Positions 1-58,110 of a stretch of 58,110 nucleotides of DNA are shown here, piece after piece. The notes under the pieces are model-generated. The model saw nothing but the letters and a program-made list of their open reading frames with translations, was not told the DNA's origin and did not search any database. Source of the stretch: Candidatus Sulfotelmatobacter sp. (GTDB lineage: Bacteria > Acidobacteriota > Terriglobia > Terriglobales > Acidobacteriaceae); contig JADGNQ010000022.1 of NCBI GenBank assembly GCA_017883385.1, positions 1 to 58,110 on the forward strand. Direction: 5' to 3'. Positions within the stretch are counted from its first letter, which is position 1; each line of letters opens with the position of its first letter. Position numbers and translations under genes: made by a program.

Positions 1-1
1 C

Positions 2-1639
2 ACCGAGGTGGGCGCGCCCGTCTGGCGCGCCACGCTGATGTGCACCATCTACCTGGGCACGCGCCTGCTCTACCGCGATCGCGCCATGGTCAACGCGTTG
101 GGCGCGGCCGCACTGGGACTGCTGGTGTTCGACCCGCGTCAACTCCTGACCGCCAGCTTCCAGATGACTTTCATCTGTGTGCTCATCGTGGCGGCCATCG
201 GAATCCCCATCCTCCAGCGCACGTCCCAACTCTACAAACAGGCGCTGGACAACTGGGATTCGCCCGACTATGCCGCGTTGCTGCCGCCGCGAGTGGGGCA
301 GTTCCGCGTGGATTTGCAGTTCATCGCCGCGCGCGTCGCGCTGTTTGTAGGCAAGAAATGGTCGGGCCGGCTGGTCCGGTCCACTGCGGGTTTCGCCCTT
401 GCCGCGTGGGAACTGCTCTTCATCTCCGCCGTGATGCAGATGGGGCTGGCTCTGCCCATGGCGTACTACTTCCATCGCGCCACAACCATTGGACTGCCCG
501 CGAACGTCATCGTCGTGCCCCTAACCCAACTCATGATGCCCGCCGCCATAGCCGCGCTCGCCTTGGGCTACGTCTCGCCGTGGTTGGCAAAAGTTCCGGC
601 CTTCCTGACGGTGTTCGCAATCGAGGGGATCACCGGAACCGTCCGCGGACTCGGCGCCCTGCGCTTGGCTGATCTGCGCGTCGCCATGCCGTCGATCGTA
701 ATCATCACGTTGGCTGCACTAGCGCTGGTCTTCGCAATGTCGACGGCGCGACGCCGGGCTCCATTTGCGGCCTGCGGACTCGTAGCCATCCTGGCCGCCT
801 CGGTAGCTCTAGCTTTCCTCGCGCCATCGCCGCGGGTGCGTCCCGGCATCCTCGAAGTGACCTCGATCGACGTGGGCGAAGGCGACTCCACCTTGCTCGT
901 CACCCCGCAAGGCCGCACCTTGCTGATAGACGCCGGAGGCCCCATCGGCCCCGGCGGCTCGCAACTCGACTTCGGCGAAGACGTAGTCTCTCCCTATCTT
1001 TGGATGCGCGGCATCTCCCGCCTCGACGCCGTCGCCATCACCCACGGTCACTCCGACCACATCGGAGGCATGCTTGCCGTGCTCAAGAATTTCCGTCCGA
1101 AGGAATTGTGGGTAGGCTTGCTGCCCCCCAGTCAGGCGCTGGGAAACGTCATCGACACCGCTCAAGCTCTCGGCGTCAAAGTCGTCCGCCACTGGGAAGG
1201 AGACAATTTTTTCTTTGGCGGAACAACAATCAACGTTCTGTTCCCGCCGCGCGACTGGTTCGTGGGTGCCAAGCCCCAGAACGACGATTCGATGGTGCTG
1301 CAGGTAAGCTACCGCGAATCGTCAGTGCTGCTGGAAGGGGATGCGCAAAAGCAGGTGGAACGCCGCATGGCTGCGCTTCATCATCCGAGCGCGAACTTGC
1401 TGAAGGTCGGCCACCACGGCAGCGCCAACGCCACCACTCCGGAACTGGTCGCCTCGGCGAAGCCCGAGTTCGCCATCATTTCTGTAGGATCAGGCAATTC
1501 GTTCGGCCTTCCGCGCCCGGAAATTCTCGGCCGCCTGGCCGACGCCGGAGCCCGCGTCTACCGCACCGACCTCGACGGAGCGGTCACCTTTTACCTCGAC
1601 GGCCATTCCGTCACGCCTTCTGTTACGGCTCTTCAATAA
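2..1639 (+). CDS. comEC: ComEC/Rec2-family DNA-uptake channel, C-terminal part (5' end outside window)
   Basis: This is the C-terminal 540 or so residues of a ComEC/Rec2 protein, the inner-membrane channel that carries single-stranded DNA into the cell during transformation. The frame is open to the left edge, so the gene starts outside the window. The first half (to about residue 275) is hydrophobic with several membrane segments of the Competence domain. The second half is a metallo-beta-lactamase-like domain with the metal-binding motif ITHGHSDHIGGM near residue 345 and the later motif VGHHGSAN. The usual domain order of channel then C-terminal MBL is kept. The last 17 bases overlap tail-to-tail with the gene on the opposite strand. 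Family assignment is secure; whether this organism is transformable cannot be told from here. Confidence 0.87.
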   Translation, partial: TEVGAPVWRATLMCTIYLGTRLLYRDRAMVNALGAAALGLLVFDPRQLLTASFQMTFICVLIVAAIGIPILQRTSQLYKQALDNWDSPDYAALLPPRVGQFRVDLQFIAARVALFVGKKWSGRLVRSTAGFALAAWELLFISAVMQMGLALPMAYYFHRATTIGLPANVIVVPLTQLMMPAAIAALALGYVSPWLAKVPAFLTVFAIEGITGTVRGLGALRLADLRVAMPSIVIITLAALALVFAMSTARRRAPFAACGLVAILAASVALAFLAPSPRVRPGILEVTSIDVGEGDSTLLVTPQGRTLLIDAGGPIGPGGSQLDFGEDVVSPYLWMRGISRLDAVAITHGHSDHIGGMLAVLKNFRPKELWVGLLPPSQALGNVIDTAQALGVKVVRHWEGDNFFFGGTTINVLFPPRDWFVGAKPQNDDSMVLQVSYRESSVLLEGDAQKQVERRMAALHHPSANLLKVGHHGSANATTPELVASAKPEFAIISVGSGNSFGLPRPEILGRLADAGARVYRTDLDGAVTFYLDGHSVTPSVTALQ

Positions 1640-2009
1640 TCTGGATCTCTGCCGTTTCCTCATCGTCCGAGGGCGATTGGCGGTAGTCGGCAATCAAGCG
1701 CCGCGCCGCTTCCGCATCCTCTTCCCGCACCAGAATGATCATGCCTCCAAGTCCGGGAAACGCGTCCTGCACCAGAGACGCCGAAGTCAGATCACTGTCG
1801 ATGCCCGCCGAATCGAGCAATCCCTTGACCACCAGCGCCTCAGACTCCTGCTCGGAGTCGAACACCTTCACCAGTTTCTCGTTAGGATCCGGGCGGGGAT
1901 CAGGTCGCGGCTGCGCGTCGGCGGTCGCTTTGACAGGCTCTGCCATTGGCATCTCCAATTCTGGAATCGGGTCCGCAACGGGTGCGTCCCCAAATTCCAC
2001 ACGATGCAT
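1623..2009 (-). CDS. DUF2007-type putative signal-transducing protein
   Basis: A 128-residue soluble protein. The start is the ATG at 2009 (MHRVEFGD); an in-frame extension further upstream runs through a dispersed repeat and has no protein-like sequence. The N-terminal 50 residues are acidic and proline-rich and probably disordered. The C-terminal part (EKLVKVFDSEQESEALVVKGLLDSAGI then IILVREEDAEAARRLI, given here only as landmarks) has the ferredoxin-like beta-alpha-beta pattern of DUF2007 proteins, whose role is unknown and which are called putative signal transducers. It converges with comEC and overlaps its stop codon. A composite repeat sits directly upstream, inside the likely promoter region. 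Confidence 0.72.
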   Translation of the reverse strand: MHRVEFGDAPVADPIPELEMPMAEPVKATADAQPRPDPRPDPNEKLVKVFDSEQESEALVVKGLLDSAGIDSDLTSASLVQDAFPGLGGMIILVREEDAEAARRLIADYRQSPSDDEETAEIQIIEEP

Positions 2010-2034
2010 TGATTTTACTCTTACTGTAGCTCTA

Positions 2035-2125
2035 GCCGCAGGGCGGCGACATGTGAAAGCCCGGCACGGCAGTGCCGGGTGAGAGTGGGGAACACACGCG
2101 AGTCCCGCAAGGGACGGCACTGGTT
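2035..2125. repeat. Family C composite hairpin repeat, copy 1
   Basis: About 91 bases made of three consecutive hairpins: a GCCGC/GCGGC-type stem, then CCCGGCAC/GTGCCGGG, then GTCCCG/GGGAC. The same three hairpins in the same order and nearly the same sequence recur at 7119-7209. The spacer 2010-2384 holds no supported gene; it holds this repeat, the family A hairpin at 2181-2218 and, probably, the promoters of the two divergent flanking genes. Confidence 0.75.
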
Positions 2126-2180
2126 CTTACGCACGCCAGGAGCGCTATGCTTCCAGAATCCGCGGTCTTCTCAACGAGCG

Positions 2181-2218
2181 GGCGCCCCATTTCTCGCGCA
2201 CTTTGCGAGAAGTGGGTC
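2181..2218 (+). repeat. Family A palindromic hairpin, copy 1
   Basis: Left arm GCCCCATTTCTCGCG and right arm GCGAGAAGTGGG around a short loop. It is a slightly degenerate copy of the hairpin that flanks the RAYT gene near 30 kb. It lies in the intergenic space upstream of the small gene at 2385. Confidence 0.8.
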
Positions 2219-2384
2219 TTTTCTCGGGCGACAAGATTCTTTTCTGCCTTACCCAAAGCCCAACCCCAAACGACACTTTGTGTAGTTTCCTTTCTTCCCC
2301 AACTCAGGCAAAATGTCCCTAACCGATGTCGCAACGCCGGGCCGCCTTGCGACATCCAAAGCTGTGGGGCAAAGGGGGGACACC

Positions 2385-2681
2385 GTGAACTTTCCTCAGC
2401 AGGCCGGGCCAGACGACGCGGGCTTTCCGTTGGCAGACGAACTATCCCGTCGCGAGCGCGAAGAGGAATCCCGAAAAATCCGTCGCCTGCAACTAATGAT
2501 CAGCATGGTGATGTCCGTCATCGGCCAGGACCCCAACCTCACCGTAGAAGAAGCCTCAGAGTTAGCCGCTGGAGCCAAGCGCGCCGCCCTCGCCATGTTC
2601 CCCGACAAAGAACTCGCCTACGATTTGCTCTACAAACCAAGGCTGCAGCGCCTGATGAAGGAGAGGTTCAGGCTGCAGTAG
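2385..2681 (+). CDS. Small conserved hypothetical protein (98 aa)
   Basis: Function not recognised. The GTG at 2385 is chosen because a strong purine tract (AAAGGGGGG) lies just upstream, whereas the in-frame ATG at 2313 has no ribosome-binding site. The product is soluble and mostly helical: an acidic N-terminus, a charged helix rich in Arg and Glu (SRREREEESRKIRRLQ), a short hydrophobic stretch with several Met, then PNLTVEEASELAAGAKRAALAMFP and a basic tail. No catalytic motif or signal peptide is visible. The clean ribosome-binding site and ordinary codon use argue that it is a real gene. Confidence 0.6.
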   Translation: MNFPQQAGPDDAGFPLADELSRREREEESRKIRRLQLMISMVMSVIGQDPNLTVEEASELAAGAKRAALAMFPDKELAYDLLYKPRLQRLMKERFRLQ

Positions 2682-2922
2682 AGGCGCTCGATGTGCTGGT
2701 CTTGGAGTTCCCAAGCAGCCGAAGACACATCCTTGATAGGTTCAATTAGTGCAAAGAAATGTAAAGCGCTGTAGGCAAATGCTCATTCCGTGATATCGTA
2801 GCTCTGCTTTTTGATTTCCTCCCCCTTCGTTTTCCTCGCTCGCTTCAAGGTTGGATTGCGCTGCCCCCTTTAAGTATTGTCGGCCCTGGCTTGAAATCTG
2901 AGACACAAAGGTGATGTGAAAA

Positions 2923-4140
2923 ATGAAGCCTAGACAAGTCCCTTCCGTCACCCTCGCGTGCGCCTTAACAACTGCGGTCTTTTTGGTTGTCACAGGGATT
3001 GCCACAGCGCAAACTTTCACTGTCCTGCATTCTTTCGGATCCACCTCGCAGGACGGTACCAAGCCCTTACGGGCTTTGATTTTCGACAGTCTCGGCAACT
3101 TATACGGAAGTACGAGCCTCGGCGGGACTCAAGGATTCGGGACCATCTATAGAGTTGATCCGGCAGGGAATGAGACGGTTGTCTACAACTTTTGTTGTCA
3201 CTGGAGCCCTCAGGAAATCATCCGATATAAAGCACATATCTATGGCAGTGCAATCGTCCCAGGTTGCAAAGACGGGTGCGGCAGTTTTTTCGAGTTCAGC
3301 GGCGAATCCTCACTAGTAAGGCACATCCTCGCGGTCGAGTCAGGCCTTGTTCCCAACCAAGGACTCGCCGTGGATGCCTCAGGCAATCTATACGGAACAA
3401 CTCCGACTGGAAGAAGCGGAATCGGCTGTGGAGCAACAGGTTGCGGAACTGTTTACTCGGTCAATAATGGAAAAATGATCGTTTTGTATCAGTTCACGGG
3501 AGCTCCCGGTGGCGCGTATCCAATCGGGGGAGTGACCTTGGATAGTGCAGGTAACATTTTCGGAACCACCGCAGGTGGAGGAAAATATGGGGCTGGGATT
3601 GCCTTCGAGCTTTCCCCAAATGGCGATGGAACGTGGAAGGAACAGACGATCTTCAGCTATGGCAGGGTTGGCGATGGTGAGCAAGGATCGCTTCAGGCGC
3701 TACTGATCGACTCAAGAGAAAACATCTACGGGTCATCTCCGTACGGCGGGCTCGGCGGAGGAAAAGGTTCATACTGCTGTGGCGAAATTTACAAGATGCG
3801 CCAGAACTCCGATGGCAGCTGGAAAAAGAACACCTTGTACGCTTTCCGCAACATCGCTGATGGGGCATACCCAACCGGAAATCTGGTGCGCGACAAACAT
3901 GCCAACCTATACGGAACCACCCAATACGGCGGCGCCCCTCAATACGGAACCGTCTACAAGATAGACCCGAATGGCGTAGAAACCGTCCTTCACGTTTTTT
4001 CCGGTGAGACGGATGACGGGATGTACCCCTCTGGTGTGTTCATCGATGCCGCGGGCAACCTTTACGGCACGACTGAATACGGTGGCGCTGGTTGCGCAGA
4101 AAAGTACGGTTGCGGAACGGTGTTCAAGATTACCCCATGA
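2923..4140 (+). CDS. Secreted GloVer-type tandem-repeat protein
   Basis: A 405-residue exported protein. The N-terminus has a Sec signal peptide (basic MKPRQ, hydrophobic core to about residue 28, cut near ATAQ). The rest is a series of roughly 50-residue repeats, each with a glycine-rich turn like NLYGTTxxGG followed by FELSPNG or YKIDPNG and a V-L-Y/H-x-F strand (YNF, YQF, YAF, HVF). This is the pattern of GloVer repeats (TIGR03803), common in Acidobacteria, Verrucomicrobia and Gloeobacter, and expected to fold as a beta-propeller-like domain. No anchor follows, so it may be periplasmic or released. Its role is unknown. It stands alone between a 240-base spacer and a convergent gene. Confidence 0.8.
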   Translation: MKPRQVPSVTLACALTTAVFLVVTGIATAQTFTVLHSFGSTSQDGTKPLRALIFDSLGNLYGSTSLGGTQGFGTIYRVDPAGNETVVYNFCCHWSPQEIIRYKAHIYGSAIVPGCKDGCGSFFEFSGESSLVRHILAVESGLVPNQGLAVDASGNLYGTTPTGRSGIGCGATGCGTVYSVNNGKMIVLYQFTGAPGGAYPIGGVTLDSAGNIFGTTAGGGKYGAGIAFELSPNGDGTWKEQTIFSYGRVGDGEQGSLQALLIDSRENIYGSSPYGGLGGGKGSYCCGEIYKMRQNSDGSWKKNTLYAFRNIADGAYPTGNLVRDKHANLYGTTQYGGAPQYGTVYKIDPNGVETVLHVFSGETDDGMYPSGVFIDAAGNLYGTTEYGGAGCAEKYGCGTVFKITP

Positions 4141-4176
4141 TTGTCGCGTGTAGTTGAAGTAAATGACTTGCCCGCC

Positions 4177-4989
4177 CTACTCATCCACCACCGAATTCCT
4201 CAGCGTCCCCACTCCCTCCACACTGACCTCCACCACATCCCCCGCCACCACCGGCCCCACGCCAGCAGGCGTCCCGCTCGGGATCAAGTCCCCGGGAAAC
4301 AAAGTCATCGCCTGCGCAATGTGCCTGATCACGACGTCCAGCTTAAACAGGAAGTCCCGCGTGTTGCCGTCTTGCTTCACCTGGCCATTCACGCGAGTCT
4401 GTACGCCCACGCCCGCTCCCGCCCCGAAACACGGATCGATCTCGTCAGTCACCACCGGCCCCACCGGGCAAAACGTGTCGAAGCCCTTGGACCGGCTCCA
4501 CTGCCCGTCCTTATTCTGCAAATCGCGCGCCGTCACATCATTCACGCACGTGTAGCCCAGGATGTACTGCCGAATATCCGCATCCGCCGCTGGCTGGTAG
4601 CAGGTCTTGCCAATCACCACGCCCAGCTCGCCCTCATAATCCACGCGCTGCGAAATCTTCGGCCGACGAACCACGCCCCCGGGCGGCAGCAGCGCCGAGG
4701 TAGCTTTCAGAAAAAGCAGCGGCTCCGTCGGGATGTCGTGCCCCAGTTCGGTAGCGTGCTCGCGGTAATTACGCCCGATGCATACAATCTTCGACGGCCG
4801 CACCGGAGGCAGCAGCGCCGCCTCTTCCAGCGGAATCGCCTCAATGCGCCGCGTGCGCAGGCTTTCCATGTCGCCATCGGCCTCTTCGGGAGCAGTGAGC
4901 AGGACCCGTACAATCGCATCGCGCCCGGCCACGGACTCGACCAGCCCGTACTGGGCCTGGCCATTAAATTGGAATCGGCAGTATTTCAT
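4177..4989 (-). CDS. Fumarylacetoacetate hydrolase family protein
   Basis: A 270-residue cytosolic enzyme of the FAH superfamily. These enzymes are metal-dependent and hydrolyse, decarboxylate or isomerise small beta-diketo or 2-oxo acids in aromatic and sugar-acid catabolism. After a short N-terminal domain come the family hallmarks: IVCIGRNYREHA near residue 70, the metal-binding DYEGELGVVIG near 118, NDVTARDLQ, GFDTFCPVGP and FPGDLIPSGTPAGVG near the C-terminus. The length is normal. The substrate cannot be predicted from context because there is no catabolic operon beside it. The 36-base gap to the convergent gene on the other strand holds nothing recognisable. Confidence 0.88.
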   Translation of the reverse strand: MKYCRFQFNGQAQYGLVESVAGRDAIVRVLLTAPEEADGDMESLRTRRIEAIPLEEAALLPPVRPSKIVCIGRNYREHATELGHDIPTEPLLFLKATSALLPPGGVVRRPKISQRVDYEGELGVVIGKTCYQPAADADIRQYILGYTCVNDVTARDLQNKDGQWSRSKGFDTFCPVGPVVTDEIDPCFGAGAGVGVQTRVNGQVKQDGNTRDFLFKLDVVIRHIAQAMTLFPGDLIPSGTPAGVGPVVAGDVVEVSVEGVGTLRNSVVDE

Positions 4990-5144
4990 CGCAATCTATC
5001 TAACCATATCTGTCGAAGTTGAGGCGGAACCGGAAGAAAATATTTTCCGTCGCGGATGTCGAGAATGTCCATCCTGTTCGACTACCCAGTGAAGGCCAGA
5101 AACAAGGCCAAGAATTTAAGACAGGTCAAAAGGAGACCATCGCC

Positions 5145-5507
5145 ATGCAATACCTCTTGCTGATTTATGACAAAGAAGCCGACTGGAACAAGCTTTCCGA
5201 GGCGGACCAGGCCACCATGTATAAGGAATACGGAGAGTTCACCCAGAGCATCATGCAGAGCGGACATCACAAGGCCGGACACCAGCTTCAGCCCATCTCC
5301 ACCGCCACCACCGTCCGGGTGCGCGACAAGAAGCGCGTGGTCACCGACGGTCCGTTCGCCGAAACCAAGGAGCAACTCGGCGGCTTCTACATGATCGAGG
5401 CCAAGGACCTCGACGACGCCATCGCCGTGGCCGCCCGCATCCCGTCGGCGAGGTACGGCTCCATCGAGGTAAGACCGATCGTTGTTCACAACCAAGTGTC
5501 ATCCTGA
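5145..5507 (+). CDS. YciI-family (DGPF) protein
   Basis: A 120-residue protein of the YciI/DGPF family: MQYLLLIYD at the start, the signature DGPFAETKEQLGGFYMIEA in the middle and a final YGSIEVRPI strand, forming a dimeric alpha-beta barrel. The start is the ATG at 5145, preceded by AGGAGA. DGPF proteins are the constant genomic partners of ECF42 sigma factors, and an ECF42-type gene follows at 5649, so the two probably form one functional unit. The biochemical role is unproven. The last residues (VSS) and the stop codon lie inside a dispersed family B repeat that fills the gap to the sigma gene, so the native C-terminus may have been altered. Confidence 0.85.
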   Translation: MQYLLLIYDKEADWNKLSEADQATMYKEYGEFTQSIMQSGHHKAGHQLQPISTATTVRVRDKKRVVTDGPFAETKEQLGGFYMIEAKDLDDAIAVAARIPSARYGSIEVRPIVVHNQVSS

Positions 5508-5538
5508 GGCGACGGCTCTTTGTCGCCGAAGGACCTGG
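5497..5538 (+). repeat. Family B repeat, copy 1 (overlaps the stop of the YciI gene)
   Basis: Begins with GTGTCATCCTGAG, continues with a GCGAC/GTCGC hairpin and ends with CGAAGGACC. The TGA of the upstream gene is the TGA of the conserved left box. Further GC-rich inverted sequence continues to about 5590. Confidence 0.7.
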
Positions 5539-5648
5539 GCGCGCCGCGCGAATCGCCCGCGTACTTTGCGGGCGAACAAATCGAGCGTTTGGCGCGCTTC
5601 CCCTAGCATTGCGCCAGTCCATCCGGCTACCCTGTGGTGGGGAGCCGG

Positions 5649-6968
5649 ATGGACCAGGGGCAAGAGGATCTTGATCGCATCTTTCGCGAAGAATCAGGGC
5701 GGATTCTCGCCACCCTGATCCGCCTGCTCGGCAGCTTCGATCTTGCCGAAGAAGCCATGCAGGAGGCGTTCACCGTCGCTCTCGAGCGCTGGCCGGTGCA
5801 GGGAATGCCCGCTAACCCGCGCGCCTGGCTCATTTCCACCGCCCACCACAAGGCTGTGGACTTGCTGCGACGAAGCGCTCGTCTCGATTCCAATCGCGAC
5901 GAACTGCTGAAGATCGCCGAACTCGAACAGCAACTGGCCGATGCGGATGAGAATATGCGGCGACACGGACTGACTAGCGATGATCGAGGCAACAACGATC
6001 GAGGTCGGAACGCTCGAGACAGCGACGATCCTTTCGGAGACGACCGCCTCCGTTTAATCTTCACCTGCTGCCATCCTGCCTTGGCCCGCGAGGCCCAGGT
6101 CGCGCTTACTCTGCGCACGTTATGCGGCCTGACCACCGACGAAATTGCCCGCGGTTTTCTGGTTCCGCTACCCACCATGGCCCAGCGCCTCGTCCGCGCC
6201 AAACAAAAAATTCGCGACGCTCACATTCCCTATCAGGTACCGCCCGAACACGATCTGGACGAGCGGCTCGACTCCGTGCTCCTCGTGGTCTATCTCGTAT
6301 TCAACGAGGGCTACAGCGCGACCTCCGGCGACACCGCAATCCGCCACGAGCTGTGCGCCGAGGCCATCCGCTTGGGGCGAATCCTTTGCATGCTTCTTCC
6401 GCGTCAAACAGAGGCGCGTGCTTTGCTCGCTCTCATGCTGCTGCATGATTCGCGCCGCAATGCGCGTGTTGGCCAGAATGGCGAGCCCATCCTGCTGGAA
6501 GAGCAGAATCGCGACCTGTGGAACCAGGATCAGATTCGCGAGGGCCTGACTCTGGTCGAATCCGCGTTGAAGGATGCTGCGGCCGGTCCGTATGCGCTCC
6601 AAGCGGCGATTGCCGCCATCCACACGCGCGCTCAACGCGCGGAGGAAACCGATTGGCGCCAGATCGTTGCGCTGTACGAATTGCTCCTGCGGTTGCAGCC
6701 GTCGCCGGTCGTCGAGTTGAATCTCGCCGCTGCGGTGGCGATGGCCGAAGGCCCGGCAACGGGCCTGAGCCTCCTCGACCGTCTTGAGGTCAATGCCGAC
6801 CTCCGCGACTACTACCTGCTGCCGGCCGCCCGCGCCGACCTGCTGCGCCGACTCGCACGCTGGCCAGAAGCCGCCGCCTCTTATCGCCGCGCCCTCGCCC
6901 TTGCCGGCAACGACGCGGCTCGCAACTTCCTCGTGCGTCGTCTGGCCGAGATGGAGTCGAAAGCCTAG
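5649..6968 (+). CDS. ECF42-type RNA polymerase sigma factor with long C-terminal extension
   Basis: A 439-residue sigma factor. The ATG at 5649 is preferred over the upstream GTG at 5634 because GGGGAG lies five bases before it. Region 2 is near the N-terminus (QAEDLDRIFREESGR-like start, then LGSFDLAEEAMQEAF and PRAWLISTAHHKAVDLLRR). Region 4 follows a short acidic linker (LRTLCGLTTDEIARGF, VRAKQKIRDA). The remaining 240 residues are the helical, TPR-like extension typical of the ECF42 group (VYLVFNEGYSAT, EARALLALMLLHDSRR). ECF42 factors lack a classical anti-sigma factor and occur beside DGPF proteins, as here. The target regulon and signal are unknown. Confidence 0.87.
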   Translation: MDQGQEDLDRIFREESGRILATLIRLLGSFDLAEEAMQEAFTVALERWPVQGMPANPRAWLISTAHHKAVDLLRRSARLDSNRDELLKIAELEQQLADADENMRRHGLTSDDRGNNDRGRNARDSDDPFGDDRLRLIFTCCHPALAREAQVALTLRTLCGLTTDEIARGFLVPLPTMAQRLVRAKQKIRDAHIPYQVPPEHDLDERLDSVLLVVYLVFNEGYSATSGDTAIRHELCAEAIRLGRILCMLLPRQTEARALLALMLLHDSRRNARVGQNGEPILLEEQNRDLWNQDQIREGLTLVESALKDAAAGPYALQAAIAAIHTRAQRAEETDWRQIVALYELLLRLQPSPVVELNLAAAVAMAEGPATGLSLLDRLEVNADLRDYYLLPAARADLLRRLARWPEAAASYRRALALAGNDAARNFLVRRLAEMESKA

Positions 6969-7118
6969 CCGTCCGCGGTCTTAGCAAGCAGGGATACTCG
7001 CTTTGGGTGGCGCAGCGCTTTAAGCCTGCGATAAAGCTCTTCTTTTGTGTGAGAGCCTCAGTGTGTGAGTGAAAGCCAGATTTCTGGGAGAGCGATAAAA
7101 CGACATTTGCGAAACGCC

Positions 7119-7209
7119 AGCCGCGAAGCGGCGGCATGTGAAAGCCCGGCACGGTCGTGCCGGGTCAGTTGGGCAAGAGCACGCGAGTCCCGCAGGGACG
7201 GCACAGGTT
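7119..7209. repeat. Family C composite hairpin repeat, copy 2 (in the 6969-7276 spacer)
   Basis: Second copy of the three-hairpin unit seen at 2035-2125: AGCCGCGAAGCGGC, then CCCGGCAC/GTGCCGGG, then GTCCCG/GGGAC. It fills most of the 308-base spacer between the convergent sigma-factor and FN3-lipoprotein genes. Nothing else supportable is seen in that spacer. Confidence 0.75.
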
Positions 7210-7276
7210 CTGAGGTTCACTGTTCAGGCCGTCAGATACATTTTGCGACTCGCAATCGCCAAAATCCTCGCGTCCC

Positions 7277-8371
7277 TCACGGCACCACTTCCCCAGCTTC
7301 CTCCGAGCGCCCGCTCTCGTTCCCGCGAACATCGATGGCAGAGACCGAATACAAATAATTCCTTCCAGACACGACAGAAGCGTCGCGGTAAGCCGGTGTC
7401 CTCAGCGGCTCCGCATTCACCTTCACCGGAGCAGAGCCTTCCTCGTGACGATAAACGTTGTAGCCCTCCAGATCGACGTCCGCAACCGGAGCCCAGATCA
7501 GGTCGATGAACGCCCGCTGTCCCGGACCAGAAAACACCGCCTGCAGCCCGGAAGGAACGGCCGGCGGGAAAACGTCGTGCGCGAAAACTTTGACCTCCGG
7601 CGTGTCGTCGCCTTCGACCTGCACCTCAGCCCTGTCTTCCTGATGAATCACCGTAACCGTCTCCGCACGGTATTCGTACGTCTTCTCCCACTCGATGCTC
7701 GAATCGGTAAGAGTGAAACTTCGTTCGCCTGCCGCCGGGAGCTCGCCGGCAGGAATTTGTTGCTGGCTGCCCTCCGGACGCCGGTAGACGCGATACACGT
7801 AGCGTGCAGGTTGCGTGGAACCCTTTGCCGGAAGCTCACTCGTCCAGGTCAGCACGACTCCCTGACTCGTGACGCGCGCACCGAAATCCCGCGGAGGCGG
7901 AAGCGTGCAGGCCAGCGAAACCCGCACCTGGTTGGAAAGCCCAGCGCCGCGTCCACCCGCGTTGAGTGCTTCGACGGCGAAAGTAACGAAAGCGGAAGGA
8001 TTGTCGCTCTCAAACTGACCCGGCATCGTGTCGACGAATGAGCCTGCAACTTTCCTTCGGGAAAATCCAGGCGCCGCTGTAACGGTCTGCGGAGCGGCTT
8101 CGCCCACCGGAGTCCCGCACTGCGTCAGCTCCGCTTCGAGCTCCCGGCAGATGCGCGTTGGCCCCACACTTCGCACTGTTTGTCGATCTGTCGTGAGGGT
8201 AGGGATGGTCCAGCTGAGTATGACTCGATCGCCTTTGCGCACAGCCCGCAAGTCCGACGGCGGTTTCGGCAACTCCAGCGACGGAGGCTGCGGCGGCCCC
8301 AGTGTGGCGCAGGCCGTGAACATCAATGGCGCACCCAGGGCCAGCAAAACTTTCTGCGCGGAGCGTTTCAT
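7277..8371 (-). CDS. Fibronectin type III domain lipoprotein
   Basis: A 364-residue exported lipoprotein. The signal sequence ends in a lipobox (LMFTAC near residue 20), so the protein is predicted to be acylated and membrane-anchored. A proline-rich linker follows. The remainder reads as three beta-sandwich modules of the fibronectin III type, at about 38-150, 155-255 and 265-360, with landmarks PSDLRAVRKGDRVILSW, GVVLTWT, YVYRVYRRP and LEGYNVYRHEEG. No enzymatic motif is visible; such proteins usually bind other proteins or polysaccharide at the cell surface. There is no clear operon partner. Confidence 0.78.
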   Translation of the reverse strand: MKRSAQKVLLALGAPLMFTACATLGPPQPPSLELPKPPSDLRAVRKGDRVILSWTIPTLTTDRQTVRSVGPTRICRELEAELTQCGTPVGEAAPQTVTAAPGFSRRKVAGSFVDTMPGQFESDNPSAFVTFAVEALNAGGRGAGLSNQVRVSLACTLPPPRDFGARVTSQGVVLTWTSELPAKGSTQPARYVYRVYRRPEGSQQQIPAGELPAAGERSFTLTDSSIEWEKTYEYRAETVTVIHQEDRAEVQVEGDDTPEVKVFAHDVFPPAVPSGLQAVFSGPGQRAFIDLIWAPVADVDLEGYNVYRHEEGSAPVKVNAEPLRTPAYRDASVVSGRNYLYSVSAIDVRGNESGRSEEAGEVVP

Positions 8372-8413
8372 GCGGAGGAAAACAGACTAACAGAACTGTA
8401 GCCGCTTCCCGAT

Positions 8414-8470
8414 TGTCATTCTGAGCGAAGCGAGCTCGAATGAGCTCGCGCAGTCGAAGAATCCCTACCC
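8414..8470 (+). repeat. Family B repeat, copy 2
   Basis: Conserved left box TGTCATTCTGAGCGAAG, a variable core hairpin (CGAGCTC/GAGCTCG), and conserved right box CGCAGTCGAAGAATCCCTAC. It lies between the FN3 lipoprotein gene and the aminotransferase gene, upstream of the first and downstream of the second. Confidence 0.8.
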
Positions 8471-8525
8471 GTCAGCACAGCCTCGTACGCGCGAGGGAGT
8501 TCTCTGCACAACACTCGGAGCCCTG

Positions 8526-9878
8526 CTACCCAGCCAGTTCCCGCACCGCCTCGCGAAACACCTTCGTGTGCCGCTCGACATCTTCCGCTTCCGTCTGCGG
8601 TGACATCAGCGCCATATTGTGGAACGGCGTCAGCAGAATTCCCCGATTCATCGCGTACAAATGCATGAATCGCTCCAACTCGAAATCCATGGCGTCGTGG
8701 GCCTGCGTGCCGTTCTGAGGCTCCGCACCGAACAGGTATTCAGCTCGGCACCCAAGACGCGTAACGTGCCACGGCAGTCCCGCATCCGCAATCGCTTTCG
8801 CCACACCCGCCGTCCAGCGCTCGGCCATCGGTATCATGCGGTCGAAAGCTTCTTTCGTAAGAACTTTCGTCAACGTAGCCCGCATAGCGGCAAGGGACAA
8901 CGCATTCCCCGCCAGCGTGCCCCCAATGCCGCCCACGTCGCAGTTCTCCAGTTCCTGCTTGGCCACAATGCGCTCCGCAACTTCCTGCGAAAACCCGTAA
9001 GCCGCACCGGGAATCCCAGCGCCAATCGCTTTCCCGAACACAAGCACATCCGGCTCAAGATTCTCCGCCCGCGTGTACCCACCGGGCCCCGCGCAGATCG
9101 TATGCGTTTCGTCGATGATGAGCAGCGTCCCGTGTTTGCGCGTGAGTTCGCGCAGCGCCGCGTGATATCCCGGCTGCGGATGCACGATCCCAACGTTTGT
9201 CATTGCAGGCTCGGCCAGCGCGCAAGCCACATCCCCCGGAGCGAGTGCCCGCTCCAAAGAGCCAACATCGTTGAACTCGACCACCTTGGTCGTAACCGCC
9301 GGGTTCACCGGCGGCCCAATGTTCCCGCGCCGCGGTCCGGCGCTGCCGTTGGCCTCAAGAGTGATGAACGTCTCGTCCACCGTCCCGTGATAACACCAGT
9401 TGAAAACCAGAATCTTTGGTCGCCCGGTGATCTGCCTCGCTAGCCGGATCGAAAACCGATTCGCATCCGTAGCCGTGAGCGCAAACTGCCAGTAGGGAAG
9501 ATTGAATCGCTTCTGCAGTTCCTCGGCAACAAAGATGGAATCCTCTCCCGGCAGCATCAGCGTGATGCCGCGCCGCGACTGCTCTTCCACGGCCTTGACC
9601 GTGGCGAACGGAGAATGTCCCGTCATCGCTCCGGTATCGCCCAGGCAAAAGTCGGTGTATCGGTGCCCATCCACATCGAAGAAGTGCGCCCCTTGCGCCT
9701 CCCGCACGAACGGCGGAAACGCCCCGGCCCACTTCACCATCCAGTTCATGGGCACGCCCGCCAGCAGCGACTTGCGCGCGCGTTCAAACAGCGCCTTCGA
9801 TTTCGGACGCTCGTTCACAAATTTCTTCTGTTCGCGTTGCATCAGGGACTGCAGGCGGGCACGGTCGACAGTTTTCAT
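8526..9878 (-). CDS. Class III aminotransferase (HemL-like, PLP-dependent)
   Basis: A 450-residue PLP enzyme of the class III aminotransferase fold, similar in layout to glutamate-1-semialdehyde aminomutase. The ATG at 9878 is taken as start; a TTG directly upstream is also in frame. Visible landmarks are FDVDGHRYTDFCLGDTGAMTGH near residue 70, NWCYHGTVDE near 162, the cofactor-binding IIDETHT near 255 and the Schiff-base lysine in VFGKAIGAGIP (about residue 283). It is not hemL itself: the true hemL is at 49712, and this protein has a longer N-terminal arm and different active-site surroundings. The substrate is unknown, perhaps a beta- or omega-amino acid. It is monocistronic. Confidence 0.82.
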   Translation of the reverse strand: MKTVDRARLQSLMQREQKKFVNERPKSKALFERARKSLLAGVPMNWMVKWAGAFPPFVREAQGAHFFDVDGHRYTDFCLGDTGAMTGHSPFATVKAVEEQSRRGITLMLPGEDSIFVAEELQKRFNLPYWQFALTATDANRFSIRLARQITGRPKILVFNWCYHGTVDETFITLEANGSAGPRRGNIGPPVNPAVTTKVVEFNDVGSLERALAPGDVACALAEPAMTNVGIVHPQPGYHAALRELTRKHGTLLIIDETHTICAGPGGYTRAENLEPDVLVFGKAIGAGIPGAAYGFSQEVAERIVAKQELENCDVGGIGGTLAGNALSLAAMRATLTKVLTKEAFDRMIPMAERWTAGVAKAIADAGLPWHVTRLGCRAEYLFGAEPQNGTQAHDAMDFELERFMHLYAMNRGILLTPFHNMALMSPQTEAEDVERHTKVFREAVRELAG

Positions 9879-10036
9879 CAAGCAATCTCAGACTCCGTTT
9901 GAAGTCTTGTGAGTGTAAGCGGGGAGCCAGCGACGCTGCAACCTGAGCAGTCAGCATTCGAGAACAGCGCAGCTCGCAACAATGCTAAATTACACGTGTC
10001 ACCGATAGACTCGGATCAGCTGAAAGAGATCCCCTG

Positions 10037-11599
10037 ATGCACGCAGAGACTCCCTCCGAAATCAAGCTCGGGAAATCGGGTGGCGGACAAAAATCGTCCT
10101 GGCTGCTGCCCTCGGTTTGTGCCGGTGTAGCGCTTTACCTTTATATGAACCTGTTCGTATTCCCCAGAATCCCAATTCTCCTGACCGGAGATCAACTCTA
10201 TTTTTGGATGGATGGCCAACGCATACTCCATGGCGAACTGCCGTACCGTGACTTCTTTCAGTTCACGCCACCCGGCACGGACCTGCTCTATTTCTCTGTG
10301 TTCAAGCTGTTAGGTCCTCACGTCTGGGTCACGAACATGGTGGTGCTCGCACTCGGGGTCGCTCTCTGCGGGGTATGTCTCAGCATCGCAATGCAGATTA
10401 TGGAACTCGAGCTCGCCCTGCCTGCCACCATCCTGTTCCTGACGCTTATCTACACGAAGGCGCTGAATGCTACTCATCACTGGTTCAGTATCCTGGCGAT
10501 CCTCTTCGCAGTCAGGATCCTCTTGCGGGAGCGATCGCGCAGAAGGTTGCTTGCTGCGGGAGGCTTGCTGGGCTTGGCATGCTTCTTTACGCAATCGCAT
10601 GGCGTGGCAGCGCTGTTGGCTTTCACCATCTGGCTGGGGTGGCAGCATTTTCCTGAACGTCAGAACTGGCTCCCATTGTTGCTGGATGGAGTATTGCTGT
10701 TTGTGGGCTTTGCCATCACGTTAGGAGTCGTGGAGTCATATTTCATTGCCACGGTTGGCTGGAAAGCGTTGTGGTATTTCCAGGTCGAGTACGTTCGGAA
10801 GTACATGTTTCACGGTCCTGAAACAAGGTTTCTCGGAATGCCGGATTGGAGCGGATGGAGACATTTTTCAAGCTCTGCACAGTACATCTTTGTTTATCTG
10901 CTGCTGCCCGTCGCGTATGCCTTCTCTCTCCAGAAGTGCTGGAAGGCAAATTCGAAGGCCTTCTCGCCCGAGCAACGCCAGAAAGTGATGCTCGTGGCTC
11001 TGGCCGGGGCTGTTCTCCTGTTCGAAGTTATGTTCAGCCTGAATTGGTTGCGGATTTACGCGATTTCCATGCCAGGAGTCATTCTCGCGCTGTGGTTGGT
11101 CGGGCAGGCTCGCAATACCCATCCGCTGTTAGTTCGCGTGGTATGGATCGGAATTCTTCTCATCGCCACGATACAGATTTTCCGCGCTCACCATCGCCCA
11201 TACGCGATCACGAAATTGCCAGCGGGCTGGGCAGCGGTTGATCCTGGGGCTTACCCAAAGCTCCACTGGATCCAGGAGCACACCCGACCCGAGGAGTTCT
11301 TTTTCCAGGTCGCATGGCCCGGCGTATATCTCCCGCTACGATTGCGCAACCCGGTTTTCGAAGATGCCGTAGGACCTGGCATAGCCACGCGTCCCGCAGG
11401 CCTGCAACGTAGCATTGCGCAGTTGGACACAAGACAGGTGCGCTACATACTCTGGTCCCAGCAGCTCAACCCCAACGGCGACCTGGATCTCCCTCCCAGT
11501 TCGCTGGCGCCGCTCCGCGCTTACCTCCACGCGCACTACAAAAAGGTGATGGTTTTCGACGACCGGGATGAGATCTGGGAGAGAAAAACAGCCAACTGA
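10037..11599 (+). CDS. GT-C fold membrane glycosyltransferase (ArnT/PMT-like)
   Basis: A 520-residue integral membrane protein with about 10-12 membrane segments, beginning after a short cytoplasmic head. The first periplasmic loop has TGDQLYFWMDGQRILHG followed by LPYRDFFQFTPPGTDLLYF. The acidic residues and the PPG in this loop are typical of GT-C enzymes such as ArnT and the GT39/GT83 families, which use polyprenyl-phosphate sugars and work on the periplasmic face. The C-terminal 130 residues are mostly soluble. Candidate roles are modification of lipid A, O-antigen or protein; the acceptor cannot be predicted. The upstream AAAGAGAT is a reasonable ribosome-binding site. The gene converges on hslU. 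Confidence 0.75.
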   Translation: MHAETPSEIKLGKSGGGQKSSWLLPSVCAGVALYLYMNLFVFPRIPILLTGDQLYFWMDGQRILHGELPYRDFFQFTPPGTDLLYFSVFKLLGPHVWVTNMVVLALGVALCGVCLSIAMQIMELELALPATILFLTLIYTKALNATHHWFSILAILFAVRILLRERSRRRLLAAGGLLGLACFFTQSHGVAALLAFTIWLGWQHFPERQNWLPLLLDGVLLFVGFAITLGVVESYFIATVGWKALWYFQVEYVRKYMFHGPETRFLGMPDWSGWRHFSSSAQYIFVYLLLPVAYAFSLQKCWKANSKAFSPEQRQKVMLVALAGAVLLFEVMFSLNWLRIYAISMPGVILALWLVGQARNTHPLLVRVVWIGILLIATIQIFRAHHRPYAITKLPAGWAAVDPGAYPKLHWIQEHTRPEEFFFQVAWPGVYLPLRLRNPVFEDAVGPGIATRPAGLQRSIAQLDTRQVRYILWSQQLNPNGDLDLPPSSLAPLRAYLHAHYKKVMVFDDRDEIWERKTAN

Positions 11600-11660
11600 T
11601 CGTCCGATATCAGACGGGGCTCTTCTCTTGCTTGAAGAACGCGGAATCGGAGATCAACTC

Positions 11661-13079
11661 CTACAAAATGTACCGCGATAAATCCTGATCCTTCACAATG
11701 TCGGTGAGCATCTTGCGGACGTATTCCGCGTCGATCGTCACGTGCGCGCCCTTCTTCTCCGGCGCGTCGAAGCTCAGTTCGTCGAGCACGCGTTCCATGA
11801 TGGTATGCAACCGTCGCGCCCCGATGTTCTCCGTGCTCTCGTTTACCCGGAACGCAAAGTGCGCGATCTCGTCCAGCGCCTCCGGCGTAAACTCCAGCTT
11901 CACGCCCTCGGTATCGAGCAGGGCGGTGTACTGCTTCACCAGAGACGACTTCGGCTCCGTGAGAATTCGCACGAAGTCTTCCATCGTCAGCGACTGCAGT
12001 TCCACACGAATCGGAAACCGCCCCTGTAACTCAGGGATCAAGTCGCTCGGCTTCGACACGTGAAACGCGCCCGCTGCGATAAACAGGATATGGTCAGTCC
12101 GAACCATGCCGTACCGCGTGTTGACGGTCGTGCCCTCGACGATCGGCAGAATGTCGCGCTGCACGCCTTCCCGCGAAACGTCCGGCCCGTGCCCGCCTTC
12201 GCGCCCGGCAATCTTATCGATCTCGTCCAGGAACACAATCCCGGAGTTCTCCACGCGGTCGATCGCCATCCGCGTAACCTGATCCATGTCGATCAGCCGC
12301 TGCTCTTCTTCCTGAATCAGATACTCGAATGCCTCGTTCACCTTCATCTTCCGCTTCTTGGTGCGCTGCCCAAAGATGTTCGGCAACATGTCTTTAAGGT
12401 TGACGTCCATCTCCTCCACACCCTGGTTGGTCAGAATTTCAAACGATGGGAAATTGCGCTCGCGCACGTCAATTTCCACCGTGCGGTCATCGAGTTTCCC
12501 CTCGCGCAGCTGCTGCCTTAGCTTTTCTCTCGTCCGGCTCGAAGACTCCGTCAGAGCCGTATTTCCGTCAATCACCACCCCGCCCGCGGTCGAAGCCGCC
12601 TCAGGACGCGGCGGAGGCGACGGCGGCAACAGAATATCCAGCAGCCGTTCTTCGGCGTTGAGTTCAGCCTTGTCGGCAACATCTTCCAACTTCTCTTCGC
12701 GCACGTTGTCGATCGCGATCTCAACCAAGTCGCGCACCATCGACTCCACGTCGCGTCCCACGTAGCCGACCTCAGTAAACTTCGACGCCTCCACCTTCAA
12801 AAAGGGTGAATTTGCCAGCTTGGCCAGCCGCCGCGCAATTTCCGTTTTGCCCACGCCCGTAGGCCCGATCATGATGATGTTCTTCGGGATGATTTCTTCC
12901 GCGAGTTCCGGCGACAGCTTCTGCCGCCGCATGCGGTTGCGCAGCGCGATGGCCACCGCTCGCTTGGCGTCCTTCTGGCCAATCACATGTTTGTCGAGTT
13001 CAACCACGATCTCGCGCGGAGTCAGTTCGTCCAGCGCAAGCTGTTCTTCTTCAGCGGAGGAGGGAAGATAGATGGCCAT
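11661..13079 (-). CDS. hslU: ATP-dependent protease ATPase subunit HslU (ClpY)
   Basis: The 472-residue AAA+ unfoldase of the HslUV (ClpYQ) protease. It has [17 protein letters not shown] at the N-terminus, Walker A GPTGVGKT (72-79), the pore loop GYVGRD (105-110), Walker B IVFLDEID (281-288), and the conserved C-terminal tail ending LSRYIL that docks into HslV. The intermediate domain (about 130-245) has a proline-rich insertion near 150-175, making the protein slightly longer than in Escherichia coli. It lies downstream of hslV on the same strand, separated by 82 bases that hold a heptamer-repeat hairpin, so the two are probably co-transcribed. Confidence 0.96.
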
Positions 13080-13083
13080 AAAT

Positions 13084-13162
13084 CAGTTCTCAGTTCCCAG
13101 TTCTCGGTTCTCAGTCACGCAGCGAAGTCTTTGCTGAGAACTGAGAACCGAGAACTGAGAAC
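13084..13162. repeat. Inverted heptanucleotide tandem repeats in the hslV-hslU spacer
   Basis: Left arm 13084-13111 is four heptamers of the type CAGTTCT; right arm 13135-13162 is four heptamers of the type TGAGAAC, the reverse complement. Each arm is 28 bases and they are separated by 23 bases. In the hslVU transcript this would fold into a long imperfect stem between the two cistrons. The right arm abuts the hslV stop codon. Confidence 0.85.
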
Positions 13163-13704
13163 TAAAGTTCTTCAATCGTTACCTTGTCATTCGTATAGAT
13201 GCACATCTTGCCCGCAATCTTCATTGCTTCTTCGGCAATCTGCCGGGCCGAGAGTTCCGTGTGCTCCGACAGCGCCTGCGCCGCAGCCTGCGCGTAAGGC
13301 CCGCCGCTGCCAATGGCCGCCACTGCACCGTCAGGCTCAATCACATCACCCTGCCCGCTCAGCAGAAACGTCTGCTCCTTGTCGCACACCAGCAACAACG
13401 CTTCCAGATGGCGCAGGAACTTGTCGGTGCGCCAGTCCTTGGCCAGTTCAACCGCACCCCGGCCCAGGTTGCCGTGATACTGCTCCAGTTTGGCCTCAAA
13501 CCGGCTGAACAGCGTAAACGCGTCCGCGGTCGATCCCGCAAATCCGGCCAAAATCTTGTCGTTGTACAGCCGCCGGATCTTCTTGGCCGTATGCTTGATC
13601 ACCGACTCGCCCAGCGTAACCTGGCCGTCACCGGCAAGAACGACACTCCCGTTGCGGCGCACCGACAAAACCGTCGTCGATCGGATCAGTCTCTTCGTAG
13701 TCAT
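13162..13704 (-). CDS. hslV: ATP-dependent protease peptidase subunit HslV (ClpQ)
   Basis: The 180-residue N-terminal-nucleophile peptidase of HslUV. A short propeptide (MTTKRLIRS) precedes the catalytic threonine in TTVLSVRR, so the mature enzyme should start at Thr10. Other family marks are [28 protein letters not shown] and [13 protein letters not shown], the last being part of the Na/K-binding and active-site region. It forms a double hexamer capped by HslU and degrades misfolded proteins. It is the first gene of the hslVU pair and is divergent from the PilZ gene at 13861, with a 156-base spacer that should hold both promoters. Confidence 0.96.
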
Positions 13705-13860
13705 GAGCGCAATTCTCGATTATAACAGCGCTTCCCACCTGCGCCCGCGCCCCACGACAACACCAGCATTTTCCATTGTTTACAGGTTGCTTCGGTAACC
13801 AGTCCGCAGATTACTGGTGTGACATTTACCCGCCTCGCGCGGGCCCGTACTTTGTAGGTC

Positions 13861-14607
13861 ATGCGCCAGTCTGCGGCTGTTCTGTGTAACGACAAAATGT
13901 CCCTTCGAGCGTTGGAGGCCACCCTGGAAAAGGCCGGAATCGAGCTCATGACCTGCTCCTCGCGCCAGCAAGCGCTGGAATTGGTCGTGGCGGGCCGCTG
14001 CTCCACGCTCATCGTGGACTTCGACCTCCCGGGCGCTGAAGAGGTCATTAGTATGGCGGCTTTGCTGCCACCCTCGCAGAAGCCCGCCCTGCTCGCCGTT
14101 GCCAGCCGGGCGTGGCCGGGCACGGGTCAGGCGTTCCAGTCCGGGGCCAGTCGCATCCTCTACCGGCCTCTTGATCCAGAGCAAGTTAAAGACGCGCTCG
14201 AGGCCACCAAGAAACTCGCGCCGAAACATCGGCGCAAGTCGGCACGCTACGAAATGAAGACTCTCGTCTATCTGGAGCTCGAAGGCAGTACTCTTCCCGC
14301 AGTCAGCATCGATATTGGCGAGCACGGTCTGGCATTGCAGGCCACCGAACCCGTGCCCATGAGTTCGAACCTGCATTTCCGCTGCACGCTGCCCGGCACG
14401 GACGTCACCCTGCAAGGCCACGCCGATGTGATCTGGGCCAGCGATCAAGGCCGCGCCGGATTGTTCTTCTCCAAGCTCGCGCCCGCCGCACGAAAGCATC
14501 TCAAACAATGGCTCCACAAACGAAGCGCCCACAGTAAAGAAAAAGACGGCGTGCGAGACCTGCTGCCGCCGGTCGACGCCCACGTCGAATTCGCCGCCTC
14601 GGAATAA
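13861..14607 (+). CDS. Receiver-like plus PilZ domain protein
   Basis: A 248-residue cytosolic protein with two domains. Residues 1-115 resemble a response-regulator receiver: a strand ending STLIVDFDLPG puts an aspartate at 53 or 55 near the phosphorylation position, but the acidic pair near the N-terminus is replaced by CND and the conserved Thr/Lys are not obvious, so it may be a pseudo-receiver. Residues 120-225 are a PilZ domain with RRKSAR (124-129) as the c-di-GMP-binding arginine motif and DIGEHG (151-156) in the place of the usual D/NxSxxG. The replacement of Ser by Gly in that motif makes binding uncertain. It probably links c-di-GMP to motility or surface traits. Confidence 0.78.
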   Translation: MRQSAAVLCNDKMSLRALEATLEKAGIELMTCSSRQQALELVVAGRCSTLIVDFDLPGAEEVISMAALLPPSQKPALLAVASRAWPGTGQAFQSGASRILYRPLDPEQVKDALEATKKLAPKHRRKSARYEMKTLVYLELEGSTLPAVSIDIGEHGLALQATEPVPMSSNLHFRCTLPGTDVTLQGHADVIWASDQGRAGLFFSKLAPAARKHLKQWLHKRSAHSKEKDGVRDLLPPVDAHVEFAASE

Positions 14608-14612
14608 TTTCC

Positions 14613-14650
14613 GGGTGCCCCATGTCTCGCGTCTTTTGCGAGACGTGGGG
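14613..14650 (+). repeat. Family A palindromic hairpin, copy 2
   Basis: Arms GGGTGCCCCATGTCTCGC and GCGAGACGTGGGG. The T/A change in each arm is compensatory (ATGTCTCGC pairs with GCGAGACGT), so pairing is kept. It starts six bases after the stop codon of the PilZ gene. Confidence 0.85.
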
Positions 14651-14825
14651 TTCTCGTCTGCAGGCGGTTAAGGTTTTTTTTCGCAGCCTGAATCCCAGCC
14701 CATTCCGTTTCTCGCATGGCACTCGCCATGCCGTAAAATCATCCCCGTCGTCCAAATTCCTTGACCTGAAGGAGAACGCCCTGCCCGCACTTTCCCCAAC
14801 CGGCTTAATCTTCAACGGACACTCC

Positions 14826-15680
14826 ATGGTAGGAACTCTCCATCGCGTACTGGTGTGCTCGCCTCGCACCGCGGGTTGGAACCAACCCCAGCGACTGTCC
14901 GCGTGGCGCGACCTCGGATTCCACCACGCACCCGACTTCGCCAAGGCCCAGTCGCAACATGAAACGCTTTGCCACGAACTCACAGCAGCCGGCGCAGAAA
15001 TTCTCGAACTGCCTCCGGAAGACGACCTCTCCCTCGACGCCGTCTACACCCACGATGCCTCGCTCGCCACCGATTTCGGTTTGATCCTGATGCGCCCCGG
15101 CAAGTCGAACCGCGTGCCCGAAGCCCGTCATCATGGTTCCTCGTGCGAAGCGCAAGGCGTTCCAACCTTCGGCACGATTACCGCTCCGGGCACCACCGAA
15201 GCCGGAGACATCCTCTGGCTCGATTCGAAAACGCTGCTGATCGGCCACGGCTACCGCACCAACGCTGCCGGCATCCAGCAGATGCGTGCTTTGCTCGCGC
15301 CCAAAGGAATCGATGTTCTCTCCGCCCCGCTCCCCTACGGTCCCGGCCCCTCGGCCTGCCTCCACCTGATGTCGCTGATCAGCCTGCTCGACGAGCAGAC
15401 CGCGCTGGTCGATCTCCCCTGGCTGGCGGTCGAGACCGTCGAACTGCTCAAGTCGCGCGGGTTCAAGTTCATCCAGATCGACGATTCCGAGCGCGACACG
15501 CTGGCCTGCAACGTACTCGCGCTGGGCGGGAAGCGCCTGCTGGCCGTCGAAGAGAACCGCAAAACCAACGACCGCCTCCGCCACGCCGGATTCGACGTTC
15601 GCACCTTCCCCGGCAGCGAAATCTGCATCAACGGCAGCGGCGGGCCCACCTGCTTAACCCGCCCGCTGCTGCGCGGATGA
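14826..15680 (+). CDS. Arginine deiminase-superfamily amidinohydrolase (DDAH-like)
   Basis: A 284-residue enzyme of the guanidino-group-modifying superfamily, closest in layout to dimethylarginine dimethylaminohydrolase. The start at ATG 14826 gives MVGTLHRVLVCSP, the usual beginning. A strong Shine-Dalgarno (AAGGAG) instead precedes an in-frame CTG at 14781, so a CTG start adding 15 residues is possible. Catalytic features are the acidic VYTHDASL, GHGYRTNAAGIQQM, the catalytic His in SACLHLMS and the nucleophilic Cys in GGPTCLTRP at the C-terminus. It should hydrolyse a guanidino compound to a ureido product. The true substrate (methylarginine or another) cannot be fixed from the sequence. 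It is monocistronic. Confidence 0.82.
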   Translation: MVGTLHRVLVCSPRTAGWNQPQRLSAWRDLGFHHAPDFAKAQSQHETLCHELTAAGAEILELPPEDDLSLDAVYTHDASLATDFGLILMRPGKSNRVPEARHHGSSCEAQGVPTFGTITAPGTTEAGDILWLDSKTLLIGHGYRTNAAGIQQMRALLAPKGIDVLSAPLPYGPGPSACLHLMSLISLLDEQTALVDLPWLAVETVELLKSRGFKFIQIDDSERDTLACNVLALGGKRLLAVEENRKTNDRLRHAGFDVRTFPGSEICINGSGGPTCLTRPLLRG

Positions 15681-15700
15681 CCAGGTGATGAGCCATGTGG

Positions 15701-15722
15701 GGACAGCCGCCTTCGGCTGTCC
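15701..15722. repeat. Family D hairpin (GGACAGCCG/CGGCTGTCC)
   Basis: A perfect nine-base stem directly downstream of the DDAH-like gene. Related GGACAG/CTGTCC hairpins occur at 31.7-31.8, 35.4, 55.6 and, inside panC, at 55.95 kb. It might act as a transcription barrier, but no T-run follows. Confidence 0.65.
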
Positions 15723-15783
15723 GTCCGCTGTGCTCCTACTCCCTGCGCAACGGAATCAACTCCCGCAGCCGCACAAAAACTCA

Positions 15784-16002
15784 CGATTCGTATCAGGCTA
15801 TGCCTTCAGGCATAGCGTAAATGCTGGCGAATCAATCACGCCTTCAGGCGCTGCCCACGCGGAATGCGACTTCTTCCGCAACCTCTTTTACTCGTGCCGT
15901 AAGTCGCGCAAAATCACTCCGGCTTTAGCCACTGAGCGAAATGCCAGCCTCATGAAAGAATGCTCACCCGCAACCTGTAAAGCGAAGCCCTGATACGAAT
16001 CG
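15784..16002. mobile_element. MITE-like element with perfect 14-base inverted ends
   Basis: A 219-base stretch bounded by CGATTCGTATCAGG at 15784-15797 and its exact reverse complement at 15989-16002. Inside are two further small hairpins (TATGCCTTCAGGCATA and CGCCTTCAGGCG). No protein-like ORF lies in it. The same terminal sequence (CCTGATACGAACCG) occurs alone at 35354-35367. The size, clean inverted ends and absence of coding potential suggest a non-autonomous mobile element. It fills most of the 401-base spacer in front of the GH31 gene; nothing else is seen there apart from the family D hairpin. Confidence 0.55.
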
Positions 16003-16081
16003 GTTCGCTCGATCTGCACGACTACTCTTTTTCCGCTGGGTCGCCAGCCCGCCCCGCTTTCACCTAGGAGGAAAGGTTAGT

Positions 16082-18658
16082 ATGTTGCTGCAAGAAGAAA
16101 GTCATTTTGGAGAAATCTCACCGATGTCAGTTTCCCGCCCGCGGTTCCTCGTTTTGCTGTTTGCGATAGCTGCCCTTCTCTCGGCATCCGCGCCGGCACA
16201 GACCGCAGCAGTGGGCACTGCGCTCGAAGCTGTAACCGGCTCCCATCCTCTGCCAAACGGCATTGATCTGCAGGCCGGCTCAGCGACTCTGCGCATCACC
16301 GCGCTCCGCGATGACATCGTCCGCGTCCGCATTTCTCCGAACGGCACTCTCCCCGAGGACGCTTCCTGGGCAGTCCTTCCCGAACCGCGCAACAAATCCG
16401 TCGATGTACGGCCGATCGAGGATTCCGCCTCCGTAGGCTTCCGCACCGCATCGCTCGATGTTCGCGTCGAACGCAATCCACTCCGCCTGGTCATCCGCGA
16501 TCTCGCGGGCAACATCATTTCTGCCGACGCCATCGGGCGCCCCGTAAACTTCCAACTCGGCGGCTTCACCGTCTTCAAGCAAATGCCCAGTGGAGAACAC
16601 TACTTCGGCCTCGGCGACAAGGCCGGATCCTTCGACCGCAGACAACAGGCCTACACGCTGTGGAACACCGACGTCGGCCCTCAGGAATCCGTCGACCCTC
16701 TCTACAAAAGCATTCCGTTTTTCCTCGGCATCAGCGGCGCCCGAACTTACGGGATATTCCTCGACAACACCTGGCGCACCTGGTTCGACTTCGGCAAACA
16801 GGCGCGCGACGCGATTTCCTTCGGCTCTGAAGGCGGCCCGCTCGACTACTACTTCCTCTACGGCCCCACTCCGAAGCAAGTAGTGGAGAGCTACGCGTAC
16901 CTCACCGGCACTCCTCCGCTTCCCCCGCTCTGGTCGCTCGGCTTCCAGCAGTCGCGCTACAGCTACACTCCCGAATCCCAGGTTCGCGAAATCGCCAACC
17001 GTCTGCGCACCGACAAAATTCCCTCCGACGTGCTTTATCTCGACATTGACTACCAGTTCAAGAATCGTCCCTTCACCGTCGATCCCAAGACGTTCCCCAA
17101 TTTTCCCGCGCTCGTTTCCGATCTGCACAAACAGCACCTCCACTTGGTGACCATCACCGACCTGCACATCGCCCACGCCCCCAACCAGGGATACGCTCCA
17201 TACGACACCGGCGAGGCAGGGAACCACTTCGTGAAGAATCCCGACGGCAGCCAGTTCGTCGGCGTCGTCTGGCCCGGCCCCGCGGTCTTTCCCGATTTCA
17301 CTCGCGCCCAAACGCGCGACTGGTGGGGCGGCCTCTACCGTCAATTCGTCGGCGATGGCGTCGCCGGATTCTGGAACGACATGAACGAGCCTTCAGTCTT
17401 CAGCGGACCCGGCATGACCATGCCGCTGAACAACGTTCACCGCATCGAAGAACCCGGCTTCGCCACCCGCACCGCCACTCACGCCGAGATCCACAACATC
17501 ATGGGACTCGAGAATGCCCGCGCCACCTACGAGGGCCTCCTCAAACTGCGCCCCGACGAGCGCCCCTTCGTTCTCACCCGCGCCACCTACGCCGGAGGTC
17601 AGCGCTACGGCTTCACCTGGACCGGAGACAACTCCGCCACCTGGAATCACCTTCGCCTCGCCACGCAGATGGTGCTCAACCTAGGAGTCAGCGGCATCTC
17701 CATGGTCGGCGCAGACGTTGGCGGCTTCGGCAGTTCGCCCGCTCCCGACCTGCTCACCCGCTGGGTGGAACTCGCAGCCTTCTCTCCTCTATGCCGCGAT
17801 CACGCCGCCAAAGGCACCCTGCCGCACGAAGTCTGGGCCCACGGACCCCAGCACGAAGCCATTCGCCGCCGCTACATCGAAACCCGCTACCGCCTCCTGC
17901 CCTACATCTACTCCCTCGCCGATGAGGCCTCACGCACTGGGCTCCCCATCATGCGTCCCGTGTTCCTGGAATTTCCCGAGGTGTTCGCGCCGTCCTCCGG
18001 CAACTTCGATCATCTCGACACGGAATTTCTCTTAGGCCCCAGCCTGTTGATAGCTCCACCGCCGTTCGCTGAAACGATGGACGATTATGCCGTTTCTTTT
18101 CCCCAGGGTCCTTGGTACGACTTCTGGACCGGCCTCAAGATGCCCGCTCCTCCGCGCGTCCCTTCGATCGCCGAACTCGCCAGCGGAGCCGCTTATCCCG
18201 AGATTCCCCAGATCCATCCGCCGCTCGACACCATGCCGGTCTATGTCCGCGGCGGAAGCATTCTCCCGCTCCAGCCTTTGATCCAGAACACCGACGAGAT
18301 TCCAAACGGCCCCTTGGAACTCCACGTCTATCCCGGCCCGCAGTGCAGCGGCTCGCTCTATCTCGACGACGGCCACACCTTCCGCTACCAGCACGGCGAA
18401 TATCTCCGCCAGACATTCACCTGCCAGCCCGACGCCAACTCCGTCCGCGTAACCTTCAGCGCCCGTCAGGGCACCTACGTCCCATGGTGGAAGTCGGTTG
18501 AAGTAGTGATCTACGACTGGCCCTCAGCGCGTGCGGAAGTGAAGCTCTCCACCAGCGCCTCTCCGCTGAAGACGTCCTACGACGCCAAAAAACACTCCCT
18601 CCACGTCACGCTCCCGGACGTTCCCGGAGAAGCAGAGATCAGCATTGGAGGTAGGTAA
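16082..18658 (+). CDS. Glycoside hydrolase family 31 enzyme (alpha-glucosidase-like), secreted
   Basis: An 858-residue exported enzyme. The ATG at 16082 follows AGGAGGAAA; an ATG 14 codons later (16124) starts exactly at the signal peptide (MSVSRPRFLVLLF to about APAQ) and may be the true start. After the N-terminal beta-sandwich comes the GH31 barrel with YLDIDYQFKNRPF, the nucleophile Asp433 in WNDMNEP, and the acid/base Asp516 in TGDNSATW, then RYRLLPYIYSL and the C-terminal beta domains (PVYVRGGSILPLQP, YLDDGHTF). It should release alpha-linked glucose or xylose from oligosaccharides in the periplasm or outside. No sugar operon surrounds it. Confidence 0.92.
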   Translation: MLLQEESHFGEISPMSVSRPRFLVLLFAIAALLSASAPAQTAAVGTALEAVTGSHPLPNGIDLQAGSATLRITALRDDIVRVRISPNGTLPEDASWAVLPEPRNKSVDVRPIEDSASVGFRTASLDVRVERNPLRLVIRDLAGNIISADAIGRPVNFQLGGFTVFKQMPSGEHYFGLGDKAGSFDRRQQAYTLWNTDVGPQESVDPLYKSIPFFLGISGARTYGIFLDNTWRTWFDFGKQARDAISFGSEGGPLDYYFLYGPTPKQVVESYAYLTGTPPLPPLWSLGFQQSRYSYTPESQVREIANRLRTDKIPSDVLYLDIDYQFKNRPFTVDPKTFPNFPALVSDLHKQHLHLVTITDLHIAHAPNQGYAPYDTGEAGNHFVKNPDGSQFVGVVWPGPAVFPDFTRAQTRDWWGGLYRQFVGDGVAGFWNDMNEPSVFSGPGMTMPLNNVHRIEEPGFATRTATHAEIHNIMGLENARATYEGLLKLRPDERPFVLTRATYAGGQRYGFTWTGDNSATWNHLRLATQMVLNLGVSGISMVGADVGGFGSSPAPDLLTRWVELAAFSPLCRDHAAKGTLPHEVWAHGPQHEAIRRRYIETRYRLLPYIYSLADEASRTGLPIMRPVFLEFPEVFAPSSGNFDHLDTEFLLGPSLLIAPPPFAETMDDYAVSFPQGPWYDFWTGLKMPAPPRVPSIAELASGAAYPEIPQIHPPLDTMPVYVRGGSILPLQPLIQNTDEIPNGPLELHVYPGPQCSGSLYLDDGHTFRYQHGEYLRQTFTCQPDANSVRVTFSARQGTYVPWWKSVEVVIYDWPSARAEVKLSTSASPLKTSYDAKKHSLHVTLPDVPGEAEISIGGR

Positions 18659-18883
18659 GCACACGGGGTTTTGAGTGTAACCGCCTCGATCTCAACAGTT
18701 GGCAGCCCTGTGCGATACTTACTACCTTCATTCCGAGGAATTGCCACTTCATCCGTGCCGAACTCATACGGCTGCCGGAGACTGGCTGAACGCCGTTCAA
18801 AACGCTGCCAAAGTTGAACCGTGACACCTCGTTTTTGAATCTGATCTTGGAAGAAGTGGTCTTCATTCGAGGATACAGAGTCT

Positions 18884-19297
18884 ATGACAGACTGGTTCGC
18901 GCGCCCCGTCCTACATGTTAAGGACGTTGAGGCCTCGCTCCGCTTTTACGTTAACCGGCTCGGCTTCACGAACCCCTGGCGCTACGACGAGGACGGCAGA
19001 GCTTATGTTGCACAGGTAGACCGGCAGGGCTGCGCGCTTATCTTGGCCGACACGTGGCCGGAGAAGATTGGCAAGGGGCTGATGTTCATTTCCCTGAACG
19101 TCGAGCCGGAAACGCGCGAGGCCGCAGTCGCCGCGTTGGACGCGCTGCGCGCGGAACTCGAGGCCAAGGGCGTTCCGGTCAAGGAGGGTTCGTGGGGCTA
19201 CCGGCTTCTGGTGGTCGATGATCCCGACGGCAATCAGCTCTTCTTCAACTATCCGGCCGAGACTGCTTCCGGCAAGATTGCTGGAGATGAAGCGTAA
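18884..19297 (+). CDS. VOC-superfamily protein (glyoxalase/bleomycin-resistance-like)
   Basis: A 137-residue soluble protein with the paired beta-alpha-beta-beta-beta modules of the vicinal oxygen chelate fold: RPVLHVKDVEASLRFYVNRLGF at the start and LLVVDDPDGNQLFFNYP at the end. A histidine near residue 11 and the DPDGN turn fit the family. The protein resembles bleomycin-resistance-like binding proteins, and no complete metal triad is obvious, so it may sequester a ligand instead of catalysing. The 225-base spacer before it holds nothing recognisable. Its function is open. Confidence 0.8.
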   Translation: MTDWFARPVLHVKDVEASLRFYVNRLGFTNPWRYDEDGRAYVAQVDRQGCALILADTWPEKIGKGLMFISLNVEPETREAAVAALDALRAELEAKGVPVKEGSWGYRLLVVDDPDGNQLFFNYPAETASGKIAGDEA

Positions 19298-19491
19298 TCG
19301 TCCAGCCTAGCCTCGCCGGGACGCGCGACAACGGCGGCGGAGTGACGCCGCCGTGAGGTATTCGAACGGTTGGCGAAATATCCCGATAGCACTGACAACT
19401 CCGGAATCCGACATTCACTTGGCAGCCGTCGGTAAGTTAGAAACTGACCATCCAACCATTCGACTACCCGCTCCTGTTAAAATCGAAAAGC

Positions 19492-22400
19492 ATGCTTCTT
19501 CCCTTCGTCCGCGAACTCTTCGCGGACGTAGAAATGCTTCCCGCCTTCGCGCGTGTAGCCTCCCACCTGCGGGAGAGCACGGGGCGCATTCGTGTTTCCG
19601 GACTCTCTCCCACGGCAAAAGCCCTGCTCCTCGTGCTCTTGCGCCGCACCGCCGACCGCCCCCTCATCGTCGTTGTCAACGACAACCGCGCCGTCGAGGA
19701 TTTCTTCCCGGTCCTGCAAGGTTTCTGTGAACTCACCGCCGCCTGCGATCCCGATTCCGTAGTCGCCCTGCCTGCCCGCGACGTACTCCCGTTCCAGAAT
19801 CTTTCTCCGCACCCGGAACTCCAGGAAGAGCGCGCCACCGCGTTGTGGAAAATCGCCACCGGCAAGGCCTCGATCGTCGTGTCTCCGGTCGCCGCCACCG
19901 CCATCCGCCTTCGCGACGCCGAATATTATTCCGATCTCGCCCGCACCCTCCGTCGCGGCGAATCCTTCGACGTCGATAACCTGCTCGCCCACCTGAACAC
20001 GGTCGGCTATGCGTCGGCCGATGTCGTCGAAATGCCCGGCCAGTACGCTCTTCGCGGCGGCATCCTCGACGTCTATTCGCCCGAAGCCGAGCGTCCCGTC
20101 CGCATCGAATTCTTCGGCGACGAAGTCGACTCGATCCGCCGCTTCGACCCGGCCTCGCAGCGCTCGTCAAATCCCTTGGACGAAGCCCTGCTCCTGCCGC
20201 TCACCGAAACTCCCGTCAGCGATCAGTTGCTGGGCGCAATTCACACCCGCCTTTCCGGCAAACGCATCACCGGCACGACAGAAGAAATCGTCGAAGCCGC
20301 CGTCCGCGCCGGCGGCGTCACCGTCTTCCCCGGCTGGGAGTTTTACGCCCCAGTCGCCGGCGCCGACCGCAGCGTCTTCGATCTGCTGCCCCGCGCCGCC
20401 GTCCTGCTCGACGAGCCCGATCTCCTGCGCACCGAGTTCGACCGCTTCTGGACCCGCGTAGAAGAAGCGCACGAGCGCAGCGGCGTAGGAAATCTGGTGC
20501 GTCCCACAGACCTGTACTTGCAGCCCGATGATTGGTGGAAGAAAGTAGCATCCCTCACGGGAGCGGACGTCGAGCATCTCGGCATCACCCGTACAAGTGA
20601 CGACGACGCAGACACCGTCACGATCCTCACGCAGCCCACACCCCGCTTCCATGGCGCGGTTCCGTCGATGCTCGAAGAAGTCCAGAAGCTCACCGGACAG
20701 GGCAACCAGGTCCTGTTCTCCGTCCCCAACACCGGCGAGGTCGAGCGCCTCGCCGATATCTTCACCGAATACAACGTGAGCTTCCGCCTCGGAAGCCGCA
20801 CCCGCGGCGGCGAAAGCTACGCCGACGAGACCAGCTACTTCGCCGGCGAAGTGCTCACCACAACGCTGGCGAAAGCCTACGTCCCAGACGGAGTTCTTTT
20901 CCCCGACGCGCACCTCGCCATCTTCGGCGCGCGCGACTTGTTTGACGAGTCCGACGCGGTGGCCTCGCGCCCCCAGCGCCAAAAATCGAAAGTCTCCGCA
21001 TTCCTCTCCGACTTTCGCGACCTGCAAGTCGGAGACTACGTGGTCCACGTCGAGCACGGCATCGGCCAGTACCACGGCCTGAAGGAAATCAATCAGGGCG
21101 ACGGCAATGCCGAGTTCATGCTGCTCGAATATGCCGAGGGCGCGCGTCTCTACGTCCCGCTCACACGGCTCGACCTGATTCAGAAATACCGGTCTTCTGA
21201 AGGGGCCAAGCCAGCCTTAAGCCATCTCGGCACGCAGGCGTGGGCCAAGACCAAGGCGCGCGTGCGCAAGGCCATGAAAGACATGGCCGACGAACTTCTC
21301 AAGCTCTACGCCGAACGCAAGATGGCGCAGGGCCACGCCTTCCCCGCCGGCAACGATTTTGTCCGCGAGTTCGAAGACGCCTTCGAGTTCAACGAGACCG
21401 AAGACCAGGCGCAGGCCATCAAAGACGTCATGCGCGACATGGAGTCCACCCTGCCCATGGACCGCCTGCTCTGCGGCGACGTCGGCTACGGCAAGACAGA
21501 AGTCGCCATGCGCGCCGCGTTCAAGGCTGTCGGCGACAACAAGCAAGTCGCGGTTCTCGCCCCCACCACCGTCCTCGCCTTCCAGCACTACGAAACCTTC
21601 AAGCAACGCTTCGGACCCTTCCCCGTCACCATCGAAATGATCAGCCGCTTCCGCAGCCCGAAGCAGCAAAAAGAAATTCTGCAAAAAGCGGAAGCCGGCA
21701 AGATCGACATCCTCATCGGCACGCACCGCATCCTCTCCAAAGATCTCAAGTTCGCCGATCTCGGCCTGCTCATCGTCGACGAAGAGCAGCGTTTCGGCGT
21801 CCGCCACAAGGAACGCATCAAGCAGATGCGCAAGCAGGTCGACGTCCTCACCATGTCAGCTACGCCCATCCCCCGCACGCTGCACATGTCGCTGGTCGGC
21901 CTGCGCGACATGAGCGTCATCGAAACCCCACCCAAAGATCGCATGGCGATTCAAACCGTCGTCGCCAGTTGGGATGACAAGCTCATCCAGTCCTCGATCG
22001 AGCAGGAACTCGAACGCGGCGGCCAGGTCTATTTCGTCCACAACCGCGTCGATAGCATCTGGGAAATCGCCGCCAAGCTGCAGGAGTTGATTCCGAAAGC
22101 GCGAATCATCGTTGGCCACGGCCAGATGGGAGAAGCCGAACTCGAAAAAGTGATGCTGCAGTTCATGCACCACGAAGCTGACATCCTCGTCGCCACGACG
22201 ATCATTGAGAACGGCCTCGACATCCCGCTCTGCAACACGATCTTGATCAACCGCGCCGATCGCCTCGGCCTCTCCGAGCTCTACCAGTTGCGTGGCCGCG
22301 TCGGTCGCTCCAACCGCCGCGCCTATGCCTATCTACTGATCCCGAAGGAAGTCGAGCTCACTCCCATCGCCCGCCGTCGACTCGCGGCATTGAAAGAATT

Positions 22401-23061
22401 TTCCGACCTGGGCGCCGGATTCAAGATCGCCGCCCTCGACCTCGAACTCCGCGGCGCTGGCAATCTCCTCGGCGGCGAGCAAAGCGGACACATCGAAGCC
22501 ATCGGCTTCGAGCTTTACACGCAGATGCTCGAGCGCGCCGTCCGCGAAATGAAGGGCGAAGCCGCACCAGACGAAGCCGAAACCCAACTCAACCTCGGCC
22601 TGAACATCCGCATCAACGCGGACTACATTCCGGAAGAAAATCAGCGCCTGCAGATGTACAAGCGTGTAGCGCGCGTGGAAACCGAATCGCAACTCGGCGA
22701 TGTCGGAGCAGAACTGCAAGACCGGTACGGCCCACCGCCGCAACCCGTCCGCAACCTGCTCGACTACGCCTCGCTGAAACTGCTCTGCATGCGCGTGGGC
22801 GTCAACGCCATCGAGCGCAAACGCGATTCCGTGACTTTCAAATTCCGCCAAAACGCCGCCGTCGATCCCGAACAGCTGGCGAGATTTGTCTCCGCCCAGC
22901 GCGGCGCCCAGTTCACGCCAGACGGCATGCTGAAGTTCGTTCTGAAAGCCACAGCCGCAGACGAAGTCCTCCGAGCTCTGCGCACAGTCTTAGAGCAACT
23001 GGCCAGCGACGAAGCAGCATCAGAAGTGCGATCGGAACCAAGTGGCTCAGAGCTTTCCTAG
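19492..23061 (+). CDS. mfd: Transcription-repair coupling factor Mfd
   Basis: A 1189-residue ATP-dependent translocase that removes RNA polymerase stalled at DNA lesions and recruits UvrA. The N-terminal third is UvrB-like (PARDVLPFQN, EERATALW, GQYALRGGILDVY). The RNA-polymerase-interacting domain follows (DYVVHVEHGIGQYHGL, about 515-590). The translocase has Walker A GDVGYGKTE near 662, DEEQRFG near 763, SATPIPRTLHMSL, and helicase motif VI QLRGRVGRS. The translocation motif (AALDLELRGAGNLLGGEQSG) and the C-terminal autoinhibitory domain complete it. Length is normal. The stop codon lies at the left edge of a hairpin repeat. It is monocistronic. Confidence 0.97.
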   Translation: MLLPFVRELFADVEMLPAFARVASHLRESTGRIRVSGLSPTAKALLLVLLRRTADRPLIVVVNDNRAVEDFFPVLQGFCELTAACDPDSVVALPARDVLPFQNLSPHPELQEERATALWKIATGKASIVVSPVAATAIRLRDAEYYSDLARTLRRGESFDVDNLLAHLNTVGYASADVVEMPGQYALRGGILDVYSPEAERPVRIEFFGDEVDSIRRFDPASQRSSNPLDEALLLPLTETPVSDQLLGAIHTRLSGKRITGTTEEIVEAAVRAGGVTVFPGWEFYAPVAGADRSVFDLLPRAAVLLDEPDLLRTEFDRFWTRVEEAHERSGVGNLVRPTDLYLQPDDWWKKVASLTGADVEHLGITRTSDDDADTVTILTQPTPRFHGAVPSMLEEVQKLTGQGNQVLFSVPNTGEVERLADIFTEYNVSFRLGSRTRGGESYADETSYFAGEVLTTTLAKAYVPDGVLFPDAHLAIFGARDLFDESDAVASRPQRQKSKVSAFLSDFRDLQVGDYVVHVEHGIGQYHGLKEINQGDGNAEFMLLEYAEGARLYVPLTRLDLIQKYRSSEGAKPALSHLGTQAWAKTKARVRKAMKDMADELLKLYAERKMAQGHAFPAGNDFVREFEDAFEFNETEDQAQAIKDVMRDMESTLPMDRLLCGDVGYGKTEVAMRAAFKAVGDNKQVAVLAPTTVLAFQHYETFKQRFGPFPVTIEMISRFRSPKQQKEILQKAEAGKIDILIGTHRILSKDLKFADLGLLIVDEEQRFGVRHKERIKQMRKQVDVLTMSATPIPRTLHMSLVGLRDMSVIETPPKDRMAIQTVVASWDDKLIQSSIEQELERGGQVYFVHNRVDSIWEIAAKLQELIPKARIIVGHGQMGEAELEKVMLQFMHHEADILVATTIIENGLDIPLCNTILINRADRLGLSELYQLRGRVGRSNRRAYAYLLIPKEVELTPIARRRLAALKEFSDLGAGFKIAALDLELRGAGNLLGGEQSGHIEAIGFELYTQMLERAVREMKGEAAPDEAETQLNLGLNIRINADYIPEENQRLQMYKRVARVETESQLGDVGAELQDRYGPPPQPVRNLLDYASLKLLCMRVGVNAIERKRDSVTFKFRQNAAVDPEQLARFVSAQRGAQFTPDGMLKFVLKATAADEVLRALRTVLEQLASDEAASEVRSEPSGSELS

Positions 23062-23150
23062 CCGCGAAGCGGCGAAAGAATGCAGCCCACGCCGTAAGGC
23101 GTGGGTGCGAAGCGCGAAATGATCAAGCCCCGGAGGGGCGGAAGAAAGGC
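23059..23150. repeat. Composite hairpin repeat after mfd
   Basis: Three successive hairpins: GCCGCGAAGCGGC, CCCACGCC/GGCGTGGG and CCCCGGAGGGG. The first resembles the first hairpin of family C. The TAG stop of mfd is the first triplet of the element. Confidence 0.65.
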
Positions 23151-23254
23151 GACGGCGCAGATTCTGAGGGGATGGCACGGCGCTCAACGAGAAGCATCGC
23201 CACTAGCAAAGGCTACCAGTTACAATTGTCCGTCCCCTGAAACAGAAGAGCCAA

Positions 23255-23275
23255 CGACCACCGACCACCGACCGC
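23255..23275 (+). repeat. Three heptamer repeats directly before galU
   Basis: CGACCAC, CGACCAC and CGACCGC in tandem, ending one base before the galU start codon. They occupy the position where a Shine-Dalgarno sequence would be expected, and no Shine-Dalgarno is visible. Confidence 0.8.
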
Positions 23276-23276
23276 C

Positions 23277-24152
23277 ATGATGAAAGTTCGCAAAGCCGTA
23301 TTCCCCGCCGCTGGCCTCGGCACCCGTTTTCTGCCCGCCACCAAAGCCCAGCCCAAAGAAATGCTCCCCATCGTCGACAAGCCGATCATTCAATACGGCG
23401 TCGAAGAGGCCATGGCCTCCGGTTGCGACCAGATCGTCATCATCACCGGCCGCGGCAAGCAGGCCATCGAAGACCATTTCGACGTTAGCTATGAACTCGA
23501 AAAGATGCTGGAGGAGCGCCGCAAGACTGATCTGCTCAAGATCGTCCGCAACATTTCCGACATGATGCACGTGGCCTACGTCCGCCAGAAGGAAGCGCTC
23601 GGCCTGGGCCACGCTGTGCTCATGGCGCGCGAACTCGTCGGCAACGAACCTTTCGCCGTGCTCCTGGCTGACGACGTCATCGACGCCAAGGTCCCCTGCC
23701 TCAAGCAGATGGTCGACGTCTTCGACCAGAAACAGTGCTCCGTGATCGCCGCCCAGGTCGTCGAAGGTAAGATGATCTCCTCCTACGGCGTCTTCGATGC
23801 CCAGCCCGCCGAAGGATTCAATGGCCGCCTCTTCGAGATCCGCAACATGGTGGAAAAACCGAAAGCCGAGGAAGCCCCGTCAAACCTGGCCATCATTGGC
23901 CGCTACATCCTCACGCCCGCAATTTTTGATTGTCTGGCGAAGACGCCGACGGGAGCCGGTGGCGAACTCCAACTCACCGACGGCATGCGCATGTTGCTCA
24001 AGCAAGAAAAAATGTATGCCTATGTCTACGAAGGCCGCCGCTACGACACCGGCGACAAACTAGGATTCCTGAAGGCCACAGTAGAATTCGCCCTGAAGCG
24101 CACCGATCTGGGAGGCCCGTTCCGCGAGTATCTGAAGGGATTGAAGCTTTAA
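23277..24152 (+). CDS. galU: UTP--glucose-1-phosphate uridylyltransferase
   Basis: A 291-residue nucleotidyltransferase that makes UDP-glucose from UTP and glucose 1-phosphate, the precursor of cell-envelope and capsule sugars. The N-terminal nucleotide-binding signature is KAVFPAAGLGTRFLPATKAQPKEMLPI, with the uracil-contact segment VRQKEALGLGHAV, the metal site LLADDVID and the sugar-phosphate lysine region FEIRNMVEKPK. The C-terminal motif YDTGDKLGFLKATVEFAL is also present. Length is normal. The start is the ATG at 23277, which has no Shine-Dalgarno but is preceded by three heptamer repeats. It stands alone. Confidence 0.95.
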   Translation: MMKVRKAVFPAAGLGTRFLPATKAQPKEMLPIVDKPIIQYGVEEAMASGCDQIVIITGRGKQAIEDHFDVSYELEKMLEERRKTDLLKIVRNISDMMHVAYVRQKEALGLGHAVLMARELVGNEPFAVLLADDVIDAKVPCLKQMVDVFDQKQCSVIAAQVVEGKMISSYGVFDAQPAEGFNGRLFEIRNMVEKPKAEEAPSNLAIIGRYILTPAIFDCLAKTPTGAGGELQLTDGMRMLLKQEKMYAYVYEGRRYDTGDKLGFLKATVEFALKRTDLGGPFREYLKGLKL

Positions 24153-24320
24153 ATGGCGCGGATGTCGGCTCTCCGCGGCCCGGCCCTCCTCGTACCGTGC
24201 GTTATCTCACAGGTAAACTTTGGTTTGTTGAGGAGGTTCTCCCCGCGATCTGTTTTTTATTCAGAACTTGGCTCCGAATCCTCTTCCGACTTTTGACGTG
24301 GAAGGAGGGCGAACGCACGG

Positions 24321-25007
24321 ATGGGCAAGCGTAGCCAGCCCCGCAAACAAGTCGAAGTCCCGGTACGAATTTTCGGTACCGACCGCCGCGGTCAGGTGTT
24401 TTCCGAGAAGGTCCTTACCGTCAACGTCAGCCGAAACGGGGCAGAGGTAGCCGGAGTTCGTCCCGACCTCGGCCTCGACGAGATTGTTGGTCTGACGTAC
24501 GGCAACAATCGCGTGCACTTCCGGGTCAAGTGGATTGGCGAACCTGGAACTCCGCGAGCCGGGCACCTGGGCTTGCTCAACATTGCCCCGGAAAAGCCGC
24601 TGTGGGACTTCCCGCTTCCCTCGGGCGCTTTGGACGACTACCAGGCCACGGCCGTCGAACACCGCACGAATCCCCGGTACCGCTGCCAGAATTCCATCGA
24701 GATTCACGTGGAAGACGGGCCCTCTTTTTGGGGTACGGTAGCCGACCTCAGCCTGACCGGATGCTACGTCGAGATACCGATCCCGCTCGAACTCGGGAAA
24801 AATCTAAGAGTCGGCATCTGGTTCGGTCAAAGCAAAGCATGGGCCAATGCCCGCGTCGCCCACAGAACGCCGGGCATGGGTGTGGGACTGAAGTTCACCG
24901 AGATTTCCGAAGAGGACCTCGACCAGATTCGGCGATTTCTTCAAACCCTCGCGCCTTTTGCGCGGAAGCCCCTGCGGGTCGTCGGGCCGCCTCAAAGAAG
25001 CTCCTAG
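24321..25007 (+). CDS. Tandem PilZ domain protein
   Basis: A 228-residue soluble protein made of two PilZ-like beta-barrels. The first (about 5-100) has QPRKQVEVPVRI and VNVSRNGAEV, with an NxSxxG motif. The second (about 112-215) has HRTNPRYRCQ and VADLSLTGCYVE, with a DxSxxG motif and an arginine-containing N-terminal strand. Both arginine motifs are partly conserved, so either domain could bind c-di-GMP. The protein has no output enzyme domain and may act by protein contact. It is the second PilZ protein in this window. It has an unremarkable 168-base leader and no operon partner. Confidence 0.8.
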   Translation: MGKRSQPRKQVEVPVRIFGTDRRGQVFSEKVLTVNVSRNGAEVAGVRPDLGLDEIVGLTYGNNRVHFRVKWIGEPGTPRAGHLGLLNIAPEKPLWDFPLPSGALDDYQATAVEHRTNPRYRCQNSIEIHVEDGPSFWGTVADLSLTGCYVEIPIPLELGKNLRVGIWFGQSKAWANARVAHRTPGMGVGLKFTEISEEDLDQIRRFLQTLAPFARKPLRVVGPPQRSS

Positions 25008-25055
25008 CCAGCGAGCTCTGCAGTTGTTTCTGATTCCTCTTCCGCGCTCCGCCCA

Positions 25056-25117
25056 GTGCCCCATTTCTCGCGTTCTTTGCGAGAGAGCCTGCCCTGAGCG
25101 AAGTCGGAGGGTGGGGA
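25056..25117 (+). repeat. Family A hairpin interrupted by another repeat
   Basis: The left arm (GTGCCCCATTTCTCGCG), the loop and the start of the right arm (GCGAG) match family A. The rest of the right arm (GTGGGG at 25111) is separated from it by 25 bases of a different repeat, GCCTGCCCTGAGCGAAGTCG. This looks like one element nested in another. Confidence 0.65.
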
Positions 25118-25143
25118 CCTTGACTCTTGGGTAGCGATCGGCT

Positions 25144-25641
25144 TTACTTCTCTCGCAGCTTCTTCGATTTTTCCTCCACGCCCCGCGCCAGCTTCTCCTT
25201 GTGCGCCTCAAGCTTCTTCCCCATCGAAGCATCGCCCAAAGCAATCATCTGCGCCGCAAGAATGCCCGCGTTGGTCGCTCCCGGCTTCCCGATCGCCACG
25301 GTCGCCACCGGTATGCCCGCCGGCATCTGCACCGTAGCCAGTAGAGAATCCATCCCTTGCAGTGATGTCGAAGGAATCGGCACCCCAATCACCGGCAGAG
25401 TCGTATGCGCCGCGATCACCCCCGCCAGATGCGCCGCCCCGCCCGCCCCAGCGATGATCACCTGAATCCCGCGCCCCGCCGCCTTGCGGGCGAAGTCCGC
25501 GGTGCGATCCGGCGACCGGTGCGCCGACGTCACATCAATCTCATACGCGATCCCGAACTCGTCCAGCGCCTTCCCCGCCTCGCGCATAATCTCCAGATCC
25601 GAATCACTCCCCATCACAATCGAAACCCGCGTTTTGCTCAT
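25144..25641 (-). CDS. purE: N5-carboxyaminoimidazole ribonucleotide mutase
   Basis: A 165-residue purine-biosynthesis enzyme converting N5-CAIR to CAIR. The start is the ATG at 25641 ([17 protein letters not shown]), which has GGGGAGAG just upstream; an in-frame TTG at 25653 lies inside that signal and is rejected. Key motifs are [17 protein letters not shown] with the catalytic His, and [10 protein letters not shown]. The C-terminus carries a charged tail (EKSKKLREK). It lies 184 bases downstream of purD on the same strand, but two dispersed repeats fill the gap. No purK is in the window. Confidence 0.94.
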
Positions 25642-25675
25642 CTCTCTCCCCAAGAAACGCTTCTCACTTTAGAAT

Positions 25676-25743
25676 TGTCATCCTGAGCGAAGAAAGTGAT
25701 TCACGAAGTGAATCACTTTCGCAGCCGAAGGATCCCTACCCCC
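25676..25743 (+). repeat. Family B repeat, copy 3
   Basis: Left box TGTCATCCTGAGCGAAG, core hairpin AAAGTGATTCAC/GTGAATCACTTT (a perfect 12-base stem), right box CGCAGCCGAAGGATCCCTAC. It lies between purE and purD. Confidence 0.88.
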
Positions 25744-25777
25744 AAGCCGCACCTGCGGCCCCAAAAGGATTTCAATG

Positions 25778-25817
25778 GGTGCCCCATTTCTCGCGCGCCT
25801 TTTGCGCGAGAAGTGGA
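25778..25817 (+). repeat. Family A palindromic hairpin, copy 4
   Basis: Arms GGTGCCCCATTTCTCGCGCG and CGCGCGAGAAGTGG-like, ending eight bases before the stop of purD on the other strand. The stem is extended by an extra CG pair relative to other copies. Confidence 0.82.
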
Positions 25818-25825
25818 GATTTCGC

Positions 25826-27097
25826 CTACTTCTTCAGCGCCCGCCCAGCAATGTCCTTCCGATAATGCGCCCCATCAAACGAAATCTTCGCGCAAGCCGC
25901 ATAAGCCCGCGCCACCGCTGTCTCCAAATCCAGCCCCCGCGCCGTCACTCCCAACACGCGCCCGCCCGCCGTGTAGTGCACCCCATCCCGTTTCGAAGTC
26001 CCCGCATGAAACACTTTCACGCCCTCGATCGCGCCCGCTTCTTCCAGCCCATCAATTCGCTTCCCCACCTCGTAAGTTCCCGGATATCCCCCCGACGACA
26101 TCACCACGCACACCGAAGCGTCCTGCGACCACTTGAAATCCCCTTCACTTACGCGCCCCTCAATCGAAGCCTCCAGCGCGTCGCTGAGATCGCTTTCCAG
26201 GCGCATCAGAATCGGCTGTGTTTCCGGATCGCCAAAGCGGCAGTTGAACTCCAGCACCATGGGTCCCAGCGCCGTCATCATCAGCCCGCAGTACAGCACG
26301 CCCTTAAACTCCGCCCCCTCGGTCTTCATCCCCGCCACCACGGGCTGCGCAATGTGGTGGATAAGCCAGTCGCGCATCTGCTCGTCGACAATGTCTGCCG
26401 TCGAGTATGCGCCCATTCCGCCTGTGTTCGGACCGGTGTCGCCGTCGCCTACACGCTTGTGATCCTGCGCCGCCACCAGCGGCGCCACCCGCTCGCCGTC
26501 GCTGAACACGAGGAAGGAAAGCTCGTCCCCGGTCAAACACTCCTCCAGCACGACCCGCGCTCCGGCTTCGCCCAGCATCTTCCCGCTGAGCATCTCCGCC
26601 GCCACGCTGGCCGCCTCTTCCTTGCTCTTGGCGATGACGACGCCCTTCCCCGCGGCCAGTCCGTCGGCCTTCACCACGACCGGCGCATGAAAATGGCCAA
26701 GCGCTGCCCGCACTTCCTCGATCGAATCACAAATTGCAAAAGCAGCTGTCGGGATGTGGTGCCGCTGCAGGAATTCCTTGGCGAAACTCTTGCTCGATTC
26801 CAGTTGCGCCGCAGCCCGCGTCGGACCAAACGCCGGCCACCCGCGCCGTGTGAATTCGTCCACCACGCCCAGAGTCAGAGGAAGCTCCGGCCCCACCACC
26901 GTCAGATCCGGCTGCAGGCGCGCAGCCAGCGCGGTGATCGAATCCAGATTCTGCAGGTCCGCGGCCAGACACTCCGCCTCGTCCGCAATGCCGCCGTTCC
27001 CCGGCGCGCAATACAGCTGGGAAATCCGCGGCGACTGCCGCAGCTTCCACACCAGCGCATGCTCGCGCCCGCCGCTTCCCAGGACCAGAACTTTCAT
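25826..27097 (-). CDS. purD: Phosphoribosylamine--glycine ligase
   Basis: A 423-residue ATP-grasp enzyme joining phosphoribosylamine and glycine to GAR, the second step of purine synthesis. It opens with MKVLVLGSGGREHAL, has the PGN loop (YCAPGNGGIA), the ATP-grasp lysine motif VVKADGLAAGKGV, the acidic FLVFSDG and the Mg-binding LEFNCRFGDPETQ near residue 290. The C-terminal domain ends with YRKDIAGRAL. Length is normal. It is upstream of purE on the same strand. The 356-base spacer beyond its start (27098-27453) holds a family B repeat and the porin promoter. Confidence 0.95.
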   Translation of the reverse strand: MKVLVLGSGGREHALVWKLRQSPRISQLYCAPGNGGIADEAECLAADLQNLDSITALAARLQPDLTVVGPELPLTLGVVDEFTRRGWPAFGPTRAAAQLESSKSFAKEFLQRHHIPTAAFAICDSIEEVRAALGHFHAPVVVKADGLAAGKGVVIAKSKEEAASVAAEMLSGKMLGEAGARVVLEECLTGDELSFLVFSDGERVAPLVAAQDHKRVGDGDTGPNTGGMGAYSTADIVDEQMRDWLIHHIAQPVVAGMKTEGAEFKGVLYCGLMMTALGPMVLEFNCRFGDPETQPILMRLESDLSDALEASIEGRVSEGDFKWSQDASVCVVMSSGGYPGTYEVGKRIDGLEEAGAIEGVKVFHAGTSKRDGVHYTAGGRVLGVTARGLDLETAVARAYAACAKISFDGAHYRKDIAGRALKK

Positions 27098-27180
27098 AAG
27101 TCAGAGAAAACTAAGGTTAGGGGCTGAGGAGGAATGCTGTCAAACTCGAAGACCTCGGTGCCAAGACCCGCACATTACCG

Positions 27181-27247
27181 TGTCGTCCTGAGCACAGGGA
27201 CTGGTTCGCGAAGCGAACCAGTCCCGGAGTCGAAGGATACCTACCCG
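27181..27247 (+). repeat. Family B repeat, copy 4
   Basis: Left box TGTCGTCCTGAGC, core hairpin GGGACTGGTTCG/CGAACCAGTCCC (a perfect 12-base stem with loop CGAAG-like), right box GAGTCGAAGGATACCTACCC. The core sequence is unrelated to the cores of copies 2 and 3. Confidence 0.85.
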
Positions 27248-27403
27248 CGTGCGGCGAATCGGGAACCGGGGGGAGTTTTCATGGCGCTATCTGCCTGTAC
27301 AAGGTCCGTTCGAGTCGGATTCCAAGCGTTAACATTCCTGTAACCGCTCGTAGGTTAAGCTAATGAGATTGGGGGCAGTTTGCCAGGCTGGGGATCTTTT
27401 TTG

Positions 27404-27431
27404 TAGTTAATCATAGTTAATACCTTATAAT
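27404..27431 (+). promoter_or_regulatory. Promoter with two direct TAGTTAA boxes upstream of the porin gene
   Basis: A perfect -10 hexamer TATAAT at 27426-27431. Directly upstream are two TAGTTAA boxes at 27404-27410 and 27414-27420, one helical turn apart, overlapping where a -35 element would be; no good TTGACA is seen. This suggests an activator-dependent promoter. A similar box arrangement is upstream of the Nramp gene near 36.95 kb. Confidence 0.5.
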
Positions 27432-27453
27432 ACATCGGCATTAATCCACGGCC

Positions 27454-28872
27454 ATGCCATTTCGAATCCAACTCGCGGTTCTCTGGCGAACCTTCGTATT
27501 CAGTTGCGCAACAGCCATCCTCGCGGCTTCTGCCATCGGACAACAGCAGCCCGACACGCCGCCCGTTCAACCCACAAACCAGGACCCCGCCGGCGACAGC
27601 CCGCAATCCCTGTTCCCGCATTTCAAGGACACGCGTTTCTGGCTCTCCGGTCAGGCCAACTTCATCTTTCAAGCGCATCCCGACTTCCACGCACTCTACA
27701 GCGGCAAGAACAGCCTGAGTCCGAATTATGAGAAAGCCACATCGCGCGTGCTCACGCTCTACACCGGAGTGCGCCTCAACAACTCGACCGAGTTGTTGGT
27801 CGACATCGAAGAAGCCGGAGGCGCCGCCCTGAGCACCGGCCTCGGCCTGGCTGGCCCTCCCGATCTAGATATCGTGCGCAACCCCTCGCTCAGCAAGGTT
27901 CCGTACCTCGGACGTGGCCTGGTTCACAAAGTGTTCGCGCTCAGCAAGGATAAGGTCGAGAACCAGCGCAGCTTCCTCTCGCTCTTCGAAGAACTCCCTC
28001 GCCGCCGTCTGGAAATCCGCTTCGGCAAGTTCAGCGTGCCCGATTTCTTCGACATCAATTCTGTCGGCTCCGACACGCACTTCCAGTTCCTCAACTGGAC
28101 CACCGACAACAACGGTGCCTATGACTATGCCGCCGACACGCGCGGCTACACCGTCGGCGTCACCGCCGACTATGGAGACCGCAACTGGGGATTCCGTTTC
28201 GCCGAGACCCTCATGCCGAAAGTCGCCAACGGCATCGATCTTGTCTGGAAGCCCTGGCAAGTTCACGCGGAGAATTTCGAATACGAACTCCGTCACGGCG
28301 TGTTCCCGAAGAAAGCGGGCGTAGTCCGCCTGCTGGCCTACACCAACGCCGCCAACATGGGCATCTACCGCGATCAGGTCATCCAAGCCGCAGCGCAGGA
28401 CGCCATTCCCGAAATCACCGCCCACTCCTGGCACATCACCCGCAAGTACGGCTTCGGCATCAACGTTGAGCAGAATTTCGCGACGCACCTCACCGCCTTC
28501 GCCCGCTTCGGCTGGGACAACGGCAAGACCGAGTCCTTCGCCTATACCGAAGTCGATCAAACTTTCGCCGAAGGTGTGGGCGCAAACGGCGTGTGGTGGC
28601 ATCGCAAGCAGGACCGCGCCGGCATCGCCTTCGTCAGCAACGCCATCAAGAAAGATCATCAGAACTATCTCGCCGCCGGAGGCAATGGATTCCTCCTCGG
28701 CGACGGCCATCTCAACTACGGCCGCGAAAATATCCTGGAGTCGTATTACACCGTCCATGCATGGCGCGGCATCTACCTCGCGCCCGGCCTGCAGCACTTC
28801 GTCAATCCCGGCTACAACCGCGACCGCGGCCCGGTTGTCGTCCCCTCGTTGCGCGCGCATGTTGAGTTTTAG
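27454..28872 (+). CDS. OprB-family carbohydrate porin-like outer membrane protein
   Basis: A 472-residue outer-membrane protein. It has a signal peptide (hydrophobic core FVFSCATAILAAS, cut near AIGQ), a proline-rich linker, then a long beta-rich barrel with alternating aromatic residues, for example FWLSGQANFIFQAHP, VLTLYTGVRLNNSTELLVD and LEIRFGKFSVPDFFDINS. It ends in VEF, the C-terminal phenylalanine recognised by the outer-membrane assembly machinery. The pattern fits OprB-type porins that admit sugars and related solutes. The substrate is not known. A TATAAT promoter with paired TAGTTAA boxes lies 23 bases before the start codon. Confidence 0.78.
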   Translation: MPFRIQLAVLWRTFVFSCATAILAASAIGQQQPDTPPVQPTNQDPAGDSPQSLFPHFKDTRFWLSGQANFIFQAHPDFHALYSGKNSLSPNYEKATSRVLTLYTGVRLNNSTELLVDIEEAGGAALSTGLGLAGPPDLDIVRNPSLSKVPYLGRGLVHKVFALSKDKVENQRSFLSLFEELPRRRLEIRFGKFSVPDFFDINSVGSDTHFQFLNWTTDNNGAYDYAADTRGYTVGVTADYGDRNWGFRFAETLMPKVANGIDLVWKPWQVHAENFEYELRHGVFPKKAGVVRLLAYTNAANMGIYRDQVIQAAAQDAIPEITAHSWHITRKYGFGINVEQNFATHLTAFARFGWDNGKTESFAYTEVDQTFAEGVGANGVWWHRKQDRAGIAFVSNAIKKDHQNYLAAGGNGFLLGDGHLNYGRENILESYYTVHAWRGIYLAPGLQHFVNPGYNRDRGPVVVPSLRAHVEF

Positions 28873-28893
28873 AGTGGATTCGAAGTTGATCGT

Positions 28894-28926
28894 GGGTGCC
28901 CCACGTCTCGCTTTTGAGAAGTGGGG
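28894..28926 (+). repeat. Family A palindromic hairpin, shortened copy 5
   Basis: Arms GGTGCCCCACGTCTCG and GAGAAGTGGGGG with a shortened stem near the loop. It sits 20 bases after the porin stop codon. Confidence 0.75.
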
Positions 28927-29094
28927 GTTTTCGCTTTCGTCGGAAGAACCGTGGCCCACTCGTTTTCTTGTCAATAGGCAAAAACTACACGATCGTACTT
29001 AACTCGATGAAAGCATTCCGAATATAAAGATCCTTACCCTGTCCACTTTACCCCCATCAATTTAGTAAACTAGATATATAGAGTAAAAAATCAG

Positions 29095-29128
29095 AAAGGC
29101 GCGGCCCACCGGTCGCGCCTTTTGTGTT
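29095..29128. terminator. Intrinsic terminator, possibly bidirectional
   Basis: Stem AAAGGCGCG (29095-29103) and CGCGCCTTT (29114-29122), followed by a T-rich run TGTGTTTTT on the plus strand and preceded by GTAAAAAATC, which gives a U-run in the other direction. It lies in an unusually AT-rich stretch (29040-29095) 28 bases before the nuclease gene. Confidence 0.7.
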
Positions 29129-29155
29129 TTTAGGCAAAGTCTCGGGGCGGGGCGG

Positions 29156-29626
29156 ATGAAGCGTTGGGGGAAGTTCAGCACTCTTAAGGAGCGTGGCGAG
29201 TGGGTCGAACTCTTATTCATGGCTGCCGCCGCCTCGCATGGCTATCACGTACTCAAACCCTGGGGAGACTCTCTCGCCTACGACGTCGGCATCGAACACC
29301 GCGGCAGCCTGCTGCGAGTCCAGGTCAAGTCCAGTAGCGCCCGCAACGGCACCGGATACTTCTGCCAGTTTCGCCGCAACTATCTCACCAAGCACCCCTA
29401 CACAGTCGACGACGTCGACCTATTCGCCACCTACGTCATCCCGGTGAATGTCTGGTACCTGATCCCCGCAGCCGTAGTCCTCAAGCCCACTCGCAAAGTC
29501 GGCCTCATGGTCTATCCCGTGACCGCCCTAAAGCAGGACCGCTACAAATACGAACACTACCGCGAAGCTTGGGGTCTCCTCGCCAAAACCAGACAAGACC
29601 TGTCCCGCCGCCGCAAGCCCTGCTGA
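29156..29626 (+). CDS. PD-(D/E)XK nuclease-family protein (group I intron endonuclease-like)
   Basis: A 156-residue small protein. The nuclease core is visible: an N-terminal helix with Glu (LKERGEWVELLFMAAAASHGY), then Asp43 in AYDVGIEHRG and Gln56-x-Lys58 in LRVQVKSS, forming a D...QxK active site. This is the arrangement of the small PD-(D/E)XK proteins first described as group I intron-associated endonucleases. No intron or inserted host gene is seen here, so it is free-standing. It sits between a terminator hairpin and the RAYT unit, which suggests a mobile or selfish role, though a host role in DNA metabolism is not excluded. The C-terminus is basic. Confidence 0.72.
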   Translation: MKRWGKFSTLKERGEWVELLFMAAAASHGYHVLKPWGDSLAYDVGIEHRGSLLRVQVKSSSARNGTGYFCQFRRNYLTKHPYTVDDVDLFATYVIPVNVWYLIPAAVVLKPTRKVGLMVYPVTALKQDRYKYEHYREAWGLLAKTRQDLSRRRKPC

Positions 29627-29660
29627 CGTGGTTAACTCCGGGGTGTCCCACTTTGTCGCC

Positions 29661-29702
29661 GGGTGCCCCATTTCTCGCGTCCTTTGCGAGAAGTGGGGCT
29701 TT
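29661..29702 (+). repeat. Family A palindromic hairpin, left flank of RAYT
   Basis: Near-perfect copy with arms GGTGCCCCATTTCTCGCG and CGAGAAGTGGGGC. Its 39 core bases are identical to the copy inside the RAYT gene at 30073-30111. It lies 94 bases upstream of the RAYT start. Confidence 0.92.
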
Positions 29703-29795
29703 GCCCCGCCACAACGAATCCAGTTTTGGGAACGACAAAACAGATTTCCGTCAGAAATCACAGACACGGTCATCCTCCACCGTTACGCTGTGCCC

Positions 29796-30374
29796 ATGCC
29801 CTGGGGCTTGAAGCGCTACTACAACACCGGCGCCCTGCACTTCATCACGTGCAGTTGTTATCAACGCCAGCCCCTTCTGCATGTGCCCGATAGTCGTAAC
29901 CTCCTCCTCACCGTCCTGGAGCGGATGCGCTGTCGTTACCGATTCGTGGTCATCGGCTACGTGATCATGCCAGAACATGTTCATCTGCTGATCTCCGAAC
30001 CGCAGGTGGGAACCCCTTCGACCGTGATGCAAGCGATCAAATTGGGGTTTTGCCGCCGGGTTCTACAGCCCGGGGTGCCCCATTTCTCGCGTCCTTTGCG
30101 AGAAGTGGGGCAGTTGACGTCGGATGAGCATCCACCGCCTTCGCCGCACCACCTTTGGCAGCGCCGGTTCTACGATTTCAACGTGTGGAGTCAGCGCAAG
30201 GAGGTTGAGAAACTGCGCTACATGCATCGAAACCCCGTCGTCCGCGGCCTGGTCCAGCGCCCGGAAGACTGGCCGTGGAGTAGTTTCCGCGCCTACGCTT
30301 GCCTAGAAGTGGGACAGGTACTCGTCAACGATTGGTCTTGGTGGGAAGAGAAGCTCCGATTACAGGTCTCTTGA
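29796..30374 (+). CDS. REP-associated tyrosine transposase (RAYT, IS200/IS605-like TnpA_REP)
   Basis: A 192-residue HUH-superfamily single-strand transposase, starting at the ATG at 29796. Visible features are LHFITCSCYQRQPLL, the metal-binding His-hydrophobic-His motif (PEHVHLL, His61 and His63), the catalytic tyrosine in RRFYDFNVWS (Tyr126) and the RAYT signature KLRYMHRNPVVRGLV and WSSFRAY. Residues 92-106 (PGVPHFSRPLREVGQ) are encoded by an in-frame family A hairpin inserted between the HUH half and the Tyr half. Homologues usually have a variable linker here, so the enzyme may still work. The family mobilises or maintains REP palindromes; the flanking hairpins are the likely substrate. 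Confidence 0.9.
   Translation: MPWGLKRYYNTGALHFITCSCYQRQPLLHVPDSRNLLLTVLERMRCRYRFVVIGYVIMPEHVHLLISEPQVGTPSTVMQAIKLGFCRRVLQPGVPHFSRPLREVGQLTSDEHPPPSPHHLWQRRFYDFNVWSQRKEVEKLRYMHRNPVVRGLVQRPEDWPWSSFRAYACLEVGQVLVNDWSWWEEKLRLQVS
30073..30111 (+). repeat. Family A hairpin inserted in frame in the RAYT gene
   Basis: A perfect 39-base copy, identical to the left flanking copy, lying in the coding sequence. It is read without a stop codon and keeps the frame. Confidence 0.93.
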
Positions 30375-30388
30375 TCTTCAGAAGAGAA

Positions 30389-30429
30389 AGGCCCCACTTC
30401 TCGCAAAGAACGCGAGAAATGGGGCACCC
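30389..30429 (-). repeat. Family A hairpin, right flank of RAYT, inverted
   Basis: Reads in the opposite orientation to the left flank, 14 bases after the RAYT stop codon. On the minus strand the arms are GGTGCCCCATTTCTCGCG and CGAGAAGTGGGGC, with one loop difference. Confidence 0.92.
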
Positions 30430-30452
30430 GACGCTGATACCCAGATGCGTGC

Positions 30453-31661
30453 CTACCCCGTCTCGCTGGTCATAATAAACAGCGGCTTCATTTCGAAGCT
30501 CTTGTAGTGCGGGCGGAGACGGTCCAGGTTGTACTGCTCTTTTATGTTCACTACTTTCTTCGTTGCAGTCACGGTGTCGATGGGCATGTTGTCGTAACGG
30601 CCATTCCTCAGGACGACCAGCCGTCCGTGAATTTTGCCCAGGAGCAGGTCCAGGGCGAGGTTGCCATAAGCCATGGGCACGATGGAGTCGATGGCGTCGG
30701 GATCGCCGCAGCGCACCAGGTAGCCGAGTTTCTGGTTAATCGTGTCGATCGTTTTACCCTTGTTGTATTTGGGGGAAAGCTCTTTCAGTTTCTCGGAGAC
30801 CAGGTCGCCGATGCCCCCGAGTTTCTTGTGGCCGAAGGCGTCGGTGGTTTCGGCTTCGAAGATCATCTCTCCGCCCTGGAACATCGCTCCCTCGGAAACC
30901 AGGACGACGGAATAGCGGCTTGGATTCTTCTGGCGGTCCGAGACCATAAGCTCTGTGAGGCGCTCGATGTCGAACTTGTGTTCCGGAATTACGCAACGGT
31001 TCGCAGCTCCGGCCATCGTGGGCAGCATGGCCGTGAACCCGGCATATCGTCCGAAGACTTCGAGGACCAGGAAGCGTTCGTGGGAGCCAGCACTGGTGCG
31101 CAGGCTGTTCGTCATGGCGATGGTGCGGGTGACCGCGGTGCTGAAGCCGATGCAGTAGTCGGTGCCGGGGACATCGTTGTCCATGGTCTTGGGAATGGCG
31201 ACGACCTTCACGCCTTCCTGATATAAGCGCACGCCGTAGCTCAGCGTGTCGTCGCCCCCGATGGGGATGAGGTAGTCGATGCCGAGCCAATCCAGGTTCT
31301 TCAGAACTTCCGGGGTCAGGTCGTTCTTCTCGGCGTTGTAAGTCGACTGCAGGTGAGGCGGCACGCTGGACTTCTTCACCCTGCTGGGGTTGGTGCGCGA
31401 GGAGTGCAGAAACGTACCGCCAGTGCGGCCGGCGCGGTTGACCAAATCCTCCGACAGAGTCTGGCAGTTCTCGCTGTTGTCGTAGTCTTTTTCGCGGACC
31501 ATGTCGACCAGCCCGGCCCACCCCCGACGGATGCCAATTACTTCGCAGCCCTCGCGTATTGCGCGAATGGTTACGGCGCGGATGGCGGGGTTCAGGCCGG
31601 GCACGTCGCCGCCACCGGTTAGGATTCCGATCACACCTTTTTTCGTTTTCACTATTGCCAC
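30453..31661 (-). CDS. pfp: 6-phosphofructokinase, PPi-dependent type by motif
   Basis: A 402-residue phosphofructokinase phosphorylating fructose 6-phosphate in glycolysis. The start GTG at 31661 is the longest; a GTG three codons later (31652) has AAGGTGG before it and may be preferred. The phosphate-donor loop reads IGGDDTLSYG (Asp138 where ATP enzymes have Gly) and the catalytic loop IPKTMDNDVPGT (Lys158 where classical ATP enzymes have Gly). The Asp/Lys pair is the known signature of pyrophosphate-dependent enzymes, so reversible PPi use is predicted. Other motifs are GGGDVPGLN, the substrate arginine region GSHERFLVLEVFGRYAGF and the PEH segment. It stands alone beside the RAYT unit. 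Confidence 0.88.
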   Translation of the reverse strand: MAIVKTKKGVIGILTGGGDVPGLNPAIRAVTIRAIREGCEVIGIRRGWAGLVDMVREKDYDNSENCQTLSEDLVNRAGRTGGTFLHSSRTNPSRVKKSSVPPHLQSTYNAEKNDLTPEVLKNLDWLGIDYLIPIGGDDTLSYGVRLYQEGVKVVAIPKTMDNDVPGTDYCIGFSTAVTRTIAMTNSLRTSAGSHERFLVLEVFGRYAGFTAMLPTMAGAANRCVIPEHKFDIERLTELMVSDRQKNPSRYSVVLVSEGAMFQGGEMIFEAETTDAFGHKKLGGIGDLVSEKLKELSPKYNKGKTIDTINQKLGYLVRCGDPDAIDSIVPMAYGNLALDLLLGKIHGRLVVLRNGRYDNMPIDTVTATKKVVNIKEQYNLDRLRPHYKSFEMKPLFIMTSETG

Positions 31662-31698
31662 CTTGCTTTCATGAAGTAGACCGCATCATTCAATTCCC

Positions 31699-31826
31699 GC
31701 GGGTGCCCCGTCCTTGTCGCTCCGTTCTTTGGAGAGACAGGGCGGGGACTTTGATCGTTGCACGCTCAGCGAAGTCGGCGGACAGGGGTCTGCCCTCAGC
31801 GGAGCCGAGTGCGTGTCCGCCCTACA
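31699..31826. repeat. Diverged family A hairpin followed by a family D repeat
   Basis: GGGTGCCCCGTCC and GGGCGGGGAC form an imperfect stem at 31699-31749. A GGACAGGGG...GTGTCCGCCCTACA element follows to 31826, right at the end of acnA. The spacer holds no gene. Confidence 0.55.
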
Positions 31827-31827
31827 C

Positions 31828-34626
31828 TTACACGCCCACCGCCTGCGGCTTGGTCGCCAGCAACTGCCGCAGCACGTATTGCAAAATCCCGCCGTTCGCG
31901 TAGTACAGCGCTTCCTGCGGCGTGTCGATGCGCACCAGCGCGTTAAACTCGGTCGTCTTTCCGCCACTTGTCGCTCGCACTTTGGCCTCGCGTCCGGCAG
32001 CGAAGTGCGCAACCAGATCGCGAATGCCGGTGACCTCGAACACTTCTTCGCCGGTCAGATTGAGCGATTCCGCGTTCTGGCCCGCAGGGAACTGCAGCGG
32101 CAGGACCCCCATGCCAACCAGGTTCGAGCGGTGAATGCGTTCGTAGCTCTCCGCGATAACGGTGCGCACGCCCAGCAGCGCCGGACCTTTGGCCGCCCAG
32201 TCGCGCGACGAGCCCGAGCCGTACTCTTTGCCCGCGAGGATGACGAGCGGTGTGCCCGCAGTACGATATTTTTCGGAAGCGTCGAAGATCGACATTTCGG
32301 CATTCGTTGGAAGGTGGCGGGTGAATCCCCCTTCGGTCGCAACCAGTTTGTTGCGCAGCCGCACGTTGGCGAACGTGCCGCGCACCATGACTTCATGATT
32401 GCCGCGGCGCGACCCGTAGGAGTTGAAATCCGCGGGCTTCACGCCGTGTTCCTGCAGGTATTTTCCCGCCGGACCGTCTTTCTTGATCGAGCCCGCGGGC
32501 GAGATGTGATCGGTGGTGACGCTGTCGCCGAGGACCGCCAGCACGCGCGCCTTCTTGATGTCTCGCACGGGCGCAGGTTTCACCGACATGTCATCGAAAT
32601 ACGGAGCGCGCCGGATGTAGGTGGAATCTTCCTCCCACGCATACGTTTGGCCCTTGGGCACCACCAGCCCGCGCCAGCGCTCGTCGCCTTGAAAGACTTC
32701 GGCATAGGACTTGGAGAACATTTCCGAAGTGATCGACTGCGCCATCGTCTCTTGTATCTCGCGCGACGACGGCCAGATGTCTGCCATGAACACCGGTTGG
32801 CCATCTCTGCCTTTGCCGATCGGGTCCTTGCGCAAGTCAATGTCGATGCGTCCCGCCAGCGCAAACGCCACCACCAGCGGAGGCGACATCAGGTAGTTGG
32901 CGCGCACTTCGGAATTGATGCGGCCCTCGAAGTTGCGGTTCCCTGAGAGCACGGAAGCGACCACCAGCTCTTTTTCATCGATCGCCTTCGAGACTTCGTC
33001 GGGAAGCGGTCCTGAGTTGCCGATGCACGTCGTGCAGCCGTAGCCGACAAGATGAAACTTCAGCTTCTCGAGATACGGGGTCAATCCTGCCTTTGCCAGA
33101 TAGTCGGTCACGGTTTTCGATCCCGGAGCCAGCGATGTCTTGACCCACGGCGGCATGGTCAGACCTTTTTCGACCGCCTTCTTCGCGAGAAGGCCGGCGC
33201 CAATCAGCACCGAAGGATTCGAAGTGTTGGTGCACGAAGTGATCGCTGCGATGACGACGCTGCCGTGCTTCAGCGAATCTTTCACCGAGGCCGCCACGTG
33301 CTCATGCACGTTCGGATCTTCCACGCCAATGGCAGCAGGACTTCCGCCTTCCTGCTCCCACTTCGCGCTGTTCGCAGCGGCAACTGCAGAAGGCGCGGCG
33401 GCCTTCGCCGCAGACTTGGGCTTGATCAGCGACGGCAGCGCCTTCTGAAACGATTCTCCCGCCTGTGACAGTACAACGCGATCCTGCGGACGCTTCGGCC
33501 CGGCCAGGCTTGGTTCGACGGTAGCCAGATCAAACGCGAGCAACTCAGAGTATTCCGCCTCCGCAGTCTTCTCATCGTGAAATAGTCCTTGCTCGCTGCT
33601 GTAGGCCTCCACGAGTGCAATCTGTTCTTCGCTGCGTCCCGTAAGCCGAAGATAGCGTAGCGTCTCCTTATCAATCGGAAAAATTCCGCAAGTAGCGCCG
33701 TACTCCGGAGACATGTTGGCAATGGTCGCGCGATCGGCAAGAGGCAGATCGCGGAGCCCAGGCCCAAAGTACTCCACAAACTTCCCAACCACTCCATGCT
33801 TCCGCAACATCTCAGTCACGGTAAGAACGAAGTCGGTCGCGGTCGCACCTTCGCGCAATCGTCCCGTCAACTTCACACCGACCACGAGCGGAATCAGCAT
33901 CGAGACAGGCTGACCCAACATGGCCGCCTCGGCCTCAATCCCACCCACGCCCCACCCGAGCACCCCTAACCCATTGATCATCGTCGTGTGGCTGTCGGTG
34001 CCTACTAATGTGTCGGGGTAGGCGGTGCGCTTGCTGTTGGTTTCGTGAACGAAGACTACGCGCGCGAGGTACTCAAGATTCACTTGATGCACAATGCCGG
34101 TGTCGGGCGGGACGATCGCGAGGTTGCGGAAACCGGTTTGGCCCCAGCGGAGGAAGGAGTAACGCTCCTTGTTGCGCTGAAACTCGAGCAGCGCGTTCAT
34201 GTCGAAGGCGTTGGCGGTGCCGAATTCATCGACTTGTACGGAGTGATCGATGACCAATTCCACCGGTTGGAGGGGGTTGATCAGCGCGGGGTCGCCGCCG
34301 AGAGTTTGCATGGCGTCGCGCATGGCGGCCAGGTCGACGACGCAGGGGACTCCGGTGAAATCCTGGAGCAGGACGCGGCTGGGGGTGAAGGCGATTTCTT
34401 TCTCGGGCTTCGACTTGCTGTTCCAGTTCGCCAGAGCGCGCACTTCATCCTTGGTGACGTTGCGACCGTCTTCGGTGCGCAGCAAGTTTTCCAGCAGGAT
34501 ACGCAGAGAGAAGGGCAGGTGCCTGGTGGAGATTCCCTGCTTGTCGAGGGCGTCGAGGCGGTAGATTTCGTATTCCTTGGTGCCGACCTGGAGGGTGGAT
34601 TTGCTACCGAAGCTATTTACAGACAT
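31828..34626 (-). CDS. acnA: Aconitate hydratase
   Basis: A 932-residue monomeric [4Fe-4S] aconitase (AcnA/IRP type) interconverting citrate and isocitrate in the TCA and glyoxylate cycles. The start ATG at 34626 has AGGAAGG upstream. Cluster cysteines are seen in [13 protein letters not shown] and [14 protein letters not shown]. Other motifs are [36 protein letters not shown] near the middle of the N-terminal half, and the C-terminal swivel domain with [19 protein letters not shown] low-complexity Ala/Lys-rich insertion ([21 protein letters not shown]) near residue 410 lengthens the protein slightly. It is monocistronic. Confidence 0.96.
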
Positions 34627-34722
34627 GAATGGCCTTCCTCGATGAGAGCGTGAAAATCTAAGGTAATAAGTTTAGTCGTTCTTGCGGGGATTGCGTAGGG
34701 GTGGCGAGAACAGGGGGTTCTA

Positions 34723-34812
34723 ACCACGGAGGACACGGAGGAGAGCGAGCCTATTCTGCTAACTGCTGTCGAGACTTCGCTCGACGGACGGACGAAGGCG
34801 TCCGTCCCTACA
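34723..34812. repeat. Short period-9 repeat and GGACGG/CCGTCC hairpin upstream of acnA
   Basis: ACCACGGAGGACACGGAGG at 34723 has a nine-base period. It is followed by a perfect hairpin GGACGGACG/CGTCCGTCC at about 34785-34807, which ends close to the uspA stop codon. A related CACGAAGG repeat lies at 37075-37110. Confidence 0.5.
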
Positions 34813-34815
34813 TGA

Positions 34816-35232
34816 TCACTTTGCGCGGAGGAGGAGAATGGGGATGCGAATGCTATGGCGGACTCTAGTGGCGGTGGAGCCGAGGAAGAGGTCGGCCAGA
34901 AAGCGGTGTCCGTGGGTGCTCATGGCGACCAGGTCACAGCGCTTCTTCTCAACCCATTTGATGATCTGGTCGGCGGGTTCGCCGTATGCCAGTTCGGCCT
35001 CGGCGGAAATGCCGGCGGACTGAAATTCTGCCTGAACTTTTTGCAGATAGGCGGTGTCTTCCGCGATCTCGGGACTGACCGCGTCAGGGCCATAGGTTCT
35101 GGCGGCCCATCCATCGGCGACGTGAAGGAGGATTAAACGGCTCTGCGCCAGCTTGGCGAGCTGTTTCACGTGTTCGATGATGGCGCGGTCGGTTGAAGTG
35201 CCGTCCAGCGTTACGAGAATCGTGTCGTACAT
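34816..35232 (-). CDS. Universal stress protein (UspA family)
   Basis: A 138-residue single-domain UspA protein. It begins MYDTILVTLDGT and ends with the ATP-binding signature STHGHRFLADLFLGSTATRVRHS, followed by the final strand IPILLLR; the G-2x-G-9x-G(S/T) spacing is met only partly (GHRFLADLFLGS), so ATP binding is likely but not certain. UspA proteins are cytosolic and help cells survive stasis and stress. It lies downstream of the Nramp transporter gene on the same strand but 189 bases away, with a repeat between them, so co-transcription is doubtful. Confidence 0.9.
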   Translation of the reverse strand: MYDTILVTLDGTSTDRAIIEHVKQLAKLAQSRLILLHVADGWAARTYGPDAVSPEIAEDTAYLQKVQAEFQSAGISAEAELAYGEPADQIIKWVEKKRCDLVAMSTHGHRFLADLFLGSTATRVRHSIRIPILLLRAK

Positions 35233-35298
35233 GGATTTGGTTTCTGCCCTCTTCGCATCAGAGCGCTGAGGAGCCTCTGGCTAATGTAGCAACAACGC

Positions 35299-35410
35299 AG
35301 CGGCTAAAGCCTGTGTTGTTTCAGCTGGCCTTGCGGCACCGCTAAAAGCGGTGCCCTGATACGAACCGTTTCTCGCAGTGGCATCTGGCGGACAGGAGTG
35401 TCCGCCCCAC
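35299..35410. repeat. Hairpin cluster between mntH and uspA, including a lone MITE-like end
   Basis: CGGCACCGC/GCGGTGCC hairpin at about 35333-35353, the terminal sequence CCTGATACGAACCG (35354-35367) shared with the element at 15784-16002, and a GGCGGACA/TGTCCGCC hairpin at about 35387-35408. It looks like a patchwork of partial repeats. Confidence 0.5.
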
Positions 35411-35421
35411 ATTTTCTTCCA

Positions 35422-36867
35422 TCATCTGCCGGTGATGACCTTCCATGCGGCTTTCAGTGAGTCGGGAAGGCCGTAGATGTCCATGGCGGTGATCAGAATA
35501 GCACTGGCCCAACCTGCAACCAGCAGAAAGCGGCCATTCTTCCAATTTCCCATGCGCTTTCCGGAACTGGTGAATTGCAGCAGGGGAAACATGGCGAACG
35601 GAAGTTGCAGGGCCAACACTACCTGGCTGAAGGTCAACAGGTCGGTGACACTGCTGTTACCTCTGAGGCCGATGATGAAGACGGCGGGCAGGATCGCCAG
35701 CATCCGCGTGATGAGCCGCCGTACCCAGGGCCGGATGCGCCAATGCATGAAGCCTTCCATCACGACCTGGCCAGCGAGAGTGCCCGTGATGGTGCTGCTC
35801 TGGCCGCTCGCGAGAAGTGCGACGGCAAACAGCGTACTGGCGGCAGCCGTCCCCAGCAATGGAGCCAGCGTCAGATAAGCGACTCGAATCCAGTCACTGT
35901 CAGAGACGAACCGGACTATGTGGCCTCCCGAGGCAGTCACGCTCTCCTTGCCGAAGAACACCGTTGCCGCGAGCACCAAAATGGCGGCATTGACGAAGAA
36001 GGCGATGGTGAGAGCGACGATGGAGTCAATGGTGTTGAAGCGGATGGCGCTGCGGATGGACGGTTCGTCTTTCTGCAACTTGCGGCTTTGCACCAATGCC
36101 GAGTGCAGGTAGAGGTTGTGGGGCATTACAGTCGCACCGATGATCCCGATGGCGACGTATAACATGCCAGCTTGGCGAAAATGTGGCGTGACCAGCGCCC
36201 GCCCCATCTCCAGAAAGCTGGGCTGAGTCTGGGGGAGAACGAAAATTTCGATGAAATAGCAGACGGCGATGGTTGCGATCAGGACGAGAACGACGGCTTC
36301 GATGGCGCGCATGCCGAAACTCTGCAGGGCGAGGAGGAGCAACACATCCAGGCCGGTGATGATGACTGCCCACAGCATGGGGATGTGGAACATCAGGTTG
36401 AGAGCGACGGCGCTGCCCAGCACTTCTGCCAAATCGCAGGCGCCGATCGCCAGCTCGCTCATCAACCAATTGGGCCAGCGGGTCCACGAGGGATACCAGT
36501 CGCGGCAGCATTGGGCGAGATCCTTGCCGGTGACGACGCCCAAGCGCGCGGAGATGACTTGCATGAAGATGGCCATCAGGCTGGCCAGTCCAACGACCCA
36601 CAACAGGCCATATTTGAACTGAGCACCGCCTTGCAGGTCGGTGCCCCAGTTACCGGGATCCATGTAGCCGACACTGACAAGAATCGCCGGTCCTACGAAA
36701 GCGCGCCACTGCTCCCAGAACCCGGCCTCGTGGTGGGGTACGGCGACAGAGCCGTGGACTCCCTCCAACGACACATGACCACTGTCCCCGGAATCTGGAG
36801 GCCTCGCCGCTGGGTCGTTCGAAGGCACTTCCCGGCGCGGTTTCGATACTGTTTTCGGATCCTGCAT
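35422..36867 (-). CDS. mntH: Nramp-family divalent metal (Mn2+) transporter
   Basis: A 481-residue proton-coupled metal importer with about 11 membrane segments. A 50-residue hydrophilic head precedes TM1, which carries the metal-binding DPGN motif (Asp70-Asn73, in VGYMDPGNWGTDLQGGAQ); TM6 carries MPHN (248-251, in GATVMPHNLYLHSAL). Both motifs are intact, supporting Mn2+ or Fe2+ transport across the inner membrane. A DtxR/MntR-type regulator is encoded 12 kb away. An inverted repeat and a TATATA -10 lie upstream at 36930-36958, and a small hairpin (ACGTGG/CCACGT, 36901-36916) lies in the predicted leader, so metal-responsive control is plausible. Confidence 0.92.
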   Translation of the reverse strand: MQDPKTVSKPRREVPSNDPAARPPDSGDSGHVSLEGVHGSVAVPHHEAGFWEQWRAFVGPAILVSVGYMDPGNWGTDLQGGAQFKYGLLWVVGLASLMAIFMQVISARLGVVTGKDLAQCCRDWYPSWTRWPNWLMSELAIGACDLAEVLGSAVALNLMFHIPMLWAVIITGLDVLLLLALQSFGMRAIEAVVLVLIATIAVCYFIEIFVLPQTQPSFLEMGRALVTPHFRQAGMLYVAIGIIGATVMPHNLYLHSALVQSRKLQKDEPSIRSAIRFNTIDSIVALTIAFFVNAAILVLAATVFFGKESVTASGGHIVRFVSDSDWIRVAYLTLAPLLGTAAASTLFAVALLASGQSSTITGTLAGQVVMEGFMHWRIRPWVRRLITRMLAILPAVFIIGLRGNSSVTDLLTFSQVVLALQLPFAMFPLLQFTSSGKRMGNWKNGRFLLVAGWASAILITAMDIYGLPDSLKAAWKVITGR

Positions 36868-36929
36868 TTTTCAATTGGAACGGATCTTCAAGAGGGCCCC
36901 ACGTGGTGCGCCACGTTTATTAGCGGAAG

Positions 36930-36958
36930 TATATAACAAATCGTAAACTATAGTTAAC
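36930..36958 (-). promoter_or_regulatory. Putative mntH promoter and operator
   Basis: A -10-like TATATA at 36930-36935 (minus strand) and, just upstream, the inverted repeat GTAAACTATAGTTAAC at 36943-36958. Read in the gene's orientation this also contains two TAGTTWA boxes ten bases apart. The position overlaps the -35 region, as expected for a repressor site; an MntR-type repressor is a candidate. Confidence 0.45.
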
Positions 36959-36992
36959 TATTTTGGCATGGGGTCTTCCCTGGAAGGTGAAA

Positions 36993-37036
36993 AAGCCCCA
37001 CTTCTGGCACAAAAAACGTGCCAGAAATGGGGCACC
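36993..37036 (-). repeat. Family A hairpin with a compensated stem variant
   Basis: Inverted orientation; outer arms as usual (GCCCCACTTCT / AGAAATGGGGC), but the inner stem reads GGCAC/GTGCC instead of CGC/GCG, so both arms changed together. Confidence 0.85.
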
Positions 37037-37145
37037 CGGCGGAAGATCAGGTTGAGGCGGGAAGAAAAGCCTAAACCACTAAGGGCACGAAGGATCACGA
37101 AGGGTTTCGCTCCAAGGTTGGCTGCGCGCGACTTTGTTCCGGCTC

Positions 37146-39616
37146 CTACTGATCGCGCAGGGTGCGCATGGGGTCTACGTTGGAGGCTCGGAGGGCGGGG
37201 GCGAGGGCAGCCAGGAGTGAGACGACATCAGGATCAGCGTTACGGCGAAGAAGACGGATCGATCCAGTGGGGCGACATTAAACAGGACATCCGTGATGAG
37301 TCTGGTGGCGAAGAACGAGGTGAGCACTCCGACTCCAATACCAAGGCAGGCGAGGATTAGCGCGCGACGCAGCACGAGGCGCAAGATGTCGGAACGAGAT
37401 GCTCCGAAGGCCATTCTGAGGCCGAGTTCGCGTACTCGCTGGGAGACGACGTAGGAGAGGACCGCATAAAGGCCAAGCGCCGACAGCAAGAGAGCAATGG
37501 CGGCGAAGCCCGAAACCAGGACGGCTTCAAAGCGTGGCTGTGCGACTTGCATGCTGATGCTTTCGGCAAACGTGCGATAGCTGAAGACCGGGGCGTCAGT
37601 CCTGCCGGCAACGATTTTGCGAACCGCGTTCTCGTAGGCTGCGGGATCTCCGGCGACTCGCATCACGATGAGAGTGCGCTGGTGACTGGGATCCTGGGCA
37701 TAGGGCAGAAAGAACTCCGGCTGGTAGGGGTCCCACATGTCTTCGACCCTGGTGTCGCCGACGACTCCGATGATTTGGCGTCCGATGACCGGTTCGTCGG
37801 TATGTTCAAACTTCGGCGTGAAGTACTGGCCGATCGGATCTTCATTCGGGAAGTATTTCCTTACGAAGGCCTGATTGATGACCGCCACCGGTGCGGCTTT
37901 CAGATCGTTGTCGTGCGGCGCAATCGTACGCCCGCGCAGAAGTGGAATCGAGAGCGTTTCGAAGTAGCCCGGCATCACGACTGCGGCGCCGGCATCCGGA
38001 AGATGATCGGGCGAGTTCAGATGATTTGCGATGGTGAAGTTGGTAAACGTTCCAGGTCCCCAAAGGATGGGCAACGGATGTCCGGCGCTCACTCTTTCGA
38101 CGCCGGGGAGCGCCGCAATCTCCGGGAGAAGCCTGTCGATGAAGTGGAACTTGGCCGGGACAGGATAGAGTTTGTTGGTCAACGCGATGTCGAAGTAGAC
38201 GGTGTGTGTCGTGTCGAAACCGGGGTTGATGTGAATCACGTTGAACATGCTACGGATAAGCAATCCCGAACCGATGAGCAGAGTGAATCCGAGAGCAGTT
38301 TGAGCGACGATCAGCGTGTGATGAAGCCGGTTGTGGTGGCGCCCGGAGGTGGTCGTAAAGCCGCAATCTCGCAGGGCAGTGGCTGGATCGGACCGCGAAA
38401 TTCTCCACGCCGGGAGCAATCCGAAGATCAGGGACGTGACTGCTGACAGAACGACTGCGAACACCAGCACTCGGCCATCGATAGCGATGTTGTACAACCG
38501 GGGGAGATCGCTGGGGATCAGGTGGAGTCCAGCGCGCAGTAGTGCGAAAGACGCGAGGATGCCCGCGGCACCGCCGGTGAGGGCAAGGAGCAAGGCTTCG
38601 ACCAGCAGTTGACGCAGTACGCGAATCCGGCTCGCACCGAGGGCCGTGCGCAGAGCCACTTCTGGACGGCGTCCGTTGGCGCGGGCGAGGAGGAGTCCAG
38701 CAACGTTGGCGCAAGCGATGACCAGGACGACTCCAACCGCAGCGAATAGAAGAGAGAGTGCCGGGCGGATATCGGAGACTTCTTCGTCGAGCAATGGGTT
38801 GATCGAAACGCCCAGGCGGTAGCGATCTTCGGAGTACTGCTCGGCAAGGCCGCGTTCGATTGTGTTCATTTCCGCGAGAGCTTGCGTGACGGCGACGCCG
38901 GGCTTGAGGCGCCCAACGACGGAGAGGTTATCCAAGTCGCGGAACGAAGTGAGGGGTGCACGACCTTCGGCGTCGATCGAGTAGGTCGACCAGTAGGCAG
39001 ATGGTTGCCCGATGGGATAGTGGAAACTCGCCGGCATGACTCCGATGATGGTGTAGGGTTCATCGCTGATCTTTATCGTTTCGCCAAGCACGTGGGGCGA
39101 CGAAGCGAAGTCCGAGACCCAGAGCTCGTGACTGAGAATAGCGACGCGATGACCGGGCAGTTCTTCGTCGACGGTGAAGGTGCGACCGAGGGCGGGAGCT
39201 ACGCCGAGCAGCGAAAACAGACTGGCGGAGACGCGGCCACCTTCCAGCACGCGAGCGCCTTCGCCGTTCGCCTTACTGAAGAGGCGGACGATGTGGTCGT
39301 AAGAAGCGAGCGACTCGAAGCTGTGGCTTTGGCGCTGCCAATCAAAGAAGTTGGGATAGGAACTGCCGGTGCCATAGGCTGCGCCGAGGTTGGTGGCGGC
39401 GATTCCGGGCGGGAACTCGAGAGTGTCAATGGCGACGAGTCGGTCGGCGTGGGGGAAAGGTAGGGGCCGCAAGAGAATGCCGTCGAACAAGCTGAAGATG
39501 GCGGTGGTGGCTCCGATGCCGAGTGCGAGGGTGAGGACGGCGGTTAGAGCGAAGGCTGGGCTGCGGCGACACTGGCGGACGGCGAACGTCAGATCCTGCA
39601 GAACCGTCGAAAGCAT
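37146..39616 (-). pseudogene. ADOP-type ABC transporter permease, C-terminal frameshift
   Basis: A MacB/FtsX-like permease of the acidobacterial duplicated orphan permease (ADOP) type: MLSTVLQDLTFAVRQCRRSPAF, then TM1 (LTLALGIGATTAIFSLFDG), a large periplasmic domain, the first FtsX domain (ALRTALGASRIRVLRQLL) and the second (LGLRMAFGASRSDILRLVL). The open frame ends at 37175 with an unrelated proline-rich tail. One base shifted at about 37226-37229, the other frame reads VVSLLAALAPALRASNVDP and MRTLRDQ, the normal last membrane segment and tail, ending at 37146. A one-base deletion or a sequencing error is the simplest cause. The coordinates cover the restored gene. No ATPase gene is adjacent, as is usual for ADOP. 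Confidence 0.8.
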
Positions 39617-39827
39617 GGCGTGATTATGACAGGAGGAAAGCGGGCAGGTTAAGGGCCGTGCTCAAAATGGATACTCCTTGCGAGTTCACGGCGAACCAGG
39701 AGGGCGATTGTGACAGAGGGGCGTGGCAGAGAAGGGTGAGCAGTTCTTCGGGGGAGCGAGCCAGATTCGTTGGGAGGCGGCGGGAGCCGATTGAAGGCGG
39801 CGTCGAGGTCGCGGCGATGTTTCAGGC

Positions 39828-40021
39828 ATCCCTCCGGGATGCGTTCCGTTCCTCGCCGGCCACCCGGCGTTGGAAACGCCGGGCCATTCTCAGATGTCCC
39901 CTTCGGCAAGCTCAGGGGCGGGCTCTACGGGACAGAACCAGGGACGTCAGGCTATGACGCAGATTCCTACGGGACAGAACCAGGGACGTCAGGCTATGGC
40001 ACAGATTCCTACGGGACAGAA
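39828..40021. repeat. Hairpins and a 42-base tandem repeat between the ADOP and TonB genes
   Basis: The 408-base spacer 39617-40024 has no supported gene. It holds CATCCCTCCGGGATG and CCCGGCGTT/AACGCCGGG hairpins, then 2.3 copies of a 42-base unit at 39924-40021 (core CCTACGGGACAGAACC and GGGACGTCAGGCTATG). A frame crossing the unit stays open, encoding a repeating EPGTSGY pattern, but there is no start site or protein-like sequence upstream. Confidence 0.7.
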
Positions 40022-40024
40022 GGG

Positions 40025-40402
40025 TTACTGATCTGCGAATTCCAGGACGATGACCGCCTTCGTCTCCGTTTGGGCGGCTTCGAATCGCCATTGCTTCACA
40101 GCGTCAATCGCGCTGTGTTCAAAGACGGGACTTCCTCCAACCAGGCGCGCGGATTTTACAGTCCCGTTCGCCGCGATGACGACCTCCAGCTTGACTTTGC
40201 CGGTTACGTGCATCCTTTTGGCGAGTTCGGGATAGGTGGGAGCCGTTTTGGCCACCACTTTCCGCGAGGCTTCCTGCGCTGCGGAAGCCTGGAGGAAACA
40301 ACAGCCGAACAGAGCGAGCAATATGCCGGCCACGTAAAACAGACGCCGCGGGAACCGGCGATGGAGCCTATCGAGGGAGAACCTGAGCATCTTCACTGTC
40401 AT
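40025..40402 (-). CDS. TonB C-terminal domain protein (energy transducer TonB-like)
   Basis: A 125-residue protein with an N-terminal membrane anchor or signal (RRLFYVAGILLALFGCCFLQAS) and a TonB C-terminal domain: PTYPELAKRMHVTGKVKLEVVIAANG and the final SAIDAVKQWRFEAA (landmarks). The long proline-rich periplasmic spacer of classical TonB is missing, so it is a short form. It begins three bases after the stop codon of the large TonB-dependent receptor on the same strand, so the two are translationally coupled. This suggests a dedicated partner for that receptor, although energising it across the periplasm would need a longer spacer. A second in-frame ATG lies at 40390. Confidence 0.85.
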   Translation of the reverse strand: MTVKMLRFSLDRLHRRFPRRLFYVAGILLALFGCCFLQASAAQEASRKVVAKTAPTYPELAKRMHVTGKVKLEVVIAANGTVKSARLVGGSPVFEHSAIDAVKQWRFEAAQTETKAVIVLEFADQ

Positions 40403-40405
40403 TCC

Positions 40406-43400
40406 TCAGAATGCGTAACGTAGAGAGAACTGGACCAGCCTGGGCGTTCCGACTGTGTTAGTGATCTGCCCAAACGATGGATTCTCGACGTCGGTGATGG
40501 ACGGCTTGTCGAACACGGGATGGTTCCACACGTTAAAGAAATCGGCAGAAAACTTCAGGACTTGAGACTCCGACACGGTCCAAGACTTCGCCAGGGACAT
40601 GTCCCAGTTCTGCTGAAAGGGCCCACGGAAAACGTTGCGGCCCAAAGTGCCGAAGCCCGTCGAGCCGTCAACTCCGACCACCGGCGCCGGAATGAAGGCA
40701 GCGGGATTCAAGTATCCGGTAAGGCGCTGCTCGATGGTCCCGGAGGTCAGAGCGCTGGAGAGCGTGGCTCCCGGGGCCAGGCTGGGAGCGGCTGTGTTTG
40801 GGATCGGTGTGCCATAGGCGGACGCACCCAGGGAGTCCGTCACACGGAAAGGCACCCCAGACTGGAACACAGAGACGCCGCCGATGGACCAATGTCCCAG
40901 AACGGCGCTTTCCACGCCATGGGCGCGAGAGAAGAACGGCAGTTCGTACCGGTAGCTGAGCACGAGGCGATGGGTACGATCAAAGTCAGACAGCGCCATG
41001 GAAGGAGCCAGGTTGGTCTGATCGTTCATCGGGAACTGGTAAACCCCGGCGCCAGAGGAAACGACTGGATCGGTGGACCTGGAGAGTGTATACGCGCCCT
41101 GGAAATGTAGGCCCTTGGCAAATTGATGAGCTACTGTGGCCTGCAGCGAGTTGTAGTGGGACGTCGCGGAATTGACGAACTGGAAGTAGCCGCGCGGGTT
41201 CAGCCCGAGCTGTGGAGAGCGGGCGCCGACGTTGAGCTGGGTGTTTTGCGTAATGTTGTAGGTGTTGCCGAAGACGTCCTGCACGGTGATGGGGTTCTGC
41301 GGACTAGCCAGCAGGGCCTGCATCGGATCGAGCATGGCAGAAAGATGCGTCCCTTTGCTGCCGACGTAGCCGACCTCCATGATCCAGCTCTTGGGCAGGC
41401 TTCTCTGCACGCTCAGGTTCCACTGCTGGGTGCTGGGCGAGACATAGTGGAGAGGCACCGACATGGCCGTCGAGCCGTAGGTGGAGCCGCTGAAAATGGG
41501 ATACATGTTGGGATCGGAAGTGGGAGTGCCAGTCGTCGGATCAATGAATCCCACCAAGAACGAGGACTTCGGAACAAAATTTGGATCAATGGTATCGGCC
41601 TGCGGCAGGAGACCGTTGAACATCGTCGCCAGCTGGTAAGGTGCCGTGCCGAAGGTGGTCACGCTGGGAGTGAAGGGTGCTTGGCTCGCCAGTTGCTCGG
41701 CGACACCCAGGTTTTCCCGTTCGTAGTAGATTGCGTAACCCGCGCGGACGGAAGTTGTGTGCTTACCCAAGACATCATAGGCGAAGCCGACGCGGGGACC
41801 CCAGTTCGAAGCGTAGTTGTTGGATCGTCCAGTCTCGCTGGCCGTTCCAACCAGGCCGGGCATGTTCAGAGCGTTGACCGACTTGGAATAGACGAAGGGG
41901 CTTTGACCTTGCGCCAGCAGGCTGGGAATGACGTTGGTCATGTGGTGTAGAGCGTCCTGGGGAGCGCTCATCAGGTCCCAGCGCACTCCAAGGTTAGCGG
42001 TAAGGTTTCTTGTGATCTTGTAGTCGTCCTGAACGTAGGCCGACGAATCGTTGAGCAGGAAGCGGTGATTGGTGACGCCGCTGGCGTTAAAGCCGTAAGC
42101 CGGAATACCCAGCAGGAACGTCTGCAGGCTGTTGAAACCCACGAGGCCGTTGAAGTCCTGTGGGAAGTCGCGATCCATGCCGGTGTGGGTGTAGAGTCCG
42201 CCGAAGCGAAGGAAATGTTTACCCAACGAATAGCTGACGGTGTCGGACAAGGTGAAGCTGTGCTGATCCTGGCTCAGGTTGTAACTGTCGTTGGGTCCGA
42301 TGTTGACCCCTTGAACGGTGAAGCGGTAGATGTCATTGGTGTCATTGTTGCTGGGCCGGATGATGCCCAACTGGTTGGCTGTGACCACCGGCTGATTCGT
42401 GTTCTGAAACTGCAGATTCAGGAATCCGAAGCGCAGCTCGTTGACCACGCGCGGGCCAAAGACGTGGGTTTCGGTCACGCTGAGGAAGCGGTTGCGCACC
42501 GGCAAATCGACCGGAAAGCTCAGGTCGCCGTTGGTGAGCTGCTCTCCGGGCGTGCTCGGAACGTTGCCGGCGCCGAAGGGCAGGTAGGAACGGAAGTTGG
42601 AGAAGAAGAACCGGCCGGAAATCTTGTCTCTGCCATCTCTGAACTGGCGGTCGTAGTTGGTGGTGAACTGGTCGTCGTTGAATCTGCCGGGCGTGCTGAG
42701 ATTGAATGCAGCGCCAGCGGCTGGATTGAGGGGATCGGAGGGCGCCAGCGAGGGAATCAACCATCCTCCACCGGCTCCGCCAAACTGGTTGCTCTTGACG
42801 TTGAGCAGGGCCAGGACAACAGGATCGATCGGGGTAAACGGGTTGCCGAAACCGGCCATGGATAGCGAGGAGGCGGAGCGGTCGCTGGGCAGCACCGGAA
42901 GCACCGTGCTGATGATCGTTCCCGGAGAGAGGCCGCTTATCTGGCGAGTGCCCTGATAGTTAGCGAACAGGTAACCGCCTTTGGCGTCGTGTCCCAGGGG
43001 ACCGCCGAGGCTGCCGCCGAATAGATTCTGCTTTACGGCTGGGCGCGGCTGTCCGTCCCGATTCTGAAAGTATTCATTGGCGTTGAGAAGGTCGTTGCGA
43101 AAGAACTCGAATGCGGAACCGTGCCAGCGAGGGGTACCGCTTTTGAGGACAGCGTTGATGTTGCCGCCGCCGTTGCGGCCCTCGGTCGCGTCGTAGAGAC
43201 TGGTCTGAACTTTGAATTCCTGTACTGCATCCGGGCTGGGCAATGGAGTATTAAACAACTCCGAGTTGCGGAGATCGGTGACGCTGATTCCGTCGAGGAG
43301 ATAGTTGTTATTGTCCTGGCGCTGGCCGTTTACGTTGATGCCGACATCGCCGCGGCCCAGTTGCGCGGAGGCGTTCAAGTCAGAATTGGCGCCAGTCGAG

Positions 43401-43918
43401 AGCGTCAGGAGTTGATGGAAGTTTTGCGTGGCCAGGGGCAGGGCGCCGATCACGTTGGCTTCGACGGTGCGGCCAGTGGCCGGGTTGCCGGTTTCAATGA
43501 CGACGACCGGGGGAGTGGCGACCATCACCACGTCCTCGGCTGGCGCAGTTCCAGTGGTGGCGTCGGTCTTTGCGACACTCGAAGCGCCGAGAGAGGGGTT
43601 CAGCCGCGTGGTCTCGGTCAATCGGACGGACACGCCGTTGTACTTGCTGGTGGAGAATCCGGCAGCCTTGACTATGACGTCGTATTCGCCAACCGGAAGC
43701 GAGGGCACGGTGAAATTGCCGCCGGCGTCGGAGAACACTGTGCGTGCCGCCGCGCTGGCTCCAGCAGCCTCGATCTCGATTTGCGCGCTGGAGACCGGAG
43801 CGCCTTTGCTGTCGACCACGACACCGGCGATCGCGCCTGTCGCGCCGCTCTGTGCATAAACGCTGAAGGGAAGAATGAATACTGTGAGAAGAAGAAGCGC
43901 AAGAGTTCTACCGGTCAT
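40406..43918 (-). CDS. Large TonB-dependent receptor with carboxypeptidase-regulatory domain (Oar-like)
   Basis: A 1170-residue outer-membrane receptor. The ATG at 43918 is used because it starts at the signal peptide (MTGRTLALLLLTVFILPFSVYAQ); the 51 in-frame residues upstream are not protein-like. Residues 27-115 form a carboxypeptidase-regulatory-like beta-sandwich (GAIAGVVVDSKGAPVSSAQI, SLPVGEYDVIVKAAGF). A plug follows (VNGQRQDNNNYLLDGISVTD, PSPDAVQEFKVQTSLYDATEGRNGGG split in two stretches here), then the barrel, ending in QFSLRYAF with the terminal Phe. The group is greatly expanded in Acidobacteria and is thought to import glycans or oligopeptides. The substrate is unknown. The TonB-like gene follows three bases after the stop. 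Confidence 0.92.
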   Translation of the reverse strand: MTGRTLALLLLTVFILPFSVYAQSGATGAIAGVVVDSKGAPVSSAQIEIEAAGASAAARTVFSDAGGNFTVPSLPVGEYDVIVKAAGFSTSKYNGVSVRLTETTRLNPSLGASSVAKTDATTGTAPAEDVVMVATPPVVVIETGNPATGRTVEANVIGALPLATQNFHQLLTLSTGANSDLNASAQLGRGDVGINVNGQRQDNNNYLLDGISVTDLRNSELFNTPLPSPDAVQEFKVQTSLYDATEGRNGGGNINAVLKSGTPRWHGSAFEFFRNDLLNANEYFQNRDGQPRPAVKQNLFGGSLGGPLGHDAKGGYLFANYQGTRQISGLSPGTIISTVLPVLPSDRSASSLSMAGFGNPFTPIDPVVLALLNVKSNQFGGAGGGWLIPSLAPSDPLNPAAGAAFNLSTPGRFNDDQFTTNYDRQFRDGRDKISGRFFFSNFRSYLPFGAGNVPSTPGEQLTNGDLSFPVDLPVRNRFLSVTETHVFGPRVVNELRFGFLNLQFQNTNQPVVTANQLGIIRPSNNDTNDIYRFTVQGVNIGPNDSYNLSQDQHSFTLSDTVSYSLGKHFLRFGGLYTHTGMDRDFPQDFNGLVGFNSLQTFLLGIPAYGFNASGVTNHRFLLNDSSAYVQDDYKITRNLTANLGVRWDLMSAPQDALHHMTNVIPSLLAQGQSPFVYSKSVNALNMPGLVGTASETGRSNNYASNWGPRVGFAYDVLGKHTTSVRAGYAIYYERENLGVAEQLASQAPFTPSVTTFGTAPYQLATMFNGLLPQADTIDPNFVPKSSFLVGFIDPTTGTPTSDPNMYPIFSGSTYGSTAMSVPLHYVSPSTQQWNLSVQRSLPKSWIMEVGYVGSKGTHLSAMLDPMQALLASPQNPITVQDVFGNTYNITQNTQLNVGARSPQLGLNPRGYFQFVNSATSHYNSLQATVAHQFAKGLHFQGAYTLSRSTDPVVSSGAGVYQFPMNDQTNLAPSMALSDFDRTHRLVLSYRYELPFFSRAHGVESAVLGHWSIGGVSVFQSGVPFRVTDSLGASAYGTPIPNTAAPSLAPGATLSSALTSGTIEQRLTGYLNPAAFIPAPVVGVDGSTGFGTLGRNVFRGPFQQNWDMSLAKSWTVSESQVLKFSADFFNVWNHPVFDKPSITDVENPSFGQITNTVGTPRLVQFSLRYAF

Positions 43919-44134
43919 TATTTGTCCCGTCCCTTTTGATGAGCTTGGTAGCCGGAGGGCTTGAGTTCGCAAAGCCTCCCGTTTCCGCATGAACTTTGTC
44001 CGGTCCGCAACCAGCAGTATTTTCGAGGTTATCGGTACGGGAGTTTCTGCGGAAGATAACCGACGTAACAAGGCTTATTTGCAATGCTTTAGAGGTGTTT
44101 GCTGCGGAGACCCTGGGTTATAGGAAAATAGACC

Positions 44135-44515
44135 ATGACTTCCGTGCGAATGGACAAGTGGCTTTGGGCGGCCAGATTCTTCAAGACGCGATCGTTGGCC
44201 GCGCGCGCCTGCGAGCTGGGCAGGATTCAATCCAACCAGCAGCCTGCCAAGGCGGCGCGCGAGGTACGGATTGGAGACATGTTGCGAGTGACCAACGAGG
44301 GCGGCGACTTTGAGGTGGAAGTCCTGCTGCTCAGCGACGTGCGCGGCCCGGCTCCGGTTGCGCAAACGCTCTACCGCGAGACCGACGCGAGCCGGGAGAT
44401 GCGCCTGAAGGTGGCGGCGGAGCGTAAAGCGATGCGGGAGTTCGAACAGCTACCGGCAGGCAGACCGTCAAAACGCGATCGCGGGAAGATCATCCGGTTC
44501 CGGGGTCGAGCCTGA
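44135..44515 (+). CDS. hslR: S4-domain RNA-binding protein (Hsp15-like)
   Basis: A 126-residue protein with an S4 RNA-binding domain at its N-terminus (MDKWLWAARFFKTRSLAARACELGRI) and a basic C-terminal tail (GRPSKRDRGKIIRFRGR). In Escherichia coli, Hsp15 (HslR) binds free 50S subunits that carry a stuck nascent chain and helps rescue them. The length and the layout of S4 followed by a basic tail match that family. The start is the ATG at 44135 after TAGGAAAA. It is divergent from the TonB-dependent receptor gene. Confidence 0.88.
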   Translation: MTSVRMDKWLWAARFFKTRSLAARACELGRIQSNQQPAKAAREVRIGDMLRVTNEGGDFEVEVLLLSDVRGPAPVAQTLYRETDASREMRLKVAAERKAMREFEQLPAGRPSKRDRGKIIRFRGRA

Positions 44516-44680
44516 CGGCAGGCCGCGGTTCGCACCCATGACCGCTAACCTGAGCTGTTTACGGTTGAAGCGACGTGGACTGTCTCGGAAACCAGTTTGA
44601 TGGATAGCGTCCGTGCCGCCGACCAGAATCCGGAACGTGTGGATCGGTGGCCGGGCGAACCTCGGTCGTGAGAACGCCGT

Positions 44681-44749
44681 GCGAGACTCGCCATCCGTGC
44701 CCCCTTCCGCAGAACCTGCGGACCGCAGCCCACGAATGGCGAGTCGCTC
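44681..44749. other. Long two-level hairpin between hslR and the haloperoxidase gene
   Basis: Outer arms GACTCGCCAT...CGTG at 44685-44699 and CACG..ATGGCGAGTC at 44731-44745, with an inner stem CCGCAG/CTGCGG. It lies just after the 3' end of the minus-strand haloperoxidase gene. It could be a terminator without a T-run or an RNA stabiliser. Nothing else is seen in the 247-base spacer. Confidence 0.6.
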
Positions 44750-44762
44750 TCGATCTGAATGC

Positions 44763-46049
44763 TCAGTCGTAGTGGTGCTTGCGACGTAAGTTGTTCCTGT
44801 AGACGGCCCTGCCTACAGCCTTTCCCAGGCGCTCGCCTGCGACCTGATCGGTTCGAAAATGTATTCCACCGTAGACGCGCGCGTCGGAAATGTCGTCGGT
44901 GATCTGCTTGAAGGTCGTGTATTGCAAAACGATGTCGGGCACGGCAGGATTCGACAACGTAATGGAATGCCGACATTCACCGTATATATGTCTCAGAGTC
45001 TCGACCGCGCCATTGGCTGCGCTGCCGTGATTGGAGGGATAACTCGGGAAACATGGAGTCGTGACAAAGGGGACAAAGCTGGGATCAGACTGGGTTTTCC
45101 GATTACCGTCTGTGTCACCAGCATGGATTGCAGTTTCGGGCCGCCAGAAATTGTAGTGATACTTGTTGAGGAATGACGCAACCAGGCTGTCATTCATCGC
45201 CATGTTCACTACGGCCAGAGCACGAGCATTTTCGGTAAGCGAATGCCAACGCTCCTGTGCAACCTGCTGGACGACCTGATTGAAGACCTGAGTCGGCGAA
45301 GATGCCGCATAGAAGAGCGCGACATTGGAGCGATCCTGTGGCCGCTCCGTGCTATAGATGCTTCCTACCGTCATCACCTCGTTGTATGCTTTCGCGTACT
45401 CGCGGCTCGCGAGCGCTGGTGGCGGGTCGAGGAGAAAATCACTGGCACTCGGGATGCCGAATGGAGTCACATTCTGCCATTGAAGCGCAACTCCGACCGC
45501 GATTCCATTGACAATGGGGCAACTTGGTGTGGCCTGCCATTCTCCCGCAACGGGCGAGCCGGGGATCTTGAATTGCGGTGGCGACGATCCGTCGTTTGCA
45601 CGCAGAGCGATCATGGCCAAAGCTGCGGCTTCACCCGTGGCAATGCCGTCGGTCTTGGCTTGACCGTCCGGTATAGATGCGAGGGAGTTGGCGCGCTCGG
45701 CGTCGAGGGTCGAGGCGCTAGCTGGGAAATAGGTGCTCAGCACGCGATAGGCAGCTTGGATGGCTGCTGCCTCGGGGCATGCACCTGGTGGTGCTACGAT
45801 CGTTCCGAGATAGGGATGATACTCGCCAGTGATGGCGTTCACGGATTCGAATACCGCGAGTTGTACGATTGCCGCGTATCGTGCCTGGGCGAATGGGTTC
45901 TGGCCGTTCGTGATCGCTGTGTTCACCGCGATCGCGTTCCAGTCCAATACGACATCGGCTTTTGCGGCGGCAGACCCGAACCATAGAGTCGCCATCAACA
46001 TGCATAGCCCGAGAGCCCACTTCTTTGTGTCGCCATGTATCTTTTTCAT
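44763..46049 (-). CDS. Vanadium-dependent haloperoxidase / PAP2-family protein
   Basis: A 428-residue exported enzyme with a signal peptide (WALGLCMLMATLWFGSAAAKA). The start ATG at 46049 has AGGAGG upstream. The vanadate/phosphate-binding residues of the family are visible: Lys and Arg in KYHYNFWRPETAI (about 295-308), the SxxHGS-like loop PSYPSNHGS (about 337-345) and the His-Arg segment GIHFRTDQVAGERLGKA with His397. This places it with bacterial vanadium haloperoxidases of the PAP2 fold. Such enzymes oxidise halides with hydrogen peroxide; some relatives are acid phosphatases, so the reaction should be tested. It is divergent from the regulator gene at 46244. Confidence 0.87.
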   Translation of the reverse strand: MKKIHGDTKKWALGLCMLMATLWFGSAAAKADVVLDWNAIAVNTAITNGQNPFAQARYAAIVQLAVFESVNAITGEYHPYLGTIVAPPGACPEAAAIQAAYRVLSTYFPASASTLDAERANSLASIPDGQAKTDGIATGEAAALAMIALRANDGSSPPQFKIPGSPVAGEWQATPSCPIVNGIAVGVALQWQNVTPFGIPSASDFLLDPPPALASREYAKAYNEVMTVGSIYSTERPQDRSNVALFYAASSPTQVFNQVVQQVAQERWHSLTENARALAVVNMAMNDSLVASFLNKYHYNFWRPETAIHAGDTDGNRKTQSDPSFVPFVTTPCFPSYPSNHGSAANGAVETLRHIYGECRHSITLSNPAVPDIVLQYTTFKQITDDISDARVYGGIHFRTDQVAGERLGKAVGRAVYRNNLRRKHHYD

Positions 46050-46243
46050 TGTGCTTCCTCCTGGTTTTTCACTGGCTTTCCGTCAGTGGTGATCGGCATA
46101 GTTGCGGCAACGGACGCTCTTGTCCATATCGGAGAGTGTGTCGCGACATTATGTTTTGTGTCGCTCTAAGTGGGAGCGGGGTTTGCACTTATGACGGTGT
46201 TTCGGGTGTGGTGTAAAATCATTCCACTTCCACGGGGTGTGCC

Positions 46244-48268
46244 ATGGCTTCCAAGCCAACTGGAGTGGAGCAACCGATCCGGTTCGGCGAAGGCTATGAG
46301 CTCGATCTGCGTCCCCCGAGGCTCCGCCGCGGCAGTCATGTGCTGAAGCTGGAGCGTATCCCGTTCGAGATCCTTCTCCTTCTGCTTGAGCACCGGGACG
46401 AGATTGTTACCCGGGATCAAATCGTTTCCAGGGTTTGGGGCCAGGGTGTTTTCCTGGATACCGACAACAGTATCCGGGGCGCGATCCGCAAGCTTCGTCA
46501 GGTCCTGAAGGATGACGCCGACACCCCGCGATTTGTACAGACCGTGACCGGGCAGGGGTATCGCTTTATCGCGCCGGTCATTACTCCCGAAGAAGCGAGC
46601 GCAGCGGCCGAGCCAGAGGCATTGGTCGTCCCCGCCAGCGACCGGAATTTCGTGTCGGAACTTGATGGATGGTTGCTAGCCCGAAGACTGCGTTTAGTGG
46701 AGCCAGATCAAGATCCTACGGCGGAGAAGGCGACGCATGCCGGAACCGCTCATGGACCGGGGAGTCGGAAGGTCCATAGGTGGCTTTTTGTCGGAGCATT
46801 GGCGTTGCTCCCGGTCGTGTGCCTGCTGTCATTCCTGGCCTGGCGACGAGCATCGAGCCCGCCGCCCACACATTCCCAGGGCAAGATCGTCCTCGCTGTC
46901 CTGCCGTTCGAGAACTTGAGCCGCGATCCCGACCAAGAGTTCTTCAGTGACGGCCTGACTGAAGAAATGATCGCCCAAGTCGGGAAGCTGAATCGGGATC
47001 GACTCACCGTGGTAGCCCGCAGTTCTGTTGCAAAGTACAAAGGCAGCAGTCTGGCTGCGAAGGAGATCGGTAAAGAACTGAACGCGGAGTATCTTGTCCA
47101 AGGCAGTGTTCGTCGGTGGTCGGACCGAGTACGCATTACCGTTCAGCTCATCCAGGCACAAAATCAGACGGACCTCTGGACCGAAAGTTACGACCGCGAA
47201 CTCAAAGATGTGCTCGCTGTGCAGGACTCCGTGGTGCAAAGCATCGCAAGCCAAATACACATCGCTCTCACGGAAAAACAGAAAACACGTTTAGCAAATC
47301 CGCAACAAACAAGGCCTGAAGCATACGAGGCCTATTTGAAGGGTCGCTACTACTGGAACAAGCGAACCGCCGACGGCATGCAAAAGGCGGAGCTTTATTT
47401 TCAGCAGGCCGTTGACAGCGATCCAACCTATGCCGCGGCATATTCCGGGCTGGCCGACTGCAACAGCGGACTTGCGTGGCACGGGTTCAAATCCCCGGCC
47501 GACGCACTTCCGAAGGCGTACGCCGCCGCTCGCAAAGCGGTCGAGATCGATCCACAATCGGCGGAAGCCCACGCCTCCCTGGGGTTGGTGCTTAGCCATG
47601 GTTGGGATTGGGCCGGAGCGGAGGCCGAGTTCAGGCGTGCTCTGGAGTTGGATCCTCAATATGCAAATGCGCACCACTGGTACGGAGATTATCTTTCCAT
47701 TAGGCGTCGCCACGACGAAGCACTTGCCGAAGCCAACCGCGCGCTGGAGCTCGATCCACTTAATCTCATGATCGGCACATGGGTGGCACTCCGCTACTAC
47801 CAGGCACATGACTACTCCAGGGCAATCCAACACGCTCGAAACTCTGTTGAGCTGGATTCGAACTTCGCAGCTGCACACCTTCTGCTCGGCGAGGGCTACG
47901 TTCAGGCAGGCTTGCGCAGCGAGGGCATTAGTGAGCTGAAGAGGGCTGCGAGTCTGTCAGGGGGGAGCCCACTTTACACGGCCCAGGTCGCGGTTGCCAT
48001 TGCTGCAGCAGGGCGGAGGCGTGAAGCACTCCGAATCGCACACGAACTGGAGATAACCTCGAGGAGGCGTTACGTTTCGCCCTACGGGTTGGCTCAGATC
48101 TACGCGGCGCTGAAAAGCGACGAAGACACACTCAAATGGCTACAAGCCGCGTATGGCGATCGAGCTGTCTGGATGGAATACCTCGCCGTCGATCCGATCT
48201 TTGATCGCTATCGCTCCGACCACCGCTTTCAAGAGTTGCTCCGGCGACTTGCACTAGCTCAGACTTAG
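46244..48268 (+). CDS. Membrane-anchored wHTH / TolB-like / TPR regulator (ToxR/CadC type)
   Basis: A 674-residue one-component regulator. Residues 10-112 form an OmpR/ToxR-type winged helix (LRRGSHVLKLERIPFEILLLLLEH, DNSIRGAIRKLRQVL, VQTVTGQGYRFIAPV). A single membrane segment is at about 178-200 (RWLFVGALALLPVVCLLSFLAW). The periplasmic part starts with a TolB-like/adenylate-cyclase-associated domain (IVLAVLPFENLSRDPDQEFFSDG and YLVQGSVRR) and continues with about eight TPR units to the end. The arrangement lets a DNA-binding head in the cytoplasm respond to a periplasmic ligand. It is divergent from the haloperoxidase gene with a 194-base gap, so it may control that gene. A decayed fragment of a paralogue follows. 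Confidence 0.88.
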   Translation: MASKPTGVEQPIRFGEGYELDLRPPRLRRGSHVLKLERIPFEILLLLLEHRDEIVTRDQIVSRVWGQGVFLDTDNSIRGAIRKLRQVLKDDADTPRFVQTVTGQGYRFIAPVITPEEASAAAEPEALVVPASDRNFVSELDGWLLARRLRLVEPDQDPTAEKATHAGTAHGPGSRKVHRWLFVGALALLPVVCLLSFLAWRRASSPPPTHSQGKIVLAVLPFENLSRDPDQEFFSDGLTEEMIAQVGKLNRDRLTVVARSSVAKYKGSSLAAKEIGKELNAEYLVQGSVRRWSDRVRITVQLIQAQNQTDLWTESYDRELKDVLAVQDSVVQSIASQIHIALTEKQKTRLANPQQTRPEAYEAYLKGRYYWNKRTADGMQKAELYFQQAVDSDPTYAAAYSGLADCNSGLAWHGFKSPADALPKAYAAARKAVEIDPQSAEAHASLGLVLSHGWDWAGAEAEFRRALELDPQYANAHHWYGDYLSIRRRHDEALAEANRALELDPLNLMIGTWVALRYYQAHDYSRAIQHARNSVELDSNFAAAHLLLGEGYVQAGLRSEGISELKRAASLSGGSPLYTAQVAVAIAAAGRRREALRIAHELEITSRRRYVSPYGLAQIYAALKSDEDTLKWLQAAYGDRAVWMEYLAVDPIFDRYRSDHRFQELLRRLALAQT

Positions 48269-48309
48269 ATTTCGATATCCCTGATGTTTTACCGCGAAGC
48301 GTGTTAGCC

Positions 48310-48653
48310 GTGCACACGGATTATACGAACGTTCGTTGGGGCCTCGGTTTCGCTCTGATTGTTAAGAATCAGACCGACGAGGCGATTGCCGAACTGGAGA
48401 AAACGGTTGCGATGACGAACTGAAGCCCCGGCTCGCTTGCCATGCTGGTGACGGCCCATGCGCGCGCAGGCAATCGCGCGGAAGCACTATGCTTGATTGA
48501 AGGGTTGAAGCAACGCCGCCAAAAGTGGCTATATTCCCCCGGGTGCTTTCATTACGCCTTACCTGGCACTCGGTGACTACGACGAGGCGTTCTACTGGTG
48601 CGAGGAAGCCTACAAAACATTGGGCAAAGTTTACGGACAGGGTGGACTGTGAG
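48310..48653 (+). pseudogene. Remnant of a TPR-domain regulator paralogue
   Basis: Translation from 48310 gives protein-like text NVRWGLGFALIVKNQTDEAIAELEKTVAM, then an in-frame TGA at 48421, then SLAMLVTAHARAGNRAEAL and IEGLKQRRQKW. A frameshift at about 48545-48560 moves to ITPYLALGDYDEAFYWCEEAY. These are TPR repeats like the C-terminal ones of the regulator just upstream. With a stop, a frameshift and no start or DNA-binding head, it is a decayed 3' fragment. It occupies most of the 437-base spacer 48269-48705. Confidence 0.7.
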
Positions 48654-48705
48654 TTTTTGCGAAGTGACTCGGCTGAATGCAAACAGTGAAGAGAGAAGGG
48701 AGGCG

Positions 48706-49374
48706 TCAGCGTTTTGGGCGCGCCGCCGGAGCGAGCCAGACTCGTTCGGACGCGGCGGGGCCGAGGGAGACGGTTCCTGACGGAGTGGATAGGGTGAGGG
48801 TTTGGTCGTAGTTGCGCTCGATGAGACGCAGCTTGGCTCCAGGGCGGACGCCGCGGTGCTCGAGGAACTCGAGGAGGCGGCGGTCGCGTTCGTAGATTCC
48901 GCTGACGGTGTAGGTGTTGTCGAGTTCGGCATCGGCGAGCAGGACCAGACCGCGACGACGGCGGCTGGCCGGGCCCTCGAGTTCACTCAAATTGCCATGC
49001 GGACACGCGCCGCCGGAGCCTAGCTTCGCCAGGAGTTTGGCTTCGAAGTCGGGGGAGACCGCGTGCTCCAGGCGCTCGGCCTCGTCGTGAACCTTCCACC
49101 ATTCCATCCCGAAGAGTTCGGAGAGCATGCGTTCGATCAGATGATGGCGCAGGGTCAGCTTGCGGGCGATTTTGCGGCCGGCCGCGGTGAGTCGGACTTC
49201 GCCGCTGGACTCGACGCGCACGAGGCTGTCCTTCTTCAGGCGGCGCAGAGCCATGGTGACGGCGGGCGGAGAGACTTTCAGCAGGTCGGCGAGGCGGGCG
49301 GAGATGACTGCTTCGCCCTCGCTCTCGGCTTCGAGGATCGACTTGAGGTAGTCCTCCTTGGAGACGGTGATCAT
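48706..49374 (-). CDS. DtxR/MntR-family metal-dependent repressor with FeoA-like domain
   Basis: A 222-residue metalloregulator. It has an N-terminal winged helix (SKEDYLKSILEAESEGE, SARLADLLKVSPPAVTMALRRL), a dimerisation and metal-binding domain (LTLRHHLIERMLSELFGMEWWKVHDEAERLEHAVS, here cited by its landmarks HHLIE, HDEAERLEH and ACPHGN) and a C-terminal SH3/FeoA-like domain (LEFLEHRGVRPGAKLRLIER). It should bind DNA when loaded with Mn2+ or Fe2+ and repress uptake genes. The Cys in ACPHG points to an IdeR-like site, so manganese versus iron cannot be settled. The Nramp gene in this window is the obvious target candidate. Confidence 0.87.
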   Translation of the reverse strand: MITVSKEDYLKSILEAESEGEAVISARLADLLKVSPPAVTMALRRLKKDSLVRVESSGEVRLTAAGRKIARKLTLRHHLIERMLSELFGMEWWKVHDEAERLEHAVSPDFEAKLLAKLGSGGACPHGNLSELEGPASRRRRGLVLLADAELDNTYTVSGIYERDRRLLEFLEHRGVRPGAKLRLIERNYDQTLTLSTPSGTVSLGPAASERVWLAPAARPKR

Positions 49375-49381
49375 TGAGGGG

Positions 49382-49412
49382 ATTATACGATGGAGGGTTA
49401 ATTGTGGTTAAT
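49382..49412 (-). promoter_or_regulatory. Putative promoter and operator of the DtxR-family gene
   Basis: On the minus strand TATAAT lies at 49382-49387, eight bases before the start codon, so the leader is very short or absent. Two GGTTAAT boxes on the plus strand (49396-49402 and 49406-49412), ten bases apart, cover the -35 region. The position and repeated GTTAA core suggest autoregulation. Confidence 0.45.
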
Positions 49413-49445
49413 GAGGGGTGCCAAGTGGCGAGAAAAACCAGCGGC

Positions 49446-49487
49446 GCTGGCGCGCCGCGGCCGGGCCAATGGGCCCGGCCCTACACG
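49446..49487. repeat. Family E GC-rich hairpin, upstream of hemL
   Basis: GGCGCGCC, then CCGGGCC/GGCCCGG around AATG, then CTACACGAG. Related copies lie on the other side of hemL at 51041-51058 (inverted) and 51122-51170. The 337-base spacer 49375-49711 holds the DtxR-gene promoter, this repeat and the terminator at 49497-49535; no gene is supported in it. Confidence 0.65.
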
Positions 49488-49496
49488 AGCAGCAGC

Positions 49497-49535
49497 AAAA
49501 AGAAAAAGGACAGTTCGGAGCCCCCGAAACTGTCC
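49497..49535 (-). terminator. Strong intrinsic terminator on the minus strand with no assigned gene
   Basis: Stem GGACAGTT (49508-49515) with AACTGTCC (49528-49535), extended by CGG/CCG, then a U-run on the minus strand given by AAAAAGAAAAA at 49497-49507. No minus-strand protein gene precedes it; hemL is on the plus strand. It therefore may end a small untranslated RNA from about 49.55-49.7 kb. Confidence 0.65.
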
Positions 49536-49711
49536 CTCGAACCCTCCCGGTTAGAAGGGCAAGCTGATGACCCTAAGATACCGCCGACATGTTGCGAAGT
49601 GATTTCAGGACGATGAATATCTGATGAATTCGAGGGGGCTGGCGCTGCTATAGTAATCGATTGCGTTCGTCCGATCTGTTCGCAAGATTTTCTTCTTGTC
49701 GAGAGGATTCG

Positions 49712-51025
49712 ATGCCTTCCACCACTTCGCGCAAGACTGAGCAGTCGCGGCGCCTGCAGCTACGCGCCGAGAGCATGATTCCGGGAGGGGTGAACTCGCC
49801 GGTGCGGGCGTTTCGTTCTGTGGGGGGCGATGCTCCGTTTATTGTGCGCGGCAAGGGGTCGCACATTTGGGACGCCGACGAAAACGAGTACATCGACTAT
49901 ATCGGCTCGTGGGGGCCGCTGATTCTGGGCCACACGGAGCCGAACGTGCTCGACGCGATTGTGGGTGCGGCCTGCAATGGCACGAGCTTTGGAGCTTCGA
50001 CGCCTGCTGAGGCCGATCTGGCGGAGCTGGTGCTGAGTGCCTTTCCAACCATGCAGAAAGTGCGCTTCGTCAGTTCCGGGACGGAAGCGACGATGTCGGC
50101 GATCCGGCTGGCGCGGGCTTACACGAAGCGCAAATACATTGTGAAGTTTGAAGGCTGCTATCACGGACATGCGGACGCGCTGCTGGTGAAGGCTGGGTCA
50201 GGCGTGGCGACACTGGGGATTCCGGGATCGGCGGGCGTGCCGGAGGAATTCATCCAGTTTACGCTGGCGCTGCCTTTCAATAATCTCTCTGTCGTCGAGC
50301 ACGCATTCCAGAAATTCAAGCACCAGATTGCGTGCGTGATTGTGGAGCCGGTGGTGGGAAACATGGGATGCGTTCCTGCGGCGGACGATTATCTGGTGGG
50401 GCTGCGGATGCTGACCGAGAGGGAACGGTCAGTGCTGATTTTCGACGAGGTGATGACGGGATTTCGCGTGGCGTTTGGCGGAGCGCAGGAACTGTACAAC
50501 ATTCGTCCGGACCTGACGACGATGGGGAAGATTATTGGCGGAGGGTTGCCGGTGGGCGCGTACGGCGGGCCGAAAGAGATCATGGACCTGGTGGCGCCGC
50601 TGGGGCCGATGTATCAGGCGGGGACGCTTTCGGGGAATCCGCTGGCGATGGCCGCGGGGTGCGCGATGTTGAAACAGTTGCGGGATCGCAAGGGCGAAAT
50701 TTATCCGCGGCTGGAGAAGTTGAGCGGAGAGTTGGTGGAGGGCGTGGCGGCGGCCGCGAAAGAGGCAGGCGTTACCGTGTGCCACAACCGGGTGGGATCG
50801 ATGTTTACGTGGTTCTTCAACCCAGGGCCGGTGACGGATTGGGATTCGGCATCGAAGTCGAATACCGAGGCGTTTGCGAAGTTCTTTCGCAGCATGCTCG
50901 ATAGCGGCGTGTACCTGCCGCCTTCGCAGTACGAGGCGGCGTTTCTGGGGGCGACCCACACGGAAGAAGATATTCAGCGGACGATTTCGGCGGCGAAAGA
51001 AGCGTTCGCGGCAGTGCGGGGGTAG
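49712..51025 (+). CDS. hemL: Glutamate-1-semialdehyde 2,1-aminomutase
   Basis: A 437-residue PLP enzyme converting glutamate-1-semialdehyde to 5-aminolevulinate in the C5 pathway of haem synthesis. The ATG at 49712 is used because GAGAGG lies just upstream; a longer in-frame start at 49661 has none. Landmarks are [21 protein letters not shown], the [15 protein letters not shown] phosphate-binding segment, [16 protein letters not shown] and the Schiff-base Lys273 in [18 protein letters not shown]. Length is normal. Family E hairpin repeats lie on both sides. It is a single-gene unit here. Confidence 0.95.
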
Positions 51026-51030
51026 AGGTT

Positions 51031-51170
51031 GTGTGTGGGACCGGGCCCATTGGCCCGGTCGCGGGGCGAAGCGCCGCGGGGTTTGTTGCTGACAGAGAGT
51101 TGAGCAAGTGGCGGAGGAAAAGCGCGGCCCTGCGGGCCGCGGCCGGGTCAGAGGACCCGGCCCCACACAA
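51031..51170. repeat. Family E hairpins downstream of hemL (one inverted, one direct)
   Basis: CCGGGCCCATTGGCCCGG at 51041-51058 followed by a GCGGGGCG/CGCCGCGG-like stem, then GGCCGGGTC/GACCCGGCC at 51141-51162 with the same flanking CCCTACAC/CCCCACAC motif seen upstream of hemL. Confidence 0.7.
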
Positions 51171-51180
51171 GCATAAAGCC

Positions 51181-51897
51181 TCAACTCTCACCTTTCTGCA
51201 TCATCTGGGGAATGGTTACGAACTCATAGCCTTCCGCCTTGTAGCGCGTGATCAGACGATCCGTGGCCAGAACGGTTTGCGAGCGGTCGGCGCCCATCTG
51301 TTTGTGTCCGCCATCGTGGAGCAGGATGACGTCGCCGCCGCGAATCTGCATGGTGACTTTCTGCTCGATGGCGGCCGAGGGAGGCGCGTTCCAGTCGTAG
51401 CCGGTCACATTCCACATGATTGGTTCGAGGCCCAACTCGCGGGCGATGCGGAGGACCGTGGGGCGGCGTCCACCGAACGGGGGGCGGAAGAGATTTGCGT
51501 GATCCCCGATGGCGCCTTGCAGGGCGGAGCGGCAGGAGGAGAGTTGCTGGCGAATTTCATCTGCGCTCTTGAAGGTCAGTAGGGGATGCGTGAACGTGTG
51601 GTTGCCGACAACGTGTCCTGCTTTGACGATCTCGCGCGTGATTTCAGGGCGCTGCTGGACGTAGCGGCCAATTTGGAAGAACGTTGCCTGCACCTGATGT
51701 CGAGCCAGGACTTCCAGCAGGCGCAGCGTGTGCGGATCGTTGGGGCCGTCGTCGTAGGTGAGAGCGAGTTGTTTCGTCCCGCGGGCGAGGCTTGTGAACG
51801 TGCGGCCGTACCACTGTCCGGTCGGCGCCATGGACTGGTAGCCGGCCGTGACGGCGGCGGCCAGCGAGGCAACTCCGGTGAGGGCAAGGCCGAGCAT
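51181..51897 (-). CDS. Polysaccharide deacetylase (NodB homology domain)
   Basis: A 238-residue exported or membrane-anchored CE4 enzyme. The N-terminal hydrophobic stretch (LGLALTGVASLAAAVTAG) is a signal peptide or anchor. The NodB domain has motif 1 LTYDDGPND (catalytic Asp49, metal Asp50), motif 2 NHTFTHP (His100 and His104), motif 3 RPPFGGR, and the later motifs YDWNAP and LLHDGG. All metal and catalytic residues are present, so it should remove acetyl groups from peptidoglycan or another amino-sugar polymer in the periplasm. It is monocistronic. Confidence 0.9.
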   Translation of the reverse strand: MLGLALTGVASLAAAVTAGYQSMAPTGQWYGRTFTSLARGTKQLALTYDDGPNDPHTLRLLEVLARHQVQATFFQIGRYVQQRPEITREIVKAGHVVGNHTFTHPLLTFKSADEIRQQLSSCRSALQGAIGDHANLFRPPFGGRRPTVLRIARELGLEPIMWNVTGYDWNAPPSAAIEQKVTMQIRGGDVILLHDGGHKQMGADRSQTVLATDRLITRYKAEGYEFVTIPQMMQKGES

Positions 51898-51917
51898 GGA
51901 GGGATTCTAAAGGATTG

Positions 51918-52002
51918 CAGATTTCAGATTGGAGATTTCAGATTCGGAGTAGTCACACGCCGCCGATCTCTTCCAATCTGCAATCTAACATCTGCAATCT
52001 AA
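51918..52002. repeat. Inverted heptanucleotide tandem repeats upstream of the kinase gene
   Basis: Left arm 51918-51945 is four heptamers of the type CAGATTT; right arm 51975-52002 is four heptamers of the type AATCTGC, roughly its reverse complement. The arms are 28 bases each with a 29-base gap. It lies between the divergent deacetylase and deoxynucleoside kinase genes. Confidence 0.85.
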
Positions 52003-52103
52003 AATCGCTTTCCCGCTGTTAACTCATCCCGCAATTGCCACTCGGCGGTATCCGAGATATCCTGCCACTTCCGATAAAATAGTAAGACGCGTAGCACGAA
52101 GAC

Positions 52104-52769
52104 ATGGCCAATCTTTTTGAACTCCCCCGGTACATTGCAGTGGAAGGCCCCATCCGAGTGGGCAAGAGCACGCTGGCGCGCATTCTGGGCGAGCGACTGA
52201 ATGCCCAGCGCGTCATGGAGCCCGAAGAGAATCCATTTCTGGGTCCTTTTTATGAAGGAGAGCGCGGAGCCGCGTTCCAGGCGCAGTTCACCTTTTTGGT
52301 GCGGCGGTTCGAGCAGTTGCAGGCGCTCGACCTGGGAGCGCGGTCGCAGAAGGCGGTCGTTGCGGATTTCATTTTTGAGAAAGACAAGTTGTTTGCCTGC
52401 CTGAATTTGACTGACCAGGAACTCGATACCTACAACCGCTACTACAACCATTTCCGCGAGCAATTGCCCACGCCCGACCTGGTGATTTATTTGCAGGCCA
52501 CGCCCGAGGTGCTGAAGAAGCGGCTCAAGAAAAAGAATGCTCCGGGCGAGCGGGCCGTGAGCGACGAGTATCTGGAGGAAGTGGTCAAGGCGTACGAACA
52601 CTTCTTTTTTCACTACACGTCGTCGGATTTGCTGATCGTTAATACGTCGGAAATTGATTTCGTCGATCGCAACGAGGACCTGCAGGAACTCCTGCGCAAA
52701 GTCACCGAGCCGATCAAGGGGACGCAGTACTTCTTGCCGCTGGGTGGGCAGGACGCGGTGGGGGTGTAG
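52104..52769 (+). CDS. Deoxynucleoside kinase (deoxyadenosine/deoxyguanosine kinase type)
   Basis: A 221-residue cytosolic kinase. It has the P-loop GPIRVGKST (15-23), the substrate segment RVMEPEENPFLGPFYEG, the DFIFEKDKLFA motif typical of the bacterial dNK family, and the lid region KKRLKKKNAPGERAVSDEYLEEV with basic residues. These enzymes phosphorylate deoxynucleosides for salvage. The length is normal. Specificity among dA, dG and dC is not fixed by what is visible. It is the first gene after the heptamer-repeat spacer and converges with the vapBC pair. Confidence 0.85.
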   Translation: MANLFELPRYIAVEGPIRVGKSTLARILGERLNAQRVMEPEENPFLGPFYEGERGAAFQAQFTFLVRRFEQLQALDLGARSQKAVVADFIFEKDKLFACLNLTDQELDTYNRYYNHFREQLPTPDLVIYLQATPEVLKKRLKKKNAPGERAVSDEYLEEVVKAYEHFFFHYTSSDLLIVNTSEIDFVDRNEDLQELLRKVTEPIKGTQYFLPLGGQDAVGV

Positions 52770-52787
52770 GGAACCGTCTGGACCGGG

Positions 52788-53231
52788 CTACTTTTCGTAC
52801 CGCGGTAGCGAGTATAGCGACAGTGTCTTTCCAACCTTGGAAAATTCTGGATCGGCTGTGACCAGCCATGCGCCGCGCTCGATGGCGAGCTCGGCGGCGA
52901 AGGCGTCGGCGTAGCCCAGGTTGTGCTTTTGTTTGAGGGCGGCGGCGCGGGTGGCGCGCTCTCGATCTGCGGCGATGACGGCGATCGGCATCTCCTGCAA
53001 TCTGGCTTCGGCTTCGCGGGCCTTAGCCTCGCCGTGTCGCCTCCACGCAGTGTAGAAGACTTCACCCCAATTCACCGCTGACATCAAGAGCGGCAAGTCT
53101 AGTCGCAGGGCCTCACCCACGAGCCGTTCAATTTTTCCCGCGACACCCTCGCGGTCTTCGAAGAAGCCGATCAAGGCGTTGGCGTCGAGCACATATCGCC
53201 GCGTTCCGCCACGAGATGACGATGGGGACAT
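52788..53231 (-). CDS. vapC: VapC-type PIN-domain toxin
   Basis: A 147-residue PIN-domain RNase. The four acidic residues of the active site are present: Asp16 (VLDANALIGFF), Glu57 (NWGEVFY), Asp109 (GYADAFAAELA) and Asp127 (VTADPEF). VapC toxins cut tRNA or rRNA and stop translation. The gene starts three bases after the stop of the VapB-type antitoxin gene, so the two form one operon. The first 12 residues are polar and unlikely to be essential. The target is unknown. Confidence 0.92.
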   Translation of the reverse strand: MSPSSSRGGTRRYVLDANALIGFFEDREGVAGKIERLVGEALRLDLPLLMSAVNWGEVFYTAWRRHGEAKAREAEARLQEMPIAVIAADRERATRAAALKQKHNLGYADAFAAELAIERGAWLVTADPEFSKVGKTLSLYSLPRYEK

Positions 53232-53234
53232 TTC

Positions 53235-53492
53235 TTACTCTCGCCTGCGCTCGCGTTCGCGTTCGCGCTCGCGATCCGCGAAATGCTCCTCGAACATGGA
53301 CGGCTCACCCGGTTTTGGCTTAAGGAATCCTCGGATCTCGCTCAGCTGTGCGGTGATCGGGGTTAGCACCAAGCGGCCCTTTTCTTCGGTCCAAGTTGCA
53401 CGAGTGCCCTTTTCAAGCCCGAACTGCTCGCGTAGCTCGGCGGGAATGACGACCTGACCTTTCGAACTGATCACGGTGCGGTAGGTGGACAT
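53235..53492 (-). CDS. vapB: VapB/AbrB-type antitoxin
   Basis: An 85-residue SpoVT/AbrB-fold DNA-binding antitoxin. The N-terminal swapped-hairpin domain reads YRTVISSKGQVVIPAELREQFGLEKGT, and the C-terminal half (GFLKPKPGEPSMFEEHFAD) should wrap the toxin. The end of the protein is a run of Glu-Arg repeats (RERERERER) encoded by a CG-rich hexamer-like repeat, which may vary in length between strains. It lies three bases before vapC and behind a double palindromic operator, as expected for conditional cooperation with autoregulation. Confidence 0.9.
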   Translation of the reverse strand: MSTYRTVISSKGQVVIPAELREQFGLEKGTRATWTEEKGRLVLTPITAQLSEIRGFLKPKPGEPSMFEEHFADRERERERERRRE

Positions 53493-53499
53493 AAAGCGA

Positions 53500-53546
53500 T
53501 CTTACCATCAAGTAAGACGGTATACAATATGTCTTACTTGTATACC
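53500..53546 (-). promoter_or_regulatory. vapBC operator with interleaved palindromes
   Basis: Perfect arms CAAGTAAGAC (53509-53518) and GTCTTACTTG (53531-53540), and a second perfect pair GGTATAC (53519-53525) and GTATACC (53540-53546) interleaved with the first. An extra TCTTAC half-site is at 53500-53505. The sites lie directly upstream of vapB and cover the likely promoter. Confidence 0.75.
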
Positions 53547-53574
53547 CACAATACGCGGCAGGCTGACAATCCCC

Positions 53575-53640
53575 CAGAGGCTAAAGCCATTGTCTATTGG
53601 TCGCGCCAGGAGGCACGGCTTGAAGCCGTGCCCTTCCCAA
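53575..53640. repeat. Hairpin repeat between vapBC and panB
   Basis: AGAGGCTAAAGCC followed by GGCACGGCTTGAAGCCGTGCC, a perfect eight-base stem. The GGCTAAAGCC motif also occurs near 15.9 and 35.3 kb. Confidence 0.55.
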
Positions 53641-53784
53641 ACCCACTGAGAACATTGACGATAGAAGGCCATCGACTAGTGACGTTCTTGCGGCTACAAT
53701 AACTTGAGCGTCATCAAAGTTCTAGACGCCAAGATGCGTGTACAGGCTCTATCCGCCCGAGGCGGAGGGGCACTGGAGGACATC

Positions 53785-54690
53785 ATGAGTTTGACCCCTA
53801 TCGGGGGCCGTCTCTTCGACGGCTCCGGTCGGAAGATCACCACCGCGTCTCTGCGGGAACAGAAACTCCGCCACGAATCCATCACTTGCCTCACTGCTTA
53901 TGACTACGCGTCCGCGCGCCTGGTGGACGAGGCCGGCATCGACATGGTGCTGGTGGGCGATTCGCTCGCTCAAACGATGCTGGGCTACGAGAACACGCTC
54001 TCGGTCACGATGGACGAGATGCTGCACCACGTGAAGGCGGTGCGGCGTGGTGTGAAGAACGCTCTGCTCGTCGCGGACATGCCGTACGGGTCTTATCAGA
54101 TAGACGCCAAAACCGCCATTAGCAACGCTGCCCGCTTTGTGAAAGAAGGCGGTGCGGAGGTGGTGAAGATTGAGGGTGGGGAGAAGCGCGCCGAATTGAT
54201 CCGGCAGATTATAGACGCGGAGATTCCTGTGGCGGGGCACATCGGACTCACGCCGCAATCGGTCAATGTGATGGGCGGATACAAGGTGCAGGGGAAGAGT
54301 TTGGGTGGGATTGAGCAATTGATGCGCGATGCGGTGGCGCTCGACCACGCGGGCGTGGCCTGTCTGTATCTTGAGGGCATTCCGCGCGAAGTGGCAGCGA
54401 TGATCACGGCGGAAGTGGACACTCCGACCATCGGGATTGGCGCTGGGCCTGAGTGCGACGGGCAGGTACTGGTGTTTCATGACATTCTGAACCTGACGTT
54501 TGGACCTCCGGCGAAGTTTGTGCGGCGCTACGGAGATGCGGCGGCGCTGATCACGAATGCGGTGCAGGCGTTTCGCGCGGACGTGCGATCGCACCAGTAT
54601 CCGTCGGATGAAGAGTCGTATCATTTGCCCAAGGAGACTAAGGCTGGGCTCGATACCGTGCTGGCGCGGAAACGGGCTATGCGGCGGTAG
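53785..54690 (+). CDS. panB: 3-methyl-2-oxobutanoate hydroxymethyltransferase
   Basis: A 301-residue TIM-barrel enzyme adding a hydroxymethyl group to ketoisovalerate to give ketopantoate, the first step of pantothenate and CoA synthesis. The ATG at 53785 is used because GGAGG lies seven bases upstream; a longer frame from 53704 has no ribosome-binding site. Landmarks are ITCLTAYDYASARLVDEAG, the Mg-binding LVGDSLAQTMLG, ADMPYGSY, VKIEGG, GHIGLTPQSVNVMGGYKVQG and LYLEGIPREVA, then GIGAGPECDGQVLV. It lies 0.85 kb upstream of panC on the same strand, with two small genes between them. Confidence 0.96.
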   Translation: MSLTPIGGRLFDGSGRKITTASLREQKLRHESITCLTAYDYASARLVDEAGIDMVLVGDSLAQTMLGYENTLSVTMDEMLHHVKAVRRGVKNALLVADMPYGSYQIDAKTAISNAARFVKEGGAEVVKIEGGEKRAELIRQIIDAEIPVAGHIGLTPQSVNVMGGYKVQGKSLGGIEQLMRDAVALDHAGVACLYLEGIPREVAAMITAEVDTPTIGIGAGPECDGQVLVFHDILNLTFGPPAKFVRRYGDAAALITNAVQAFRADVRSHQYPSDEESYHLPKETKAGLDTVLARKRAMRR

Positions 54691-54700
54691 AAGAGCAAGG

Positions 54701-54813
54701 GTCGGGACCAAGGGATCAGGGGCTAGGCCGTCGTCCGGAACAAATGAGCCATTCTTCCCGTAGTCACTGGTGGGGGGCTCTGAATCCCTGAGCCCTGACC
54801 CCTAGCCCCTGAA
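54701..54813. repeat. Heptanucleotide repeats as inverted arms downstream of panB
   Basis: Left arm 54701-54728 (GTCGGGA, CCAAGGG, ATCAGGG, GCTAGGC) and right arm 54786-54813 (CCCTGAG, CCCTGAC, CCCTAGC, CCCTGAA), with the 13-base pair ATCAGGGGCTAGG / CCTAGCCCCTGAA almost perfect. The gap is 57 bases. It lies between panB and the small membrane-protein gene. Confidence 0.8.
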
Positions 54814-54842
54814 CGGTGCTAGGCTATTGGGAAGGAGGTCCT

Positions 54843-55049
54843 ATGATTTTCCCCGCGTTTTTCCTTTTCCCGCTCTTCGGCTTCGGGACCGTGATGTACT
54901 TTCTGCCGTCGATCATCGCCCTGGCCCGAAGCAAGCGCGATCTTCTTGCGATCTTCCTGCTGAACCTCTTCCTAGGTTGGAGCGTGATTGGATGGATTGT
55001 CGCGCTGGTCTGGGCAGTCAAGACGGACGTTCCCATGATGGTGAGGTAG
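54843..55049 (+). CDS. Small membrane protein of the superinfection-immunity (Imm) family
   Basis: A 68-residue protein with two membrane segments: FFLFPLFGFGTVMYFLPSIIALA and IFLLNLFLGWSVIGWIVALVWAV (quoted in part as landmarks), separated by the basic loop ARSKRD. The start is the ATG at 54843 after a perfect AAGGAGGT. The LLNLFLGWSVIGWIVALVWA signature is that of the superinfection immunity proteins (T4 Imm-like, pfam14373), which are also common as chromosomal genes of unknown role. It may protect against phage DNA injection, but this has not been shown for chromosomal members. Confidence 0.78.
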   Translation: MIFPAFFLFPLFGFGTVMYFLPSIIALARSKRDLLAIFLLNLFLGWSVIGWIVALVWAVKTDVPMMVR

Positions 55050-55080
55050 CTTCGGCCCTGTGATCTGCACGTCTCAGCGC

Positions 55081-55506
55081 ATGCGGGCGGCGTCGATTCT
55101 GCTGCTGGGGATGTCTCTGGTTGCGTGTTCCTCGCAGCAGAATGCGGTGACGGAGCCCGATCCGAGCGCCCTGTTGCAGGCCCTTCCTCCGGCGGATGCT
55201 GCGCAGTACGAGCACGTTCAAGACATGAAGAACTGGCGCAACCCTTACCTCATCGTCCGCACGGACGGGGTGGCCCTGTTCGATACGGCAGACCGTGCGG
55301 AAATCATCCTAAAGCCCGACGATCTGCTGGCGGCATTGGCGCGTCTGCCGGCTTCGAACTGGCCTTATGGGCGGGTGGTGGCGGCGGCGGAGAATGGAGT
55401 CAGGGCGTCAGAGCAGGATGGCGTCGCCATTCGTCGCAACAAAGGCATTGTGGGTGGCATGCTGGAGGGCGCGCACATTGCCATCAGGTGGGTGCCGGCG
55501 GCGTGA
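55081..55506 (+). CDS. Small lipoprotein of unknown function
   Basis: A 141-residue exported lipoprotein. The ATG at 55081 gives MRAASILLLGMSLVACSSQQ, with a lipobox (LVAC) cutting before Cys16; no clear Shine-Dalgarno is seen, and a GTG at 55060 is an alternative. The mature part is soluble and acidic, with NWRNPYLIVRTDGVALFD, a helical LKPDDLLAALARLPASNWPYGRVVA and a final GAHIAIRWVPA. No known family is recognised. It starts 31 bases after the small membrane-protein gene, so the two are probably co-transcribed with panB upstream and panC downstream. Confidence 0.68.
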   Translation: MRAASILLLGMSLVACSSQQNAVTEPDPSALLQALPPADAAQYEHVQDMKNWRNPYLIVRTDGVALFDTADRAEIILKPDDLLAALARLPASNWPYGRVVAAAENGVRASEQDGVAIRRNKGIVGGMLEGAHIAIRWVPAA

Positions 55507-55540
55507 GGCGCGAGGAATTCTCAGGTTATGCCGACCAATT

Positions 55541-56545
55541 GTGCCGACCAACAGAGTCGAGCTGCGCTCGACGGACAGCCCCTTCGGCTTCGCTCAGGGC
55601 AAGCTTCGGCGGCTGTCCCCACATTCAAGGCTTGAGCATCTTCTGAAGACCTTCACGACCATTGACGAAATGCGGAGTGCCTCTCGCGCTGCCCGGCGCG
55701 CTGGCAAGCGGCTGGGATTTGTTCCGACCATGGGAGCGCTGCATGAGGGGCATCTTTCACTCGTTCGCGCGGCGAAGGCGTCATGCGAACTCGTGGCGTC
55801 GTCGATCTTCGTGAATCCGACGCAGTTCGGGCCGAATGAGGACCTGGCGAAATATCCGCGGTCGTTCGAGCGCGATCGGGAACTGCTGGAACGCGAAGGT
55901 GTGGAGTTGCTGTTCGCGCCGTCGGTGGAAGAAATGTATCCCACAGCGGCGGACAGAGCCTGCCCTGAGCTTGCCGAAGGGAGTGTCCGCCCCACACCGG
56001 TGACTTGGGTGACGGTGGAGGAACTGAGCGGCAAGTTGGACGGGCGTTCGCGGCCCGATCATTTTCGCGGCGTTACAACCGTCGTCGCGAAGCTGTTTCA
56101 CATCGTCGAACCGGACGCGGCGTTTTTCGGGCAGAAGGATGCGGCACAGGTGGCGATCATCCGGCGCATGGTGCGGGATCTGAACCTGCCAGTGGAGATT
56201 GTAGTGTGCCCGATCGTGCGCGAGGCTGATGGGCTGGCCATGAGTTCACGGAATGCGTATTTGGATTCCGAGCAGCGGAAGCAGGCGCTGGTGCTGCGTC
56301 GTTCGCTGATGCGCGTGCAGGAGTTGGTGGATGCGGGTGAGCGAGATGCGGGCCGGTTGGCGGCTGCCGGGCGTGAGGCAATTGCGGGGAAACGCTCGGT
56401 GCGTCTCGACTATTTTGAGATCGTGAACCCGGACACGCTCGATCCCGTCGAAGTTGTAGGTGGCACCGTGCTGGTGGCGGTCGCTGCGTTTGTCGGGACT
56501 ACGCGACTGATCGACAACTTACTGCTGGGAAGGGGATCCGGCTAA
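55541..56545 (+). CDS. panC: Pantothenate synthetase, with palindromic elements at its start and inside
   Basis: The enzyme joining pantoate and beta-alanine to pantothenate. Landmarks are FVPTMGALHEGHLSLV (HxGH), SIFVNPTQFGPNEDL, RPDHFRGVTTVVAKLFHIVEPDAAFFGQKDAAQ (landmarks only) and SSRNAYLD. The start is uncertain: the homologous N-terminal strand is LLKTFTTIDEM, and no ATG lies before it. GTG 55541 is used here; CTG 55643 or ATG 55670 are alternatives, the last losing the first strand. Between MYPT and VTWVTVEELS an extra ADRACPELAEGSVRP-like stretch is encoded by a palindromic repeat at 55948-55991 and is absent from typical PanC. The enzyme should still fold because this loop is at the surface. 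Confidence 0.88.
   Translation: MPTNRVELRSTDSPFGFAQGKLRRLSPHSRLEHLLKTFTTIDEMRSASRAARRAGKRLGFVPTMGALHEGHLSLVRAAKASCELVASSIFVNPTQFGPNEDLAKYPRSFERDRELLEREGVELLFAPSVEEMYPTAADRACPELAEGSVRPTPVTWVTVEELSGKLDGRSRPDHFRGVTTVVAKLFHIVEPDAAFFGQKDAAQVAIIRRMVRDLNLPVEIVVCPIVREADGLAMSSRNAYLDSEQRKQALVLRRSLMRVQELVDAGERDAGRLAAAGREAIAGKRSVRLDYFEIVNPDTLDPVEVVGGTVLVAVAAFVGTTRLIDNLLLGRGSG
55573..55618. repeat. Family D hairpin at the start of panC
   Basis: GGACAGCC at 55573-55580 pairs with GGCTGTCC at 55611-55618 around CTTCGGCTTCGCTCAGGG-type sequence. It lies between the lipoprotein gene and the first conserved residues of panC, and probably displaced the native panC ribosome-binding site. Confidence 0.7.
55948..55993 (+). 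repeat. Palindromic element inserted in frame in panC
   Basis: Perfect ends GGCGGACA (55948-55955) and TGTCCGCC (55984-55991). The inside holds GCCTGCCCTGAGCTTGCCGA, a repeat motif also seen at 25088 and, inverted, at 55580. The reading frame of panC stays open through it. Confidence 0.85.
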
Positions 56546-56590
56546 GATCGCTCCTCCCCGCCTTCCAATCGAATTGTACCGGCGTCCTGG

Positions 56591-57328
56591 TTAAGGATTC
56601 GGGTAGATGTAGTAAGGATCGTCGTAGCTCCACCACGGGTTATACGAGTACGCGGGCCAATCCCAAAAGGGACTCCAACCGAGGCCCCAACCAAATCCCC
56701 AGCCGCATCCCCAGCAACCACCCCAACCCCAACCGCGGCCCCAACCAAAACCGCCGCCCCAGCCGAAACGACCTCCGCGCCAACCTCCGCCTCGGAAGGC
56801 AGAGCCAGATCCGAAGCCGCCGCGGCCGAACGACGCAGCGTTCGACCGCACTCCAAGCGCATTGTGGGTGCCTCCGAAGCCATGCCACTGCCCGTCGGCC
56901 ATGCGCGCGCCGCGCGCAGAACCCATGCCCGCGCCACGACCGGAGCCCATGCCCCCGTCGTTTGCTGATCTGCCAAACGAATGCCAACCCGGCGATGTGT
57001 TCCGGTTGCCTCGTCCCTCCGACGACCAGGCCCTGGCATTGCCGGAATTGCGCGCCCCTGCTCCCATCCTTGCGGATCGGCCCGCGCCTCCGTACATGCC
57101 GCCGCGATAGCCACCAGTGGACGACCCGCCGCCATGGAAGCTGCCACCGCCACCGCCGTGGAAACCACCGCCGCCGCCATGGAAGCTCCCGCCGCCTCCG
57201 CCGTGGAACCCTCCGCCGCCACCTCCACCATGACCACCATGTTGGGCAAAAGCGGGGATCGGCGCGCAAACGAGTGTGAACGAAGCGATACCTGCAAGAA
57301 GAGTCTTCAGCAAGGTGGGGTTCCTCAT
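56591..57328 (-). CDS. Secreted glycine-rich protein
   Basis: A 245-residue exported protein. The ATG at 57328 follows AAGGAG, and the signal peptide ends near PAFAQ at about residue 29. Residues 30-75 are HGG and GGGGGSFHGG repeats. The middle is rich in Gly, Ser, Arg and Asn, and residues 185-225 are Gly-Trp-Phe repeats (GWGRGWGWGG), followed by an aromatic tail with several Pro, Trp and Tyr. Only two Cys are present, both in the Gly-Trp region. No catalytic motif is visible. Low-complexity proteins of this kind are usually structural, in the envelope or an extracellular matrix. The codon use keeps the frame throughout, which supports it as real. Confidence 0.75.
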   Translation of the reverse strand: MRNPTLLKTLLAGIASFTLVCAPIPAFAQHGGHGGGGGGGFHGGGGGSFHGGGGGFHGGGGGSFHGGGSSTGGYRGGMYGGAGRSARMGAGARNSGNARAWSSEGRGNRNTSPGWHSFGRSANDGGMGSGRGAGMGSARGARMADGQWHGFGGTHNALGVRSNAASFGRGGFGSGSAFRGGGWRGGRFGWGGGFGWGRGWGWGGCWGCGWGFGWGLGWSPFWDWPAYSYNPWWSYDDPYYIYPNP

Positions 57329-57546
57329 ATCAACTCCTTCCACCGAACGACGGTTGGTTGCCCGGGAGGGCAAACCGCCTCTGCCAATCCTACCTCTATT
57401 TGGACTCTGGTTCCATGCGGAAAGTTGTCCGGTGGTCGGAAATCAGGTCTGCGGGCAGTTCGTGGAAAATCGATTTGAACGGGCGGCCTCGCTCAGGACC
57501 AGGCGAATGAGTGTAATGGCGATATTTCGACAACTATACTGGGAGC

Positions 57547-57972
57547 ATGAGAAATCTGTGTGTTTGGGCGGCATTGCTACTCTCTCCAGTTGCTTGCAGT
57601 TTCGCACAGACTGCTCGCATTCGGGTGTTGGATCGAACCGTTATTCAGCAGGACAATAGCCCGTTGGAGTTCGTGCAATGGCGCGGATCGTCGGCTGTTA
57701 TCAAGAATGTTTCAGACAAACGGATTGAGAGTTTTGTGTTCGTTTGTCTGGTCCGAGAGGGGAAAACGTATAGCAAGGTTGGAACCTACGATTCGTCCGA
57801 GGGCTCGATTGATCCGGGAAAATTCACCCACGAAGGAGGCTTTGATGCAACACCTGTCAATGCGTGCAGGTCTTGGAAGGGGCTTCTTGCGGTGGCTAGT
57901 GTGAAGTTCGCCGACGAAAGTTCGTGGGTAAGCCCCCTGATGAACAGCGTTCAAAGTTCTTCGTCGAAGTGA
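57547..57972 (+). CDS. Small secreted protein of unknown function
   Basis: A 141-residue exported protein. The signal peptide is MRNLCVWAALLLSPVACSFAQ, cut near FAQ; the Cys in VACS is also close to a lipobox, so a lipoprotein is possible. The mature part has QWRGSSAVIKNVSDKRIESFVFVCLVREGKTY (landmarks), a beta-sandwich-like alternation, and ends in a serine-rich tail. No known family or motif is recognised. The 218-base spacer before it holds no feature I can support. It ends 138 bases before the window edge. Confidence 0.62.
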   Translation: MRNLCVWAALLLSPVACSFAQTARIRVLDRTVIQQDNSPLEFVQWRGSSAVIKNVSDKRIESFVFVCLVREGKTYSKVGTYDSSEGSIDPGKFTHEGGFDATPVNACRSWKGLLAVASVKFADESSWVSPLMNSVQSSSSK

Positions 57973-58029
57973 GTCGCCCCGAGCGGCCTGATCGCACCAG
58001 TAGTTGATGTAAACAGATGGGATGAGAAG

Positions 58030-58110
58030 GCCGGTCTCCGGCGGGATGCTGTACGCTCCCAAGTTATCGACGTGCTCAAGGCACAGAAGAAAAGGAGACC
58101 GGCAATGAAG
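58030..58110 (+). other. Inverted repeat and first codons of the next gene (cut by window edge)
   Basis: GCCGGTCTCC at 58030-58039 pairs exactly with GGAGACCGGC at 58094-58103. The second arm contains the Shine-Dalgarno (AAAGGAG) of a gene whose ATG is at 58105, of which only two codons are visible. The hairpin could block ribosome binding or could be the left end of an insertion sequence; the identity of the gene cannot be told. Confidence 0.4.

Follow-up and report, generated by a model that had tools for sequence, protein, structure and literature searches.

How did a copy of its own flanking palindrome come to lie in frame within a REP-associated tyrosine transposase (RAYT) gene, and what keeps it intact there? 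The question is raised by a locus in a 58,110-nucleotide stretch of Candidatus Sulfotelmatobacter DNA (hereafter, the window). The role of RAYTs for themselves and for their hosts is, to our knowledge, an open question, and nature supplies a ready comparison for the action of the enzyme on its own gene, in RAYT genes that lack an in-gene REP or carry one in either orientation. The reading favoured here, which we consider probable though far from settled, is that the locus is a REP-RAYT-inverted REP cassette (REPtron) in which a REP copy, lying in an unstructured loop, is tolerated as a passenger and owes its intact state to continued REP copying.

The RAYT gene and its three palindromes

The conserved RAYT part starts at ATG 29796 (MPWGLKRYY), inside a longer open reading frame (29628-30374; Table 1). 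The protein scores 106 bits against NCBIfam NF047646 (cut-off 80) and 35.7 bits against Pfam Y1_Tnp, and a PHROGs search returned weak matches only. The top PDB match of a profile built from 27 proteins (the window RAYT and 26 relatives) is 4er8, the E. coli TnpA-REP (E 1.1e-20), which is also the first fold match (E 2.3e-10) of an AlphaFold model with a mean pLDDT of 85.8. The original prediction of a RAYT is borne out by both profile and fold, and that of an HUH motif at His61/His63 by the alignment of the 27 proteins. In particular, the gene encodes a Y1 HUH transposase with an HUH motif and a single catalytic tyrosine, and is flanked by inverted REPs that are repeated genome-wide. The tyrosine itself had been misplaced: Y126 (RFYDF) aligns with a tryptophan and was rejected in favour of Y142, whose counterpart in 4er8 is Y115 by our own count on the profile alignment; Y115F is given as a catalytic mutant of E. 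coli TnpA-REP in a passage of PMC8266576. A PDDEXK_5 nuclease-like gene (29156-29626; Pfam 67.7 bits) lies directly upstream of the REPtron.

Table 1. The RAYT gene, its motifs and the REP copies of the window.
Feature	Position	Strand	Remarks
Upstream REP, foot GGGTG + hairpin CCCCATTTCTCGC/GCGAGAAGTGGGG	29661..29699	+	Hairpin 29666-29698; 9 further exact copies of the 33-mer in the genome
RAYT (REP-associated tyrosine transposase)	29796..30374	+	192 aa from ATG 29796; stop TGA 30372-30374
HUH motif EHVH, residues 60-63	29973..29984	+	E60, H61 and H63 invariant in the 27-protein alignment
In-gene REP, in frame	30073..30111	+	Hairpin 30078-30110; same orientation as upstream REP
Catalytic Tyr142 codon (YMHRNP)	30219..30221	+	Invariant in the 27 proteins; aligns with the 4er8 catalytic Tyr
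Downstream REP, inverted	30391..30429	-	Hairpin 30392-30424; 1 mismatch in the 33-mer
Further REP copy, weaker	2185..2217	+	3 mismatches
Further REP copy, weaker, CATGTCTCGC/GCGAGACGTG class	14618..14650	+	Pattern match in the window

The palindromes predicted on either side of the gene are indeed inverted REPs. By our own count, 96 nt separate the end of the upstream REP from the ATG and 16 nt separate the stop codon from the downstream REP, close to the 94 and 14 nt first proposed. As also predicted, the third palindrome is identical to the upstream REP over the whole unit (39/39 nt) and occupies an in-frame position that separates the HUH half from the Tyr half. The window holds five REP matches in all, compared with none in 100 dinucleotide shuffles, which rules out a chance palindrome. 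Nor is the repeat confined to the window: the genome has 32 REP places with at most three mismatches and 45 by a looser pattern (control patterns, 0 in both cases). No other exact REP sequence is as common in this genome as that of the in-gene copy, which occurs 10 times in all. The window REP has no GT[AG]G foot directly 5' of the hairpin; its sequence there is GGGTG-CCCC, i.e., GTGC. Among 118 upstream hairpins, the foot is GTGC in 68, GTGG in 19, GTAG in one and another sequence in 30. GGTG is found close to the stem in 84 of these and in 78 of 119 downstream hairpins; in random upstream segments the figure is 8%. A degenerate REP-like unit (GGGTGCCCCACGTCTCGC...GAGAAGTGGGGG) is found at 28894-28936, about 900 nt upstream of the RAYT gene, and a half-REP-like stretch in the 3' part of the gene (30298-30317, CTTGCCTAGAAGTGGGACAG) is 80% like a REP arm, a resemblance that may be due to chance.

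The in-gene unit comprises 39 nt, or 13 codons, open in the RAYT frame; with its edges, it encodes PGVPHFSRPLREVGQ, residues 92-106 counted from ATG 29796. The loop that holds this peptide (residues 91-120) has low pLDDT within an otherwise confident model, and the linker is thus predicted to be disordered. That the middle palindrome is an in-frame insertion, as originally proposed, is supported by an empty site, RRVLERIPSETPHHIWQS, in L237, a REP-flanked gene whose product is 74% identical to the window RAYT over the match, and by the same linker in L066, which is likewise REP-flanked. In contrast to these empty sites, L236, from the same genus (73%), carries the same in-frame REP with a near-identical peptide (VPHFSRSVREVG) and an intact hairpin.

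Recurrence of in-gene REPs in related RAYT genes

Of 200 genomes from the family, 170 contain a RAYT match, as do 41 of the 45 from the genus. Named acidobacterial RAYT records come mainly from Acidobacteriaceae and Candidatus Sulfotelmatobacter MAGs, and the list also includes Planctomycetota, Zixiibacteriota and others. The 353 loci yielded 263 distinct RAYT cores, mostly from the window gene's own family, and 262 after removal of L216 (first row), in which two adjacent genes had been wrongly paired. A REP of the gene's own flanking class lies in the linker of 28 of the 262 cores, and none was found in the N half or the C half of any of them. An in-gene REP is therefore not unique to the window gene, and the gap at residues 92-106 expected in all homologues fails to appear in L236, which shares the insert. 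The final 28 carriers leave out L216 and include L196 (similarity 0.59). One count covered 259 cores; of the four rows left out, three (the second row of L216, L282 and L314) are true cores that lack a REP, and L282 has a linker palindrome and no flanking REP for comparison.

The linker stands out by each measure applied. Best hairpin scores of at least 10 occur in 20 linkers and in no N or C half; scores of at least 9 occur in 28 linkers, one N half and two C halves, and these last three hairpins (L123, L065, L075) are not of REP class. Among the 197 cores with a flanking REP, a similarity to it of at least 0.65 is reached by 28 linkers, one N half and no C half. The N-half match, in L314, was rejected as a REP because what was taken for its flanking hairpin is a palindrome that also occurs within the N half of the RAYT. 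An N-half-like stretch just upstream of the L314 gene suggests a partial tandem RAYT duplication. The similarity of linkers to their own flanks is bimodal, with an empty histogram between 0.35 and 0.55; this speaks against many missed decayed copies, which may nevertheless be undercounted, as carriers were partly found via an intact hairpin. Judged by sequence similarity, the insert belongs to the cognate REP class, albeit one shared by close relatives, because a carrier's own flank is among the top four of 197 for 20 of the 28 carriers and never ranks below 21st, and median similarities to the flanks of other genes are 0.21-0.35. In-gene REPs are absent from all 42 cores of loci L089-L135, which belong mostly to other phyla, and the open reading frame is intact in 23 of the 28 carrier genes.

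The 28 in-gene REPs comprise nine in forward orientation (L001, which is the window gene, L236, L079, L138, L153, L280, L196, L335 and, by eye, L186) and 19 in reverse, and they occupy two sites, the second of which immediately precedes the EPQ segment (or the equivalent of it) and is used in L161, L179, L181 and L284. L181 seems to hold REPs at both sites, and the linker of L172 has, after a whole in-frame REP, a further partial copy that shares its 3' end, a tandem or double insertion. On a tree of 193 of the 263 cores (carriers L079 and L300 lie outside it), Fitch parsimony requires 15 changes, compared with 23 or more in 200 shuffles; the in-gene REP has therefore been inherited in part, with many gains or losses besides. 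Sorting by clade, site and orientation gives about ten to twelve groups, and the number of independent events is approximate, since several nodes are poorly supported. All states occur among near relatives of the window gene: L236 has the same insert, L067 has the opposite orientation, and the site is empty in L066/L237, L068, L069, L175, L185 and L188. In the L050 group, site and orientation agree in all nine carriers (L300 being assigned by its linker) and the frame agrees in seven. In or near the clade that inherited its in-gene REP, the element is missing from L063 and decayed, with a frameshift, in L211, and L300 has a frameshift right after an intact hairpin.

RAYT-dependent REP mobilisation most likely placed the 39-nt unit in the loop of the window gene, which implies that a RAYT moved a REP into its own gene. 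The insertion would have been tolerated because the loop between the HUH and Tyr halves is apparently dispensable, and the protein that carries the insert may well be active. Such insertions recur in the lineage, in both orientations, at two sites and with the REP class of each gene's own flanks, and the stem, once in place, stays intact at the nucleotide level.

Nucleotide-level conservation and its possible causes

Genes with matching insertions were compared in nine disjoint pairs: only 2 of 70 degenerate hairpin codons with identical residues show a synonymous change, whereas 25.6 were expected; at third codon positions of the hairpin, 3 differences were found versus 35.4 expected. Both tests, in which codons are treated as exchangeable, give P of about 5e-6, the floor of the simulation; three of the pairs lie in one clade, and two of the genes (L070, L182) hold a stop. 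A sliding-window test yields single-pair fractions of 0.002 to 0.21, not all of them significant, and a combined P of 8e-8 over the nine pairs. With 2 synonymous changes in 70 codons, it is the DNA of the hairpin that is conserved, and constraint on residues alone is insufficient. In the window pair (L001/L236), the stem is identical at 26 of 26 positions and the rest of the gene at 70%; dS of this pair could not be computed (value -1). Outside the hairpin, dN is far below dS in four of five pairs (dN/dS 0.051/0.347, 0.158/1.525, 0.151/1.248 and 0.066/0.617). A hairpin that remains unchanged while its gene reaches high synonymous divergence makes homogenisation and selection testable against each other.

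Of the two, renewal or homogenisation of REP copies by the copying process that would have inserted them seems to us the likelier way in which the stem is kept, with selection on the hairpin as its main rival. Ongoing REP copying as the cause of retention is supported by the window gene, whose in-gene copy has nine further exact copies in the genome, by L275, whose in-gene REP equals its downstream REP, and by L050, whose in-gene REP has one other genomic copy. However, if homogenisation acted alone, in-gene copies should often equal another genomic REP, and the finding that six of the nine checked (L059, L054, L276, L278, L300 and L236) have no exact second copy in their own draft genomes, by the patterns used, counts against it. 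Of these six, four are perfectly paired, L236 has a T-G mismatch typical of its class, and one pair is broken in L054. The in-gene REP of genome G123 is one of only two pattern matches there and perfectly paired; L141, which does not fit the pattern, lies outside the copy-number check. If selection is responsible, the RAYT might bind or cleave the hairpin in its own gene, as single-stranded DNA, or in its mRNA, and the hairpin would be a cis element for autoregulation or a link between enzyme and substrate. We regard this as possible but rather unlikely. The shortage of synonymous changes, the paired copies that are unique or nearly so in their genomes, and the RNA folding of the hairpin (z -4.65 in the window gene and -3.16 in L236) agree with it, as does a stem pair in the L050 clade that changes on both sides (G-C, T-A, C-G). 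This covariation amounts to modest evidence, because its score is reached by 14 of 500 shuffles (and the number of such pairs by 257 of 500); it concerns one pair, altered in two of seven distinct sequences, and the change is nonsynonymous on the 5' side and synonymous on the 3' side. Altered activity and mRNA-level self-regulation, as originally suggested, are possible effects with which the shortage of synonymous hairpin changes is the only compatible result. Against selection, about nine in ten RAYT cores do without an in-gene REP, both orientations are found, and homogenisation predicts the same conservation. The broader proposal that acidobacterial RAYT genes repeatedly capture the hairpin on which their own enzyme acts, and that selection then maintains it as a nucleic-acid element, a built-in site for self-control or tagging, is equally tentative.

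The hairpins might also merely seem conserved through youth, if independent fresh insertions had struck the same spot in each genome. The abundance of the window copy in its genome and the opposite orientations in the close relatives L001 and L067 would fit such a history, which is nonetheless improbable in view of the shared site, orientation and frame of the L050 group and of its copies, since five of the seven checked were found nowhere else in their genomes by pattern. It is more doubtful still, to the point of being barely credible, that the REP-encoded peptide itself is retained as a part of the protein. Recurrent in-frame peptides such as (V/I)P-SRK--ETWG would be in keeping with that idea; however, the nearly frozen third positions indicate that the nucleotides are held too, so peptide selection alone was judged unlikely, and the two orientations yield unrelated peptides. 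None of the 28 carriers keeps the peptide without the hairpin. In particular, the original prediction had named homologues with the same 15 residues and no DNA hairpin as evidence against it, and L236, which has the peptide, has an intact hairpin as well.

Relation to known in-gene palindromes

Palindromes inserted in frame in protein genes are also known as the Rickettsia palindromic elements, whose sequences are unrelated to the in-gene REP and for which we know of no cognate RAYT. These elements are also mentioned in a passage of PMC3733652, which describes intragenic GTAG/CGTC REPs that, like the window copy, lie inside protein genes with the reading frame kept; its emphasis is on repair and other genes, unlike the RAYT gene of the window. 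The same paper treats acidobacterial tyrosine transposases as TIRYTs, flanked by TIRs, and the passages concerned mention no in-gene copy.

The closest precedent is subclass 2.4 (RAYT group 4) of Quentin et al. 2018 (PMC6006769), in which REPs lie inside tnpA-REP genes, with the frame kept and generally between HuH and Y. The sections concerned call in-gene REPs a unique feature of this subclass, and the part on subclass 2.8 adds that some members of the small subclasses 2.7 and 2.8 have a REP insertion. The kind has thus been known since 2018, and the window gene is a real example in a lineage where it is frequent; the description of the arrangement as unusual holds for the single gene and not for the kind. 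As far as these sections go, subclass 2.4 and the window gene share the in-frame REP between HuH and Y, the flanking REPs and a predicted peripheral variable region. Of the three published key motifs, the window gene has WQ (W121-Q), and it differs in the others (EHVH and YMHRNP versus NH[IFV]H and YIxNNP). Because it misses these two, it would not belong to subclass 2.4, so the feature seems wider than stated. Main-text passages of PMC6006769 (supplement aside) do not mention orientation, repeated gain or synonymous conservation, and neither repeated gain in both orientations nor synonymous conservation was found in the parts of PMC6006769, PMC3733652, PMC8266576, PMC2817692 and PMC12306157 consulted, supplements aside. 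Among the new findings, the strongest is the nucleotide-level retention of the in-gene hairpin, and the carrier lineage, where in-gene REPs are frequent, allows the phenomenon to be dissected.

In-gene REPs show how a coding sequence can take up palindromic repeats and stay unbroken. For the genome of the window, 34 distinct REP contexts could be read in the loci examined, as against 45 places by the looser pattern. A Pfam scan covered ten frames from six loci and gave no match for seven of them; the remaining contexts were judged by eye. An in-frame REP encodes residues 477-488 of 615 in a GAF-domain protein (L027:72-1916, +), outside the Pfam domain, and another encodes residues 71-82 of 367 in a SAM_HAT (SAM hydroxide adenosyltransferase) protein (L032:1097-2197, +), where it follows an N-terminal segment and precedes the domain. 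A further REP is found close to the N terminus of an M29 peptidase frame (L019:1400-2545, +) whose start is unsure. Two main stem-length forms of the REP, with cores of 31 and 35 nt (and one of 32), coexist in this genome.
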